A program made the translations under genes and the position numbers. Below, piece after piece: positions 1-64,000 of a stretch of DNA of 64,000 nt. The first letter of the stretch is position 1; every line of letters begins with the position of its first letter. The notes under the pieces were generated by a model. It worked only from the letters and a program-made list of their open reading frames with translations. It searched no databases and had not been told where the DNA came from. This DNA is from Kovacikia minuta CCNUW1 (GTDB lineage: Bacteria; Cyanobacteriota; Cyanobacteriia; Leptolyngbyales; Leptolyngbyaceae): positions 4,660,536 through 4,724,535 of the forward strand of contig NZ_CP083582.1 in NCBI RefSeq assembly GCF_020091585.1. Reading direction: 5' to 3'.

Positions 1-1212
1 ATGGGCATAGTGATGAGTTTCCAACGATCGCCTTTGTGTAGGCGGTTGTGAGAGACCAGTCGGGTAGCCTCACCTTTGCTACAGACTCAAGTTTCCAACG
101 ATCGCCTTTGTGTAGGCGGTTGTGAGAACGGTTGTTGGGATACAGGAAGAGATTGCGGCATTCTGTCAGTTTCCAACGATCGCCTTTGTGTAGGCGGTTG
201 TGAGATCGGTAGGCAAGATTTTATGGCTAACTGCCACAAGTTTAAGTTTCCAACGATCGCCTTTGTGTAGGCGGTTGTGAGTTTAGATGCAAATTACGTC
301 GCATTCGAGTTTGAGGATATGGAAGTTTCCAACGATCGCCTTTGTGTAGGCGGTTGTGAGCAGAGTATTGTCCAAGATATAGCTCTCACCGGAATCACAT
401 TGTTTCCAACGATCGCCTTTGTGTAGGCGGTTGTGAGTTTCCCCGATTCACAACTAATCGCTAAAGGTTCCGGTGCGTTTCCAACGATCGCCTTTGTGTA
501 GGCGGTTGTGAGATTGATCAGCATGGCGCAATTATCATCAGTAATCAAGGTTTCCAACGATCGCCTTTGTGTAGGCGGTTGTGAGACGTTCCCGGTTGAC
601 CAAACTGAGGCACCGTTTGCCAGTTGGATGGTGTAAGTTTCCAACGATCGCCTTTGTGTAGGCGGTTGTGAGCCTGGATTAATTCAGGAGTCCACAGTTT
701 CATATAGCGTTCGAGTTTCCAACGATCGCCTTTGTGTAGGCGGTTGTGAGTCAGATAAATCAGGCGACGTGCCGCAGGTTTAGTTTTCTAGGTTTCCAAC
801 GATCGCCTTTGTGTAGGCGGTTGTGAGACAACACTCACAGTAACCAACGGACATCGCCTGACGGTTGGTTTCCAACGATCGCCTTTGTGTAGGCGGTTGT
901 GAGCGCCAAAAGTGATAGCAAATCAATCTGCCCCCCGTTGTTTTCAGCAGGTTTCCAACGATCGCCTTTGTGTAGGCGGTTGTGAGAGGCAGAAGGTTGC
1001 ATCAAAGGCAGATTTAATTTTTGAACAGGTTTCCAACGATCGCCTTTGTGTAGGCGGTTGTGAGACAGCAGAGCTGCAACCGCAGTTCCCATCTCTTCCG
1101 GGTTTCCAACGATCGCCTTTGTGTAGGCGGTTGTGAGCTGCGGCACCAGATGCTACCCCTCCAACACCTCCTCCAAGTTTCCAACGATCGCCTTTGTGTA
1201 GGCGGTTGTGAG
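1..1212 (-). CRISPR. CRISPR array, 16 repeats, truncated at the window's left edge
   Basis: Sixteen identical 36-nt repeats begin GTTTCCAACGATCGCC and end GGCGGTTGTGAG on the + strand. They start at 17, 91, 169, 246, 325, 402, 477, 550, 637, 715, 792, 868, 951, 1029, 1102 and 1177. The 15 spacers are unique and 37-51 nt long; the 51-nt one is at 586-636. Bases 1-16 are the end of another spacer, so the array continues leftwards. The repeat can fold through AAC..CGCC paired with GGCGGTT. Read on the minus strand the repeat ends in GTTGGAAAC, like the 5' handle of type III/I crRNAs, so I infer leftward transcription from a leader right of 1212. The cmr operon at 2347 diverges from it. Confidence 0.98.
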
Positions 1213-1508
1213 GGTTCCTTTTGAAACCTGCTTCTAGACTAACATTCAGTACGGTTTTGCGAGGGATCGATTAAAAGCTCATTCGGCAGCTCCATATTTT
1301 AGTCCGGTTCAGGTTCAAACCCTTTCCCCATCGGCAGCCGAAGGATCAAACGGAAAAATGCACGTTAGCACGAATCGAGCTGTCCCTCGCAACAAGGGAA
1401 TCAGAAATGGCTATTACAAAATGCTAATGAGACTCTTCCTCTGCAAAGAGACTTGATTGGAAGAATCTCATATTCGCATCTGAATCAATTAATTGAAGCA
1501 TCCATCAT
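1213..1508 (-). promoter_or_regulatory. Probable CRISPR leader region
   Basis: This gene-free stretch abuts the last repeat on the side where the leader should lie if the array is transcribed leftwards. No convincing ORF is present. I see no clear promoter hexamers I would defend. The assignment rests on position and repeat orientation only. Confidence 0.45.
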
Positions 1509-1546
1509 GTTTCCAACAATCCGACTTTAACCTGTCGGGCAGGTAA
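1509..1546 (-). repeat. Solitary CRISPR-repeat-like element
   Basis: The sequence opens GTTTCCAACAATC, one base different from the array repeat's GTTTCCAACGATC. It then has its own inverted repeat, CCGAC...GTCGG, in place of the array's CGCC...GGCG. Its minus-strand end is therefore also GTTGGAAAC. No second copy follows. It looks like one repeat of a related but different CRISPR family. Confidence 0.5.
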
Positions 1547-1777
1547 TAAACCTATGATATCAGTCTTGCCCGGATATTGAATTAACCTCAATCACTTTGG
1601 ATTTTGAAGCGCACATTGATCACACGCATTTAAGTGCTCTTTTTTATTGACAAAACCCGTTCATGTAGACAGAATGAGGAAATAGTCTTTAAAGAGAAAA
1701 ACGTCATGTGAAATCAACGCTAACTCTCAACCGAATCAATTAATTGCACATCGCTCATATTTCAAAGGAGACAACGT
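1547..1777. other. Gene-free stretch upstream of the RelE-like gene
   Basis: No antitoxin-sized ORF with a ribosome binding site is visible here. The last bases hold a strong Shine-Dalgarno sequence, AAAGGAG at 1764-1770, that serves the ORF at 1778. Nothing else was recognised. Confidence 0.5.
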
Positions 1778-2101
1778 ATGACGAACCATGCGAACGATCG
1801 TAGTGGGCATTCCGCTTCAGAATTCAAGGTTGAAATTCCTCCCACTGGTAAGCGATCTATTAAGGCATTGCCTTCTAATATTCAAGAAAAAGTTTTCGCT
1901 ACTATCCAAGAATTGTCTAAGAATCCCTATCTTTCTAAGCGCGAAAAGAAGAAAGGTGGCGGTAATCTTTATGGGATTCCCGTTGGACGTTACCGGGTGA
2001 TCTACACCGTTCACGCAAAGATGAAAGTGGTAGTGGTCTTTTGGGCAGGGCATCACCAGGTCGATTTCCACCGACCGAAGTTCTGGAACAAATATCGTTA
2101 A
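1778..2101 (+). CDS. RelE/ParE-family toxin-like protein, apparently without antitoxin
   Basis: A 107-residue basic protein with the RelE/ParE superfamily signature in its second half: GIPVGRYRVIYTVH followed by VVVVFWAGHHQVDFHR, matching the strand pattern G-x-YRVIY...V..GHR. RelE toxins are ribosome-dependent mRNA interferases, while ParE toxins poison gyrase; the sequence does not settle which. AAAGGAG lies 8 bases before the ATG, which supports this start. There is no obvious cognate antitoxin immediately upstream or downstream, which is unusual for the family. It stands between the CRISPR array and the cmr operon. Confidence 0.8.
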   Translation: MTNHANDRSGHSASEFKVEIPPTGKRSIKALPSNIQEKVFATIQELSKNPYLSKREKKKGGGNLYGIPVGRYRVIYTVHAKMKVVVVFWAGHHQVDFHRPKFWNKYR

Positions 2102-2235
2102 CTCTAGCATGTAGTTCCTAGCTTGCACTGGGCATTCTAGCTAAGACAGTCAACCTATCATGTGTGGCTGACTTAGCTAGTGATGGCTATTTGCAAAGTA
2201 AATATTTAGAAACTGGAAGACCCCACTTCTACCCA

Positions 2236-2346
2236 CCTGTTATAAAGAACAAAACCCCTTTCCCTTTTTTCCCTCTTCCCCCTTCCCTCTTCCCTTTTTT
2301 CTCTCTTCCCCCTTCCCTCTTCCCTCTTCCTTCTTCCCTCTCCCCC
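2236..2346. repeat. Pyrimidine-rich heptamer-type tandem repeat before cmr2
   Basis: The tract is built of TTCCCTC/TTCCCCC-type units on the + strand and ends directly at the cmr2 ATG. The cmr2 frame stays open through it back to 2164, but the encoded Phe/Pro/Leu-rich stretch looks like repeat read-through, not protein. No Shine-Dalgarno sequence precedes the ATG. Confidence 0.8.
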
Positions 2347-3942
2347 ATGTCTCCCTACACCGCCATCACCTTCGCCCCCGTCCAGGGATTCATCGAAAAA
2401 TCCCGCAAACTGCGCGACCTTTACGGCAGTTCCTTTATCCTCTCCTACCTGGCAGAAAGCCTCTGTCAAGCCGCCCTCAAGCACCTGAATGATCCCCAGG
2501 CAGTCGTTTCCCCCTTCCTGCTCAACACGGTTCAGGGCACCCCCAACCTGGTTCTGATCCGGGGTGACTTCCCCAAATCAGAAGCCCGCCGCGCCTTCTA
2601 CACCGCCTGGAAAACCATCCTCACCGAATGTCGCCTCTGGATTGAAACCAAGCTCCCCGAATCGCAATATGGCTGGCGTTACTTCTGGCGCAAAGACTGG
2701 GACCAATGGGGCAACTACACCTGGGAATTCTTCTACGCCCAGGGAGACAGCATCCCCGCAGCCAAACAACACCTCGCCACTGCCAAACGATCGCGCGCTT
2801 GGACCGCCATCAACTGGATGGGCGAAAGCTCCACCCTCTCCGGCACCGACGCGATCGCCTGGTATGGCTTAGGGCAGCAGGCAAACAACGGCAAACGCAT
2901 CTCTCCCAAAGAACGTAGCATCAGCGACGAACAACGCCAAATCCGCGAGTTTTACCAGCATCTCAGTCAGTTCCTGCCCAACCTCATCGATCCTAACGAG
3001 CAACTCAGCATCCCCGAACTCGTCAAACGGGTAATCATGTTTCCCCAGGTTGCCGAACGCATTCCGGGATTAGTCCCGCCGCGCACATTCACCGATCTCA
3101 GTCGAGGTGCCGAAACTGCCTGGAAAGGCTGGTTCATGGGCGATGGCGATCGTGCCGGAGCCTATCTAGGCAAGCAGGATGAAGCCGGAATTCGCCAGTT
3201 CAGCCAGATTATGCGGGAATGGGGCAAAACCCTGATCGATCAGGAACAGGACTACTTACCCCAGGGACGGTTCATCTATGCCGGGGGAGACGACTTCATG
3301 GGTGTCTTTTACCCCATCACATCGCCCCTCACCGCCCAAGACTGCCTCCACTGGTTTTACAGCTTCCGCTCTCGCATCTGGCAACAGGAAACGAAACCGA
3401 TTACCTCCAGCGTTGGCTTTGTCTGGGCATCTCCCAACGTGCCCCAACGGGATGTTTTGCAACACTGCCGCGAAGCCGAGCAATCCGCCAAACAGCATGG
3501 ACGAGATCGGCTTGCCCTTCGCATCCTGTTTAGTGGTGGTAATTCCCTGGAGTGGGTCTGCCCCTGGTGGTTCCTAGAAGATGTCATGGAAGGCTACCGC
3601 GATCGCAACGGCGATTTGGGGAGTGCCAAGAACCCTAAATGGACTCATATCTACAACGATGTTGCCATTCTCGAATCTCGCCACGCCTTTGCAGGCAATC
3701 AAACTGATGTTGCGCTGGCACTCTTCGAGGTCTATTTCGGAAAAGAAAACCGAGCCACCCTGGAACAGCACCGCTGGGATACGCCTGACAAAACAGGCAT
3801 CTTAGGCAACCGGGTAGAAGACTGCAAAGACGCGGTCTCAGCAATGAATGATTGGATTATCAACTTAGCAAAAGTCGGCTTTCACCTCTCCGGCGATCGC
3901 AAAACCACCGAAACCTTACCCCAACTCACTCCAGTTTCATAA
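2347..3942 (+). CDS. cmr2: Type III-B Cas10 (Cmr2), HD-less
   Basis: Cas10 is the large subunit of the Cmr effector; target RNA binding switches on its palm domain to make cyclic oligoadenylate. I start it at the ATG beginning MSPYTAITF, since the preceding in-frame codons are heptamer repeat. That gives 531 residues. The N-terminus FAPVQGFIEKSRKLRDLYG is the first palm-type domain that normally follows the HD domain in longer Cmr2 proteins, so the HD DNase appears absent. MGDGDRAG near residue 260 and the cyclase motif GGDD at 313-316 are intact. The protein is much shorter than classical Cmr2. It is first in a five-gene operon. No cyclic-oligoadenylate-responsive CARF effector is in view. 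Confidence 0.93.
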   Translation: MSPYTAITFAPVQGFIEKSRKLRDLYGSSFILSYLAESLCQAALKHLNDPQAVVSPFLLNTVQGTPNLVLIRGDFPKSEARRAFYTAWKTILTECRLWIETKLPESQYGWRYFWRKDWDQWGNYTWEFFYAQGDSIPAAKQHLATAKRSRAWTAINWMGESSTLSGTDAIAWYGLGQQANNGKRISPKERSISDEQRQIREFYQHLSQFLPNLIDPNEQLSIPELVKRVIMFPQVAERIPGLVPPRTFTDLSRGAETAWKGWFMGDGDRAGAYLGKQDEAGIRQFSQIMREWGKTLIDQEQDYLPQGRFIYAGGDDFMGVFYPITSPLTAQDCLHWFYSFRSRIWQQETKPITSSVGFVWASPNVPQRDVLQHCREAEQSAKQHGRDRLALRILFSGGNSLEWVCPWWFLEDVMEGYRDRNGDLGSAKNPKWTHIYNDVAILESRHAFAGNQTDVALALFEVYFGKENRATLEQHRWDTPDKTGILGNRVEDCKDAVSAMNDWIINLAKVGFHLSGDRKTTETLPQLTPVS

Positions 3943-4953
<1,011 letters not shown>

Positions 4954-4989
4954 ATTTCACACACCGATTCAACTACCCAAACACACCGC

Positions 4990-5814
4990 ATGTACAAACG
5001 CGCTTACGGAATTATTGAAACCCTGGCTCCCCTCCATGTCGGTGCCAGTGCCGGAGAGGAAACCGGAAACCTCAACCTCATCTTTCGTGACCAGTTCACT
5101 CAAACCGGAGTGATTCCCGGCAGTTCCATCCGGGGACGATTCCGGGCTGATATGCGCCAGGATGAAGGCGACTCATTCGCCAGCCGCTGGTATGGACACC
5201 ATGTTGTCGAAGGGGTTCGGGATGGTGGCACAACGGAAGCCTTAGTCAAATTCGAGTATGCCTCCCTGCTCTGGTTGCCCGTTTTCTGTCCCGGTCAGCC
5301 CGTTGTCTGGATTACCTGTCCCTGGTTGTTAAAACGGTATCAACAAATTGCTGGGATCTCCGAGCCACTGCCAAAACCTTACACGGCTCCCAAAACCCTA
5401 CAGGGAAGACAGGTTGGCACAAACCGCAAAATCCTGTTCTTCAACCTGGGCTTCATGGAAATTGAACACGAAGCAGATCTGTCTCCCTGGATTCCCGCAG
5501 GTGCCCCAAACCTCAAGTCCGATAATCTGCTGGTCGTGGCAGACAATGACATCGCCATGCTGCACGATATGGCACTCTACCGCCAGAGCCGAGTCAAACT
5601 GCTGGATGAAATGAAAAAGGTGGATACCGACAAGGGAGCCTTTTTCAATGTGGAAGCTTTGCCGGAAAGCAGTGTGATGGTGTTCCCGATCGCGCTCAAA
5701 GAAACGGGTTGGAAACCTTTTGGCGATGATGCCACCCAGGAACTCTACTTTGGTGGACTGGAATCGATCGGCTTTGGTCGCTGCCGCGTGACGTTAGCAG
5801 GAGCATATAACTAA
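4990..5814 (+). CDS. cmr4: Cmr4 RAMP backbone subunit (Cas7-like)
   Basis: Cmr4 forms the helical backbone and normally cuts target RNA every six bases using an Asp in a loop near the N-terminus. The 274-residue product has LAPLHVGA, then the IPGSSIRGRFR motif at 42-52 typical of Cas7-type RAMPs, and a C-terminal GGLESIGFGRCRV glycine-rich loop. Where family members usually read G-x-(V/I)-D-x-P/I-x-R, this one reads GNLNLIFRD, putting Asn29 at the likely catalytic Asp position. If the alignment is right, target RNA cleavage may be lost or use another residue. Confidence 0.9.
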   Translation: MYKRAYGIIETLAPLHVGASAGEETGNLNLIFRDQFTQTGVIPGSSIRGRFRADMRQDEGDSFASRWYGHHVVEGVRDGGTTEALVKFEYASLLWLPVFCPGQPVVWITCPWLLKRYQQIAGISEPLPKPYTAPKTLQGRQVGTNRKILFFNLGFMEIEHEADLSPWIPAGAPNLKSDNLLVVADNDIAMLHDMALYRQSRVKLLDEMKKVDTDKGAFFNVEALPESSVMVFPIALKETGWKPFGDDATQELYFGGLESIGFGRCRVTLAGAYN

Positions 5815-5815
5815 A

Positions 5816-6211
5816 ATGGCTTGGAATTCTTACGGACTTGATCGAGAGGCACAACGGCTGGTTTTGGCTGCCAAACAGCGGGATGAAAAATCCCTCAACC
5901 AGTCCTACAAAATGCGGATGGCGGTTGCTTACGGCTTGGAACGCTTTTGGGGTGAACATCTTCGCCTTCAGGGTAAGGAGCAAACTAAATCCGATTACTG
6001 GAAAGAGACCTGGGATGCGTTGGTTAAAGTCATGGCACAGGCAGGGGTGACGCTGCCCAATGTATCGGTGCGATCGGACAACACAAAAGCGATCCAGTCG
6101 ATGTCCGAACAACTCTGGCAATTATCCTTGCAAGATCAACGGATTGCAATGGCAGTGCTAACGCAACTCTGTGACTGTATTGTTTGGTGGACTCAACGCT
6201 ACAAAGCATAA
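5816..6211 (+). CDS. cmr5: Cmr5 small alpha-helical subunit
   Basis: Cmr5 stacks along the belly of the Cmr complex. This 131-residue, predominantly helical protein has the size and position expected: it begins one base after the cmr4 stop and precedes the Cmr6/Cmr1-like gene. Recognisable traits include the basic first helix and a Trp-rich tail (CDCIVWWTQRYKA). Family identity rests on size, helical content and operon position more than on a sharp motif. Confidence 0.82.
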   Translation: MAWNSYGLDREAQRLVLAAKQRDEKSLNQSYKMRMAVAYGLERFWGEHLRLQGKEQTKSDYWKETWDALVKVMAQAGVTLPNVSVRSDNTKAIQSMSEQLWQLSLQDQRIAMAVLTQLCDCIVWWTQRYKA

Positions 6212-6297
6212 GTCCAGCTTGCATCCATCAGTTGCAAAGATTTTGCGATCGCGAACCCTCTTCTTTCTTCCCCCTTAAACCCGGAGCAACTTTCCCT

Positions 6298-7977
6298 ATG
6301 ACCGTTATCCCCGATGCTGCTAAAAAAGTCCCGCTGATGTTTCGGGCACAGACGAGTGGACGTTGTCAGCTTCAAAGACTCGTTAAAGGGCAAGAACCCG
6401 ATGCGGTTTTGTGGGCAGATGAGTGGACCGACAAAACCTATCCCGAAGCACCTGTGTTCGATGCTGAAGTGCAAACCCGTTCTTACACCTTGAGTTGGCG
6501 CTTCGTCACCAATAGCGGGCAGGATGATGGAGTCATTCGCCCTGTGATTGGGGCGAAAGGCTATCCCTTCTACCCTGGTAGCAGCATGAAGGGTATTTTC
6601 CGTCGCGCCTGCACTGCCGAACAAGCCGCTCGCTACTGTGGTAAGCCTCTTTCCGGGGGTGATTATGAACCGGGTTTGTTGCGCTTTCATGGCGGCTACC
6701 CGATTGATACAAGCTGGACAGAACATCTGGTTGACATTGTTCATCCTCAACAGGATTGGCAGGTAAAAAACGACAATAAAAACGCTGGGGCTTTCGTCCA
6801 AATCTCGCTCTACAGACCCACTCTCCAATTTGGCATTTCTAGCACAATACCCTTGGAACCCCAAGAGTGGGAGACGATTTGGAGCATCTGGGAAAAAGCC
6901 TTCTCAACGGGAATTGGTTGCCGGGTATGTGCCGGCTATGGTCAACCTGAAAATCAAGCAGGAGATCTGCTCTACAAATGTCGCCTTAAGGGTCAGGGTC
7001 AGGCTGCCAAATTGCTGGATGGCACGGGAGAGTTCCGTCCCAACGTTTTCCGGGCTGCCATTCGCGGTCATGCCCTCCGCATTTTTGGGGGACTGACCGA
7101 TGAAAGAACTGCCGATCGCCTGATTGATCAGCTTTTCGGTAGCGCAATGGATAAAGGAACCGTTGGGTTGCTGAGTCTAAATTTCCGTCCCCTGAAGTTG
7201 GAAATTGCTACCTTTGGCAAAGGTTCCTACTCCCAACCGACCTACGAGGTGGAAGGCGAGTTGATCTGGCATCTGACTCAAAAACTCAATCCGGACAAAC
7301 GCGAGGCATTAACCAAATTGATTGCTGCCCTTACCCGTTTTGCCATGCTGTTGGGCGGGTTTGGCAAATCCTGGCGACGGGCAGATCACCGTCTGTTTCT
7401 TCCAGACTACTACGATGAAGACTACAAACCCCTAATTGGCTGCCACTGGCAATGGGCAGGGGAGCGATCGCTGGCGATCGATGTCAAGGTTCGCAAATTG
7501 GACAAGGTGGGGGAATTTATCAATGAAGTGCGGCAAGCTGCCCAAATCTGGATGCAGGTTCAGGGAGTCGCTCCTACCTCCGATCGCCGCGCTCCCTGGC
7601 GAGAAAGCTGGCATCCCGATAATGTCCAGGTTTGGGGGCGTGTAGCCGAAGAGGCTGAAGACAGCGAAGCAATCCACTGGCTCCACGGACCTTACCAGGA
7701 CGCAGTTCCTAGTGCCAGAATCTCTGAAGGATCAATCTACGACACCCATATCACGGGCAAAGTTGGGCAGATCGGTCGAATCTGGCACCGCATGTACCCA
7801 GTTGTTCGCCTCAAGCCCCCTGAAAATCCTGGAAGCAAACCCCAGCCTGTGCTAACTCGGAAATACCTCGAACTCCTGACTTTCTTTCCTGACGACTCAT
7901 TAGAGTCCAAGGAGTTTTTGCAGTATCTCAGTGCTCAGGCAGATAGGGCACGAGGATTTCAAAAGCTCTGGTCATGA
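6298..7977 (+). CDS. Fused Cmr6-like and Cmr1-like RAMP protein
   Basis: One 560-residue polypeptide holds two RAMP modules. The N-terminal half has GYPFYPGSSMKGIFRRAC, a Cmr6/Cas7-type motif, and ends in a GYGQ loop. The C-terminal half has FRPNVFRAAIRGHALRIFGG and LIDQLFGSAMDKG, like Cmr1, then LLGGFGKSWRRADH, which recalls the Cmr1 glycine/arginine loop. No separate cmr1 or cmr6 gene exists nearby, so this protein probably supplies both terminal backbone subunits. The ATG at 6298 is preceded by GGAG; an upstream ATG at 6184 would overlap cmr5 by 28 bases and add 38 unconserved-looking residues. It is the last gene of the operon. Confidence 0.82.
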   Translation: MTVIPDAAKKVPLMFRAQTSGRCQLQRLVKGQEPDAVLWADEWTDKTYPEAPVFDAEVQTRSYTLSWRFVTNSGQDDGVIRPVIGAKGYPFYPGSSMKGIFRRACTAEQAARYCGKPLSGGDYEPGLLRFHGGYPIDTSWTEHLVDIVHPQQDWQVKNDNKNAGAFVQISLYRPTLQFGISSTIPLEPQEWETIWSIWEKAFSTGIGCRVCAGYGQPENQAGDLLYKCRLKGQGQAAKLLDGTGEFRPNVFRAAIRGHALRIFGGLTDERTADRLIDQLFGSAMDKGTVGLLSLNFRPLKLEIATFGKGSYSQPTYEVEGELIWHLTQKLNPDKREALTKLIAALTRFAMLLGGFGKSWRRADHRLFLPDYYDEDYKPLIGCHWQWAGERSLAIDVKVRKLDKVGEFINEVRQAAQIWMQVQGVAPTSDRRAPWRESWHPDNVQVWGRVAEEAEDSEAIHWLHGPYQDAVPSARISEGSIYDTHITGKVGQIGRIWHRMYPVVRLKPPENPGSKPQPVLTRKYLELLTFFPDDSLESKEFLQYLSAQADRARGFQKLWS

Positions 7978-8418
7978 CTTTATAATCACACCTTCCCTCA
8001 CAAAACAAATTGACATGCACGTTCAAAGACTACCCATAGAGTGGTTCAACTACTCTGGTTAGCCATGCCTCACATTCAAAAGACTCCAGCCGATTCCATC
8101 CCACTTCATCCTCTATTTCAGGAAGAGCCATTGTTCACCTCACTAATGGGGAGGAACGGTCTGTGGTTCAATAGTTGTTTGATCGCCTGCATCAAAATAA
8201 TTGGCTACAACCTGCATCTAAAAATTTTCTACTTGGATTGACAAAAAGTGAAGATTGAGTTTCGTTGCCTGACCTTTGGCTAATTGTTGTAAGCCTATGG
8301 ATGTTGGGTTTTGCAGACTCAACCCAATCTACATTCCGGTCTATCTCACTCATAATCCCAATTAACTTCCCAAATCTGCGCTTACGTCAGCGCTAGAACA
8401 ATCGCTTATTTAGAAATC
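7978..8418. other. Intergenic region after the cmr operon
   Basis: No gene with coding character was found; a 66-codon ORF here lacks a ribosome binding site and family resemblance. At 8302-8333 lies TGTTGGGTTT...CAACCCAATCTAC, the right half of the hairpin element seen complete at 9022-9136. Confidence 0.6.
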
Positions 8419-8628
8419 TTACTCTTCGGGCTCATAGATGATGAAGTCTCCTGGTTGCCAATCATAAGCGCGACAGATTTTTTCGATAACTTCTCCTGTA
8501 GGGATATAAGTTGGATCGTCACAGAGCCGATAGGCGGTTGCCCGACTTAAACCAGTATCCTGCCAGAAACGATACCGGGTGATGCCTTTTTGGCTGAGAA
8601 GTTCCATGATGCGGTTTTTTGCGCCCAT
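8419..8628 (-). CDS. Small Cro/C1-type helix-turn-helix regulator
   Basis: A 69-residue protein made of little more than an XRE-like HTH: ITRYRFWQDTGLSRATAYRL gives the two DNA-binding helices, followed by GEVIEKICRAYDWQPGDFI, typical of the C-terminal helices of this family. It is probably a small repressor. It is divergent from the hypothetical gene at 8762, with an inverted repeat between them that could be its operator. It might be the DNA-binding member of a regulatory or toxin-antitoxin pair, but no toxin was recognised. Confidence 0.85.
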   Translation of the reverse strand: MGAKNRIMELLSQKGITRYRFWQDTGLSRATAYRLCDDPTYIPTGEVIEKICRAYDWQPGDFIIYEPEE

Positions 8629-8644
8629 TCTTCCATAATGCCAG

Positions 8645-8682
8645 TATTCTCACGTTGCTCCTATGTCTATAAAATGAGAATA
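8645..8682. promoter_or_regulatory. Inverted repeat, candidate operator of the divergent HTH gene
   Basis: TATTCTCA at 8645-8652 and TGAGAATA at 8675-8682 are exact reverse complements with centres 30 bp apart, about three helical turns. They lie between the divergent starts of the HTH gene and the hypothetical gene, where a repressor would act on both. Confidence 0.5.
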
Positions 8683-8761
8683 TAGGGTAGCTAAAAAGCC
8701 ACCGCTTAAGCTTTGGTCGGCAACTGCGGTGGCTCACCCCATCTATGGAGTTGAAATCATC

Positions 8762-9010
8762 ATGACAGAAAACACCTCTGATCAAACAGCTTTTACCTGT
8801 GAGCAACCGTTGATCGACTTGCGCGATCGCCCCTCTCCCGATTTGTTGCGCGTCTTGGCGATCGACAGTCCCCAGGTTGTACAACTCTTCGTGATCACCG
8901 TTTTCAGATACGGCTATGCCAAACCCGATCAATGGTCTCCACAACTTCCGACCGTTAACCCAGGCGAAGTGATGCGGATACTGACGAAGCGAATCAGATT
9001 GACTGATTAA
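8762..9010 (+). CDS. Hypothetical protein of 82 residues
   Basis: I do not recognise a family. The start at MTENTSDQTAF is favoured over an upstream ATG at 8729 that adds 11 residues. The protein has a helical centre (SPDLLRVLAIDSPQVVQLFVITVF) and no membrane segment or Cys/His cluster. It is divergent from the HTH regulator, so co-regulation through 8645-8682 is plausible. Confidence 0.55.
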   Translation: MTENTSDQTAFTCEQPLIDLRDRPSPDLLRVLAIDSPQVVQLFVITVFRYGYAKPDQWSPQLPTVNPGEVMRILTKRIRLTD

Positions 9011-9021
9011 ATCCTAAGCAA

Positions 9022-9136
9022 CAAGAATTAAATAACATCGACTTTTGTAGGTTAGGTTGAGTCTGCGAAACCCAACATCTGCGGGGGTGTTGGGTTTCAT
9101 ACTTCAACCCAACCTACGCAGGTTATTTAATTCGCG
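9022..9136. mobile_element. MITE-like hairpin element flanked by 11-bp direct repeats
   Basis: GAATTAAATAAC at 9025-9036 is inverted at 9122-9133. Between them GTAGGTTAGGTTGAG and CAACCCAACCTAC, and AAACCCAACA and TGTTGGGTTT, form a long imperfect hairpin. ATCCTAAGCAA occurs on both sides, at 9011-9021 and 9137-9147, like a target-site duplication. No coding capacity. A half copy is at 8302-8333 and a related hairpin at 42653-42684. Confidence 0.7.
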
Positions 9137-9186
9137 ATCCTAAGCAAGAGCCTGGTAGAAGCGTCAGGCTTTTATTTAACCAGATA

Positions 9187-9375
9187 TTGTCCATTAAACA
9201 TATATTTGTCCAATTTAAACATTTAGTGTCAAACCAGTCTAAAACCTAAAACGATTCTCCAACATGCGTTTTAGGCTTTGAAGATAGGGATGTGGCTAAA
9301 CTGGCAGATTTAAACAAATAAATGCCAAAAGGCCGAAAATGGGTATTTAGCCACTTAAACAATTAATTGCCATTT
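9187..9375. repeat. Cluster of four TTAAACA-TGYC repeats
   Basis: Four degenerate repeats share TTAAACA, six or seven A/T-rich bases, then TGYC: around 9193, 9214, 9310 and 9354. GTGGCTAAA (9291) and TTTAGCCAC (9347) add an inverted pair between them. They resemble serial transposase-binding sites at the end of a Tn7-like element, but no transposase gene is present. No gene was recognised between 9148 and 9554. Confidence 0.4.
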
Positions 9376-9554
9376 TCCGATTTTCCATAATTTATTTTGG
9401 CTAATGCAAATCCACTTGAAAATCTCGGCTTTTGGCTCAAGAGCTAGGATCAAAGTCGGATCTGCCAGATTGCTAGAACTTGGCCAGGGCGGGGCAAGTT
9501 TGCTTAACGAGATAATGTGTGTCCTGCCAAGTCTGGAACTACAAATTGAATAAT

Positions 9555-9719
9555 TCAGAGCTTCTGCAAGCATAAATTTCGATGAATTGCTTTATAAGCC
9601 TCTACTAATAGATCTGCTGTTTCAGCAACTTCTTTTTTGCGAGTAAATTTACCTAATCCAATGCGAATTGCCCCATCAATTACTTCATCAGATAGTTTAA
9701 GTGCACGAAGTACACTTAA
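9555..9719 (-). pseudogene. C-terminal fragment of a cysteine desulfurase
   Basis: Read leftwards from the tRNA, the frame encodes VLRALKLSDE, then GAIRIGLGKFTRKKEV and a short helical tail. This matches the last ~50 residues of NifS/IscS-type cysteine desulfurases, which supply sulfur for Fe-S clusters. The catalytic Cys, the pyridoxal-phosphate lysine and the rest of the enzyme are missing. The open frame continues into the tRNA gene, so it is not an intact gene with its own start. It is a remnant, probably left by recombination at the tRNA. Confidence 0.65.
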
Positions 9720-9790
9720 AGCGGGCGGCGAGAATCGAACTCGCATCATTAGCTTGGAAGGCTAAGGTTTTACCACTAAACTACGCCCGC
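9720..9790 (-). tRNA. tRNA-Gly (anticodon TCC)
   Basis: The minus strand begins GCGGGCG and ends CGCCCGC, giving a 7-bp acceptor stem. The anticodon arm is TTAGC-CTTCCAA-GCTAA with anticodon TCC, and the T-arm contains GTTCGATTC. The discriminator base is T, usual for glycine tRNAs, and CCA is not encoded. Confidence 0.95.
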
Positions 9791-9995
9791 AAATTGAGAT
9801 TGCTCAAGAATTTGAACCAGATTCAGAACTAAGCCCTAACTAGGGTAGCACATTCTCAACCATATCGTTAATCGATTCTTCGTCCTATTGTTAGAGCAAT
9901 GCCGGAACCAGAAAGAATGGTTTGTAGTTACCGCTATCAATCTGGGATTGATCTCTGATTCAGAATTCGAGCTATCCCTTTTGTCGAAGGGAACA

Positions 9996-10955
9996 ATGGT
10001 CTCTAAGAGCCAACCTTCTGTGCTGCCCCCAGTGCAGGTCTACACACTACCCGTAAGGTACAAAGCAATGATGCAACTACAAATTTGGAGAATACAAGCG
10101 TTCCTTCGGTTGGAATCTCTGCTCGCCAAGGTGCAGGGCGAAGGAAACCGGAGTGATGAACTGGTCGATACTTTAGTTCGTAATCTGAGTAATCTACCTG
10201 CTCGCCCAGCAGATAAACCGCCTTATGTGGGCATCTTTGCCGCCACCGATGTAAAAGTGGGTAGACAGAAGGCAGTGGAACGGCTTCAAGAATTGCAGGG
10301 TAAGTTGCAGGGAGACCTCAACGGAACAGATGGTCTAGTCGATGACCTGATCCGATCGCTGAGCGGATTACCCGCCCGTCCTGCTGATAAAAAGCCCTAT
10401 GAAAGCTTATTTGCAGAATCGAAAATGGTTCTGCTAACGGTGCAGCAAATTCTGTCGATCGCGCCCGAAGCCAATTCAGATCGGGTGAAGGCTCTCGCTC
10501 CCTGGCTGAACGAGGCAATGGTGGAATTTAGCATTAATACGCCCCTCCGGCAGGCGCATTTCCTGGCTCAGGTTGCCCATGAATCCGATCGCTTTAATGC
10601 CCTGGAAGAATATGCATCCGGTGCCGACTACGAGTGGCGCGACGATTTAGGCAATACCCAGCCTGGAGATGGGGTACGGTTCAAAGGCAGAGGGCTGATT
10701 CAGGTGACAGGTCGAACCAACTACGGAGAATGTGGCAGAGCATTGGGAGTAGACCTGATCAGCAATCCCAGACGATTAGCAGATCCCGATCTTGCCTGTC
10801 GCAGTGCTGGCTGGTACTGGAGCACCCGCCAACTCAACAAAGATGCCGATCGAGATGATGTTGAAACCGTAACCCGCATCATTAACGGTGGTTACAACGG
10901 CCTGGACGATCGAATCAACCTGCTTCGGGCTGCCAAGCGAGTCTTGGGAATATAG
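9996..10955 (+). CDS. Glycoside hydrolase family 19-like (chitinase/endolysin type) protein
   Basis: The C-terminal ~180 residues are a GH19 lysozyme-like catalytic domain: AHFLAQVAHES...FNALEEYASG carries the two catalytic glutamates, followed by FKGRGLIQVTGRTNY and the NGGYNGLDDR loop. GH19 proteins cut chitin or peptidoglycan. The N-terminal part has two tandem ~55-residue repeats, each ending LPARPADKxPY, likely a binding or spacer module. I start at the ATG preceded by GAAGGGA; an upstream in-frame start at 9888 adds 36 residues of doubtful coding character. No signal peptide is evident, so export would need another route. Confidence 0.82.
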   Translation: MVSKSQPSVLPPVQVYTLPVRYKAMMQLQIWRIQAFLRLESLLAKVQGEGNRSDELVDTLVRNLSNLPARPADKPPYVGIFAATDVKVGRQKAVERLQELQGKLQGDLNGTDGLVDDLIRSLSGLPARPADKKPYESLFAESKMVLLTVQQILSIAPEANSDRVKALAPWLNEAMVEFSINTPLRQAHFLAQVAHESDRFNALEEYASGADYEWRDDLGNTQPGDGVRFKGRGLIQVTGRTNYGECGRALGVDLISNPRRLADPDLACRSAGWYWSTRQLNKDADRDDVETVTRIINGGYNGLDDRINLLRAAKRVLGI

Positions 10956-10958
10956 CAG

Positions 10959-11100
10959 AAGGCAGAAGGCAGAAGGTGGAGGAGATGGGGGAGATGGGGG
11001 AGATGGGGGAGATGGAAGTGTCTTTATCCTTTATCCTTTCTCTGACCCCTACCACCTACCACCTACCACCTACCACCTATCACCTACCACCTACCACCTA
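10959..11100. repeat. Heptamer and nonamer tandem repeats
   Basis: GCAGAAG heptamers, then GGGGGAGAT nonamers, then about nine CCTACCA-type heptamers. The tract fills the gap between the convergent GH19 and panC/cmk genes and touches the panC/cmk stop codon. Confidence 0.9.
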
Positions 11101-12948
11101 CCACCTATCTGAATAAAGCTGAACGATTTGCTGGACGACCTCAGAGATCGTCAGGTGATCAGATTGAATTTCGATCGCGTCTGCTGCTTTGCGTAAGGGA
11201 GCCAGGGCACGGGTGCTATCTTTGCGATCGCGCTCGTAAATGGCTTGTTCCAGTTCGTCCAGGCTGATATCTCCCCGACCTTGATTTTTCAGGTCTTGCT
11301 GGCGGCGGCGTGCCCGCTCCTGTACCGATGCAGTTAGGAAAATTTTGAGTTCCGCGTCGGGAAAGACGAAAGTGCCAATATCCCGCCCTTCCGCCACAAT
11401 TCCGCCCCCCTTGCCATAGCGTTGTTGCTGCTTCACCAATTCCTTCCGCACAAACGGTTGAGCCGCGATCGCAGATACTTGCGATGTCACCTCCAAACTG
11501 CGAATGGCATCCGTCACATCTTGACCGTTGATTAGAATGCGGGGTGTAGGGTGTGGGGTGTGGGGTGTGGGGGAAGCGTTTTGAGTTTCAAGTTCTGTTA
11601 ATTCTGGCTTCTGGCTTCTGACTCCTGACTCCTGACTCCTAAACACAATTTCAGACTGACTGACCAGCTCGGCTACCGCAGGTTCGTCGTCGATCGCAAT
11701 CCCCGATTGCAGCACCAGCCAGGTAAGGGCGCGATACATTGCCCCCGTGTCTAGATAAAGCAGATTAAGCTGTTGGGCAACCTGGCGGGCAACGGTGGAT
11801 TTTCCAGCTCCTGCGGGACCATCGATCGCGATCGTCGGTTTGCGCTTAGAGAGAAGAATATTATCGATTAAACGGGTAGAACCGAGACGGGCAGCGATCG
11901 CCAGCAATCCTGTATCCTCCACCTTTGTCAGCGGAACTAGGGTTGTCGGATGCACCAGTTCAATGTATTCGGGTACGATTTCAGCCATAGTTGTTAGTTC
12001 TGCCTTTACAAGCTCAATTAGTTTAGTACTGATTTGTTCCCCGGCGCGAAATGCCAGTTCTGCCTGATGCAATCCCCGATAAAGAACCGCTGCTTGCTGC
12101 CGTTGCTCATCCGTTAAATACTGATTGCGGGAACTAAGCGCCAAACCATTCGGTTCTCGTACCGTTGGGCACGGAACAATCTCCACTGGCAAGTTTAAGT
12201 CTGCCACCATCTGTTGAATGATGGCTAACTGTTGAGCATCCTTTTGCCCAAAGTAGGCGCGGTCTGGCTGCACCAGATTCAGGAGTTTGGTCACGATCGT
12301 TGCAACTCCCTGAAAGTGCCCAATGCGGGAACGCCCACAGAGGACAGAAGTCATTGCGTCGGGAGGAACAACTTGAGTGGTGGTGGAGTTTTGAGTTTTA
12401 AGTTTTAAGTTTTGAGTTCTGAAATGGGGAGTGGGGAGTGGGAAGTGGGGAGTAGGGAATGGATCTTCTCCCCTATCTCCCCCATCTTCTGCCCCCTGCC
12501 CTCTGCCCTCCGCCTTTTCCGCTTCTGGCTCCTGACTCCTGACTCCTGGCTCCCTCTCTTCTGCCCTCTGCCCTCTACCCTCCGCCTTTTCTCCCCCAAC
12601 TCTCATTTCCTCCACCGTGGGAGCAAAAACCACATCGACTCCCGCCTCTTCACAGATTGCTTTGTCTCGCTCCAGCGTTCGAGGATACCGCTGGAGGTCT
12701 TCCGATGGACCAAATTGGAGTGGATTCACAAAAATACTGACGACAACGATTTTGTTTTCTCGCCGTGCCCGCTGAATCAGGCTGAGATGCCCTGCATGGA
12801 GCGCTCCCATTGTTGGTACTAACCCCACTTCGGGAGCGGCTCCAATGGGTGATGCTTCAAAAAGAAGGGCTTCTTCTAAGTGGCGGCCCGATCGGTGCAT
12901 CTCTAAATAGCAGCGTAATCCCGCAACAGTAGTAAACAGGCGCACCAT
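11098..12948 (-). CDS. panC/cmk: Bifunctional pantothenate synthetase / cytidylate kinase with repeat-encoded insertions
   Basis: The N-terminal half is pantoate-beta-alanine ligase: VGLVPTMGALHAGHLSLI has the HxGH nucleotide-binding motif, and PDRAYFGQKDAQQ follows. The C-terminal half is CMP kinase, with P-loop GPAGAGKST and LYLDTGAMYRALT. The fusion is a known cyanobacterial arrangement serving coenzyme A and nucleotide metabolism in the cytosol. Two insertions are foreign to the families: about 75 residues at 12375-12600 (AEGRGQ, REPGVRSQEP, LKLKTQNS) and about 35 at 11535-11640 ([21 protein letters not shown]). Both are translated heptamer repeats and keep the frame. I start at MVRLFTTV; an upstream start would add 18 residues. 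Confidence 0.93.
   Translation of the reverse strand: MVRLFTTVAGLRCYLEMHRSGRHLEEALLFEASPIGAAPEVGLVPTMGALHAGHLSLIQRARRENKIVVVSIFVNPLQFGPSEDLQRYPRTLERDKAICEEAGVDVVFAPTVEEMRVGGEKAEGRGQRAEEREPGVRSQEPEAEKAEGRGQGAEDGGDRGEDPFPTPHFPLPTPHFRTQNLKLKTQNSTTTQVVPPDAMTSVLCGRSRIGHFQGVATIVTKLLNLVQPDRAYFGQKDAQQLAIIQQMVADLNLPVEIVPCPTVREPNGLALSSRNQYLTDEQRQQAAVLYRGLHQAELAFRAGEQISTKLIELVKAELTTMAEIVPEYIELVHPTTLVPLTKVEDTGLLAIAARLGSTRLIDNILLSKRKPTIAIDGPAGAGKSTVARQVAQQLNLLYLDTGAMYRALTWLVLQSGIAIDDEPAVAELVSQSEIVFRSQESGVRSQKPELTELETQNASPTPHTPHPTPRILINGQDVTDAIRSLEVTSQVSAIAAQPFVRKELVKQQQRYGKGGGIVAEGRDIGTFVFPDAELKIFLTASVQERARRRQQDLKNQGRGDISLDELEQAIYERDRKDSTRALAPLRKAADAIEIQSDHLTISEVVQQIVQLYSDRW
11535..11640. repeat. Heptamer tract inside the cmk domain coding sequence
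   Basis: GTGTGGG-type and GACTCCT-type heptamers lie in frame within panC/cmk, adding about 35 residues between the CMP kinase substrate-binding regions. Confidence 0.85.
12375..12600. repeat. Heptamer tract inside the panC domain coding sequence
   Basis: TTTTAAG, AGTGGGG, CTCTGCC and GACTCCT heptamer families follow one another and stay in frame, adding about 75 residues after PTVEEM of pantothenate synthetase. Confidence 0.88.
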
Positions 12949-13364
12949 GACCCCCAAAAGCAACTGGCTTATATTACCTACAGTCCATAGTCTAAATTCC
13001 AAACTCTAAGGGTAGCAGGTAATTTAGGGAAACCATAAGATCAGGTGGTAGGTGTCAGGTGGTAGGTGGTAGGTAAAGGATGAAATGAAGGCAGAGGGTA
13101 GAGGGCAGAAGGCAGAAGGGGGAATAGGAAGGTGATGGGTTGAGGAGATAATTTTTATCTTTAATAGGTTTTGCTTAGAAATCCGTGTCTGATTCTCCCT
13201 TGAAGCCCTTGATTCCTTGACTCCCTTGCAGGTCTGACACAGAAATTTTGACAAATCCTCCTTAATCTCCTTTCCCCCTTCCCCTTCCCCCTTCCTCTTC
13301 CCCCTTCCCCCTTCCCCCCTCTCGCCTAGTAGAATAACGAAAGTGCTTTGATATTCCTCACATC
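12949..13364. other. Repeat-filled intergenic region
   Basis: Between the divergent panC/cmk and hydrolase genes lie GGTGGTA heptamers (13040-13075), GCAGAAG/GTAGAGG units (13088-13120) and a CTTCCCC pyrimidine tract (13265-13320). ORFs here are repeat translations. No gene recognised; both promoters should be here. Confidence 0.7.
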
Positions 13365-14258
13365 ATGCAGGTAGTTTCGTCTGTTTCGTCTGTTCCTGGT
13401 CAGTACTGGCAGTGGCGGCAGCAAGCCATTTATTATCTCAAAGCTGGGACTCGGCATCCTCAAAGACCTCCATTGCTGCTCATTCATGGATTTGGGGCAT
13501 CGACCGATCACTGGCGTAAGAATATTGTGGGTTTGAGCCAGGAGTTTGAGGTTTGGGCGATCGACCTATTGGGGTTTGGGCGATCGGCAAAACCAGACTG
13601 GCAATATAACGGCAACCTCTGGCGAGATCAATTGCACGATTTTATTACGGATGTGGTGGGTCAACCTGCCGTGTTGATAGGGAACTCCCTGGGAGGATAT
13701 GCCGCCCTTTGTGTGGCAGCCCAACGTCCTGAGTCTGCCGCTGGGCTGGTGTTGATTAACAGTGCTGGCCCCTTTACCGACATCCAGGGCACGACCAAAC
13801 CTGACCCCGTTCGGCAGGTCATGGGAACGGTGGTGCAAACTCTTTTTCGACAAGATTGGGCAAGTTTTCTGCTGTTTCAGTATGTTCGCCAGAAATCGAT
13901 GATTCGTAAAACGCTGGAGCAGGTTTATCTCGACAAAACCGCCGTAACCGAACAGTTGATTGAAGAAATCTATCGCCCCTCCTGTGATCCGGGGGCTGCC
14001 AGGGTATTTGCTTCGGTCTTTCGCACACCCCAGGGTGAAAAAGTGGATGTATTGCTGGGGCAGTTGTCCTGTCCATTGCTGATGCTCTGGGGAGAAGCTG
14101 ATCCGTGGATTAATGCCAGAAATCGGGGGGCAAAGTTCCGCAGCTATCATCCCCAACTGACGGAATATTACCTGCGGGCAGGGCACTGTCCCCATGATGA
14201 GATTCCCGACCAGGTGAATGAACTGCTGCGTAATTGGGTTTTGGCGAAGCAGGCATAA
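13365..14258 (+). CDS. Alpha/beta-fold hydrolase
   Basis: A 297-residue cytosolic alpha/beta hydrolase. LLLIHGFGAS provides the oxyanion HG motif, GNSLGG the nucleophile serine, WGEADPWI the acidic residue and RAGHCPHDE the catalytic histidine. This pattern is common to esterases, haloperoxidase-like enzymes and the cyanobacterial paralogues annotated pheophytinase-like, so the substrate cannot be assigned. It is divergent from panC/cmk. The ATG at 13365 is the first in frame, and the preceding DNA is a pyrimidine repeat tract. Confidence 0.9.
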   Translation: MQVVSSVSSVPGQYWQWRQQAIYYLKAGTRHPQRPPLLLIHGFGASTDHWRKNIVGLSQEFEVWAIDLLGFGRSAKPDWQYNGNLWRDQLHDFITDVVGQPAVLIGNSLGGYAALCVAAQRPESAAGLVLINSAGPFTDIQGTTKPDPVRQVMGTVVQTLFRQDWASFLLFQYVRQKSMIRKTLEQVYLDKTAVTEQLIEEIYRPSCDPGAARVFASVFRTPQGEKVDVLLGQLSCPLLMLWGEADPWINARNRGAKFRSYHPQLTEYYLRAGHCPHDEIPDQVNELLRNWVLAKQA

Positions 14259-14261
14259 GGG

Positions 14262-14435
14262 GTTAAGCAGCTAGGAGCTAGGAGTTAGGAGCTAGGAGTT
14301 AGAGGGTGAAGGCGATTGGGCAGTAAGGAGATGAGGGGGGAGGGGGGATGAGTGGAAGAGATAATTTTTATCCTTTATCCTTCAGCCTTTATCCTTATCT
14401 CTGACACCTACCACCTACCACCTACCACCTGCTAC
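14262..14435. repeat. Heptamer tandem repeats upstream of the permease gene
   Basis: GAGCTAG/GAGTTAG heptamers are followed by TTTATCC units and CCTACCA heptamers that end six bases before the permease ATG. The permease frame stays open through part of the tract, but the encoded peptide is repeat-derived. Confidence 0.88.
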
Positions 14436-15632
14436 ATGCCCATCCTCCGATCGATCCAGTATGCGGTAATTGCTTTAACCTATATTGGGCTGGGGTTGGG
14501 GTATCTGCCGGGATTGCGGATGAATCGAGCCACGATCGCCCTTGTCGGAGCAGCGGCGTTGATGGCGTTAGGTGTGATAGATTTGCAGTCGGCATGGGCA
14601 GCGATCGACTACAAAACGCTGGTTTTTCTGTTCAGCATGATGGTGGTAAGTGCCAATTTGGCAGCAGCGGGATTCTTTCAACTGGCGCTGAATTACCTGG
14701 TGCATTGGACTCGCAGTCCCCTGGGGCTGATTGCCATATTGACTTTTGGAAGCGGATTTCTGTCGGCGTTGTTTCTGAATGACACGATCGCCCTTATCCT
14801 CACCCCCCTGGTGATTAGCCTGACGGAAGCGTTGAGTCTTAACCCAATCCCCTATTTGCTGGCACTGGCAGGTGCGACAAATTTAGGATCGGTTGCCACA
14901 ATTAGCGGCAATCCCCAAAATATTCTGATCGGTTCCTTCTCCGGGATTCGCTACCTGGATTTTGCAAAAGCGCTCACACCGCTTGCACTCATCAGTTTAT
15001 TGATTCAGGTCGGGGTGCTGTGGTGGCTCTATCCGGAGGTGCGATCAACCAAAGCAACCCTGGTTCTGACTCCCCAACGCTATCGGGTCTTTAAACCTTT
15101 GCTGGTTAAAAGCCTGCTAATTACCGCCGGGTTGCTCGTCGCTTTCCTGATTGGGATTCCCCCTGCCGAGGCAACTTTAATTGCAGCGGGTCTGCTATTT
15201 ATCACCCGCAGAGTCCGACCGGAACGCTTTCTCCAAAAGGTGGACTGGGATTTGTTGGTGATGTTCTCCGGCTTATTTATTCTGACGGAGGGGGTGGAAA
15301 AATTGGGCACGCTGAATGGCGTTTCGCCCTTAATCCATACACCCCTGAGTATCCTGGGGGTGACGGTTCTTTTATCCAATCTGGTTTCCAACGTTCCGGC
15401 AATCCTGCTGTTGCACCAATTGCTGCCCCAGCCCGACGATCGCACCTGGCTTTTGCTGGCAGCCGCTTCTACCCTGGCAGGAAATCTGACCCTGCTCGGC
15501 TCGGTTGCCAACCTGATTGTGGCGGAAGCAGCCCTAAAACGAGGTCATCATCTAACGTTCTGGGAGCATCTCCGTTTTGGTCTACCCTTGACTGCAATTA
15601 CCTTAGTGCTAACCTACTTTTGGCTTTATTAA
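14436..15632 (+). CDS. SLC13/ArsB-like anion permease
   Basis: About 398 residues with roughly ten or eleven hydrophobic segments, so an inner membrane transporter. GATNLGSVATISGNPQNIL and the related SNLVSNVPAILLL near the C-terminus are the paired re-entrant loop motifs of the ArsB/NhaD/SLC13 (ion transporter) superfamily. Members move arsenite, dicarboxylates, sulfate or drive Na+/H+ exchange; the substrate is not readable here. I start at MPILRSIQ because the preceding in-frame codons translate CCTACCA heptamers. No Shine-Dalgarno sequence is present. Confidence 0.85.
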   Translation: MPILRSIQYAVIALTYIGLGLGYLPGLRMNRATIALVGAAALMALGVIDLQSAWAAIDYKTLVFLFSMMVVSANLAAAGFFQLALNYLVHWTRSPLGLIAILTFGSGFLSALFLNDTIALILTPLVISLTEALSLNPIPYLLALAGATNLGSVATISGNPQNILIGSFSGIRYLDFAKALTPLALISLLIQVGVLWWLYPEVRSTKATLVLTPQRYRVFKPLLVKSLLITAGLLVAFLIGIPPAEATLIAAGLLFITRRVRPERFLQKVDWDLLVMFSGLFILTEGVEKLGTLNGVSPLIHTPLSILGVTVLLSNLVSNVPAILLLHQLLPQPDDRTWLLLAAASTLAGNLTLLGSVANLIVAEAALKRGHHLTFWEHLRFGLPLTAITLVLTYFWLY

Positions 15633-15647
15633 GCGATCGCCCCACCT

Positions 15648-16535
15648 ATGCCACCTCTTAGCTTCTACATCGTTGACGTTTTTGCCGAAACGAAATACGC
15701 CGGAAACCCATTAGCAGTGTTTACCGACGCGGGCAGGCTTGCAACCGAACAAATGCAGCAAATTGCCAAGGAAATCAACTTCTCGGAAACGACCTTCATC
15801 CTGTCTTCTGAGGAGCAAAATGGCGGGTACGACGTGCGAATCTTTACCCCCGTAAAGGAACTTCCCTTTGCCGGACATCCCACCCTGGGAACTGCTTTTA
15901 TCTTGCAGCAGGAAGTGATCAGGCAACCAGTTGAGCGTGTAGCTCTGAATCTTAAGGTTGGTCAAATTCCAGTCAACTTTCTTTATCAGGATCAGACTCC
16001 TGATGTTTTATGGATGCAACAAAACCCACCTGAGTTTGGCTCGGTGCTGAGCGTAGACCAGCTTGCACCTGTTCTCGGCTTAGACAGCAGCGATTTTGAT
16101 ACCCGCTTTCCGATTCAGGAAGTTTCTACGGGGGTACCCTTTATAATTGTGCCGCTCAAAACGTTGGCGGGCTTACAGCGAATTAAGATCAATCTGGATC
16201 GATTGTTCCCCCTGGTCGAGAAGCTTCAGGCGAAGGAAATTTTTGTCTTTTGTCCAGAAACGCGCAATTCTGCTAATCAGTTCAGTGCCCGCATGTTTGC
16301 CCACTCTTTAGGAATTCCTGAAGACCCCGCAACTGGGAGTGCAAATGGTTGCTTTGCTGGTTATCTGATGCACTATGGCTATCTGGGAGAGGCTCCCCTG
16401 GAGGCACGGGTTGAGCAAGGCCACGAGATTGGTAGACCTTCTCTATTACTTTTAAAGGCGCAAAAAGTTGAAGAAAAAATTAATATTTTTGTGGGTGGGA
16501 AGGTGATTAAAATCGCTTGTGGAAAGTTCGTTTAA
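15648..16535 (+). CDS. PhzF-family isomerase-like protein
   Basis: A 295-residue PhzF/diaminopimelate-epimerase-fold protein. FYIVDVFAETKYAGNPLAVF opens the fold, NFSETTF carries the conserved catalytic glutamate, FAGHPTLGTA is the second half-site motif, and EDPATGSANGCFAGYL closes the active site. PhzF isomerises trans-2,3-dihydro-3-hydroxyanthranilate in phenazine makers, but cyanobacterial homologues have no known substrate. It begins 15 bases after the permease stop and may be co-transcribed with it. Confidence 0.92.
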   Translation: MPPLSFYIVDVFAETKYAGNPLAVFTDAGRLATEQMQQIAKEINFSETTFILSSEEQNGGYDVRIFTPVKELPFAGHPTLGTAFILQQEVIRQPVERVALNLKVGQIPVNFLYQDQTPDVLWMQQNPPEFGSVLSVDQLAPVLGLDSSDFDTRFPIQEVSTGVPFIIVPLKTLAGLQRIKINLDRLFPLVEKLQAKEIFVFCPETRNSANQFSARMFAHSLGIPEDPATGSANGCFAGYLMHYGYLGEAPLEARVEQGHEIGRPSLLLLKAQKVEEKINIFVGGKVIKIACGKFV

Positions 16536-17202
16536 CCATTGGGAATTCTGTTCCTTCATCGGGCAGTTCCGCAGCTTTATTTCTATTAAGTTCAACCGAT
16601 AGAATCTCCAGGAGCCAAAAGTTCAAACTTTGAATCAAATTTTGGATTTTAAGTCCGTGGCTTAACAAAAAAATTACATCTTAAGCACCAGCAAGACGGT
16701 AGAATTACGAAAGTCTAAATAACTTTGATTTCGAATTTGGCTGCTCCTCAATCGTGTTTTCTGTTTAATTCGCGCGCTCTTCCTGTCCGGCAAGTTACTT
16801 TTAGAAATTGTATTGATGGGTAGCAGAACGATTCGCCAAGCCAAAACAAGTCCCCCCCCTATCAATTGGCTGGGTGAAATAGCTGAAACGGCTACTCCAT
16901 AAAGCGTTACTCCGCCGTATTCCTGCGCTGTTAAGTAATGCTTAGATTTTTCTCCGAATCAACCAGAGCAGAGATTTACTCCTGTGGTTCGGAATATTTA
17001 ATACCGGGAACTCTAACTTCGGACAAAATTGAGATCCCTTCTTATAAATTCTTAGAAAGGATTTATTGCCCCATGAATCTTGGCTTCTCTTTCTTTATGG
17101 AAGGAAAACGATCGCACTACTGAATGCACAGGACGCGATCGTATAAATACCCAACGATTCTTGAAAACCCCTAAGACACCTATGAGTTAGGTAAGGTTGT
17201 GA
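16536..17202. other. Intergenic region with no recognised gene
   Basis: ORFs of 61 and 63 codons at 16938 and 16674 have no ribosome binding site, no family resemblance and A/T-rich composition. The GH65 promoter is probably in the last 100 bases. I saw no strong repeat or hairpin. Confidence 0.5.
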
Positions 17203-19131
17203 ATGCATCAGGCTGATTGGATTGTCATTGAAACCGTGGAAGGTGAGTTTAACCCAGCCCAACTCCACCACAAAGAAACTGTTTTTACCCTTAGCAATGG
17301 GTATTTGGGCACCCGTGGCTCGTTTGAGGAGGGCTATCCGGGCGATCGCCCCGCCACCTTGATTCATGGGGTTTATGATAGTGTCCCTGTGGCAGTCACC
17401 GAGTTGGCAAATTGTCCCAACTGGCTAGCCCTCGTCATCATCATTGGTGGGGAACGTTTTCGCCTCGATCAGGGCAAAATCATCAGCTACAAACGCTGGC
17501 TTGACTTGCAGCGCGGCATCCTCAGCCGGGATGTTCACTGGCAAAGCCCTTCAGGGCACCGGTTGAACTTTCGCTTCGATCGCTTCACCAGCCTGGCAGA
17601 TGAGCATGTGCTTGCCCTCCAATGTCAGGTGACCTCTGTGAATTACACCGGTTCTGTTGAAGTTCACACGAGCCTGAATGGCTATGCTGACAACGAAGGT
17701 GTTTTGCATTGGGATTATCTGGATCAGGCGGGTTGCGATCGTTCCATCTGGTTGCATGTTCGCAGCCGTCATTCCAAAATCGACGTGGCTATGGCAGCCC
17801 AATTGACGGTTACAGGTGTTGAGATGGAAAAGACCCTGGCGCTTGGTTTCCAGGGATGCCCAACCCTGGTCACCCAATTTCCAATCCAGCCCCAGCAGAC
17901 CGTTACCCTGGAGAAAGTCGTCACCGTTTTCACCAGTCGCGATACCCCTGCTCCTGCCCGATCGGCTCAGGAAAAGTTAGGCGATCTGTCCGATTATGCC
18001 ACGTTGCAAGCGGCTCACGTCGCGGCGTGGGCAGCCCTTTGGCAAGTCAACGATATTGTCATTGAGGGAGATTTGTCCGCCCAACTGGCAGTTCGCTATA
18101 ACCTGTTTCAACTGCTGGCCGTTACTCCCCGCCACGATCAACAGGTCAGCATTCCTGCCAAAACCTTGTCTGGGTTCGCCTACCGGGGGCACATCTTCTG
18201 GGATACGGAAATCTTTATCCTGCCCTGTCTCACCTACACCCAACCAGAACTGGCGCGTAATTTGCTGACCTACCGCTACAACACATTGGCTGGAGCGCGG
18301 CGGAAAGCGAAGGCGTCTGGGTATGAAGGCGCAATGTACGTTTGGGAAAGTGCCGATACAGGCGATGAGGTAACTCCGACCTGGGTGCCCAGAGCCGATG
18401 GCGATGGATTAGTTCGCATCTGGTGTGGAGAGATTGAACTGCACATTAATTCAGATGTGGCCTATGCGGTATGGCACTATTGGCAGGCAACCAACGACCA
18501 CAACTGGATGCGGGATTATGGGGCTGAAATGATCCTGGATACGGCTGTGTTTTGGGGGAGTCGGGTGGAGTGGAACGGCGATCGCTACGACTTAAACAAT
18601 GTGATCGGTCCTGATGAGTATCACGAGCAGATTAACAACAATGCCTTTACCAATGGCATGGTTCGGTGGCACCTCAAAACAGCCCTACAAATGCTGGATT
18701 GGCTGCACCAAAATTATCCCGATCGTGCCTCTGAGTTGGAGCAACAGCTCGATTTGAATCCCGATCGGCGGCACCAGTGGCAAGACATCATCGAAAAAAT
18801 ATGGCTGGCTCAAGACCCATCCACAGGCTTGATCGAGCAGTTTCAGGGGTTCTTTGATCTAGAAGATCTGAACCTGGAGGAATATGAACCCCGGACGCGA
18901 TCAATGCAGGCTATTCTTGGCATCGAAGGCGCAAAACAACGGCAAGTGTTGAAACAGCCAGATGTTTTGATGCTGATGTACTTGTTACGCCAGGGAATTT
19001 TTCTGAATCCAACTGAGGACGGGTTCAGTCTTCAAACTTTGCAAACCAACTGGGATTACCTACACTCCCCGCACCGATCACACCTATGGGTCTTCCCTCG
19101 GACCTGCTGTCCATGCCATTCTGGCCTGTGA
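17203..19131 (+). CDS. Glycoside hydrolase family 65 disaccharide phosphorylase, frameshifted
   Basis: GH65 enzymes phosphorolyse trehalose, maltose, kojibiose or similar, releasing beta-glucose 1-phosphate. The N-terminal domain begins ETVFTLSNGYLGTRG, and the catalytic core has VIGPDEYHEQINNNAFTN with the general acid Glu472. The frame fails at about 19059: one extra C in GATTACCTACACTCC turns the expected WDYYTPRTDHTYG into WDYLHSPHRSHLW and a stop at 19131. The remaining domain, including the phosphate-binding ASTGGAW, continues in the next frame. A one-base assembly error would restore one long protein. Confidence 0.88.
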   Translation: MHQADWIVIETVEGEFNPAQLHHKETVFTLSNGYLGTRGSFEEGYPGDRPATLIHGVYDSVPVAVTELANCPNWLALVIIIGGERFRLDQGKIISYKRWLDLQRGILSRDVHWQSPSGHRLNFRFDRFTSLADEHVLALQCQVTSVNYTGSVEVHTSLNGYADNEGVLHWDYLDQAGCDRSIWLHVRSRHSKIDVAMAAQLTVTGVEMEKTLALGFQGCPTLVTQFPIQPQQTVTLEKVVTVFTSRDTPAPARSAQEKLGDLSDYATLQAAHVAAWAALWQVNDIVIEGDLSAQLAVRYNLFQLLAVTPRHDQQVSIPAKTLSGFAYRGHIFWDTEIFILPCLTYTQPELARNLLTYRYNTLAGARRKAKASGYEGAMYVWESADTGDEVTPTWVPRADGDGLVRIWCGEIELHINSDVAYAVWHYWQATNDHNWMRDYGAEMILDTAVFWGSRVEWNGDRYDLNNVIGPDEYHEQINNNAFTNGMVRWHLKTALQMLDWLHQNYPDRASELEQQLDLNPDRRHQWQDIIEKIWLAQDPSTGLIEQFQGFFDLEDLNLEEYEPRTRSMQAILGIEGAKQRQVLKQPDVLMLMYLLRQGIFLNPTEDGFSLQTLQTNWDYLHSPHRSHLWVFPRTCCPCHSGL

Positions 19132-19165
19132 ATTAAACCAGCCCAGTACAGCCTACGAGCATTTC

Positions 19166-20218
19166 ATGCGATCTGCCCTGGTAGACCTGGCAGATGTGCG
19201 TGGTAATGCGGCTGAAGGCGTTCATGCCGCTTCTACAGGAGGGGCATGGCAGGCAGTGGTGTTTGGGTTTGGTGGTATTCATTTGACCGAGCACGGTCCC
19301 ATAGCGAATCCAAAACTGCCCCCCGGCTGGACGCGATTGAAGTTTCAGTTTGTCTGGCGTGGGAAAGTTTACGAGTTTGATTTGAGCGGAGAGGCGGAGA
19401 GAAAAGCAGAGGGCAGAGGTCAAGGGGCAGAAGGGGAGTCAGGAGATCAGCCAAAATTCAAAACTCAAAATGCACCCTTTTTCCCCCACACCCCACACCC
19501 CACACCCCACACCCCACACCCTATTCACGCCGTCATTTTTGACCTGGATGGTGTTCTCACAGACACCTCTGAGTTTCATTACCTGGGCTGGAAACGGTTG
19601 GCAGATGAGGAGGGCATTCCCTTCGATCGCACCCTCAACGAGTCCCTGCGGGGGGTGTCCCGTCGGGATTCCCTGTTACGGCTATTGAATGAGAGAACTG
19701 TAACAGAAGATGAACTTCAGGCAATGATGGTGCGGAAGAACGGCTATTACCTGGATCTCATTCGTACCATTACCCCCGATCATCTGTTGCCGGGTGTCCT
19801 GAACCTGTTGGATGAATTGCGCCTGGCAGGAATCAAGGTTGCGCTTGGTTCCGCCAGCAAAAATGCACAGGAGGTCCTGGAACGCCTGGGAATCTTAAAC
19901 CGGATGGATGCGATCGCCGATGGGAATAGTGTTAAGAACTCTAAACCTGCCCCCGATGTGTTTCTGTATGCAGCCGACCAACTCGATGTGCTCCCTGCTA
20001 ACTGTGTGGTCGTAGAAGATGCCGCCTCCGGTATTGAAGCTGCCTTGAGGGCAGGCATGGGGACAGTGGGGCTGGGTCCCCTGGAGCGCGTTGGTGCTGC
20101 CCATGTAATTTTGCCCAATCTACAAGGAGTTCATTGGGCAGACTTGCAACAAAAACTGGCATATTCTAGCCAATCAGCGCCCCGCTCATCGTTCCACCCA
20201 GCATTGGCTCTACCGTAA
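19166..20218 (+). CDS. pgmB: GH65 C-terminus joined to beta-phosphoglucomutase
   Basis: The first ~70 residues finish GH65 (VHAASTGGAWQAVVFGFGG), reading on from about 19062 after the frameshift. A heptamer-encoded linker follows at 19385-19530 ([21 protein letters not shown]). Then comes a HAD-superfamily beta-phosphoglucomutase: FDLDGVLTDT has the nucleophile and acid aspartates, GSASKNAQEVLERLG motif II, SKPAPDVFL motif III and EDAASGIEA motif IV. It converts beta-glucose 1-phosphate to glucose 6-phosphate, the step after GH65. No stop or independent start separates the two, so repeat expansion seems to have fused neighbouring genes. A separate pgmB start cannot be pinned down. Confidence 0.85.
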   Translation: MRSALVDLADVRGNAAEGVHAASTGGAWQAVVFGFGGIHLTEHGPIANPKLPPGWTRLKFQFVWRGKVYEFDLSGEAERKAEGRGQGAEGESGDQPKFKTQNAPFFPHTPHPTPHTPHPIHAVIFDLDGVLTDTSEFHYLGWKRLADEEGIPFDRTLNESLRGVSRRDSLLRLLNERTVTEDELQAMMVRKNGYYLDLIRTITPDHLLPGVLNLLDELRLAGIKVALGSASKNAQEVLERLGILNRMDAIADGNSVKNSKPAPDVFLYAADQLDVLPANCVVVEDAASGIEAALRAGMGTVGLGPLERVGAAHVILPNLQGVHWADLQQKLAYSSQSAPRSSFHPALALP

Positions 20219-20465
20219 AAGTAAAGCGGTTGCAAGAACGCGGGTTTGTTCAGAAGATCTGAACCTGCAACGGTTGTGACGACCTTCGCCCTTCCCCGCA
20301 GAGGTGTTTGTAAATCATTGTTTCAATCCCCTCTAAATCCCCTTACTAAATCCCCTTAAAAGGGGGACTTCCAGCTTTTGGTTCGGTTCCCTTCTTTGTC
20401 AGCAGGGTTAGGGAGGATCGCTTGAGAGTCTGCTTTTCAGCCATGTTTATACTCATTTACAAATA

Positions 20466-20508
20466 GTTTGGAAGTCCCTCGCCCACTTTGAGCGAGGGAC
20501 TTCCAAAC
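20466..20508. repeat. Perfect 17-bp-stem hairpin upstream of psbD
   Basis: GTTTGGAAGTCCCTCGC and its exact reverse complement enclose a 9-base loop. There is no T-run, so it is more likely a dispersed hairpin element or mRNA structure than a simple terminator of the GH65/pgmB unit. Confidence 0.75.
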
Positions 20509-20563
20509 CGGAGTCTCCTACCTCTATTACCTGCCAAACTTTAACTTCTGTTAAGTATTCACC

Positions 20564-20592
20564 TGGCAAATTTAGAGGGATATCCGTATAAT
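20564..20592 (+). promoter_or_regulatory. Candidate psbD promoter
   Basis: TGGCAA at 20564-20569 and TATAAT at 20587-20592 are 17 bp apart, giving a strong -10 and weak -35. Transcription from here would leave a 5' leader of roughly 125 bases before the psbD ATG. Assigned by eye only. Confidence 0.45.
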
Positions 20593-20723
20593 TAGGGAAT
20601 AGTAAAGAAACGTAAACTTCGTTCACAGTCTCGTCACCCTTTATCATTTTTTGCAATAGGGTAGGAGAATGTGCTGAGTTTTACGCTTTTGTCCTTATCC
20701 ATAATCATTTGGAGTATTACGTC

Positions 20724-21782
20724 ATGACCATAGCAGTCGGACGCGCACAGCCGACGGGAGGATGGTTCGACGTCCTCGACGACTGGCTCAAACGCGATCG
20801 CTTTGTCTTCATCGGCTGGTCCGGTCTGTTGCTATTCCCCTGTGCATTTTTGGCACTCGGCGGCTGGCTGACCGGCACCACCTTCGTCACCTCCTGGTAC
20901 ACCCACGGGTTGGCATCGTCTTACTTAGAAGGCTGCAACTTTCTCACGGTTGCAGTTTCTACCCCTGCTGACAGCTTCGGGCACTCTTTGTTGTTCCTGT
21001 GGGGACCGGAAGCCCAGGGCAACTTCACCCGCTGGTTCCAAATTGGTGGGCTGTGGCCCTTCGTTGCCCTCCACGGTGCCTTTGGTTTAATCGGCTTCTG
21101 CCTGCGCCAGATTGAGATTGCTCGTCTGGTGGGGGTTCGTCCCTACAATGCGATCGCCTTTACTGGACCGATCGCGGTGTTCACCTCCGTGTTTCTGATG
21201 TACCCATTGGGTCAAAGCAGCTGGTTTTTTGCACCCAGCTTTGGGGTAGCGGGCATTTTCCGGTTCATTTTGTTTGTCCAGGGCTTCCACAACTTCACCC
21301 TGAACCCGTTCCACATGATGGGCGTAGCGGGGATTCTGGGAGGAGCGCTGCTGTGTGCGATTCACGGGGCGACGGTAGAGAACACCCTGTTCCAGGACAG
21401 TGACCAGGCGAATACCTTCCGCGCCTTCACCCCCACCCAGGCAGAAGAAACCTACTCGATGGTGACGGCTAACCGTTTCTGGTCTCAGATTTTTGGGATT
21501 GCGTTTTCCAACAAGCGGTGGTTGCACTTCTTCATGCTGTTTGTGCCGGTGACCGGGCTGTGGATGGCATCGGTTGGGATTGTTGGGATTGCCTTGAACC
21601 TGCGGGCGTATGACTTTGTGTCGCAGGAGATTCGGGCCGCAGAAGACCCGGAATTTGAGACGTTTTATACCAAGAACATTTTGCTGAATGAGGGTATCCG
21701 TGCTTGGATGGCTCCTCAAGATCAGCCCCATGAAAACTTTATCTTCCCTGAAGAAGTATTGCCTCGCGGTAACGCTCTCTAA
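20724..21782 (+). CDS. psbD: Photosystem II D2 protein
   Basis: D2 pairs with D1 to hold the photosystem II reaction centre pigments and plastoquinone QA in the thylakoid membrane. The full 352-residue protein is present from MTIAVGRA to the C-terminal PRGNAL, with five hydrophobic helices and the family stretches [10 protein letters not shown] and [24 protein letters not shown] lies upstream of this ATG; an in-frame start five codons earlier is unlikely. In many cyanobacteria one psbD copy overlaps psbC; here no psbC follows, only a terminator, so this is the stand-alone (psbD2-like) copy, which elsewhere is often light-responsive. Confidence 0.98.
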
Positions 21783-21810
21783 GGCTAAGTTTTCAAGAAT
21801 GATAGAATCT

Positions 21811-21838
21811 ACCCCTGCTGAAAAGTGGGGGTTTTTTA
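21811..21838 (+). terminator. Rho-independent terminator of psbD
   Basis: ACCCC and GGGGGT form a short GC stem around TGCTGAAAAGT, followed by TTTTTT, 29 bases after the psbD stop. Confidence 0.8.
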
Positions 21839-21841
21839 GTA

Positions 21842-21896
21842 AATAGGTGGTAGGTGGTAGGTGGTAGGTGGTAGGTGGTAGGTGGTAGATAATAGA
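21842..21896. repeat. GGTGGTA heptamer tandem repeat
   Basis: About seven GGTGGTA/GGTAGGT-phase heptamers directly after the psbD terminator. Confidence 0.92.
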
Positions 21897-21963
21897 TGAT
21901 GGGGGAGGGGAGATATGAGTTTTGATACCCAATTCAATCGTCTGCGTGGCCTATCAACATCCT

Positions 21964-21991
21964 GTAGGGGCGTTTGGCCAAACGCCCCTAC
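21964..21991. repeat. Perfect 28-bp palindrome
   Basis: GTAGGGGCGTTTGG is followed immediately by its reverse complement CCAAACGCCCCTAC, with no loop. It lies between the convergent psbD and mmsA-like genes. It looks like a dispersed cyanobacterial palindrome element. A related TAGGGGCAGGTTT pair is at 41670-41742. Confidence 0.85.
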
Positions 21992-22034
21992 CCGATCTAC
22001 TGACACCTACCACCTGACACCTACCACCTGCCGA

Positions 22035-23504
22035 TTAAAATTTCCTCGTCCACTCCTGCCAGCGTTCGACTACTACCTTCGTTTGCGTAAAAAACTCGAC
22101 TGCCTGTCTGCCCTGTCCATGTAAATCCCCAAAGAAGCTATCTTTCCAGCCGCTGAAGGGGAAAAATGCCATTGGCGCGGCAACCCCAATGTTAATCCCG
22201 ATGTTACCCGCTTCAGCTTCATAGCGAAACTTGCGGGCAGCGGCTCCACTACTGGTAAAAAGACACGCCATATTACCGTACTGCCCGCGATTGATCAGGG
22301 CGATCGCCTCGTCAATGGTTTCCAGGTGAATCAGACTGAGAACAGGACCAAAAATTTCAGTGCGGGCAATTTCTCCTTCTGGCGCGATGTTCTGCAAGAT
22401 GGTAGGACGAACAAAGTAGCCCTGCTCAAACCCAGTAATTTTGGTTTTACGCCCATCGATCAGAATGTTTGCCCCTTCCGCTGCACCCTTCTGAATCAGT
22501 TCCTCAATCCGGTTGCGGCTCTGCTGAGTAATCACCGGACCCATCTGGACACTTTGATCAAGTCCATAGCCTACAATGCGGGCTTGGGCAACCTCTGCGA
22601 TCGCCTCCGTAAACGTTTGGCGGGCTTCCCCTACAGTAACCGCAACAGAAGCCGCCAGGCACCGTTGTCCGGCACAGCCAAAGGCACTATCCGCCATAAT
22701 CCGGGTCGTCATTTCAATATCCGCATCGGGCAGGACGATGACCGGATTTTTAGCTCCCCCCTGGCATTGGGCACGTTTGCCATTTGCTGTCGCCCGACTG
22801 TAGACATAGCGGGCAACCGGGGTTGAGCCAACAAAGCTAATTGCCCGGATCTGGGGATGATCCAGAATTGCATCTACCGCCTCTTTTGCCCCATTCACTA
22901 GATTAACGACGCCTTTTGGTAGTCCGGTTTTTTCCAGTAGGTGCATGACTTTCTGCATTGTCAGGGGCACTTTCTCGGAAGGTTTAATCAGGTAGGTGTT
23001 GCCGCAGGCGATCGCATAGGGCAAAAACCAAAACGGGATCATTCCCGGAAAGTTGAAAGGCGCAATCACCGCAGCGACCCCAACGGGTTGACGAATCATC
23101 AACTCATCAATACCTCTGGCAATATCCTCAGAGTTGTAACCCTGGATCAAAATGGGGATACCGCAGGCAACCTCCACATTCTCAATTGCCCGTCGCATCT
23201 CACCGATCGACTCTGCCAGAGTCTTGCCACACTCCTGGGTGATGGTTTGCGCCAGTTCATCCAGATTTTCTTCCAGAAGGATTTTGAGTTTGAACAGGTA
23301 TTGCACCCGATCGCCCGCTGGAGTTCGCCGCCAGTTGACGAAAGCTGCTGCCGCCGCCTGAGCAGCCCGATCGACCTCTGCGGCGGAAGACAGGGGCACC
23401 CTTGCCAGCACTTCGGTTGTAGCGGGGTTAACCACGTCCAGCCACTCCGTTGCATCCGACTCACACCACTCACCATCGATGTAATTCCGCAAAATTGTTG
23501 TCAT
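22035..23504 (-). CDS. mmsA: CoA-acylating methylmalonate-semialdehyde dehydrogenase-like protein
   Basis: A 489-residue aldehyde dehydrogenase superfamily enzyme. [18 protein letters not shown] and [10 protein letters not shown], with the catalytic Cys, are the hallmarks of the MmsA subgroup, which oxidises malonate- or methylmalonate-semialdehyde to acetyl- or propionyl-CoA. The IKPSEKVP and EIFGPVLS motifs are also present. It faces the amidohydrolase gene at 23805 across a repeat-filled gap. Substrates in this group come from valine, pyrimidine, beta-alanine or inositol breakdown, and the neighbouring amidohydrolases favour a nitrogenous substrate, but that is inference. Confidence 0.9.
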
Positions 23505-23589
23505 ATCATTTCAGATTGCAGATTTGAGATTGTAGATTGTAAAAGTCCTAAAAAACAGGCTTTTAGAATCCCCGCCCGAAACATCAAAT

Positions 23590-23735
23590 TCTACCTGCTA
23601 TCCTTCTCCCCATCTCCCTCCCTTCCCCCTTTACCTTTTCATCCCTCATCCTTCATCCTTCATCCTTCTCCCCATCTCACCTTCTCTTCCCTTTACCTTT
23701 TCATCCCTCATCCTTCATCCTTCATCCTTTCCTGG
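23590..23735. repeat. Duplicated pyrimidine tract between mmsA and amidohydrolase genes
   Basis: CCTTTTCATCCCTCATCC followed by CTTCATC heptamers occurs twice, about 60 bp apart. It fills most of the 300-bp divergent intergenic region, which holds no gene. Confidence 0.8.
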
Positions 23736-23804
23736 TAGCAGCCTACACATCTCATCGTTCATTCCACAAAGTATCCTGAGTATAAATAGGAAAAGTGTGT
23801 TTCC

Positions 23805-25016
23805 ATGCGGACTTTTGACAAGAAGACTCTTTACAAGAACGCCCACATCATTGACCCAGCCCAGGGTATCGATGCGATCGGTGCACTATTAGTTGAGGGA
23901 GACACAATTTCAGCCATTGGTTCTTCTATCACCGTCGATCGCGATACTGAAATCATCGATTTGAAAGGGTATCTTCTCACCCCCGGCTGGATTGACATTC
24001 ACTCCCATGTTTTTGATACCGTAGGAGATTTTTGTCTTCCTGCGGATGTGGTGGGAGTCCATTCAGGGATTACGACGGTTGCCGATGCGGGGACTTCCGG
24101 GTTGCTGACCTTCAATGCCTTTCGGGAAACGGTTGTAAAGCCATCCAAAACCAGAGTTTACGCGCTTCTAGATCCTTCCCTGCTTTACATCGCCACCTCA
24201 GATTTCATTGCCCATCGCCTCGGATTTGCCACCAGTCCCAAGAATCAAGATATGGAACGGGCAGCGGCAGTAATTGAGGAAAACCGGGATATTGTGGTGG
24301 GTTTCAAAGTTCGTCCCACCCTCAAAAGTGGGGCATCCAGTTCGCCCGTCATGGATACGGCTTTGCCCCTGGCAGAGAAATATGACCTGCCCATCATGGT
24401 GCATTTGGGACGTTTTCCCGCCGACGAAGTGCTGCCAACAGAAGTGTTGCTCAAGCTGCTCCGTCCCGGTGATATCATCACCCATGCCTACCAACCCCGC
24501 CACGGGCTGTACGACGCGGAAGGAAATTTGCTGCCTGCTGCCAAAACCGCGATCGATCGGGGCGTCTTCCTGGATGTCGGACATAGTGGCAATGATTTTT
24601 CTTTCAAAACCGCGCGATCGGGTTTGGCACAAGGAATTTTGCCCGACACCATTTCCACAGATTTAAACTGCTTCAATATCGATATTATCGGTAGCCTGGC
24701 GCTAACCATGACCAAATTTATGGCGCTGGGTCTGTCTCTGACTCAGGTCATTGAACGGGTTACCATTAATCCCGCCAAAGCACTCCGTAAAACCGACGAA
24801 ATTGGTAGCCTGAAACCCGGACTAACCGCAGACTTTACCCTGGCTGAACAGGTCGATGAAACTGCCCAACTGCAAGATGGCAATGGCGGCACGCTCTCCG
24901 TCTCCCAAATCCTCAAGGTTCGCGGAGTCTGCCGCGCTGGCAAATTCTCCTGGATCGACCAGATGCCCTTTGATGAGGAGATGGAACCTGAGGCAGTACT
25001 GGCTAACAGTCAGTGA
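23805..25016 (+). CDS. Amidohydrolase/deacetylase-family metallohydrolase
   Basis: A 403-residue TIM-barrel amidohydrolase. GWIDIHSHVFD carries the first HxH metal ligands, GFKVRPTL the bridging Lys (normally carboxylated), and ITHAYQPRHG, LDVGHSG and STDLN the remaining His/Asp ligands. The C-terminal NPAKALRKTDEIGSLKPGLTADF closes the beta-sandwich typical of dihydroorotase-like enzymes. It resembles the deacetylase/dihydroorotase-like subgroup; the substrate is unknown. Heptamers follow directly after the stop, and three further genes in the same direction suggest a shared pathway. Confidence 0.88.
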   Translation: MRTFDKKTLYKNAHIIDPAQGIDAIGALLVEGDTISAIGSSITVDRDTEIIDLKGYLLTPGWIDIHSHVFDTVGDFCLPADVVGVHSGITTVADAGTSGLLTFNAFRETVVKPSKTRVYALLDPSLLYIATSDFIAHRLGFATSPKNQDMERAAAVIEENRDIVVGFKVRPTLKSGASSSPVMDTALPLAEKYDLPIMVHLGRFPADEVLPTEVLLKLLRPGDIITHAYQPRHGLYDAEGNLLPAAKTAIDRGVFLDVGHSGNDFSFKTARSGLAQGILPDTISTDLNCFNIDIIGSLALTMTKFMALGLSLTQVIERVTINPAKALRKTDEIGSLKPGLTADFTLAEQVDETAQLQDGNGGTLSVSQILKVRGVCRAGKFSWIDQMPFDEEMEPEAVLANSQ

Positions 25017-25070
25017 ACAGTGAACAGTGAACAGTGAACAGTGAACAGTGAACAGTGAACAGTGAACAGT
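25013..25070. repeat. GTGAACA heptamer tandem repeat
   Basis: About eight perfect GTGAACA units begin inside the amidohydrolase stop region and run into the gap before the ferritin-like gene. Confidence 0.95.
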
Positions 25071-25150
25071 GCTGAATTGACCCCTTACCCCTAACGTCTT
25101 TTATCCTTTATCCTTTATCCTTTAGCTTTTAACCTTCTCCCTACTCCCAA

Positions 25151-25846
25151 ATGCTCGAAACTCTGACCCCCTCTCCCCAACCTGCCGATTCCTGGGCAGC
25201 ATTTGTCCAAGAGATTGAAGCCGAACTGGAAAGCCATCGGAATCAAGCGTTCTCAGGAGCACCCGAACAGGCATTTGCTGCGGTAAAAGTAGCCCGTCAA
25301 CCCTGGTCGCGGAAGCGGGTGATGGAGTGGTTGAGTTTCCAGACCTATTACGAATACCAGGCAATTTTGTTTATCAGCAAATGGTTGCAATCTACCCCTG
25401 AAAAGGATGCCATGGTGCTGCTGTGCCACCAGATTGAGGATGAGGCAAACCACTTCAACTGGTTAAATCAACACCTGGAACAGATGGGTACGAGCTTGTC
25501 CGAGTGGACTCCCCTTCCAGAAATGGTGGATTGGGTGGAGACTTTCTATGGTTCCTTGCCCGATACCATTTCCCGTTTGGCAGCCCACAACTTGGCTGGA
25601 GAATCTGGTGCCTGTCGCTCCTTTGACAGTATTGTGCCTTTCCTGCCAGAGGATTTGCAGAAAACCATGCGCCGGATTATGCCCGACGAGCAGTTTCATC
25701 TGAAATTGGGACGGTTCATTTTGAGCAAGTACTGTATAACTGAGGAACAAAAGGCACAGGCGCGGCACTACGCTCTAGAAGTGGCTGAGTTGGAGACACG
25801 AGCGATCGCAGCGTTTAATCGAAAACTAGCAACACTGGATGGATGA
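25151..25846 (+). CDS. Ferritin-like / haem-oxygenase-fold diiron protein
   Basis: A 231-residue all-helical protein. QIEDEANHFNWL, the following GESGACRSFDSI region and MPDEQFHLKLG give the E-x2-H spaced ligands of a diiron four-helix bundle or the related TenA/haem-oxygenase-like diiron enzymes. It could be an oxidase or oxygenase acting on a small molecule. The gene is between two amidohydrolases and overlaps the Cys-rich gene at 25839, suggesting co-translation. A heptamer-like pyrimidine tract precedes the ATG, and no Shine-Dalgarno sequence is evident. Confidence 0.75.
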   Translation: MLETLTPSPQPADSWAAFVQEIEAELESHRNQAFSGAPEQAFAAVKVARQPWSRKRVMEWLSFQTYYEYQAILFISKWLQSTPEKDAMVLLCHQIEDEANHFNWLNQHLEQMGTSLSEWTPLPEMVDWVETFYGSLPDTISRLAAHNLAGESGACRSFDSIVPFLPEDLQKTMRRIMPDEQFHLKLGRFILSKYCITEEQKAQARHYALEVAELETRAIAAFNRKLATLDG

Positions 25847-26066
25847 AGCAGTTCCCATGCCTCCTAAACGGTTCAAACCTGCCCCCAAACCTGCCTACTG
25901 CTATTGCACAGAGTGTGATCATCAGACCATCTTGCAAAGGCAACAGGCAAATCCATTGCCGTTTTTGGAGGCGATGCAGGTTCACTGCGAGTGCGGCGAT
26001 CGTTGTGGGCATTGTCTTTATCCTCTGGAGCAACTATTTCGGGCTGAGGGATGTTTCATTGAATAG
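25839..26066 (+). CDS. Small Cys-rich, probably zinc- or iron-binding protein
   Basis: A 75-residue protein with YCYCTECDH and HCECGDRCGHC clusters, a likely metal-binding knuckle pair. Its start overlaps the last codons of the diiron gene by eight bases; a second ATG at 25857 (MPPKRFKP) is also possible. I do not recognise the family. The overlap suggests it works with the diiron protein, perhaps as an electron or metal donor, which is inference. Confidence 0.6.
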   Translation: MDEAVPMPPKRFKPAPKPAYCYCTECDHQTILQRQQANPLPFLEAMQVHCECGDRCGHCLYPLEQLFRAEGCFIE

Positions 26067-26099
26067 TTGGCGGAAAAGCAGGGAAAGGTGTAGGGTGTT

Positions 26100-26220
26100 T
26101 TGAGAAATATAAGGATAAGGGATAAAGGATGAGGGATCGGGGATGAGGGATGAAAAACGTCTCTTCACCTTTTGCCTCTTCACCTTTGCCCCCCTCATTC
26201 CTCACTCCTCACTCCTCACC
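26100..26220. repeat. Heptamer-type repeat tract before the second amidohydrolase
   Basis: GGATAAG/GGATGAG purine units followed by CTCACTC and TTCACCT pyrimidine units end a few bases before the ATG at 26235. Confidence 0.75.
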
Positions 26221-26234
26221 TTTTCATCATCATC

Positions 26235-27590
26235 ATGGGCAGCACCGTTATCCGTAATGCGATCGTTTTCACTGTTGATCCAAACAATACGATTTATTCT
26301 GATGGAGTCGTTGTTCTGCAAGACGATCGTATTGTCGCAGTGAGTTCGGCTGAGGACGTTTCGATCCCAGAAGATGCTGTTCAGACGATCGATTGTCAGG
26401 GAAAAGTTGCCGTTATTCCTGGTCTGATCGATGTGCATTCCCACTCCAGCCTGCTACGGGGTGTGACGGAAAACATGCAGCTTTTGGACTGGCTCCCCCG
26501 CTATCAGCTAGAACATCGAGCATTGAATGAGGCTGATGCTTACTACGCTGCACTCCTCTGCTATTTAGAAGCCCTCAAAGGCGGTACGACCTGTGTGATG
26601 GATATGTACCGTTTCATGCACCGTTGTGCTGATGCTGCCGGGAACCTGGGGATTCGGGTTAACCTGGTGCCCTACGCCGCTGATATGCCGGGCAAGGATT
26701 TTTTTGAAACTCCTGAAACAAACCGCAAGCTGATTGAAACCCATCACCTCTCCCAAAATGGTCGTGTGCGGGTCTGGGTTGGGCTAGAGCATCTTTTCTA
26801 TTGCTCCAAAGATGCCTTTGCCAAAGCCAGAGCTTACTCGCATGAATACGATGTCCGTATTCATACCCATAGTAGTGAGCAAAAAGAGGAAGTGGAAGCG
26901 GTTGTAGCACACTTTGGTAAACGCCCGATCGCCCTATTTAAAGATCTGGGAATTTTGGGAGAAAAGACGGCGATCGCCCACTGCGTCTGGCTCAACGAGG
27001 ACGAAATCAAAATTCTGGCAGATACCGGCACCTCCGTTGCCCACTGCCCCACCAGCAATGCCAAACTTGCAGGTGGCATTGCCCCAATTTTGGAGATGAA
27101 ACAGGCAGGGATTACCGTTGGGTTAGGAACCGATGGCAACGTTTCCAACAACAACCTGGATATGTTTGAAGAAATGAAATTTGCCTCCCTGCTTCAGAAA
27201 GTTCATCGCTACGATGCGGCAGCTCTGTCTGCCCCAGAAGTATTGCGAATGGCGACGATCGAGGGTGCAAAGCTTTTAGGGTTGGACAGCGAGATTGGAT
27301 CGATCGAAGTCGGCAAGAAAGCTGATCTGGTTCTGGTCGATCTCTGGCAACCCAACCTGATGCCCCTGGTCTGGGACAACGGGGATACCAATGTTCTGTG
27401 GAACCTGGTTTACGCGGCTCGTGGGTCTAATGTGCATACCGTTTTTGTCGATGGCGAAATGGTCGTCCAGGCAGGACGCAGCACGCGCGTCAGTGAATCA
27501 GAAATCCTGGAAGCCGTCCAACACCAAACGCTAGACCACCTGAAGCGGCGGGAACTTTTCAAGTCAACCCTGACCCCGGTAGTTGTATAA
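26235..27590 (+). CDS. Amidohydrolase of the TRZ/ATZ/MtaD deaminase type
   Basis: A 451-residue zinc deaminase-like amidohydrolase. VIPGLIDVHSHSSLLRG has the HxH site, VRIHTHSSEQ the third His, AIAHCVWLNEDEI and VAHCPTSNAKL the loops, and GLGTDGNVSNNN the catalytic Asp. Relatives deaminate or dechlorinate N-heterocycles: methylthioadenosine, 8-oxoguanine, guanine or s-triazines. I start at MGSTVIRN because the upstream in-frame codons translate a pyrimidine repeat. Together with the neighbouring amidohydrolase and mmsA-like gene it may form a nitrogen-heterocycle salvage route. Confidence 0.88.
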   Translation: MGSTVIRNAIVFTVDPNNTIYSDGVVVLQDDRIVAVSSAEDVSIPEDAVQTIDCQGKVAVIPGLIDVHSHSSLLRGVTENMQLLDWLPRYQLEHRALNEADAYYAALLCYLEALKGGTTCVMDMYRFMHRCADAAGNLGIRVNLVPYAADMPGKDFFETPETNRKLIETHHLSQNGRVRVWVGLEHLFYCSKDAFAKARAYSHEYDVRIHTHSSEQKEEVEAVVAHFGKRPIALFKDLGILGEKTAIAHCVWLNEDEIKILADTGTSVAHCPTSNAKLAGGIAPILEMKQAGITVGLGTDGNVSNNNLDMFEEMKFASLLQKVHRYDAAALSAPEVLRMATIEGAKLLGLDSEIGSIEVGKKADLVLVDLWQPNLMPLVWDNGDTNVLWNLVYAARGSNVHTVFVDGEMVVQAGRSTRVSESEILEAVQHQTLDHLKRRELFKSTLTPVVV

Positions 27591-27602
27591 CCCTACCACC
27601 TG

Positions 27603-28379
27603 CTATCGCTTGACCAGATCTCCAGAGTTCAATACTTTTTTCGCCTGTGATGCAGGAATTCGAGTGTTGACTGCCAATTTGTAAAAGTGGTTGAAGCGCG
27701 ATCGCTCTGCCCACTCAGGCAACATCTCCCGCCGTCGAGCAACAAAGGTTTTTTGAAAGGTGGCATCCTGTTCTCCCGTAATCGCATTGCGAGTGGGAAC
27801 AATACAACGCTGGCAGGGATTCACCCCATGCATCAGCACTTCTCCAATTTGAAACGGGACAACCCGATCTGCTTCCCCATACAAGCAATCTTCCCAGAAT
27901 GCTGCCACATCGCCAATTTCCAGATTTGTCCGAAACCGCAGCTGTGCGTCTTCGAACTTCACCCCTGAAAACCAGGTGGTAATATTTTCCAGGGTTGCCG
28001 TACTGATGACCGTCGGACCGGGTGAGTCCCTGTCGTCGGGAAATCCCACTTCAGTATTTTGCCCAAGCGTAACTGGAAAGCCAAGGTAGGCGCTCAACCA
28101 GGCTTCCAGCAAAGGACGATCGCCCTCCAAGTGAAATGACTCCGTTTGCTCAGTCCCCTCAATTTGCAAGGAAACAATCCGTTCTTCTAAATCAAACTGT
28201 GACCGAATTTGATGCACTTTTGCGTTACGTTTGCCGTTTACATAATTACCTTGAGTATCGATGATCGCAAATTCACGATCGCCCTTCAAAGCCCCGCTCT
28301 CCAGCACGATCGCCCGATTCACAGCGATCCCATCTAAGGATTTGATTGGGTAAATAAAAATCCGGTCTAGATACGCCAT
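27603..28379 (-). CDS. MOSC-domain protein (YcbX/mARC-like)
   Basis: A 258-residue protein with an N-terminal MOSC_N beta-barrel (IFIYPIKSLDG, LKGDREFAI) and a MOSC domain ending in NPCQRCIVPTRN, where the conserved Cys can ligate molybdenum cofactor. Relatives reduce N-hydroxylated compounds. It is convergent with the amidohydrolase gene, leaving 12 bases between stops, so a bidirectional terminator or read-through is likely. Confidence 0.88.
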   Translation of the reverse strand: MAYLDRIFIYPIKSLDGIAVNRAIVLESGALKGDREFAIIDTQGNYVNGKRNAKVHQIRSQFDLEERIVSLQIEGTEQTESFHLEGDRPLLEAWLSAYLGFPVTLGQNTEVGFPDDRDSPGPTVISTATLENITTWFSGVKFEDAQLRFRTNLEIGDVAAFWEDCLYGEADRVVPFQIGEVLMHGVNPCQRCIVPTRNAITGEQDATFQKTFVARRREMLPEWAERSRFNHFYKLAVNTRIPASQAKKVLNSGDLVKR

Positions 28380-28611
28380 AGAAGTTGATGGAAGGAATAC
28401 TGTACGGGCATTCCAAAGAATAGAATCTAGAATAACTGACTTCTTCTAACCTTTCACAATAAATGGTATGTCCTAGACAGGTTGTTACATGCTTCAGCCT
28501 TTGATGGAGACGGTACTTCAGGCTATTTGTGGGACAATGCTTTAAGATAATTTATAAGGTTTTGTTCTGTCCCAAGTGCTGCGTTAGGGACTGCCGGGTT
28601 ACGATTTAGCT

Positions 28612-28893
28612 ATGGAGTTCGAGTGGGATGAGTCAAAAGCCGATGCCAACCTGAAGAAGCACGGTGTCAGCTTTGAAGAAGCTAAAACTGTCTTCGATAA
28701 CCCAATGGCAGTTATCTTTGATGATGAAGCGCACTCTATAGATGAGCAAAGAGAAATTATTATTGGTCACTCTCGGAGAAATCGGTTGCTTCTCGTTTCT
28801 TTCACTGAGCGTTCCGATTCCATTCGTATCATCAGCGCCCGTTCAGTTACTCAAAGAGAACGTGAAGATTATGAACAAAATACCTTTCGATGA
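28612..28893 (+). CDS. brnT: BrnT-family toxin
   Basis: A 93-residue protein with the BrnT pattern: FEWDESKADANLKKHGVSFEEA, then DEQREIIIGHSRRNRLLLVSF and IRIISARSVTQREREDYE. BrnT is a RelE-fold ribonuclease toxin normally neutralised by the downstream BrnA. Here the next gene overlaps its last 23 bases, the usual toxin-first arrangement. Confidence 0.93.
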   Translation: MEFEWDESKADANLKKHGVSFEEAKTVFDNPMAVIFDDEAHSIDEQREIIIGHSRRNRLLLVSFTERSDSIRIISARSVTQREREDYEQNTFR

Positions 28894-29338
28894 ATCTCCA
28901 AATCTCGATGATGATATGTTACCTGAGTACCACTTTGACTATCAGAAGGCAAAGCCCAATCGTTTTGCTGTCCAGAGTGGGAAGAAGGTGACCGTTGTTG
29001 TACTTGATGAAGATGTTGCTCAAGTTTTCACTACACCAGAATCTGTTAATAAGGCACTGAAAGCGTTAATTGAAGTTGTGCCACGAATATCATTAGAAGC
29101 AGGTAATTCGCAAAATACGAATAGATTTCAAGAGCAATCTGAGCAACCCCAAAAGTCATACAGTAAAGAAGAGATTCGAAAGCAGTATCCTCGCGCATAT
29201 GAAGATTGGAATGCGGAGGAGGATGAACAACTAAGGTTGCAATATGCTCAACAAGTACCAATTGACAAGATAGCAGCGGAGTTCCAAAGGCAGCCTAGTG
29301 CAATTAAATCCCGGCTTAAGAAACTAGGTTTGCTATAA
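28871..29338 (+). CDS. BrnT-partner antitoxin with an added C-terminal HTH-like domain
   Basis: The 155-residue product starts at MNKIPFDESP, overlapping brnT. Its first half, with YHFDYQKAKPNRFA and a following VTVVVLDEDVAQVF strand-helix, is the usual cyanobacterial antitoxin type for such toxins. The second half, WNAEEDEQLRLQYAQ followed by IDKIAAEFQRQPSAIKSRL, looks like a Myb/SANT-like or sigma-like HTH. The antitoxin thus carries an extra putative DNA-binding domain that could strengthen autorepression of the operon. Confidence 0.78.
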   Translation: MNKIPFDESPNLDDDMLPEYHFDYQKAKPNRFAVQSGKKVTVVVLDEDVAQVFTTPESVNKALKALIEVVPRISLEAGNSQNTNRFQEQSEQPQKSYSKEEIRKQYPRAYEDWNAEEDEQLRLQYAQQVPIDKIAAEFQRQPSAIKSRLKKLGLL

Positions 29339-29528
29339 ATGCCCTGAACGCCATTTAAGTTGGTGTTGGATACCGAAACCTTTGTGCTGTATAGGGCTTT
29401 ACATTGACAAAAGCTTTTTAGAGACCAGATAAATTTGCGTAATTTCGACTAAACGTTCAAAGTTAGTTGCGCTTAAGCTTGGAGTATTGGGTGTTGCTAG
29501 CAAAAAACGCAACTGGGAGTAGAACGCT

Positions 29529-30695
29529 ATGGGGCAGTTATTCGATCGCTTTAGTCGTGTGGTTCGAGCAGAGCTGAACTCTCGTAAAAATGATTCTGAG
29601 AGGTTTTACCCGAAGGAAGGCTCTGCTCTGGTTGCTGGAGGAGCGGTTGCAGGGGCTTCTCTTGGCAAGGTTGGAATCTTAGCAGGTGGGACAGGCTACA
29701 GTGTTGGTGCCGTTCCACTTGCTGTCGCTGGTGCGTTAACAGGTGCTGCCGTTTACGAAGGGGTGCGATCGCTCGCAGAAGGGGATGCTTCCTCTGCAAG
29801 TGCTGCGGTGATTGGAGCAACAGCAGGTGCAGCAACTTCAGCAGCGATCGGAGGAGTGGGTGTAGCTGTCGGTGGGAGTGCGATTGGCGTTGGGATGGCT
29901 TCAATGGCAGCAGGGGGAGCCGTAGCTGGACTGGGTTTAGTTGGCTTAAATCGCCTGCTTCAGCAAGGTGATGATTTGGAGAAGCTTTTAGAGCACGCGA
30001 TCGAGCAAATGCAAACAGCCTTGCAGAACACACGTCAAGCAGTCGCCAATGCAATTGCCACCCAAAAGCGACTTCAACACCAGTTGAACCAGGCACAAAC
30101 AGAGGCAAATAACTGGCAACAACGGGCACAACTTGCCCTCCAAAAAGGAGACGAAACCCTGGCACGGGAAGCGCTGATCCGCAAAAAGACCCATACCGAA
30201 AATGCTGCCACCCTGAAAGCTCAACTGGATCAACAAACAACTACAGTCGATGCACTGAAGAAGAATTTGATCGCTCTGGAAGGCAAAATCTCAGAAGCAA
30301 GGACTAAAAGAAACATGCTCAAAGCGCGGGCATCTGCTGCCAAAGCCAATGAGCAACTCCAAAGCACCGTTGCCAGCAAGAACACGGGCAGTGCGATGGC
30401 AGCCTTCGAGCGCATGGAAGACAAGGTACTTCAAATGGAAGCCCGCTCACAAGCAGCGGCAGAACTGGCTGGAGCCGATCTGGAAAGTCAGTTTGCAGCA
30501 TTGGAATCGGGAAGCAATGTGGATGACGAACTGGAAGCAATGAAAGCTCAATTGCTTGGGGGTTCTCAGGCAAAAGCCCAACTTCTCGGTACCGAAACCA
30601 TCAGTTCTGGCAATCCTTCCAGCATCGGCAAAACCACCGAAGATCTGATCGATGTGAACCTCGAAGATCTGAAAACCAAGCTGGATCAGCTTTAA
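29529..30695 (+). CDS. PspA/IM30-like coiled-coil protein with an inserted glycine-rich membrane segment
   Basis: The first 17 residues, MGQLFDRFSRVVRAELN, are the amphipathic membrane helix of PspA/IM30 (Vipp1). The helix should run on to the DLEKLLEHAIEQMQ motif, but that motif sits at residue 149. Residues 27-146 instead hold a Gly/Ala/Val-rich hydrophobic stretch with several GxxxG-like runs, resembling glycine-zipper membrane inserts. From 149 to about 300 the PspA coiled coil is normal (RQAVANAIATQKRL). PspA proteins form rings or rods that stabilise membranes. This version may be anchored or pore-forming. It follows the toxin-antitoxin pair with 190 bp between. Confidence 0.75.
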   Translation: MGQLFDRFSRVVRAELNSRKNDSERFYPKEGSALVAGGAVAGASLGKVGILAGGTGYSVGAVPLAVAGALTGAAVYEGVRSLAEGDASSASAAVIGATAGAATSAAIGGVGVAVGGSAIGVGMASMAAGGAVAGLGLVGLNRLLQQGDDLEKLLEHAIEQMQTALQNTRQAVANAIATQKRLQHQLNQAQTEANNWQQRAQLALQKGDETLAREALIRKKTHTENAATLKAQLDQQTTTVDALKKNLIALEGKISEARTKRNMLKARASAAKANEQLQSTVASKNTGSAMAAFERMEDKVLQMEARSQAAAELAGADLESQFAALESGSNVDDELEAMKAQLLGGSQAKAQLLGTETISSGNPSSIGKTTEDLIDVNLEDLKTKLDQL

Positions 30696-30920
30696 TGCCT
30701 GAAGGTTTGAGAAGTTGAGATGAACGTAACACTAATCGAACAAATTAAAGGTCAGATCGGGAACTCCCAACCTGACCGGATGACTTGAAGGAATTGGTAA
30801 CTGGGAGAAGGCAGAAGAATTGATGGGGAAAATGATGAGGTGAAGGGATAATGAGATAATGAAATTGTTTATTCTTCATCCTTTCCCTGCTTTCTGCCCT
30901 CTGCCTTTTCTAAAGCGGAA

Positions 30921-32153
30921 TCAGTTCAGCGGAATCAGTTCAGACTTCACACCCATCCCATCCAGCATTTTCTGAATCTCGTCACAATAAATCGGATTCA
31001 TGACAATAATCTGATCGGGCTGATATTCCTTCAGGAATTCGGGTGACATAATTTCCTTGCCCACACCGGGAATAAATTTGCCGTGGCGGTGGGGGTTAAT
31101 GTCAACCACATATTGAACCGAGTTAATGGTTCCAAGTGTCGTCAAAAATGCCACACACTTGGAACCTGAACCCCAAACGACCACCCGTTTGTTTTCTGCT
31201 TGAACGGTTTGAAAGAACTGCTTCCACTGCTCTAACTTCTGAGCAATGTTGCTGGCAAAGTATTTGACATACTGCACCAGTTGTTCAAAACTCTCTTCGT
31301 TGGCATGAATCTTGGTGGAAGGTGTGGCAGTTGGCAATGCTTCAATCAAAAGATACTGGTCGCCATAATCTAAGTACACATCCTGGACCTCAAATCCGGT
31401 AGAGCGGAATAGTCGTGCTAGAGAACCAGGAGTGAAATAGGAACAGTGTTCGTAGTAAATGTCCTCAAATGCCATATCCTTAAGGACGCGAATGGTGTCT
31501 GGAATTTCAAAGAAGACCCCCGTAGTCAACCGATCGCCAATGGAATCCCGCACTGTCTTAACAAACTCATAGGTTTGATGGACATGTTCCAGCGTGTGAC
31601 GGCAGCAAATGAACTCGCCCACATACTTCGCGTGGTCTTTAGAGTAATATTCCTGGACAAACTGAACGCGATCGGCAGCTTCACTTTGAACTCGCCCAGG
31701 CACCACACTGGGGTCAATTCCAACACCGCGATTCTTACCCAGTTCACACAGAAGCAACAAAAAGTCCCCTTTGCTGCAACCAATTTCAACCAAATCTTTA
31801 TCGTAGAGATCGTAATTTTTCACCAACCGAGTTGCCAGGTCGGTGGCAAATTTGTTGAACGTGGGTGAAAAGCTTTGTTGATCCTCATAGTTTGATGCAT
31901 AGGCTGATTTCTTCGCATCAAACTCAACATTTGTAATAAAACCACAGCTCGTGCAGAACCCTAAAACTACGTCGCCACAGGGAAAATCCAGTGCATCCTG
32001 TTGGCTCGAAAGCATCAAGCAACTATGGACTGGAACATTCCTCACCTCGTAGAAAACGAGCAATTCATGATGACCACAATTTGGGCATGTATGCTCTACC
32101 CGTCTGGTAACCGCTTCCAAACCAGCGTTTTGCACAAGAGATGATTGGCTCAT
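30921..32153 (-). CDS. Class I SAM methyltransferase, sugar C-methyltransferase type
   Basis: A 410-residue three-part protein: an N-terminal zinc site (CPNCGHH and CTSCGF), a SAM-binding core (LVEIGCSKGDFL, then ICCRHTLEHVHQTYEF) and a C-terminal Rossmann-like domain (VVVWGSGSKCVAFL). This is the architecture of TylC3-like NDP-hexose C-methyltransferases. It belongs with the nucleotide-sugar genes on the same strand to its right. The substrate is likely a nucleotide-linked keto sugar, but that is inferred from architecture and context. Confidence 0.85.
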   Translation of the reverse strand: MSQSSLVQNAGLEAVTRRVEHTCPNCGHHELLVFYEVRNVPVHSCLMLSSQQDALDFPCGDVVLGFCTSCGFITNVEFDAKKSAYASNYEDQQSFSPTFNKFATDLATRLVKNYDLYDKDLVEIGCSKGDFLLLLCELGKNRGVGIDPSVVPGRVQSEAADRVQFVQEYYSKDHAKYVGEFICCRHTLEHVHQTYEFVKTVRDSIGDRLTTGVFFEIPDTIRVLKDMAFEDIYYEHCSYFTPGSLARLFRSTGFEVQDVYLDYGDQYLLIEALPTATPSTKIHANEESFEQLVQYVKYFASNIAQKLEQWKQFFQTVQAENKRVVVWGSGSKCVAFLTTLGTINSVQYVVDINPHRHGKFIPGVGKEIMSPEFLKEYQPDQIIVMNPIYCDEIQKMLDGMGVKSELIPLN

Positions 32154-32466
32154 TGCTTCCTCTGTTAAGTGAGTCTAGGGACAATAGTAGATCTTGAACA
32201 AACGACGAGAACCAGGCTTTTATGAACGTTCTGCAAAGAATGTGTTTAGAAATCAATAAACATCCTGATGGAAATTTGTGAAATCCGCATGAGATGGTTC
32301 TTTTTGACTGGTAATGCAGGTTGACGCACAACCTGTAAGCCCAGATTCCCAACTTCTATGAGGTTGATGTAATCCGAATTACTTTGGCAAAAACTGGGAT
32401 CTGAGAACGGAGAGGCAGAAGTGAGCAATCGTAGTTGCTCCTTCTGCCTCCTACCCTTTGCCTTGC
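32154..32466. other. Intergenic region within the sugar gene cluster
   Basis: No gene. A few GCAGAAG-type repeat units lie near 32410-32460, ahead of the dioxygenase stop. Small ORFs here are shadows. Confidence 0.5.
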
Positions 32467-33480
32467 TCAAACAGTTGGAACAGGCGCTTTCTCAGTCTCA
32501 ACCAGAACCGTTTCCACAATTGTTTGTCGAACGGGTAATGGTTGAGTATTTTCTAGCTGAATGTTGTCCGGTTTAAAGACGAGTCCTTCGTCCGTATCAG
32601 GATCTTGCTCGCCATAAAGAGCCAGAATTTGAGCTGGAACTGGAGCCAGATCTGACGCTCGCACAAAGTCCCTCAAAGAGGTTCCCTGTGGGTAAGAGTC
32701 TACATTGGGGGCACCATTCTGGTTTGCCACATCCTCAATATTGACCGTTCTAAAGTCAATGCTGTAGCGGGTAAAACCAGAGGTATTGGGTACTGTTGAG
32801 TGCAGATGGGCACCAGAGAACAGAACCACTCCACCCGGTTCGCAAACAACCCGAACTTGTGGATCTAATTCCAGAGCTTCAGTTGGACGGGGTTGTTTGC
32901 GTGTATCTGACTTGATGTGCTTGGCAGCATCCTTGCGTCCGGTTTTGTTGTATTCGTAATAGTTAAAACTGCTCGACTCATTCTGGACTGGCTGACTCCA
33001 GTAACGGGGATGGAATGCCATTGAGTTTTCTGACTCAATTCCGTAGATCGGTAGCCACCAGTTGAGTTGACACAGGGGAGCCGAATACCAGGTATCTCGG
33101 TGAGGATGAAAAGCATAGCCCACACCACTGGTTAAATAGCCATCGGAGGTGGCATTGCGAAGACGGGGAACGTCTTGATAGGTGGTGTTAAGGTCACAGC
33201 CAAATTCAATCAAGATGTTGCGAATTAATTCTTTCGTTCGAGGGTGGTGAATGAATCTAGGCTTAAGCGGTGCAACAATCTTGACAAAATCCTCGACTGG
33301 CATGCTGTATTGCGCTTTTCTGGGGTCAAGCCCTTCAAACGCTTCCTCAATCAATTCGCGGGCAAATTCGCAGAGTGCGATCGTGCTGGGGCGGGGTGAG
33401 AACACAAACAGTTGACCCTCATAGAGGCGTTGCCGCCTTACTTGGTCATTAACTTTTGAATCGAAATAAACAGTATGCAT
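32467..33480 (-). CDS. Fe(II)/2-oxoglutarate dioxygenase-like (phytanoyl-CoA dioxygenase-type) protein
   Basis: A 337-residue protein with AFHPHRDTWY giving the HxD iron ligands and GAHLHSTVPNTSGFTRYSIDFR giving the distal His and the arginine for 2-oxoglutarate. This is the PhyH-like jelly-roll pattern. I start at MHTVYFDSK, where AAAGGTGAT precedes the ATG; an upstream start adds 24 doubtful residues. In this cluster it may hydroxylate or oxidatively modify a sugar or lipid intermediate, by inference. Confidence 0.75.
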   Translation of the reverse strand: MHTVYFDSKVNDQVRRQRLYEGQLFVFSPRPSTIALCEFARELIEEAFEGLDPRKAQYSMPVEDFVKIVAPLKPRFIHHPRTKELIRNILIEFGCDLNTTYQDVPRLRNATSDGYLTSGVGYAFHPHRDTWYSAPLCQLNWWLPIYGIESENSMAFHPRYWSQPVQNESSSFNYYEYNKTGRKDAAKHIKSDTRKQPRPTEALELDPQVRVVCEPGGVVLFSGAHLHSTVPNTSGFTRYSIDFRTVNIEDVANQNGAPNVDSYPQGTSLRDFVRASDLAPVPAQILALYGEQDPDTDEGLVFKPDNIQLENTQPLPVRQTIVETVLVETEKAPVPTV

Positions 33481-33901
33481 TGGGCAATCACCTTTTCGTT
33501 GGGAGAGTTGACTGGGACTAGGGGGGAGTCGGAACGCTGCGGGTTCCAGCATTGAAGATAGATGCTCGACAGCTACCCATCAGCTTTAAGAGCCAGGAAT
33601 GAATCCAGCTCCAGCTATTTTGAGCAGTCAAACATCCCCCGTTCAGAGTTGTGTAACTAGACATTGCTCACCTCATAGGCGGAAGAAACGTGATCTGAAA
33701 CGAACTTGCTACAAAGCCTAATCTTCGACTTCTTAAAGAAGCCTGAGATCTACGCCCAGGAAAGAGCGAGCAGGTTGCAAGCAAGTTTTTCTGGAGAAAC
33801 ATCGGGTATGGCAAGCAACAAGTTGCTGGTTGCTAGTTGTTGGTTGTTAGATATTGACCTGTTTAAAGGCAAAAACCTAAAAACCAAAAACTAACAACGC
33901 C
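33481..33901. other. Intergenic region within the sugar gene cluster
   Basis: No gene recognised. Imperfect heptamer-type units (GTTGCTG, GTTGCTA, GTTGTTG) lie at 33820-33850 and C/A-rich units at 33865-33900. Confidence 0.5.
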
Positions 33902-35131
33902 CTAAACAATCCTGGGTGAGGGAATCGGCACGATAAATTTCCCACCCTGTTGCTGGAAAGCTTCTTGCTGGCGCATGATTTCCTCTGCAAAGTTCCAAGC
34001 CAGAATTAAGACATAATCAGGCTTGTCTTCTAAGAGCTTGGTTGGGGGAAAAATCGGTAACCGATTACCTGCCATATAGCGTCCGTGTTTGAACTGATTC
34101 AGATCAACCACGTAGTCCAGCAGTTGCTGATCAATTCCGACATACGCCAGCATGGTGGTTGCTTTTGCAGCAGCACCATATCCCACAATCCGTTTGCCTT
34201 GCTTTTTCAAATCCCACAGGATCTCTAGCAGCCCCCGTTTGATTGCCAGGACACGATCGGCGAAGTCATGGTAATAGTCAATCCGATCGACCCCCTGTTC
34301 CACTTCTTGTTGCAGTAGAGTCTTAACCGATTCGCCCACAGCTTCACGCGGTTCGACAAACAGGCGCAGGGAACCGCCATGTACCGAGGTACGTTGAACC
34401 TCGTTCAGGAACAGGTTGTGGCGTCTGAATAGCTTGTCCAGAGCCGTCACTGAGAAGTAGCAGAGATGCTGGTGATAGATGGTGTCAAATTCGCCATGTT
34501 CGACCAGATCTACAAGATAGGGCGCTTCAATCACTGCAACGCCCGTTTCCTTCAATAACGTTGCAAACCCTTCCACAAATCCATTCAGATCGGGAACGTG
34601 CGCCAAAACGTTGTTAGCAAGGAAAAGATCGGCTTGTTTCCCTTCAGCCCGTAGTTGCTGAGCCAGCTCCTTGGTAAAGAAGGTATTGAGAGTCGAAACC
34701 CCCGCCGATTGGGCTGTCTTTGCAGGTCCTTCTGCCGGATCGATCCCTAAAACGGGAATGCCGCGATCGACAAAGTTTTTCAGCATATAACCATCGTTAC
34801 TTGCTGCTTCGATCACCAGGCTGTTCCGATCCAGCTTTCTGGATTCGATTAACGCTCTAGCACTGTCTCCAAAGTGTTTCATCAAAGAAGGTGAAACAGA
34901 AGAGAAGTAGGGATAATCGCGACAGAAAAGGATCTCTGGCGGAACAATCTCCGTAATTTGCACCAGCCCACAACTGGGACAGAAGGCAAGATCGAGGGGA
35001 GCCATATAATCGGTCTGCCCTAACTGATCTTCCCTAACCAGCCCGTCTGCTAAGGGAGTTTCCCCAAACGAGATGATCAAATCTAACTCGGTATTGCCAC
35101 AGGAATGGCAAGCAACTTTTGAATCATGCAT
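33902..35131 (-). CDS. Sugar C-methyltransferase (TylC3-like)
   Basis: A 409-residue protein with the same layout as the product of 30921-32153: zinc ligands ACHSCGN and CPSCGL, SAM core [13 protein letters not shown] and [11 protein letters not shown], and the C-terminal [14 protein letters not shown] domain. These enzymes add a methyl group to C-3 of a 4-keto-NDP-sugar. The gene starts 13 bases after the epimerase stop, so the two are co-transcribed. The pair of paralogues suggests two different methylation steps. Confidence 0.9.
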
Positions 35132-35144
35132 GGTGTAATGCCCC

Positions 35145-36194
35145 TTACTTCACTGTGGACACAAGTGCAGGCTGGGTCCAGCGCAGATTTTCGTCTATCT
35201 GCTGGTTTGACATTAGTCGTTTGATGTGGCTGATGCGTTGATAGCGAGGTCCTTCAAAGTCCTCCAGGGTAATGCCCACCTTTTGGTAGGCAGCATATAA
35301 TTCTTCCGCTCCACGACGGGCATTCCACTGGGGTTTGAATTCGGGCAAAACCTTTTGAATCTTGCTGCAATCAACTCGGTAGCAACGCTTATCTGGACTG
35401 GCATCCTGGGCATATTCAATCTTGCAACCCGGAACTACTTCCTCAACGATGTCGCCGAGTTCCCTAATCCGGTAGTTGTCTTCGTTGCGTCCGACATTGA
35501 AGGCTTCGTTATGGACCAACTCACGCGGAGCATGGAGAACTGCCACAAAGGCGCGGGAAATATCCTCAATGTGAACGATCGGTCGCCAGGGTGACCCATC
35601 ACTCTTCATATAGACCCGCCCCGTGGTGAACGCCCAGGCAACCAGGTTGTTCAAAACCAGGTCAAACCGGATTCGGGGAGAAACCCCAAAAGCGGTGGCA
35701 TTTCTAAGAAAAGTGGGGCTGAAGTTGTCATCCGCTAGTTTGCAAACATCCTGCTCTGTACGAACTTTTGACATTCCGTAGGGAGTTACAGGATTAAACG
35801 CAGATTCCTCGGTCAGCCAGTCTTCTCCACCTGCACCGTAGTTACTACAGGAAGAGGAGAAGATATAGCGGGGAACACCGGCTTCCTTTGCCACCTTTGC
35901 CAGTTTGACAGACGCCAGATGGTTAATGTCGTAAGTCAGGTCTGGATTGAGGTTGCCGAGGGGGTCATTGGACAAACCAGCCAGGTGCATGACCGCATCA
36001 AAACCTTCCAGATCTGCTACTTCCACATCCCGGACATCTTTGATCAGTTCTGGGATGTCCCGAATTCCTTCTCCAAAAGTGCTGCCACGAAATAGATCAC
36101 TATCGAGTCCAACAACCTCATGCCCCTCTGCTAACAGCAAAGGCACTAGAATCGTTCCGATGTACCCCTTGTGACCCGTTACCAATACCCGCAT
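35145..36194 (-). CDS. NAD-dependent epimerase/dehydratase (SDR), nucleotide-sugar type
   Basis: An extended short-chain dehydrogenase of 349 residues from [21 protein letters not shown] is the dinucleotide-binding loop, [13 protein letters not shown] holds the active-site Ser region and YGMSK the catalytic Tyr-Lys. It modifies a nucleotide sugar, with CDP-linked hexose likely given the adjacent rfbF. Its start overlaps the rfbF 3' end by 77 bases. The C-terminal ~40 residues (after [14 protein letters not shown]) are charged and less typical. Confidence 0.88.
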
Positions 36195-36972
36195 TATTTT
36201 CCTCCCAAATTTTCCAAGGTGCATTTCCGCTTTGCCAAAGTGTTTCCAGCAGTTTTTTGTCACGCACAGTATCCATGCACTGCCAGAACGATGAGTGTCT
36301 ATAAGCCATTAGTTGACCGTCTTGGGCAAGGCGTTCCAGGGGTTCTTTTTCCCACTGGGTATCGTCTCCATCAATGTAGTCGAACACTTCAGGTTCCAAC
36401 ACAAAAAACGCACCATTAATCCACCCTTCGCGGGTTTGAGGCTTTTCTGAAAACTCTACAATCTGGTCGCCGTCAAGCTCCAGGTGTCCGAAACGAGCTG
36501 GCGGACGGACGGCTGTTAGAGTAGCCAGTTTGCCGTGGGCGCGATGAAATTCTAGTAGATCATGCAGATTGATATCGGATACACCATCCCCCCAGGTCAA
36601 CATGAAGGTTTCTTTGCCAATGTAGGGGGCGAGGCGTTTAATTCGACCTCCGGTATTGGTGGTGGTTCCTGTCTCAATCAGGTCTATGGTCCAGTCTAGT
36701 TCGTCATAGACACCGTGCTTTTTAACGAGTCCGCTGCTTAGACTAACGGTAAGATTGCTGCTTAATGAACAGTAATCAACCATGTATTTTTTAATGACTT
36801 CGCCTTTGTAACCAAGGGCGACGACAAACTCTTTGAAGTCATAGTGGTAGTAATGCCTCATGATATGCCAGAGGATTGGGCGTCCCCCGATCTCTACCAT
36901 TGGCTTCGGCTTCGTTTCTGTTTCTTCAGCAAGACGAGTGCCGAGGCCCCCGGCAAGAATTGCGACTTTCAT
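36118..36972 (-). CDS. rfbF: Glucose-1-phosphate cytidylyltransferase
   Basis: RfbF makes CDP-glucose from CTP and glucose 1-phosphate. The 284-residue product begins MKVAILAGGLGTRLAEET and has KPKPMVEIGGRPILWHIM, LTWGDGVSDI with a metal-binding Asp, and SFWQCMDTVRDKKLLE. I start at MKVAILAGG; an upstream in-frame start adds eight residues. The C-terminus after GNAPWKIW is about 25 residues longer than usual and overlaps the epimerase start. It is the first gene of the leftward sugar operon. No CDP-glucose 4,6-dehydratase gene (rfbG) is in the window. Confidence 0.94.
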   Translation of the reverse strand: MKVAILAGGLGTRLAEETETKPKPMVEIGGRPILWHIMRHYYHYDFKEFVVALGYKGEVIKKYMVDYCSLSSNLTVSLSSGLVKKHGVYDELDWTIDLIETGTTTNTGGRIKRLAPYIGKETFMLTWGDGVSDINLHDLLEFHRAHGKLATLTAVRPPARFGHLELDGDQIVEFSEKPQTREGWINGAFFVLEPEVFDYIDGDDTQWEKEPLERLAQDGQLMAYRHSSFWQCMDTVRDKKLLETLWQSGNAPWKIWEENNAGIGNGSQGVHRNDSSAFAVSRGA

Positions 36973-37385
36973 AGTAAAGTATCCTCGAAAAGTCAATTAA
37001 CCCTGAGCACGAAAGGTCTGGATTCACCTCATCCTAGAAACAGCCTTAAGCTGTGTAAACCCTCCGTACAAGTACTTAATTGAAACTTTATGGTGTTTTC
37101 CCTCACGGATCGTTAAATTCTGCCTTGAAGTGAAGAAATCCCTTTTGCAGTAAGAGTTTTCACCCAGAGTGCTGTTAATGCTTTATGAAGTGGCTCAATA
37201 TCTCTCAACAACAAGATTAACCAGCCTTTTATACTTTGCCAATAGGATAAAAATCAAGTTTTGATGAACCTGAATTAAGCTGGTATGACAATTCTATGAC
37301 AATTCTATGACAATTCTATGAGAGTGCGATGAACATTTAGCTCGAATAAAAGGCGGCAGACCCTACAAATATCGATTGAATTGAA
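36973..37385. other. Divergent intergenic region between rfbF and the SGNH hydrolase gene
   Basis: No gene. It holds the triplicated 11-bp repeat at 37284-37316, and the promoters of both divergent units must be here. Otherwise A/T-rich and unremarkable. Confidence 0.55.
37284..37316. promoter_or_regulatory. Three exact 11-bp direct repeats, PhoB-box-like
   Basis: TATGACAATTC occurs three times head to tail and a fourth degenerate unit (TATGAGAG) follows. On the minus strand each unit reads TTGTCATA with an 11-bp period, resembling the PhoB/OmpR-family direct repeats (CTGTCATA in E. coli). It lies about 70 bp upstream of the SGNH hydrolase start. Confidence 0.5.
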
Positions 37386-38492
37386 ATGAATTTTAGAACC
37401 TGCTTGCGTTTATGCCTTCTAGCATTGGTCATTGTTGGGTGTATCGCCACACCTGCCCAGCCTGCCGAGTTACTCGCGGTTCGTCTTGGACCGTTTGAAC
37501 GATCGCTTCCTGTTGCTGACCTCCGTCAGTATGTCGAAAATCAGCAGGAATCAGGCAAGCTTAAGGGGTTCCTGCGGTTTGTCAGTGAAGCAGATCGGCG
37601 ATCGCTCCAACAGGCACTACAAACTAAAATTCCCCTGGATCGGGTGGCGATCGATCGGGTTCTCAATCAACCAGCGGGAATTCAGTTACTCTCTCAGGTT
37701 GCTCTGGCAGTTCAAGGGGATAATTTGGCTGAGGTGCAAGCACTGCGCTCAGCGGTAATTTTGGGGATCAAACCGGAGGGATTTAGTGGACTGAGTTTTC
37801 TAGAAGCCTATCCATTGCAAAGGCTAACAGTGAATTTGCCTGAGACGTTTCAGATCATTAACAAATTCAGTCCAAAACCGCCAACGGATACCCTGAGCAG
37901 TAACCCGTTTTGGCAAACCTGGGTTGACTATCAAGCGATTACCAGCCAAAAACAGCATCCCAAAACTTGTTTATTTGGGGATTCCATTTCGGCAGCCTTA
38001 GGCAATTCTTTGGGAGAAAAAACCTATAACTTTGCCATTGGCGGGATGAGTAGTGTATCCCTGGTTAACCAACTCAACTATTTAGCTGCCCATTCGGTAA
38101 CGTGTCCAGGTGTGGTGATTGCGATCGGTACAAATGATGCCTGGTATACCATTCAGGATGACGAGTTTGTTCAAAATCTGAGAATGGCGCTCTCGTTGAC
38201 CCGTCAGCTAGGCGCAAACCAAATCGTATTGATTCCTGCCTTTTATTCAACCCTTGCTGCCAGCAAAAATCCTGGCTTGGCAGGTTCCATTGCTCGTGTG
38301 GAGAGGATTAATCACCTCATTGCCAAAGTTGCCGATGAAGAAGGGGTTTCGGTGGATGCAGCGGCGATTCAACCTTTGTTCGATGGGCAAACCCTGAAGC
38401 AGGCGCTAACGATTGATGGGGTGCATCTCAATCACGATGGAATTATGCTATATCGGCAATCGCTGTTAAAAAGTCTGAACCAGGTTCCCTGA
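37386..38492 (+). CDS. Secreted two-domain protein: DUF1400-like plus SGNH/GDSL hydrolase
   Basis: A 368-residue exported protein. The N-terminus has a basic start, a hydrophobic run and VGCIATPAQPAE, a signal peptide with a possible lipobox Cys. Residues ~30-150 (AVRLGPFERSLPVADLRQY) match the all-helical DUF1400 domain found before cyanobacterial hydrolases. The C-terminal part is an SGNH esterase: CLFGDSISAAL (Ser), AIGGMSS (Gly), IGTNDAW (Asn) and DGVHLNHDG (Asp/His). It probably hydrolyses an ester in the periplasm or cell envelope. The upstream direct repeats could regulate it. Confidence 0.85.
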   Translation: MNFRTCLRLCLLALVIVGCIATPAQPAELLAVRLGPFERSLPVADLRQYVENQQESGKLKGFLRFVSEADRRSLQQALQTKIPLDRVAIDRVLNQPAGIQLLSQVALAVQGDNLAEVQALRSAVILGIKPEGFSGLSFLEAYPLQRLTVNLPETFQIINKFSPKPPTDTLSSNPFWQTWVDYQAITSQKQHPKTCLFGDSISAALGNSLGEKTYNFAIGGMSSVSLVNQLNYLAAHSVTCPGVVIAIGTNDAWYTIQDDEFVQNLRMALSLTRQLGANQIVLIPAFYSTLAASKNPGLAGSIARVERINHLIAKVADEEGVSVDAAAIQPLFDGQTLKQALTIDGVHLNHDGIMLYRQSLLKSLNQVP

Positions 38493-39041
38493 TTATCTGA
38501 AAACTGCTGGCGAGTGGGTCCAGGCAAAACGGCAGGCATCATTTATCTTGTGGCTCAATCTTTGCCAAAGCGATTGCTGGCTGCTGCTGGTTGTTCCGGT
38601 TGCTTTGTTATAACTGGCGTAGGCTTCCTTATAGCGTCCCAAACGCTGGAGGGCTGCTCCATGAAAGATCCAGGCTTCGCGATCGTGGGGTTGGATTTCT
38701 AGAGCTTGCTGACAACTTTCGAGAGCTTCGGCGGGGCGATCGAGTTGAATCAGCATGATTCCACGGAAAGTCCAGGCAGGATAGAAATCGGGCTTTATTT
38801 GAATGGCTTGGTCAAAACTGTGTAGTGCGTCCTGGTAACGTTCTAAACTTGCCAGGGCATTTCCTTTGTTGTACCAGGCAAGTACATGATTCGGTTCAGT
38901 TTCAACAATGTGGCTAAAAACAGCCAGGGCAGCCTCGAAGCGTTTTGCGTTGATGAGTGCCTGGCCATAATCGCAGTGCAGTTCATTAATTTGTCGAAGG
39001 CAATTTGAATCTTTAAGCGAGCCAGTTTCTGTGGAAATCAT
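38493..39041 (-). CDS. Tetratricopeptide repeat protein
   Basis: Roughly four TPR units: FEAALAVFSHIVETEPNH, YQDALHSFDQAIQIKPDF, PAEALESCQQALEIQPHD and YKEAYASYNKA. TPRs form a protein-binding superhelix. No catalytic domain is present. I place the start at MISTETGS (182 residues); an upstream ATG at 39095 adds 18 residues. It is convergent with the SGNH gene, with stops adjacent. Confidence 0.85.
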   Translation of the reverse strand: MISTETGSLKDSNCLRQINELHCDYGQALINAKRFEAALAVFSHIVETEPNHVLAWYNKGNALASLERYQDALHSFDQAIQIKPDFYPAWTFRGIMLIQLDRPAEALESCQQALEIQPHDREAWIFHGAALQRLGRYKEAYASYNKATGTTSSSQQSLWQRLSHKINDACRFAWTHSPAVFR

Positions 39042-39357
39042 CGCAATTCTTATAGGTAATCGTGTAAGTCTTTGGAAGCTATCCAGATTCTTCAAGCCTA
39101 GAGTTTTTTGATACTAAAGCATACCGAAAAATCCCTGAAGTTCTGTTGAAGCGTCAATGCTCCTCTTGGGAGCGTGCGGGGAATTACTCATGAATTTTAT
39201 GTGTAAAAGCAGAATTAGACGGCAGGATACATTCGATGCCCGTAAGGGCGGAATGGCTGATGTATTGTTGTGTTGATTCGTGACATTCCTGGACCTACAT
39301 CCGACAAAAATTGGAAAACTGTGGGAATATAAAGAAATACTTAAGAGACAAAGGCTC

Positions 39358-39594
39358 ATGATCACCAGCAAGATGATGCAGCAACTCTGGACGGTAGTCG
39401 AGTCTACTCAAGTCAGCACCCTGCTTCAGTTCGATGATTCTGCTCTTGTGCAGTTGTTGCTTAGCCAATTCAAGAACCAACAAGCGATCGACGCGCAAAC
39501 AACTAGTAGCCTAAATTCTTACATTCAGGCTAAATTACCCCTCATTCGTGACATTGCGGAAGGAAAATTATCCCTTGGACAGGGCAGCCGTTGA
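39358..39594 (+). CDS. Small conserved-looking hypothetical protein
   Basis: A 78-residue helical protein beginning MITSKMMQQLWTVVE. I recall similar short cyanobacterial proteins with the MQQLW-VVE opening but know no function. An upstream in-frame start at 39280 is possible. No motif, membrane segment or metal cluster is visible. Confidence 0.55.
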   Translation: MITSKMMQQLWTVVESTQVSTLLQFDDSALVQLLLSQFKNQQAIDAQTTSSLNSYIQAKLPLIRDIAEGKLSLGQGSR

Positions 39595-39854
39595 TAGAGC
39601 CATTGCCCTTCTTCAAAGCATCCATTTTGGATACTAATTTTTAGCACGTGCTTTAAAGGTGCTGGGGACTGAGTGTTGAGAAAAAACGGGGACTCAATCC
39701 TTTGCATTTAGCACACCTACTTGCCTACAGCAGTCCTGAATCATTTGTGAAAAAGGAGAGTTGTGAAAGTCTTTTCCTCCGGGAAAGCCCTTTCACAATC
39801 CAGATAGGATCGCTATAACCTACATTTGACGGTTTTAAAACAGAGCCTAGCACT

Positions 39855-40136
39855 ATGAACCACTGGTTAGGCATTGCCCTAATTGCTTACCTGATCGGAG
39901 CCGTAATTGAAGGGGTGAATGCAGCCAATCAAATGTACCGTTCTGCATCAGAGTTAGATGAAGAGACAGCGCTAGATAGAGAATCAGCATCCCAACCTTC
40001 AGAACCGACTGAACCCATAAAGGAGAACTGGCAGATTTTCGCCGTTATCGCCTCTGTAAGTGTTTGTGGAGCTTGCCTGTGGCCCTGTCGGTTGATTCAC
40101 CGTTCTATCAAAGGCGAGCAGAAAGTTGCAAAGTAG
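39855..40136 (+). CDS. Small two-helix membrane protein
   Basis: A 93-residue protein with hydrophobic segments at about 4-22 (IALIAYLIGAVIEGV) and 62-80 (IFAVIASVSVCGACLW), joined by an acidic loop. I do not recognise a family. It is convergent with the egtB-like gene. The region 39595-39854 upstream holds no gene. Confidence 0.5.
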   Translation: MNHWLGIALIAYLIGAVIEGVNAANQMYRSASELDEETALDRESASQPSEPTEPIKENWQIFAVIASVSVCGACLWPCRLIHRSIKGEQKVAK

Positions 40137-40885
40137 TTAATTGGGGTCAGTTCATCCCCTATCTGCTGCACAGCGAAAACCTGCCAGAATCTCTCGGACA
40201 TGGGGATAGTACCAGTTACGAAAAGTGCTTCGCAGTGCCCACGGGAAGGTTGCCCAACTGCCCCCTTTGAGGACACGGTGTTTGCCATCGAAATACACCT
40301 GGGAATAACCCCGGTAGGGGTAGGCGGTAAAGCCGTTGTATCCTTCAAACCAGGAGGCTGTCCATTCCCAAACATTCCCTAACAGGTCGTTGCAGCCGTA
40401 AGGACTTTTGCCTTCCGGGTAAGCGCCGACAGGTGTCGTTTGCTTGATGATGCGATCGTGGTTGCAGAGATGGGCAACGAGTTCGGCTTCCCCCCAGGGA
40501 TAGGTTTGGTGGTGGTTTGTGAGTGGACTCCAACAGGCGGCTTTTTCCCACTCTGCCTCAGTAGGCAGGCGTTTGCCAACGAAGCGGGCATAGGCATCCG
40601 CTTCATACCAACTCACTCCACAGACGGGGTGTTGCTCCCATTCTGGTTCATCTTTCCAGTAAAGGGGGTGCGTAATCTGGGCAGATTGAAGCCATTGCCA
40701 ACCTTCTGGAGACCACCAGCAGGCATCCTGATATCCCCCTGCTGCGATGAACTGACGATATTGGGCACAGGTAACAGGATCGCGATCGATCCAATAGGTA
40801 TCCAGATAAATCTGGTGAACGGGACGTTCATTGTCCAGGGCATCAATGGAATCATTGCCAGAGTTGAAATAACCAGCGGGAATTT

Positions 40886-41036
40886 GAATCAGGGGAGTGG
40901 GGAGTGGGGAGTGGGGAGTGGGGAGTGAGGGGGATGGGGAGGAAGTCTTAAATTTTGAATTTTGAATTTTGAATTTTGAATTGATTCTGCTGGCTTCTAA
41001 GTCCCTGCCCCCTGCCCCCTGCCCCCTGCCCCCTGT
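40886..41036. repeat. Heptamer cluster disrupting the egtB-like gene
   Basis: AGTGGGG units, then TTTTGAA units, then TGCCCCC units in direct succession. The tract separates the two egtB domains and destroys their common frame. Confidence 0.92.
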
Positions 41037-41469
41037 GCAATTCCAGAACCAGGGCGATCGTTTCAGCGTGTTGGCTTTCGTGTTGCAGTAGCCAACGCCA
41101 GAGGCGTTCTTGCTGGTCTAAGGGGGCTTGCTCCAGGTAGTCAAAAACCTGGATTCTGACAGCATCGAGATATTCCTGGATTTCAGGCAGGGAGGGCAGA
41201 TGCACCCGTTCTGCTTTAGGTAGCCCATCGGCAGCAAACAGGCGGCGGTATTGGGGAAATTGGGGGGATTGCCCGGCACATTTTTCCAGCAGCCAGAGGG
41301 ATTCAGTGTAGGCGATGTTACCCAGATGCCAACCGATCGGGCTGAAGTCGGGATGAGCTTGATGGCACAGGGTTTCATAGTCAACTCCGACAAAAAGGTG
41401 CAGGGTAGCCTGACGGCACTGCTGCATCCATTGTCGGAGTTGAATGCGAAGCGTGGGGGATGAGATGAG

Positions 41470-41640
41470 AGAATTTTGAACTTTGAATTTTGAATTTTGA
41501 GTTGAATCTGAGGACTGAGTGCTAAGTACCGAGTGCTGAGAATTGCCTTCTCCCCTCTGCGCTTTGCCTTCTGCTTTCTGTTCTCTACTTTCTGCCTCTC
41601 TCTTCATATTTCCTTCTACCTTCTGACTCCTGACTTCTGG
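41470..41640. repeat. Heptamer-type tract at the 5' end of the egtB-like gene
   Basis: TTTGAAT/TTTTGAG units, then GAGTGCT-like and TTCTGCT/CTTCTGC units. Translated leftwards they give REQKAEGK, STQSSDSTQNS and KFKVQNS, unrelated to EgtB. Confidence 0.8.
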
Positions 41641-41669
41641 TGATGCTACAAAAGAAGATACCCCCGACG

Positions 41670-41745
41670 GTAGGGGCAGGTTTAGCCAGAATCGAATTAT
41701 AAACCTTGCAATCTGTCTCCAAAACCTGCCCCTAAAGGTCATTTA
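41670..41745. repeat. Hairpin element with TAGGGGCAGGTTT arms
   Basis: TAGGGGCAGGTTT on the left arm is exactly inverted as AAACCTGCCCCTA on the right, about 45 bases apart. It is non-coding and MITE-like, and it covers the first codons of the egtB-like frame. Confidence 0.7.
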
Positions 41746-41781
41746 TTTCCCAGAAATTTCCTCTGACTTCTTTCAATAGTT

Positions 41782-42570
41782 TCAGATGGAATGGATTTGA
41801 ATGTCGAGTTCATGGTTAACGGTAAGTATGCTGTGTTCGGGACAGGAAACCCAATTGCTTGAAAACAAAGGTTCTGAAGCAATTAGAACTGCTTGGGGGA
41901 AGAGGGGATCGTCGCGTAGCCAGTAAAGGGAGGGGGTTGCGGTTCGCTCTGCAAATCGGGAAGCAACAAGCTGCTGCCCATCGCTGAGGATGATGTTGGC
42001 AGAAAAGCTAATTTGCTGATCTGCTGCCAGTTTGCGAAGTAGGGTAAGCGCACGGTGTAAAGCTTCGAGCAGAGATAGGTCTGGATTGGCTTCCAGTTCA
42101 TTGATGACCAGGGCAAAGATATGCTCTGAGTCGGTGCTGCCGCGAATTGCCTGATAGGCTATGTCGTCCAGGCGATCGCGGATTGGACGATACAACGTTT
42201 GGCGAAAGTCGGCAATGAAACCATTATGAGTGCCTAAGATGAGACGATGCTGAAAGGGCTGACAATTACTTAAGTCTAGTGCTTGTCCAGTGGTAGCACT
42301 GCGAACGGTTGCTAAAACACAGCCCGTTTCTACATAACGGCTGAGACTGGGTAAATTTACATCATTCCAAATCGGCAGGGTGCTTTTGTAGGTGTAAGGC
42401 TCTGTCTGGTGATGCAGGTGGTACCAACCAATCCCAAATCCATCGGCATTTACCACCCCTGATGTCATTTCACGGGGTTCATAACTCTGAATAATAAGCG
42501 AATGCTCTGGTTTGTTGAGTAGGCGATCGAGTTGGACTGGTGAACCGAGATAGCCCATTAATCGACACAT
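41782..42570 (-). CDS. egtC: EgtC-like class II glutamine amidotransferase
   Basis: The 262-residue product starts MCRLMGYLG, so Cys2 becomes the N-terminal nucleophile of the Ntn amidohydrolase fold. NADGFGIGWYH, ATVRSATTGQ, NCQPFQH and THNGFIADF are the class II amidotransferase motifs. EgtC removes glutamate from the gamma-glutamyl hercynylcysteine sulfoxide made by EgtB. It lies just upstream of the egtB-like gene on the same strand, so the two form an operon. No egtD is in the window. If egtB is really broken, egtC may be without a substrate. Confidence 0.88.
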   Translation of the reverse strand: MCRLMGYLGSPVQLDRLLNKPEHSLIIQSYEPREMTSGVVNADGFGIGWYHLHHQTEPYTYKSTLPIWNDVNLPSLSRYVETGCVLATVRSATTGQALDLSNCQPFQHRLILGTHNGFIADFRQTLYRPIRDRLDDIAYQAIRGSTDSEHIFALVINELEANPDLSLLEALHRALTLLRKLAADQQISFSANIILSDGQQLVASRFAERTATPSLYWLRDDPLFPQAVLIASEPLFSSNWVSCPEHSILTVNHELDIQIHSI

Positions 42571-42652
42571 GAAAGATTGACTCCTAAACTAAAATCTGGT
42601 CTAATACGATTCGCTTTTATTCGTGCAGTCCTGCTGATTCTAACGATAAAAA

Positions 42653-42747
42653 GAGGTTGGGTTGAAATAGAGTTCCAACCCAACCACCCTTTCACAACAA
42701 TCATTTGAAAAGCCCAGCATCCCTGGTTTTAGGAATGCTGGGTTCAT
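42653..42747. repeat. Two adjacent hairpins, possible terminators
   Basis: GGTTGGGTTG...CAACCCAACC at 42653-42684 matches the hairpin family of 9022-9136. CCCAGCAT...ATGCTGGG follows at about 42713-42743. They lie between the egtC start and the stop of the 42778 gene and could end its leftward transcript. Confidence 0.6.
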
Positions 42748-42777
42748 TTGCGGGCGTTGCTGGTAATCAGAAAAGGA

Positions 42778-43011
42778 CTACATCTTTCCTTTCTGCATCA
42801 CTTCCTGAAGGTGCTGACGAACTTCTTGGGCATGTTGTCTATCTGCCTGTTGTAACTTTTGAAGTAGCTCTACGCAGGGTTGAGAACCTGCATTCTGAGC
42901 ATCTTGCAGATAAGTGTCATATAGTTGGACCGCTTCAGATTTGTTCTTCAGCACGGCTAACAAATCATACTCAAGGTCGCTCACAACTTTTGTGCCACCA
43001 CTTGCAACCAT
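42778..43011 (-). CDS. Small helical protein of unknown function
   Basis: A 77-residue protein starting MVASGGTKVVSDLEYDLL, chosen because AGGAGG lies 7 bases before this ATG; an upstream start adds ten residues. Two long amphipathic helices with AEAV-like and DRQHAQEVRQHL patterns suggest a helical hairpin, possibly a half ferritin-like fold. It stands next to dps and may share stress regulation, which is inference. Confidence 0.7.
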   Translation of the reverse strand: MVASGGTKVVSDLEYDLLAVLKNKSEAVQLYDTYLQDAQNAGSQPCVELLQKLQQADRQHAQEVRQHLQEVMQKGKM

Positions 43012-43113
43012 AACTAATCCTCCTTTTTTGACGTTTATCATTCCTGCGACCAGTGCTGGTCGGCGCTTTTGCCCAGTTTTTAGCGCTCAGTCCTCAGCAC
43101 TGGTTGACCGTGG

Positions 43114-43653
43114 CTATACTCCTACTGGAGTTTTGACATTGGCATTCTGGTTTGAACCATCTGATGCAAGCGCTTCTCCTTCAATGAAAGAGCGCAGCAT
43201 CCAAGCCATTTCTTCGTGTTGCTCCATCAAGCCGGTAAGGAAATCGGCGGTCCCTTCATCATGGAAGCTATCGCTACACTGATCAATGTGCTCCCGCAAA
43301 TTGCGAATAATTTGTTCGTGATCCTCAACCAGACGGGCAACCATTTCCGTAGCCGTGGGGACGCTACCCGCATGTTCCCGAATGGTGGCGACTTTTAGAA
43401 AGCCCTCAGCAGTTCCAATGGGATAACCACCCAACATGCGAACCCGTTCTGCAATGCTATCAATGTTTTCGGTTAACGCTTCGTAGTGTTCTTCCCAGAG
43501 CTTATGCAAGGTTCGAAACTGAGGTCCAATCACATCCCAGTGGTACTTCTTCGTTTTGATTAATAACAGGTAGGAATCTGCCAGATCACAATTCAGGAGT
43601 TCGACAACACCCTGGCGCTGCTCATCTGAAAGACCAATATTTAACTTCCGCAT
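43114..43653 (-). CDS. dps: Dps-family ferritin
   Basis: Dps forms a 12-subunit shell that stores iron and protects DNA from peroxide. In the 179-residue product KKYHWDVIG and NIDSIAERVRMLGG carry the His, Asp and Glu of the intersubunit ferroxidase site, and FRTLHKLWEEHYEAL is helix two. The C-terminal tail (after ALASDGS) is polar. A small helical gene follows about 100 bases downstream on the same strand. Confidence 0.94.
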   Translation of the reverse strand: MRKLNIGLSDEQRQGVVELLNCDLADSYLLLIKTKKYHWDVIGPQFRTLHKLWEEHYEALTENIDSIAERVRMLGGYPIGTAEGFLKVATIREHAGSVPTATEMVARLVEDHEQIIRNLREHIDQCSDSFHDEGTADFLTGLMEQHEEMAWMLRSFIEGEALASDGSNQNANVKTPVGV

Positions 43654-43815
43654 GGCTCTAGAATCCTTTATATGCTTCCGCCTATTAGTTGAACAAATTC
43701 TGTCTCTTTAGAACATCGCCCAAAGGAGAGAACGATCGCAGATTAAGTCTCCGTATAAGGGCTTACGCAACTTCTCCAGTTACACTTTAAGACAGGCGAT
43801 TTTAGGCAGTATCTT

Positions 43816-45961
<2,146 letters not shown>

Positions 45962-46426
45962 CTAGCGACAATTTACGTTCTGATATTTCACCTGAAGCTT
46001 CATTCCTGGAGTCTAAACGTATAGACGTTCACTATGACAGGTTTCATTTTTACAATGGAAAATGATATAAGAGGCTCCGCGTTGAATTTTGAAACTACAT
46101 GGAACCTTTCGATCTAATAACCGCAGAAGGTTAATTTGCGTTAAGGCTACCGCCTAACTCGATTCTGAAAATATACCGAAAGTTTCGGTTTAATTGCCTG
46201 ACAGCGGAATATTATTCGGAAAGTTTCGGTTTAATTGCTTAAAACTGGTGAGATAACCTGAAATTTTCTAGATAACACCCGCAAAGAGGCAGTTAACCCG
46301 AAGATTTCAATCTAATAAGTTGTTAGGTTGCTTCAGCTCTTGATGCGGACGTTTCTTGAGGGTATCGGTAAGATGAGTTAGGATAGTGCTGCCTTCGATC
46401 AAGTTTCACTGCTAGGTATTTTCAGT
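45962..46426. other. Gene-free region upstream of the 46427 gene
   Basis: No gene. The right half holds the 41-bp degenerate repeat array described separately. The left half is A/T-rich with nothing recognised. Confidence 0.6.
46101..46340. repeat. Degenerate tandem array with a 40-41 bp period
   Basis: A core resembling CCGAAAGTTTCGGTTTAAT recurs with its TTTC at 46107, 46183, 46224, 46265 and 46305; the last four are 41, 41 and 40 bp apart and the first step is 76. Each core is followed by T-A-rich then purine-rich sequence ending TTAA- or TAA-like. Copies two and three share AAAGTTTCGGTTTAATTGC exactly. The array stops about 90 bp before the start of the nuclease-like gene. Confidence 0.65.
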
Positions 46427-47146
46427 ATGGGCGTGTGGGAAGAACAAGCAAAGCGAACAACCCAGAATAGAAAGCTATGGTCAGAAACCCAGCAGTTTAA
46501 TTTTATTCATGCTCTGCAAAATGCGACCAATGAAGAAGAAGTCAAGGCAGCCTATGTCAGGGAATTTTCTCTACCAGTTAAAACCCAGGAAAGGCATGAT
46601 TTAGTGGTTGATAAGGTTCTATTTGAGTTTAAGTACTCGGTTAAGCTTGGTGATACAGAAGTTGCGGCGAAGGTTATTGCCCAAGGAATTTATTACATTA
46701 ATCGTCTATTCAAGAAAGGGCGTTTATGTGAAGCTGAGTATCTCGTAGTTGCTGACAAAGATGAAGCTAGGCTTTTCAAAGTTACAGAATTTCAATTATT
46801 TTACGAGAGCCATGAATATCAGTGGGACAATTTTCGTCCAAGCTCTCCTGATCCTAAGCTAATTGAAGCTGTTAAAAACTCAAAAATATTAGAATCCAAT
46901 AGAATTTATAGACTTACTTCTCAAGATGATCTGCATCTGTTTTCAAGTCGTCTCTATAAAGTATTATCACCTAGTAAAACCATAAATAAATCTACAGAAA
47001 ATCCCTACAAAAATCCTAACTCGTCAAGGTCAAAATTTCTGATAATTGGATTCGGATTAATTCTACTTTTGTCGTCAGGTATTGTGATAGGAAGTCAGCA
47101 CTATTTCAATTATACAAAACAGTCAGTTCCAGCCAATAAGGAGTAA
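46427..47146 (+). CDS. Membrane-anchored PD-(D/E)XK nuclease-like protein
   Basis: A 239-residue protein. RHDLVVDKVLFEFKY contains D58, E67 and K69 in the D...ExK spacing of PD-(D/E)XK nucleases, and VIAQGIYYINRLFKKG then EYLVVADKDEARLF matches the helix-strand that follows in restriction-type members. The C-terminus has one hydrophobic helix at about 203-222 (FLIIGFGLILLLSSGIVIGS), so the nuclease domain would face the cytoplasm from the membrane. Base composition is visibly A/T-richer than the flanking housekeeping genes, suggesting transfer. The next gene begins 14 bases later. Function unknown; a role against foreign DNA is inference. Confidence 0.6.
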   Translation: MGVWEEQAKRTTQNRKLWSETQQFNFIHALQNATNEEEVKAAYVREFSLPVKTQERHDLVVDKVLFEFKYSVKLGDTEVAAKVIAQGIYYINRLFKKGRLCEAEYLVVADKDEARLFKVTEFQLFYESHEYQWDNFRPSSPDPKLIEAVKNSKILESNRIYRLTSQDDLHLFSSRLYKVLSPSKTINKSTENPYKNPNSSRSKFLIIGFGLILLLSSGIVIGSQHYFNYTKQSVPANKE

Positions 47147-47160
47147 CAAGGTACTGTACA

Positions 47161-48336
47161 ATGCCGCAAGAGAAGAAAAAGCCGCAAGTTCCAGATACTA
47201 TAATTAAAGTTGGTAGGCAAGGTGCTATATATCAACAGAAAACCTATCAAATTCTTGAAAGAACTTATGGTTCTACACACGAAGATTCAGAAGAATATGA
47301 AGAAATTATTGTAGATAGATCCGCCGCAGAAATTATTGATCAAATCAATAAAAGGGTTAAAAGCCCTTACTATTCTCTCTATTGTGGGATTGCTGCAATA
47401 TTATTCTTATTCATTTACTACCCATTGTCTATTGTTTTAGCAGTTGCAACATACGTAGTCTATAGAGCAGATGTTAAACGAAAAACGACACCACTTTTTT
47501 ATGAATTTTCTGATGATTACTCAGAGAAGAAATTTCATGACGGCATTGAATCTTTTTCTAATCTGGCTGTAACGAAAAATTCATGGCGATTAAAATCAAA
47601 AGTTGCTGTTGGCGATTGGAAGAGAAACGCTGGCTCTAACTCGGCACTCATTCGGCATCGCTCAAAGATTGGTAAACAGAGTCCAAATCTGCTTAAAACT
47701 AACGTTGAAGTGTGGGGAGTAGATGCTGGAAGTATTAAATTGTATCTACTGCCTGATCGTTTCTTTGTATTTCAAGATGGTATTTATAGTGCAATTTCTT
47801 ATAGTGAAGTTCAAGCATCCTTACAGGACTTGGAATACGTAGAACAAGAGTCATTGCCTAGTGATGCAACTGTTATTGGGAAAACCTGGAAATATGTTCG
47901 CCGTGATGGTGGCGCGGATCGACGATTCAATAATAATCGTCAGCTCCCTATCGTAAGGTATGGGGTAGTTGCGTTTTCTTCACCAAACTTTACTGCCTAT
48001 TTAATTGTTTCCAGTCTCGGAATTGCTTCATCTTTTACCCAATCCTTTTCTAAAATTTTAGCTTCATCTAGTACTGGTACTAAATCTCTACCTCTCTCAG
48101 ATAGTCAATTTCAAGCTGCTTCACTAGAAACGGATCATTCTCTAGAGCATCTAGAACCTTTGAGAAAAGCAGCATCTCAAGGTTCAGAATTAACAACTAG
48201 CCAAATCGCTCAGTTGCTTGGTGTGTCTACTTCGTTTATCACTAAAAATCCCGTCAGCTTTGACTACGAAGGGTTTCGTTTTGTTCGTTCAGGTCGTTCA
48301 GGTCGTCAAATATCTTGGAAAGTTGAGTACCTTTAG
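47161..48336 (+). CDS. Membrane protein with C-terminal HTH-like domain, partner of the 46427 gene
   Basis: I do not recognise the family. The 391-residue product has an acidic/charged N-terminal region (VGRQGAIYQQKTYQIL), two close hydrophobic helices at about 72-98 (IAAILFLFIYYPLSIVLAV), a mid region rich in strands (VEVWGVDAGSIKLYLLPDRF, FFVFQDGIYSAISYSEV) and a C-terminal helix-turn-helix (LTTSQIAQLLGVSTSFITKN). It is A/T-rich like the preceding gene and 14 bases from it, so the two form a transcription unit. The pair could sense and cut, but no evidence of mechanism is visible. Confidence 0.65.
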   Translation: MPQEKKKPQVPDTIIKVGRQGAIYQQKTYQILERTYGSTHEDSEEYEEIIVDRSAAEIIDQINKRVKSPYYSLYCGIAAILFLFIYYPLSIVLAVATYVVYRADVKRKTTPLFYEFSDDYSEKKFHDGIESFSNLAVTKNSWRLKSKVAVGDWKRNAGSNSALIRHRSKIGKQSPNLLKTNVEVWGVDAGSIKLYLLPDRFFVFQDGIYSAISYSEVQASLQDLEYVEQESLPSDATVIGKTWKYVRRDGGADRRFNNNRQLPIVRYGVVAFSSPNFTAYLIVSSLGIASSFTQSFSKILASSSTGTKSLPLSDSQFQAASLETDHSLEHLEPLRKAASQGSELTTSQIAQLLGVSTSFITKNPVSFDYEGFRFVRSGRSGRQISWKVEYL

Positions 48337-48359
48337 ATATTGTCTGCAAATGCAACCTA

Positions 48360-49059
48360 ATCGGGTAACAGGGAGGTTTTCCCTCCCCGTCCCCACGGCA
48401 CCCCGCGTGCGGCTCCGCACGGGGCGCGTCCTCAGAAAGGTTTAGACGATCCAATACCAAGGAATTGGTGTCTAGGGCTGGTTACGCAATTAAGCGCCGA
48501 CAATTTAGCTCCCCCATCCGGGTTCATCGCCACGTCGAGCTTTACGGCTCCTCCCTGCTCTCTGAAGTTCAGCCCTTCACCCTGTCTCACCCATTACAAT
48601 GAGCGTTTGGCTACTATGGCTACGGCACGACTTCTGCTCAATCACCCCCAGCGTTACCACCAGACGCGCTGCCTCAATTTCCGTAGGGTTCTGTGGCTCC
48701 CTAACCGTTTCCAGCTAGACCTCAATCAGACTCCCTTAGACACTCAGACCGCCTCTTGAGCAGATCTCCCCAGATAAGAGCGTGAACTGTCGCTGCACCA
48801 CTGCATCATTTACTGTGTTCCTTGAACCAAATGGCTTTGTTGTGTTGTGCCAACTCGCCACAGGAATCTCAGCCTTCTATGATGTTTCTGTTCGTCAGTT
48901 CGCAGCTTTGCCGCTGGCTTCCTTCAGACCCTTCCTCGCGGAAACGCCCTTGCCTTAAGCTAGTCGTTAGCGTCACTCGGATCTTTTCGATCATTTGGAC
49001 GTTGGTTCTCCGACAGGGGACTTTCACCCCATGAGTTCACGCCCATGCTGGGCGTACAC
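48360..49059 (-). mobile_element. ORF-less group II intron
   Basis: On the minus strand the element begins GTGTACGCCCAGC, a group II 5' end (GTGYG-like), continues with the domain I stretch GGGGTGAAAGTCCCC and the GTCTGAAGGAAGC motif typical of bacterial introns, and ends with a domain V-like hairpin around 48400-48440 and a domain VI-like GGGAGG...CCTCCC stem finishing in CCCGAT. Length is about 700 nt with no reverse transcriptase ORF. It may be mobilised in trans, though the maturase at 60570 belongs to an intron with a different 5' end and domain V. Its 5' exon side faces the methyltransferase gene. Confidence 0.75.
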
Positions 49060-49146
49060 ACTACGTTGGTGCGGACTAGCAAATGATCTTGGTTGAGGTG
49101 TAGAAGTTATTGGTAGCCGCTCAACCGGAACGTTATGGTTTAATTT

Positions 49147-50252
49147 TTATTTCACCTTTGCGATCGCAGTTCGGTGACGGGGACTGTTGGGGGCGATCGT
49201 GGGTTGTTCAAATCCCGCACCAATCAACGCTTGCTCTAAATCCAGGGCAAAGTATTGATCCAGATAAGGCTCTGTACTTTTAAGCAAGGTCAGAACGTAG
49301 GGTGGCATCTTCAGGAAAACCTCCGATTTGGGGTTCATGTCCATCAGCGCCAAATGCCCCCCGGACGAAGCAACCGACGGGCTTCTTGAAAGATGGCAAC
49401 AGCGGCGCTCTGAGGCAATTCATGAAACACCAGACAGGCAGAAACAAGATCGAAGGATGCAGCGGGAAGTCCGGTCGCTTCGGCGGGGGCGTGGAGCCAG
49501 TGGGGGGGTGTGGGGTGTGGGGTGTGGGGTGTAGTGAAAAGTTTTGAGTTTTGAGTTTTGAGTTTTGAGTTTTGAATTAAAGAATTCTCCGCGCCCCCGT
49601 GTCCCCGTGTCCCCGTGTCTTTCTTGCCCTCTGCCCTCTGCCCTCTGCCCTCTGCCTTTCTCTCCGCGTCCTCGCGTCCCCGCGTCTCCGTGTCGTTCTT
49701 CTGACCCCTAATCCCCGATCGATAGTTGGCAACTGCCAGGAAGTAGGGAGACAGATCAACACCCGTGACGGTTGCTTCTGGATAGGTGGCTTGCAGGGCG
49801 AAGGTACTCATTCCAGCACCACATCCCAGATCAACGATGTCTCTGGGGGGTTGGGGTAGCATTGCGGTGAGAACAGCATGGTAGCTCTGACGCAGACGGG
49901 CATCTCCCTGGGCACCGGCATCCTTCCAGATGTGGGCATGCACGGCACGGGCGGCAACTTCCACTTCCAGGGCGGGGTTCCAACCGAGATTGCCTTCTTC
50001 GTAGGCATGGAAGGAGGTGACGTAATACTCCGGGTATTTCAAATCGGGATCTTTGACCTGAGCCAGATCCGTCTCCCAGTCATGCGTTTTCAACGCTTCG
50101 ACTTCTTTTGTCCAATAGACGCCAATGGACTCTGCCCGTTTAACCATCATCTGACGCGCCTGGTGCTTTGCCAGATTTGCCAACGGTTTGATCCTCAGGA
50201 TTCCATTGACCAGCTGAGAGACAAGGTTAGGGGTAGAAGCAGTGGTAGCCAT
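49147..50252 (-). pseudogene. SAM-dependent methyltransferase, frameshifted and carrying a repeat insertion
   Basis: A class I methyltransferase with VDLGCGAGMSTFALQ (motif I), GVDLSPYFLAVA and LVFHELPQSAA. After motif II a heptamer-derived insert of about 70 residues (DTETRGRED, AEGRGQRAEGK, LKTQNSKL, TPHTPHPTP) interrupts the fold in frame. At 49358-49363 a run of six C (G on the coding strand) should probably be seven: RPGGIWR-stop would become RPGGHLALMDMNP, which continues into the 68-codon tail ending near 49147. A homopolymer sequencing error or slippage explains it. The substrate is unknown. Confidence 0.82.
49505..49700. repeat. Heptamer cluster inside the methyltransferase gene
   Basis: GTGTGGG, TTTTGAG, CCCCGTG and CTCTGCC families in succession, wholly within the coding frame. 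Confidence 0.9.
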
Positions 50253-50309
50253 CGTTCAAAAGTCGCTTGAGTTACCTGTGCCATTATTGTAGGGGTTTAG
50301 ATACCAATT

Positions 50310-51689
50310 TTATGCAGGCACTGACAACGGTTTGGGGTTGCGGGCGGAAGTCCACTGGCAAAAGGGAGGGGCGATCGCCCGATCAGAATGAATTGCCATA
50401 TACAACTCGACAAATTCATCATTCGGGAGCAAGCCAACCGGGTCGATCGCCAGATGGTGTTTAATTCCGGTAACGAGATACATATCAATCTCCCCTTTAT
50501 TCTTGGCGGCGACTTTGCCTCGATACTCAAACTGAAAGAAATCTTTGATGGCACTAAAGGTGGCTTGGGAAATATTGACTCGCCCCGGAATCCCACAGGA
50601 CTCCATTCGGGAGGCTGTATTTACCGTGTCGCCCCAGACATCATAGGCAAACTTTTTTTGACCAATCACACCGGCTAGTAAAGGACCGGAATGAACACCA
50701 ATTCGGATATCCCAATAGGGTTGATTTTGCTTAATTTTCTGGGCTTTGTGCAAATGCATAAATAATTGCATTTCAATCGCTGCCAGCACCGTATCAACAG
50801 CGTGGGTGCGGTTTGGAGTGGGGATTCCCCCGGCACACATGTAGCTATCGCCAATTGTTTTGAGCTTTTCCAAATTGTATTTTTCAACAATGCGATCGAA
50901 GTAAGAGAAGCAATGATCTAACTCGGCAACTAAGACCTCTGGAGCCATCTTTTGCGAGAGTTTTGTAAAATCTTTGAAATCGGTAAATAGAACAGAAGCC
51001 GATTCGTAATAAACGGGTTTTACCTTACCAAAATGTTTCAATTCGCTGGCAACTTCAACAGGCAAAATATTCAACAAAAGCTGATCAGACTTGGATTTCT
51101 CTACCTCCAGTTGGGAATAGAGTTGATTCAATTCCTCAAATCGAGCGGCATTCTGAATTGCCGCCGCAATTTGCAGCGCTAACAAATACCCAATCCGGCT
51201 GTCATCAAGGGTGTAAGCATTTGCTTGACGGGTTGCAAAGTTAATCGTCCCGATAATCTGCCGCTGATTTTCGAGCGGAACAATCAGACCAGACGCATAA
51301 ACGGGTAAGGAGATGGGAGAACCCTCCTGCACTAACTGGGGCTTCCCCGAGTCCAGCGTTAGTCCAATGAAACCGGTAGGAGCGATCGCCGCCTGGTTCA
51401 GCTCCAGGGGCGAACCAAACAGCGTTTTCAACTGGTAGCTGTCCTGGTGCCATAGAAAAATACTGAGATGGTCAAAGTCAAGCAGCCATTTTGCTTGCTT
51501 GCCCACCACCTGCAAAATCTCTTCTAGATTGAGGGAACGATTAATTGCCAGGGCAATTTCGTGAATGGTGACAACTCGACTGGAAAGCGCCTGCACGTTT
51601 GCTAACAATTGCCGTGTCGTTTGCAGCAGTTGTTCCGGGTTCTGGGCTGTCAATGCTTCGTTGGGGGGAGGTTCGGAGGAAGAAATCAT
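50310..51689 (-). CDS. GAF-domain class III adenylate cyclase
   Basis: A 459-residue cytosolic signalling enzyme. Residues ~40-190 form a GAF domain (LLDFDHLSIFLW, IVPLENQRQIIGTINFA), a short coiled linker follows, and residues ~220-400 are a class III cyclase: VLFTDFKDFTKL and KTIGDSYMCAGG give the metal Asp and the adenine-specifying Lys, and YDVWGDTVNTASRME the second adenine-specifying Asp plus the Asn/Arg transition-state residues. The Lys/Asp pair favours ATP over GTP. It starts with ATGA overlapping the stop of the AhpD-like gene, so the two are translationally coupled. Confidence 0.92.
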   Translation of the reverse strand: MISSSEPPPNEALTAQNPEQLLQTTRQLLANVQALSSRVVTIHEIALAINRSLNLEEILQVVGKQAKWLLDFDHLSIFLWHQDSYQLKTLFGSPLELNQAAIAPTGFIGLTLDSGKPQLVQEGSPISLPVYASGLIVPLENQRQIIGTINFATRQANAYTLDDSRIGYLLALQIAAAIQNAARFEELNQLYSQLEVEKSKSDQLLLNILPVEVASELKHFGKVKPVYYESASVLFTDFKDFTKLSQKMAPEVLVAELDHCFSYFDRIVEKYNLEKLKTIGDSYMCAGGIPTPNRTHAVDTVLAAIEMQLFMHLHKAQKIKQNQPYWDIRIGVHSGPLLAGVIGQKKFAYDVWGDTVNTASRMESCGIPGRVNISQATFSAIKDFFQFEYRGKVAAKNKGEIDMYLVTGIKHHLAIDPVGLLPNDEFVELYMAIHSDRAIAPPFCQWTSARNPKPLSVPA

Positions 51690-52228
51690 AGGGAATCAAT
51701 GTCGAGGGCGATCGCATCTGTGTACTGATTCACCTGGGCAAACAGGCAAGCTGTGGCAATAATCTCAAAAATTTCTGAGTCATCCAAACCTAATTGGTGC
51801 AACTGTTGATAATGGGCATCGGTCAGCGACTGAGGATTTGTAGCGGCTATCAACCCAAAGTTGATCACTGCTTTCTCCCGTTCAGGTAAGGGACAGTTGG
51901 CAAAATCAAGAACCAACATTTGCAAAACTTCCTCACTGATCCCCAGTGCTGATAGGCTGTGTAGATGTACCTTGAGGGCATATTCGCTGCGGTTTGCCTG
52001 GGAAATGGCAACGCCGATCATTTCTTTTAGAATGCGTGGCAGACTTCCCTCCAAAATGACCGATCGAAACTGGTTCCAGCTTGCTTCTAGGAAGCCTGGA
52101 TAGATTGCCATTGATTTGAACAAATTAGGAACAATGCCAAACCCCAATTCTGACCGAATCTCCTCATAAACCGATCTGGCTTTAGGGTCTGTCAGGGAAT
52201 CATATTCCCAGATTGGAAAGCGCGACAT
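51686..52228 (-). CDS. AhpD-like (carboxymuconolactone decarboxylase family) protein without the CxxC pair
   Basis: A 180-residue helical protein of the AhpD/CMD fold: PNLFKSMAIYPGFLEASW, LKEMIGVAISQANRSEYALKVH and a C-terminal DDSEIFEIIATACLFAQVNQY. Peroxidase-type members have C-x2-C before the His; here the positions are Ser and Ala (NRSEYALKVH), so disulfide chemistry is unlikely. It overlaps the cyclase start by four bases and is first in that operon. Confidence 0.85.
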   Translation of the reverse strand: MSRFPIWEYDSLTDPKARSVYEEIRSELGFGIVPNLFKSMAIYPGFLEASWNQFRSVILEGSLPRILKEMIGVAISQANRSEYALKVHLHSLSALGISEEVLQMLVLDFANCPLPEREKAVINFGLIAATNPQSLTDAHYQQLHQLGLDDSEIFEIIATACLFAQVNQYTDAIALDIDSL

Positions 52229-52916
52229 ATTTGGTTAAGTGTCAGATGTTAGGTGTCAGATATTCATTATTGGCACAACCATCAGTCATCATGGGTAAGT
52301 TGGCTACAGTCGCTATTCGCTGCTGCCTGGACACTTTCCACTGCGATGGTTCAGAGTTGAGTCCACCCTTAATGACGCCCTGATCCTGGCGATTAGGGCT
52401 AAGCTGAATATGTTTAATCAAAAACTTTTTTCACCGGGTAGATGGTGCCCGTTCCAGAGCAACAGCAGCAAGCTTTTTAGCTGGGTAGACGACCGTTCCA
52501 GTGGAATACAAAGCAAAATCAGGGAAACTTCAGATAGGGAAACTTAACCATAAGGCAAAAAACTGCTGATGCATCCTGTTTGCCAGACCTGCATGGAGAT
52601 TGAAAAGGGGATTGACATTCTACTTTTCTAAGTGAAGATAACACTTCAGTGATGATTTGTCATTGGGACTTCAGTAAATTCATCAAATTTTTCAGCAGAA
52701 AAACGGTTGTCTCTCAACAAGGAATTTCGTAGTTTCATTGCTGCTTTAGGACGTTCCGATGGCGATCGGTTCTTGAATTCTATTTTTGCTTTGATCCCTT
52801 AAAAGACCCTGCATATCCACCAATCCTTCCGCCTGAGGCGTTAATCTGGGAAAGATGGTGTATCTTTTATTCTCCTATCACAATAATCGTCACCTTGGGT
52901 TATAGGGTCATTTTCC
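52229..52916. other. Long intergenic region before the aminopeptidase gene
   Basis: No ORF of note on either strand. TGTCAGAT/GGTGTCAGAT heptamer-like units occur at 52238-52262. Promoters for both divergent units must lie here. Nothing else recognised. Confidence 0.55.
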
Positions 52917-55541
52917 ATGTCAAAGTCTTATTTTGATGACAACAACGGTCATAGATCTTTTGAGTTACCTGGTGCCAGACCGCATTACAACCCCGATCGT
53001 CCGGGACAGGTCGAGCATATTTTTTTGGATTTAACGTTGGATATTCCCAATCAAAGTTATGAGGGAATCTGTACGATTCGATTGAACCCCGTTCGAGATG
53101 GGATTGACCGTTTAAGCCTGGATGCGGTGAATCTGGACATTCAGGCAGTCAAGATTGGCGAAACACATCAAACATTTGACTACGATGGAGAACAAGTGCA
53201 TGTTCGGCTGAAGCAAGCTACCCTGGCTGGACAACCGATTGAGTTGGCGATCGCCTACGGAGTTGAGAAACCCCAGCGGGGGATTTACTTTATTCAACCG
53301 GACCAATATTATCCCACCAAACCCACCCAGGTATGGACCCAGGGCGAGGATGAAGACTCCCGCTTCTGGTTCCCCTGCTTCGACTATCCAGGACAACTGG
53401 CAACCTCAGAAATTCGGGTTCGCGTTCCCAAATCATTGATTGCCGTTTCCAACGGGGAACTGATTCAGGCGGAAGCAGACGGAGAATACAAGATTTACCA
53501 CTGGCACCAGAAAGAGGTGCATCCAACCTACTTGATGACCCTGGCGGTAGGAGACTTTGCTGAACTGCGGGATGAGTGGAACGGCAAACCTGTGACCTAC
53601 TACATCGAAAAAGGCAAGGAGCAGGAAGCCCGCCTCAGTATGGGCAAAACGCCCCAAATGATCGAGTTTTTTAGCCAAAAATTTGGCTACCCCTATCCCT
53701 ATCCCAAATACGCCCAGGTCTGTGTTGATGATTTTATCTTTGGCGGGATGGAGAACACGTCTACCACCTTGCTGACCGATCGCTGCCTGCTAGATGAACG
53801 AGCCGCACTGGACAATCGGGGCACCGAAAGCCTGGTTGCCCATGAACTGGCGCACCAGTGGTTTGGGGATCTGGTGGTGATCAAACACTGGTCCCATGCC
53901 TGGTTGAAGGAAGGCATGGCATCCTACTCGGAAGTAATGTGGACTGAACATGAGTATGGAGCAGAGGATGCTGCCTACTACCGCCTGAATGAAGCCCGCA
54001 ATTACCTGGATGAGGACGCCTCCCGCTATCGGCGTCCGATCGTCACCCATGTCTACCGGGAAGCAATTGAACTCTACGATCGCCACCTCTACGAAAAGGG
54101 GGCTTGTGTGTACCACATGATTCGGGCAGAGTTGGGCGATGCGTTGTTCCTGAAGGCGATCGCCACCTTTGTGAATGACAATGCCCACAAAACCGTTGAA
54201 ACGATCGACCTGCTGCGGGCAATTGAAAAAGCAACGGGACGCAACCTGTTGTTTCTGTTTGATCAATACGTTTTTCGCGGTGGACATCCCGATTACAAAG
54301 TCGCCTACTCCTGGGATGGCGACAGCAACCTCGCCAAACTTACCGTTACCCAAACGCAAGCACCAGATAACGGCAACGGCAGCCGGAATGAGTTGTTTGA
54401 CTTGAAAGTGGCGATCGGCTTTGGGTATGTGAAGGATGAGGCAGAAGGCAGAGGGCAGGACGCAGCACTCAGTTCTCAGGCTCAACTCAAAACTTTTTCG
54501 GTTCGCATTCACGATCGCGAACAATCCTTCTACTTCCCACTGGAGACGAAACCGGACTTTATCAGCTTTGACGTGGGCAATCCGATTTTGAAAACGGTGG
54601 CGCTGGAGTATGCGGTTCCCGAACTGAAAGCCCAGTTGCAATTTGATCCCGATCCAATTTCTCGGATTTATGCAGCGGAAGCGCTGGCAAAGAAAGGGGG
54701 GTTGGAAGCGGTGAAAGCACTTTCCACCGCATTAAGACATGAACCCTTTTGGGGCGTGCGGGTCGAAATTGCTACAAATTTGGCAACGATTAAGCTGGAT
54801 CAGGCGATTGAGGGGCTGGTGGCAGGTCTGGAAGACTCCGATGCCAGAGTGCGACGGGCAACTGTGGAGGCACTGGCACAAATTAAGACCAAGGATAGTT
54901 ATAAAGCACTCAAACCGTTGGCGGAAGCAGGGGATGCCAGTTACTACGTAGAGGCTGCCGCAGTTCGGGCATTGGGCGGCATTGCGGCTTCCCACCTGAA
55001 TGATGCACCCAGGGAAGAGCAGGTGTTGAATTTGCTCAAGTCGGTGCTGAAGGAACGGCAGGGTTGGAATGAGGTGGTTCGCGCTGGGGCGATCGCTGCC
55101 CTGAGCCAAATGAAAACTTCAGAAGCTGCCCTGGATCTAATTCTGGAATATACTGCCCCCGGTATACCCCAGGCGTTAAGGCTGGCAGCGATCCGGGCAT
55201 TGGGCACTATTTCGACCGGACAACCCAACGTCAACCTGCAACGCATCCTGGATCACCTCCAGGAGCTTTCCAGGGAAAGCTTTTTCCTGACCCAGGTTTC
55301 GGTGTCGATTGCCTTGGGGCAAATGGAAACCCCGAAGGCGATCGGCATTCTGCAATCCCTGGCGGAGCAAACACCGGATGGGCGAGTGCGTCGCATTGCC
55401 GAAGAAGCGGTGCAACGAGTTCAGAAAAACGCAGGCTCCGATAAGGCTGTTAAACAATTGCGGGAAGAACTGGATCAGTTGAAGAAGGCAAACCAGGAAC
55501 TCATGAGCCGTTTGGAACACCTGGAGGCGAAGGCGAAGTAA
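52917..55541 (+). CDS. M1-family aminopeptidase with C-terminal HEAT-like repeats
   Basis: An 874-residue zinc aminopeptidase. FGGMENTST is the GxMEN substrate motif, VAHELAHQWFG (His309-His313) the HExxH site and WLKEGMASY supplies the third ligand. The last ~300 residues are helical pairs (AEALAKKGGLEAVKAL, VRRATVEALAQIK, AIRALGTIS) like HEAT repeats, ending in a coiled coil. It removes N-terminal amino acids from peptides in the cytosol. Near 54436-54495 a short in-frame heptamer-derived insert (AEGRGQDAALSS) interrupts a loop. Confidence 0.93.
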   Translation: MSKSYFDDNNGHRSFELPGARPHYNPDRPGQVEHIFLDLTLDIPNQSYEGICTIRLNPVRDGIDRLSLDAVNLDIQAVKIGETHQTFDYDGEQVHVRLKQATLAGQPIELAIAYGVEKPQRGIYFIQPDQYYPTKPTQVWTQGEDEDSRFWFPCFDYPGQLATSEIRVRVPKSLIAVSNGELIQAEADGEYKIYHWHQKEVHPTYLMTLAVGDFAELRDEWNGKPVTYYIEKGKEQEARLSMGKTPQMIEFFSQKFGYPYPYPKYAQVCVDDFIFGGMENTSTTLLTDRCLLDERAALDNRGTESLVAHELAHQWFGDLVVIKHWSHAWLKEGMASYSEVMWTEHEYGAEDAAYYRLNEARNYLDEDASRYRRPIVTHVYREAIELYDRHLYEKGACVYHMIRAELGDALFLKAIATFVNDNAHKTVETIDLLRAIEKATGRNLLFLFDQYVFRGGHPDYKVAYSWDGDSNLAKLTVTQTQAPDNGNGSRNELFDLKVAIGFGYVKDEAEGRGQDAALSSQAQLKTFSVRIHDREQSFYFPLETKPDFISFDVGNPILKTVALEYAVPELKAQLQFDPDPISRIYAAEALAKKGGLEAVKALSTALRHEPFWGVRVEIATNLATIKLDQAIEGLVAGLEDSDARVRRATVEALAQIKTKDSYKALKPLAEAGDASYYVEAAAVRALGGIAASHLNDAPREEQVLNLLKSVLKERQGWNEVVRAGAIAALSQMKTSEAALDLILEYTAPGIPQALRLAAIRALGTISTGQPNVNLQRILDHLQELSRESFFLTQVSVSIALGQMETPKAIGILQSLAEQTPDGRVRRIAEEAVQRVQKNAGSDKAVKQLREELDQLKKANQELMSRLEHLEAKAK

Positions 55542-55560
55542 ATCCTGTTGTACGTATTCT

Positions 55561-55589
55561 GTAGAGACGCTTCGTTGAAGCGTCTCTAC
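55561..55589 (+). repeat. Hairpin between convergent genes
   Basis: GTAGAGACGCTTC and its exact reverse complement flank a GTT loop, 20 bases after the aminopeptidase stop. There is no T-run; a dispersed palindromic element that may still act as a transcription barrier. Confidence 0.75.
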
Positions 55590-55635
55590 AGTTACCTCCC
55601 CATATATGGGAAACACAACCTTTTTGGGGATAGCC

Positions 55636-56025
55636 TTATAAAGAAGGAATGCCCATCATGAGCGCGATTACCTTCTGTAAAACGGTGACTTTCTCTGCCA
55701 CTTCAACCACCGAGCCAAGTGATTCTTTCAAAAGAGTCAGAAATCCCTTAAGTGTTAGCTTATCGGGCTTTTCTTTCTGAGCTTCGGCGGCAATTTTCTC
55801 AACTGTTTGGGTCACTTCTTCTTTGTCTGCAATCTGATTACCATGAGCCTCCAAAGCCTTCAGTAGTTCAGTAATTGCCTGGGCAACCTCCTCTTTACCA
55901 TCTGCTTGCAATTGGCTGGCGATGTTGTACGTATTTTGAATGACCCGGGCACCTCGCCCAACCCCAACCTGTCCAGCGTTAAAACTACCACCCGTAACTT
56001 GAATCCCTTCGTTATGTTGACTCAT
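55636..56025 (-). CDS. Small protein with GG-x-F-x3-QV glycine motif and helical tail
   Basis: A 129-residue protein. Residues 7-30 (GIQVTGGSFNAGQVGVGRGA) form a short beta-prone glycine motif, and the rest is two or three amphipathic helices ending in a hydrophobic LQKVIALMMG. AAGGAG precedes the ATG. The motif recurs at the C-terminus of the upstream membrane protein, nine bases away in the same operon. Such motifs occur in cyanobacterial conflict-associated proteins as putative oligomerisation adaptors, as I recall; the role is unproven. Confidence 0.65.
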   Translation of the reverse strand: MSQHNEGIQVTGGSFNAGQVGVGRGARVIQNTYNIASQLQADGKEEVAQAITELLKALEAHGNQIADKEEVTQTVEKIAAEAQKEKPDKLTLKGFLTLLKESLGSVVEVAEKVTVLQKVIALMMGIPSL

Positions 56026-56034
56026 TTAAACTCC

Positions 56035-57375
56035 TTAATTGCTCTTTGAAGCAGGCATCCCCTGGCTCACAGCCACTTTGACCTGTTTCAGGGGATCGGT
56101 TTGTGCCTGCGGTTGGCTGTTCATTGCAGTTGTGGCTCCCATGCCTGCTGCAACCTGATTTGCCGAAAAATTACCACCACTTACCATAATTCCAGTGTTG
56201 ATAATCGTGCTGGCTGCCTGTTCGAATTGGGATGTATCAACCCCATGCTGTTTGAGAAGCTGTACCATGCTGTCTAAAACTGCCTGTTGGATAGATTTCC
56301 AGTACATGGTTAAATCTTGAACGCCATAGTAGCTTTCGTAGTTGCGGGCAGCAATGGACTCGCGAAAGGTTCGGATATGACCATAGTTGTACTCTTCATG
56401 CCATTTTGCTTCCTGCGATCGTCTGGCGTCGTCTAACCACCAATTGGCTACCTTCCAGGCGAAGATCCCCAAGTATGCCAGTGCTACGAAAGCATAGGTG
56501 GTTGTGATGAAAAGTAGGAGAGCAATTGCTAGCGTTTTAATCAATCGGGAAATCTTACTGTCTTTGAGCAAGGGAGTGAGGCTGAACCGCTGGCGATCGA
56601 TACAGGGCAAAATATGAGTGGAAGACTCAACAAAAGTCATTGAGCCTATGTTGTAGAAGCGGAGGAAATACGAAAGTACCTGATCCCGCTCGGTGTCTGT
56701 GTATCGGTACAATCGATAGGTGCGATATCTGCTTCGCAAATCGTCGTGTCCTAGTGTCCAAATGATGTCTTCTGGCAAGGTCGTTTTGGGAGGGGTTTTG
56801 GGATTGATCAAAATCTGGCCATCTACCTCCATTTCAAATCCATCTACAAGTAAATGGGAGAATTGCTCTAGATACGGCAGATTGAGGGTTGCAATCTCTT
56901 GATCAGCCGCCTTGTAAAAGGCTTCAACGGGAATAGCAATCCGGGTATTTGTTTGAGGGTGCTCTTCAGCAGGTTTGTGATCGATCGCCAAAGTCCACTG
57001 GGAAATTTGCCCACCTGATCCCAAGAAGGGCTGATATCGCCCAAAGGTAATTACGTTTTGGTTGGGTTCGGGTTGGATGATGTGGCGCTTGAAAAAAGTA
57101 ACAAGCGGATGCAAAAATAGTTGAAATAGCGGTAAATTGGGCTGGAAATCCGGGTTATAAAACTGTCTGAGGAATTTGCGGGCAATAGACCAGCGCAGAT
57201 AAAGCAGTTCATAGGCAACCATTAACGCGCCCACAAGGTTGAGCAAGACAATGATGATAGCAACTCCTCCAGAGCCGCTTCCCAGGGCCATCATGAAGAA
57301 GAAAAATTGCATTAACCAGATTGCCAGAGCCACGATCGCAACCAGGATCGAAATCGTTACAGCATTGAACCGCAT
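56035..57375 (-). CDS. Multi-pass membrane protein with C-terminal GG-x-F-x3-QV motif
   Basis: A 446-residue protein starting MRFNAVTISILVA. Hydrophobic helices lie at about 5-30, 33-58 and near 290-312 (LAIALLLFITTTYAFVALAYLG). Between them is a soluble region without recognised motifs, including DIIWTLGHDDLRSRYRTYRLYR. The C-terminal IMVSGGNFSANQVAAGMGA matches the downstream protein's N-terminus. Function unknown. The two may assemble through the shared motif. A TTG start three codons earlier is possible; the frame is closed just upstream, and a one-base shift might join it to the 57209-57553 ORF. Confidence 0.7.
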   Translation of the reverse strand: MRFNAVTISILVAIVALAIWLMQFFFFMMALGSGSGGVAIIIVLLNLVGALMVAYELLYLRWSIARKFLRQFYNPDFQPNLPLFQLFLHPLVTFFKRHIIQPEPNQNVITFGRYQPFLGSGGQISQWTLAIDHKPAEEHPQTNTRIAIPVEAFYKAADQEIATLNLPYLEQFSHLLVDGFEMEVDGQILINPKTPPKTTLPEDIIWTLGHDDLRSRYRTYRLYRYTDTERDQVLSYFLRFYNIGSMTFVESSTHILPCIDRQRFSLTPLLKDSKISRLIKTLAIALLLFITTTYAFVALAYLGIFAWKVANWWLDDARRSQEAKWHEEYNYGHIRTFRESIAARNYESYYGVQDLTMYWKSIQQAVLDSMVQLLKQHGVDTSQFEQAASTIINTGIMVSGGNFSANQVAAGMGATTAMNSQPQAQTDPLKQVKVAVSQGMPASKSN

Positions 57376-57553
57376 GCAGTGCAACCCGTTCCAGATCTAA
57401 CCTGTTTTCTGGACTCTTTGCTTTAAACCGATCGCTACGCAAATTGTTCAACAACTCAAATGCACCCAAAATGCCTTTTCGGTAGGCACTTCCAGATAGC
57501 AGTCGGGTTGTATATTCAGCTACATTTTCACCCTGCCATTGCTTACTATTCAT
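57209..57553 (-). CDS. Short ORF overlapping the membrane protein start, possibly its displaced N-terminus
   Basis: From MNSKQWQGENVAEYTTRLL the first ~60 residues look like real soluble protein (YRKGILGAFELLNNLRSDRF, ENRLDLERVAL), while the part overlapping the membrane protein gene does not. Removing one base in CTGCATGCGG would read LERVALMRFNAVTIS, joining it to the membrane protein. Either a separate small gene or a frameshifted N-terminal domain. Confidence 0.4.
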   Translation of the reverse strand: MNSKQWQGENVAEYTTRLLSGSAYRKGILGAFELLNNLRSDRFKAKSPENRLDLERVALHAVQCCNDFDPGCDRGSGNLVNAIFLLHDGPGKRLWRSCYHHCLAQPCGRVNGCL

Positions 57554-57781
57554 CGTTTCATCTCCTGTTCCCACTTGACGAAGGTTGCCATTAACTTTGC
57601 CATGCAAATAAATCCATAAACAGTACCCCCGTGAGTAATCTTTGCTTGAAATTAATTCTTGCAAGGGTTTGAAGAAACTCGGCTTTGTATTGGTTCTAGT
57701 CCGGTCGGAGGATGTCTGATGAAAAATGACAGGTTATTCTGCCTCAGTCCTGGCAGAGAACCTTTCATCAGGGAGAGTACT

Positions 57782-59231
57782 ATGAATCGATCGCCCCATC
57801 GATTGTTATTGCGAAGCGCTGCGCTATTGCTTGGCATCAGTACGCTGACGGGTGCGATCGGGTATTGGCGGAACAGTCTGGCGGCTGAAACGGCTCGGAG
57901 TGCTGATAGCTTTGTAGATAGCATCTGTGTTGCTTCCCATTGGAGTTATACCGACACGCCTTACCATCAACGGTACGCAGAGGTTAAACAAAAGCTGATT
58001 GCATCGGGCATTCGCAATGTGCGGGATGGGTTTTATCAAAACCGACCGCAGGATCTCGGTAAAAGTGATATTCGGATGACGATTGTGGCAGATGTTCCCG
58101 ATCGCTCGAATGGGGATGAAAAAACGATTCAGGCCGATCGTCAACCGAATTAAAGCCGCGAATCGTGCAGGTGCAAAAATTGACGCTGTTGAGGGACCGA
58201 ACGAGCCAGATCTATTTTGGGCAGCTTCCCGCTTTAACAAACGGTATAAGGGGCAGCGGTTCCCAGCCGGGGTGATTGCGTTTCAAAAGGATTTGTATGC
58301 CGCAATTAAGCGTGATCCAGTGACAGTAAAAATTAAAGTGATTGGACCTTCCCTCGGCGTCACCTACGATCCAGGGGGTGGCAACCCCAATCCACTACCC
58401 CCCCGAAGCCTTGCGAATGCGGTTGATTGGGGTAACTTCCACCCCTATCCAGGTGGTAACCCCTTTAGTTATCCGTTTGACTACAACACCACCCAAAAGT
58501 ACTACTGGAACAGCAATTTCCCCTCGGTCAACATTGATGAATTTCCCTACGCGTTTGATACCTATAGTCCGCCCTTCAAACCCAAACCGATGGCGACCAC
58601 TGAAACGGGCTACTCCACCTTTAAACAATGGGTGTCGGAAAAGGTTCACGCGAAGTATATGCCACGGCTATTTCTGGAGTTTTTTCGCAAGAATGTTCAG
58701 CGTATTTGTTCCTATGAATTTGTGGATGCGTTTGCTGATCCAGGTAAGTCGAATCGGGAGGCAAATTTTGGACTCCTCCGCCATAACTTGACGCCGAAAC
58801 CAGCCTATACCGCAGTGCAAAATTTGATCAAATTGCTGCGTGATCCTGGGTCACGTTTTACACCGAGTCAGTTGGCTTATAGCCTGAATGTGCGTCCGGT
58901 ACGGAACTACCGTGAACCCAACTCAAACCGGGTGGCGACTTACGATCGCACCCAATACGTCCATCACGTCCTGTTGCAAAAACGCGATCGCAGCTTTTAC
59001 CTGGCACTCTGGCATGAAGTTTCCAGCTACGACACCAGTGCCAAACCACCCCGTGAAATTCAGCCTCCTGCGATGCCCACCACCCTCAAACTGCAACAGC
59101 CGATCCGCAGCACTGTGATTTACACCTTTGACGATAACGGCAATTTGAAAATGACCCCTGCGAAATTAACCAACAATCAACTGGAACTGAAGGTGAGCGA
59201 TCGGGTGACGATCGTCAAACTGGTGCCTTGA
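57782..59231 (+). pseudogene. Secreted glycoside hydrolase-like protein, one-base frameshift
   Basis: The N-terminus (MNRSPHRLLLRSAALLLGI...AAET) is a signal peptide. The body is a TIM-barrel glycosidase of clan A type: GIRNVRDGFYQ, VEGPNEPDLFW with the acid/base Glu, and ATTETGYST with the likely nucleophile. One extra G at about 58136 (CAGGCCGATCGTC) moves the reading from KTIQAD- to IVNRIKAANRAG in the next frame, which runs to 59231. An assembly indel is likely. Substrate is unknown. Confidence 0.78.
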
Positions 59232-59329
59232 GGCAGACGTAAGAAGGCAGAGGGCAGGAGTGAATCGGTGTCAGGTGGTAGGGGTAGGTGGTGGGTTATC
59301 ATCAGAATAATTTCTGACTTCAGTGTTCT

Positions 59330-59583
59330 ATGGAAGATTACATCGTAATCGTAACGGACGAAGTAGACGAAACTCTCGCACCGATCAAGGGTCAACGGGG
59401 ATGGCGCGAAGAAGTTGTTAAACGGATCTCTAGCCTCAGGGAAGTTCGGCTGCCCGTCTCTCAGCTAGAGCAGAACATGAACCAGTTTTTGCAACTGATT
59501 CGGACGCTTATTTAAGCAGGTAGATCAGCAGATTGGTTCAAAATCGGATATGAAGCTGGATGAGGTCGAGCTATCGGTAGAAA
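59330..59583 (+). pseudogene. Truncated, frameshifted small gene resembling a conflict-associated accessory domain
   Basis: The frame from 59330 gives MEDYIVIVTDEVDETLAP through LEQNMNQFLQLIRTLI. One extra A at 59510 (CTTATTTAAG) stops it; without it the protein continues LFKQVDQQIGS and MKLDEVELSVES. That layout resembles the small Pepco/Trypco-like domains found beside caspase- or trypsin-type effectors in cyanobacteria, from memory and unproven. The 3' end is replaced by IS66 sequence from about 59584. Confidence 0.45.
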
Positions 59584-59888
59584 GTAATCTGCAACCCAAA
59601 TCGGTCGGGGGACAGCGGTTGCTCAAACGCTATCAGAAGATTCGGGATCATCTGTTGCTGTTTTTAACCGATAGGACCATTCCGCCAACCCATAATGTCA
59701 GTGAGCAGGCGTTGCACTGGAGTGTCATCTTTTGCAAGGTGACCAATGGCTTCCGCTCAGATTAGGGGGCAGATTTGTTCGCTCAGGTGCGATCACTGGT
59801 CAATACTGCAAAGCGCCAGGGCATTTCTGCCTTTGACGCCATTTCCCGTGCCCTTACCTCAAAGCAGACTGATTGGCTACTGGATTGA
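59584..59888 (+). mobile_element. IS66-family transposase C-terminal remnant
   Basis: The frame reads LLKRYQKIRDHLLLFLTDRT, then PPTHNVSEQALHWSVIF and VTNGFRSD, a stop at 59763, and GADLFAQVRSLVNTAKRQG beyond it. This is the IS66 TnpC C-terminus. The first ~85% of the transposase and the internal Gly/stop position are lost, so it is dead. The 233 bp that follow hold no gene. Confidence 0.82.
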
Positions 59889-60121
59889 GCAATTACAAAT
59901 TATCTAAAACTCAATCTGGGTAAGGCTTTTCAGCTCATCTTGCACTTTTTTGCCCGTATCTCGGCGTGCGATTCGTTTCTGCCCAAGTCAAGCCCCTCCA
60001 TCAGGTTTGAAGTAAAGCAGAGTTAGGGTTCAGAACCTTGATAACTCAACTTCTGTGTGGTGCGTCCAAATTGGACAATTCCATCTCCCCTAGTGTTGGG
60101 GTAACAGCCTATCCCTCAGAG

Positions 60122-62306
60122 GTGCGACTGACTCTCAATCGTCTGAAGCAGGGATAAAAGGCGGTCACTCAGAATCCGACTGAGAATCCCGTCGAGCAGA
60201 GTTGCATAGGGCTAACGTAAGTAAATTCACATCTGAACCATCGTCAACGGCGAACAAGCCCACGCGGATTTATGGGCTTGCCCAAAAGGGAACGGATCCG
60301 AGGCAGGGAGTTGCCGAACTAATCTGCAAACACTCTCATATGATCCCGGTGGAAAGTGGGAGCCTACGTGCAGCGCAAAACGGAAGTTGGGAACGAAGTA
60401 AACTCCTCAACTACTCTCTGGATCGGTCGATACCAGAGTAGGTTGTCAGCCACATGGGTTGAGGAGGAAGGATTGTCTCAGAAGCCAACGCCTTTGGGAA
60501 AGCCAGAGGATATGCAGACGGAGACACAGCAATTGGGAGGGTAGGGTTGTGAGTCGCAATGAAAACGTCATGAGCGAGTTAACGACTACGTATGAATGGA
60601 ATGCTATTCCCTGGCGCAAGCTGGAGCGAAAGGTATTTAAATTGCAAAAGCAAATCTACCGAGCCACTTGTCGTGGTCAACGAGCAAAAGTTCGCAGGCT
60701 TCAACGACTCCTAATCCGCTCTTGGGCAGCGAGAGTCCTGGCAGTCCGGCGGGTGACGCAAGACAATGCAGGCAAGAAGACAGCAGGCATCGACGGCTTA
60801 AAGTCGCTTCTACCCAATCAACGGCTGGATCTTGCCCAACGGCTTCAGCATCACTGGGGGAAAGCCTCCCCCACTCGTCGAGTTTGGATTCCTAAACCGG
60901 GCAATGCAGCGGAACGAAGACCGCTGAACATTCCAACGCTCGAAGATAGGGCAAGACAAACCCTATTCAAGCTGGCGCTGGAACCGCAATGGGAAGCCAA
61001 GTTTGAGCCGAATTCGTTCGGTTTCCGCCCCGGACGCTCCTGTCATGACGCGATAATGGCAATCTACAGCAACGTCTGCCATCAATCTAAATGGATTTTA
61101 GATGCAGATCTTGCCAAATGTTTTGACACCATTGCGCAGCAACCCTTGCTGGAGAAACTGAACGCCAGTCCATTTGTCACTCGGCAAATCCGAGCTTGGC
61201 TGCGGGCAGGCGTGATAGATAACTTCCAACTTTGTGAAACACCAGAAGGTGTGCCACAAGGCGGAAGTCTTTCACCCTTACTGGCGAATGTCGCCTTGCA
61301 TGGTATGGAAACCTATGTTACCCGCTATTGCAAAGGGGCGAAGGTGGTTCGTTATGCCGATGACCTGGTGGTGATGCACCCGGAACGCAAAGGCATCGAA
61401 CAGGCTCAACGGTTACTCTCCAAGTGGTTGCAGAAAATGGGACTGGCATTTAAGCCGAGTAAGACTCGCCTCTGTCATACGCTCAAGGCCGTTGATGGAC
61501 AGGTTGGGTTTGACTTCCTAGGTTTCGCCATTCGGCAATACCGAGTGAGCAAATATAAATCTGGGCGGTCAATGAAAGGTTATAAGACGATTATTAAACC
61601 CAGCAAAGCAGCAATGCAGAGACACGCCCAGCGCTTAAGGGGTGTAATTAGAAACCACAAAGCGGCTCCACAGGTGGCTTTGATAGACCATCTCAATCCA
61701 ATGATTCGGGGATGGTCCGGTTACTACTCTGCCCAGTGCAGTAAAGCAGCCTTTTCTAGGCTCGATTACTTGCTCTACCAAAAGCTACGAGCTTGGGCTC
61801 ATCGTCGCCATCCCAGCAAGAGCGGCTATTGGCGAGCCAGTCGCTACTGGTTAGTCAATCAGGGAGGTGGATGGGTCTTTGCTGCTAGACAAGGAGGGAA
61901 GCAGGTGCGGCTCCGCACGCATAGTGAAACTCCCATTGTCCGGCACATCAAAGTCCAGGGCAGTCGCAGTCCCTTCGATGGGGACTGGAGTTACTGGGCA
62001 TCCCGGATGGGCAGCCATCCAGAACTACCCACTCAGATTGCCAAACTGTTGAAGCACCAACGCGGCAAATGCGCTCACTGCAAATCGTACTTCAAGTCAG
62101 AAGACCTTTGGGAAGTCCACCATCTGGACAAGAATCACCAAAACCACAAGTGGGATAATCTGACGTTGATCCACCAGCACTGCCACGACCAAGTTCATTC
62201 AGGTATGCATGACAAGCACCCAGTTGTTGAGGAGCCGTGTGAGGTTAACGTCTCAAGCACGGTTCTGTAGACCAGCGGAGTGGGTGACTGCTCCGCTGAG
62301 TTTAAC
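60122..62306 (+). mobile_element. Group II intron with maturase
   Basis: The 5' end GTGCGACTGACTCTC is a group II consensus start. Domains I-IV lead into the maturase ORF. Domain V is GAGCCGTGTGAGG...AAGCACGGTTC around 62232-62266, overlapping the end of the ORF, and domain VI is the AGCGGAG...CTCCGCT stem ending at GAGTTTAAC. Boundaries are judged by eye; the 3' end may be off by a few bases. It is inserted just after the IS66 remnant. Confidence 0.85.
60570..62270 (+). CDS. Group II intron-encoded reverse transcriptase/maturase with HNH domain
   Basis: A 566-residue intron-encoded protein starting MSELTTTYEWN. The reverse transcriptase domain has RRVWIPKPG, PLNIPTLEDRARQ, FGFRPGRSCHDA, EGVPQGGSLSPLLANV and YADD at 262-265. 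The maturase X domain follows (LNPMIRGWSGYY), and the C-terminus has an HNH endonuclease (CAHCKSYF, EVHHLDKNH, NLTLIHQHCHDQVH). All catalytic residues seen are intact, so it could splice and mobilise the intron. Confidence 0.94.
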   Translation: MSELTTTYEWNAIPWRKLERKVFKLQKQIYRATCRGQRAKVRRLQRLLIRSWAARVLAVRRVTQDNAGKKTAGIDGLKSLLPNQRLDLAQRLQHHWGKASPTRRVWIPKPGNAAERRPLNIPTLEDRARQTLFKLALEPQWEAKFEPNSFGFRPGRSCHDAIMAIYSNVCHQSKWILDADLAKCFDTIAQQPLLEKLNASPFVTRQIRAWLRAGVIDNFQLCETPEGVPQGGSLSPLLANVALHGMETYVTRYCKGAKVVRYADDLVVMHPERKGIEQAQRLLSKWLQKMGLAFKPSKTRLCHTLKAVDGQVGFDFLGFAIRQYRVSKYKSGRSMKGYKTIIKPSKAAMQRHAQRLRGVIRNHKAAPQVALIDHLNPMIRGWSGYYSAQCSKAAFSRLDYLLYQKLRAWAHRRHPSKSGYWRASRYWLVNQGGGWVFAARQGGKQVRLRTHSETPIVRHIKVQGSRSPFDGDWSYWASRMGSHPELPTQIAKLLKHQRGKCAHCKSYFKSEDLWEVHHLDKNHQNHKWDNLTLIHQHCHDQVHSGMHDKHPVVEEPCEVNVSSTVL

Positions 62307-62724
62307 TCGACCCCAAAGCAAGCATGGCGGGACTGGTTGCCTTGACAATCTCCCAACCTGTGTCCTGACCGCTGCTTCAATTGCTGTAGCTCTAATTCTC
62401 GATTAGAGGGCGTTGGCGTAGCCTCTCCATAGAGGACTCGCTCTCCCTGTGCTGCCATTTCTACCAACTGAATTTGGTGGCGTTGCCTGTACCCGCTCTA
62501 ATGATACGGCATCAGAGAAAGCTTGAGGATACACTCGCTCCGCCGATGCTTTAGGGTTGCAGGCTCAGTATGATGTTGAATTCCTGCTTTCCCTATACAT
62601 TGAAATTTTTTATAAAACTTATAGAAGGGTTTCTCAAAGTCATAAGATTTGAACCCTAGGGTACATTATCGGTGCGAAAAAAGACTATAAATTCATAAGT
62701 GTGGATAATTGTATAAGCTCCTAA
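62307..62724. other. Gene-free DNA between the intron and the nested MITEs
   Basis: No gene recognised. A GGCGTTGGCGTAGCCTC segment near 62408 resembles dispersed cyanobacterial repeats and includes the short palindrome CTCTCCATAGAG. The rest is A/T-rich. Confidence 0.5.
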
Positions 62725-63082
62725 GAGGGTGTTTGAAAAGTCCTACTGTTGGTAGCAAAGATGCGATCCCCCTAAGTCCCCTTGATCAGGGGGACTTAAA
62801 GCCTGTTTCCCTCCTTGTTAAGGCTACCGTGTACACACAAGTCGGAAATCTGTGAACACAAGTCCTGAAACCCTTGCTCTGCCTCAACTTTGGAAATTGG
62901 CTGAAATCTCAATAATCTCGGCTTATTGAGAACCGGCAACGAGAAATCAAGGTTGTGGAGGATCAGGTTTTCGGAAAACGAATCAGCGATCGACTTGTGT
63001 GTACACCGTAGCCTTGTTAAGGGGGGTTAGGGGGGATCTCTGAGTGTTGCATCTTACAGTCCATACCTTTTCAAACATCCTC
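62725..63082. mobile_element. Outer MITE with 16-bp terminal inverted repeats
   Basis: GAGGGTGTTTGAAAAG at 62725-62740 is mirrored by CTTTTCAAACATCCTC at 63067-63082, one mismatch. TAA flanks both ends (62722-62724, 63083-63085) like a target duplication. Inside, GGGGGACTTA and TTAGGGGGGATC palindromic units occur. It is interrupted by the element at 62822-63013. Confidence 0.75.
62822..63013. mobile_element. Inner MITE nested in the outer one
   Basis: GGCTACCGTGTACACACAAG at the left is inverted at the right end as CTTGTGTGTACACCGTAGCC; the full 23-bp arms differ at one position. TTGTTAA occurs directly on both sides (62815-62821, 63014-63020), like a 7-bp duplication. Removing the 192-bp element rejoins CTCCTTGTTAAGGGGGG. 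Confidence 0.78.
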
Positions 63083-63109
63083 TAAGAGGAAAACCCAGAG
63101 TTTAATCTC

Positions 63110-64000
63110 ATGGTCAAGCGATCGCTCAAGGCATCATTTCCTGGGATTCAACAAGCAAAAAGAGCCTTTGCTTGTAAAGGGTGGACTCAAGAAAACCTGG
63201 CAGGGGAGGTAGGGTTAAAAACGCGCCAATCAGTCTGGCGTTTTTTTACGGGACAGCCTGTTGAGCGGCAGGTTTTTCAAGAGCTTTGCTTAATTCTGGA
63301 TTTAGACTGGCGTGAAATTGCGATCGATCCTCCCGCAGAATTTCCTGAACCCGGAGAGGTTGCCATTGATCCGGTTACAGACATCGATACGTTGGTACAA
63401 CAAGTGCGAGTACAGCGTCAGCACAAGGTTCAAGCCCAATGTGGCACCTTGCAGTTGTTGAACATTAGCCGTCCAGTCAAGATTGACGACCTTTACATTA
63501 ATGTCAATATCCTAGAAGAAATTCCGAGCCAGCAGTGGTTAGAGTTGGCGGATCTACAACGCTTTACGCCCCAAGCGTGCGATCGCTCTAGTTTGGAGGC
63601 GGTATCTCAGACTCAAATGGCGGGTGTGAAAGCGGTCGAAATCTACTCCAAGCTGCGAGTGTTGGGCAAACCAGGGACAGGTAAAACTACTTTCTTGCAA
63701 CATCTAGCGGTTCGGTGCAACCAAGGCAGCTTTGCAGCAAATCGAGTTCCAATTTTTGTCAGCTTGAGGGATTTTGCCGATGAGTTTAGAGCAGCCGGTG
63801 AGGTAAGCTTACTCAGCTATATTTTTGATGACTTTCACACTTCAGGTATTTCAAATCTATCGATGCTGGAAACGCTACTACAAGAAGGCAGAGTTTTGCT
63901 GTTGCTAGATGGACTAGATGAGGTGCTTGCTCAAGACTGTAAGGCAGTTATCAATGAAATTCGGCGACTTTCTGAAAAGTATGAAAAGAATTTGTTTGTC
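63110..64000 (+). CDS. NACHT-domain STAND NTPase, truncated at the window's right edge
   Basis: From MVKRSLKASFPG the N-terminus is the small helical HTH-like module common before cyanobacterial NACHT domains (GWTQENLAGEVGLKTRQSVW). The NACHT core follows: Walker A GKPGTGKT at residues 186-193 and Walker B LLLLDGLDEV near 265-274. The sensor and repeat region would lie beyond 64000. NACHT proteins of this type act in bacterial anti-phage defence; the role of this one is inferred. It starts 24 bases after the MITE duplication, so the insertion sits in its promoter region. Confidence 0.9.
   Translation, partial: MVKRSLKASFPGIQQAKRAFACKGWTQENLAGEVGLKTRQSVWRFFTGQPVERQVFQELCLILDLDWREIAIDPPAEFPEPGEVAIDPVTDIDTLVQQVRVQRQHKVQAQCGTLQLLNISRPVKIDDLYINVNILEEIPSQQWLELADLQRFTPQACDRSSLEAVSQTQMAGVKAVEIYSKLRVLGKPGTGKTTFLQHLAVRCNQGSFAANRVPIFVSLRDFADEFRAAGEVSLLSYIFDDFHTSGISNLSMLETLLQEGRVLLLLDGLDEVLAQDCKAVINEIRRLSEKYEKNLFV

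Follow-up and report, generated by a model that had tools for sequence, protein, structure and literature searches.

The window analysed here, meaning the whole stretch of 64,000 nucleotides from the 8.56 Mb genome of Kovacikia minuta CCNUW1, contains two adjacent genes, A and B, which are probably a rare, undescribed anti-virus module. Gene A (46427..47146, plus strand) is an ORF of 239 aa encoding a nuclease domain followed by a C-terminal membrane helix, and gene B (47161..48336, plus strand) is an ORF of 391 aa encoding a membrane protein with PH-like and winged-HTH domains. The parts of the pair are each of a known kind, and their combination appears to be new. The general proposal is that A and B act together at the membrane as a two-gene antiviral nuclease module, which has moved horizontally and leaves host DNA intact because of where the nuclease sits. 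It is judged to have about the same chance of being right as of being wrong. Against it stand the presence of the pair in two genomes only, the neighbouring genes, which are not defence genes, and the possibility that A, with its single membrane pass, is a toxin in its own right.

The positions of both ORFs, together with the 14-bp gap between them on one strand, agree with those given in an earlier note on this DNA. That note had also described the genes as A/T-rich, and the composition bears this out, with a GC content of 34-41% in A and B versus ~50% in the flanks. A likely promoter of the pair lies at 46356..46384 (plus strand), consisting of a -35 hexamer TTGAGG, a 17-nt spacer and a -10 hexamer TAGGAT; it is absent from the listing produced by a generic consensus scan.

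A search of 386 cyanobacterial genomes with A and B, extended with A to further genomes of the orders of both hosts, recovered A in just one other genome, G129, which belongs to another family and order. There, B again follows A. The G129 proteins are 80% (A) and 83% (B) identical to those of the window, and homology at the DNA level (82%) runs from 46355 to 48333 and then ends. Both promoter hexamers and their 17-nt spacing are identical in G129, with a diverged spacer sequence. The block of homology thus reaches from the -35 box to the end of B, indicating that the shared unit comprises one promoter and two genes. In G129, the pair is located near apparent phycobilisome genes, and ligA, which lies upstream of the pair in the window, is found on a different contig. 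A and B have moved horizontally as a unit and occupy two different genomic locations.

Comparison of the two copies gives a dN/dS of 0.14 for A (dS 0.84, 239 codons) and of 0.13 for B (dS 0.70), which indicates that both genes are under purifying selection. These low ratios, together with the existence of so similar a pair in a second genome, imply that A and B are more than chance ORFs. They also bear on the idea that A, which is devoid of methylase and recognition parts, is merely the degenerating remnant of a type IIG restriction enzyme and no longer has a function. This reading is strongly disfavoured and regarded as very improbable, given the low ratio sustained over all codons of A at this dS and an active site and anchor that are intact in both genomes.

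The PD-(D/E)XK domain of A covers residues 20-180 (46484..46966, plus strand) and displays an E...D...ExK pattern formed by E36, D58, E67 and K69, with strands at 59-61 and 64-68 in the model. These four residues are conserved across the aligned relatives, both standalone phage proteins and methylase-fused ones. The helix that follows contributes two more conserved residues, Q86 and Y90, and in the more distant viral fusions D58 is displaced in the alignment. In an AlphaFold2 model made with no templates, the core has a pLDDT of ~90. Its best match among solved structures is the nuclease domain of DrdV (Z 8.4, 114 residues, rmsd 2.9), followed by HsdR (Z 6.4) and NucC (Z 5.7), with FokI, PvuII, RecU and others scoring lower. 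Foldseek gave weak matches to the model (best E 0.09), DrdV again being first, and the best matches among viral models were a standalone 196-aa protein and an adenine-specific methylase. Structure prediction therefore favours a PD-(D/E)XK fold for A, in line with the nuclease-like domain proposed in the earlier note. At the level of sequence, A had no significant match in Pfam or NCBIfam and only weak ones in PHROGs (E 0.18 and above), the PDB sequence search was empty, and profile searches of the PDB gave nothing usable.

Relatives of A provide a further line of evidence. In a permissive tblastn search, A matched a Vibrio phage protein that stands alone and the N-terminal ends of large proteins encoded on plasmids. 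Further relatives from phages and chromosomes came from profile searches, and one of them, used as a query in turn, led to others on plasmids. Of the chromosomal relatives, two (L086 and L087) share 36% identity with A over ~135 residues. In nearly all relatives, the nuclease domain is N-terminal to a methylase, which is the order of MmeI. The fused proteins contain GxFxTP, a motif-I-like stretch and NPPY/F, arranged as nuclease, spacer and methylase, and some of them lack a clean match to GxFxTP or motif I. In MmeI, the nuclease occupies residues 1-155 and is followed by a spacer and a gamma-class methylase from residue 301, the tested catalytic residues being D70 and E80-x-K82 (PMC4833311). 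The catalytic residues of BsaXI are E73, D90, E105 and K107 (PMC11997821).

Among the Pseudomonadota-type and Bacillota-type genomes surveyed, only two more A-like domains came to light, one in a methylase fusion and the other (L114) in an open frame of 809 aa. No relative emerged from a first genome scan with a two-sequence A profile, and viral scans with A alone, the Vibrio phage protein, A6 or B alone found none. Several candidates were rejected. A Piscinibacter GNAT match proved to be a chance hit, being an acetyltransferase with no active-site pattern, and two weak cyanobacterial profile matches were recognised from their sequences as a helicase with an intein-like insert (L081) and a phosphohistidine-phosphatase-like protein (L083).

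On the basis of these relatives, the conserved residues and the DrdV-like model, A is assigned a PD-(D/E)XK domain of the type IIG lineage. With the MmeI/DrdV type IIG (IIL) enzymes it shares an N-terminal cleavage domain of this fold, the E...D...ExK residues and the best structural match, and its homologues include uncharacterised fusions in MmeI order, encoded by plasmids, phages and chromosomes. In contrast to these enzymes, A has no helical spacer, gamma-class methylase or target-recognition domain; instead, a membrane helix follows the nuclease, and a second membrane protein, B, is encoded alongside. Neither A nor B matched a methylase family or contained an NPPY-type motif. Since methylase and target recognition are absent and the chain ends at 239 aa after the helix, A is no restriction-modification enzyme.

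The C-terminal transmembrane helix of A spans residues 203-224 (47033..47098, plus strand; hydropathy, KD 2.53). The corresponding segment of the G129 protein is also hydrophobic (KD 2.75) though its sequence has changed, which speaks for the membrane helix that the earlier note had placed at this end of the protein. As judged from sequence, this predicted helix takes the place of the methylase and target-recognition parts. K/R residues precede it, and the nuclease is therefore expected, from hydropathy and charge under the positive-inside rule, to face the cytoplasm. Overall, the fold and the anchoring of A are well supported.

Gene B combines three regions. Its hydrophobic hairpin, identified by hydropathy, covers residues 75-101 (47383..47463, plus strand) and is a single 27-residue stretch broken mid-way by Pro88. 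The earlier note had described B as having two membrane helices and an HTH; the HTH is real, and the helices are represented by this one interrupted stretch, two helices being plausible because DUF4236-type relatives have two separated stretches. The PH-like core, predicted by AlphaFold2 at residues 112-305 (47494..48075, plus strand), carries the motif TWKYVRRDGG.DRRFNNNRQLP, conserved across phyla. The structural matches to the B model are dominated by PH, PTB and FERM folds, with a modest best Z of 7.2. No significant match to B was found in Pfam or NCBIfam. Its similarity to phrog_17982 reaches E 3.2e-26, and the phrog_17982 part follows DUF4236 in proteins of many plasmids and prophages. 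The membrane hairpin and PH-like core of B, the latter with the GG.DRRFxxNRQLP motif of the group, are clear members of this phrog_17982/DUF4236-type group, from which B differs in two respects: it has no recognisable DUF4236 N-terminus (no PF14020 match even at E 10), and it ends in a winged HTH of cyanobacterial kind.

This winged HTH, modelled by AlphaFold2 at residues 325-391 (48133..48333, plus strand) with the order H-E-H-H-E-E-E, had no Pfam match above the cut-off (HTH_6, E 0.014). Homologous tails extend the C-termini of cyanobacterial RNase HI and of small HTH proteins, and for this reason the tail of B looks like a local cyanobacterial addition. As a separate observation, the same winged-HTH tail is common to RNase HI, small two-HTH proteins and gene B (loci L011-L024).

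The company kept by the B-type core elsewhere is informative. In two small-genome cyanobacteria, it lies in one operon between an MkoC-like helicase-nuclease and a DUF4011-helicase-nuclease of PDC-S37/Hhe type. Salinibacter has the core joined to the C-terminal portion of a PDC-S37 protein, and on a Pseudomonas plasmid the neighbours of the core are GajB-like helicases and a PDC-S37 protein. On an Arthrobacter plasmid (L030:5629-12585), SngA carries a fused N-terminal membrane/PH-like domain of the phrog_17982 kind and is followed by SngB and a helicase, constituting a Shango-type system; Shango is a tested antiphage system (PMC10250203). These fusions and neighbourhoods support the view that the B-type domain serves in defence, as an accessory module in the membrane. 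Some members of Shango (SngABC), Hhe and PDC-S37 thus carry or adjoin a core like that of B. In contrast to A and B, these are helicase/ATPase systems, and A and B match no SngA/B/C, Hhe or PDC-S37 models. The cyanobacterial operon with the MkoC-like gene (L107:3683-12247 and L108:6918-15478) is itself apparently undescribed and is adjoined by an ion-channel-like gene; its three genes encode the MkoC-like helicase-nuclease, a DUF4236/PH-like/zinc-ribbon membrane protein and a zinc-ribbon DUF4011-helicase-MTES_1575 protein.

Many other B-like genes, on plasmids and in prophages, stand by themselves, and no nuclease was recognised in the flanks examined; the B core therefore need not be a nuclease partner. 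In a reciprocal profile scan of ~60 other loci, A-like and B-like genes never occurred together. The expectation that homologues would generally be paired was thus not borne out, the pair being found in the two cyanobacterial genomes only; the prediction of pairing is limited to this small lineage and may rest on a single transfer. Such findings suit the idea that A and B are co-moved neighbours acting separately, A as a lone nuclease and B as a stand-alone DUF4236-type membrane regulator. Exact co-transfer, a single promoter, the 14-bp gap and equal dN/dS values argue for joint action, leaving separate action with only a slim chance.

For the pair as a joint system, we infer a defence role and a complex between A and B. 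The closest parallel in design is SNIPE (PD-lambda-1), a membrane-bound nuclease that cuts phage DNA during injection, some homologues of which have PH-like domains with a presumed role in membrane targeting (PMC13190303). Both systems appear to combine a membrane-anchored nuclease with a DNA-binding part and PH-like parts, and neither includes a methylase. They differ in that SNIPE is a single gene with DUF4041, an N-terminal anchor and a GIY-YIG nuclease, whereas A/B consists of two genes, with a C-terminal anchor and an unrelated nuclease fold; no GIY-YIG or DUF4041 Pfam match was obtained. Hence, the likeness is one of design, drawn by analogy, and not of membership.

A more specific version of the proposal is that a restriction cleavage domain has lost its methylase and gained in its place a membrane anchor and a DNA-binding membrane partner, discriminating self from non-self by location as a SNIPE-like entry nuclease. 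It is advanced tentatively, as something rather less than an even prospect. Under the general proposal, A would be an MmeI/DrdV-type (type IIG) cleavage domain, split from methylase and target recognition, anchored at its C-terminus and facing the cytoplasm. The hairpin of B would lie in the same membrane, its PH-like platform binding A, a lipid or a phage or host entry protein, and its winged HTH would hold DNA. Subunits of A would dimerise and then cut the DNA presented to them, most likely phage DNA during entry. Host DNA would escape because the nuclease stays at the membrane and becomes active only when DNA is presented to it at that site. Both the cutting at entry and the logic of self-protection are put forward as hypotheses.

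The main rival to the general proposal is abortive infection, in which B would sense infection or membrane disturbance and release or activate A, so that host DNA is degraded and the cell dies. The structural match of A to NucC, a PD-(D/E)XK nuclease of abortive infection, is in keeping with this, as is the frequency of sensor-plus-effector gene pairs in defence, and B, with its membrane, HTH and PH-like parts, could serve as a sensor. However, the nearest relatives of A are direct restriction enzymes, a membrane anchor would hinder its reach over the whole nucleoid, and no ligand-sensing or proteolytic domain was recognised; abortive infection is accordingly considered unlikely, at perhaps one chance in four or five. 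Less probable still is that the pair is aimed mainly not at phages but at other incoming DNA, such as that of plasmids or transformation, or at the handling of DNA at the membrane. A membrane-tethered nuclease with a DNA-binding partner would suit such tasks, and HTH tails of this kind occur on cyanobacterial nucleic-acid enzymes, for example RNase HI. Set against this are the very sporadic distribution and horizontal transfer of the pair, which speak against housekeeping, and the behaviour of the analogue SNIPE, which leaves plasmid transformation unblocked (PMC13190303).

With regard to novelty, the statement in the earlier note that no described system has this make-up agrees with the searches, in which A and B matched 0 families of PADLOC-DB 2.0.0 at E up to 10, in addition to the Pfam and NCBIfam results given above. 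The combination was likewise not found in family libraries or in the open-access literature, absence from the latter counting as weak evidence. It is only recently, with SNIPE, that a membrane-bound nuclease has been shown to discriminate invading DNA by location. If the SNIPE-like entry model is true, the pair would represent a second, unrelated nuclease fold with the same design, built from restriction-modification parts, suggesting a general strategy. It would also provide a simple way to test whether location can stand in for methylation, and it would help to explain the recurrence of the B-type PH-like membrane domain in defence loci.

The surroundings of the pair call for brief description. 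No defence island is in view around it, the flanks being ligA and a high-copy intron. What had been taken for a repeat array upstream of A is a palindromic degenerate repeat region (46070-46330) composed of two 41-nt copies and palindromic scraps, and Tandem Repeats Finder reported no tandem array there. A second genomic copy of this repeat is located at G000:C1:7227172-7227334 (83% over 165 nt), where the opposite strand matches too (70%), as expected of a palindromic element. Further upstream, ligA, which encodes the NAD-dependent DNA ligase (43816-45961) and is normally essential, is split across two frames in the assembly; its alignment to a relative follows one frame to about residue 203 and another from residue 192 on, pointing to a frameshift in the assembly.

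Downstream, about 20 bp past the end of B, begins an ORF-less group II intron of ~0.7 kb on the minus strand (48357-49060, copies extending to ~49076). The mobile intron of the earlier note is therefore present. Its many near-identical genomic copies, at least eight others of full length in the host genome, identify it as a general mobile repeat that is no part of the A/B system. This copy number suggests that the element spread recently and relied on a reverse transcriptase provided in trans. Elsewhere in the window, at 62230-62306 on the plus strand, lies another group II intron end (Rfam Intron_gpII).
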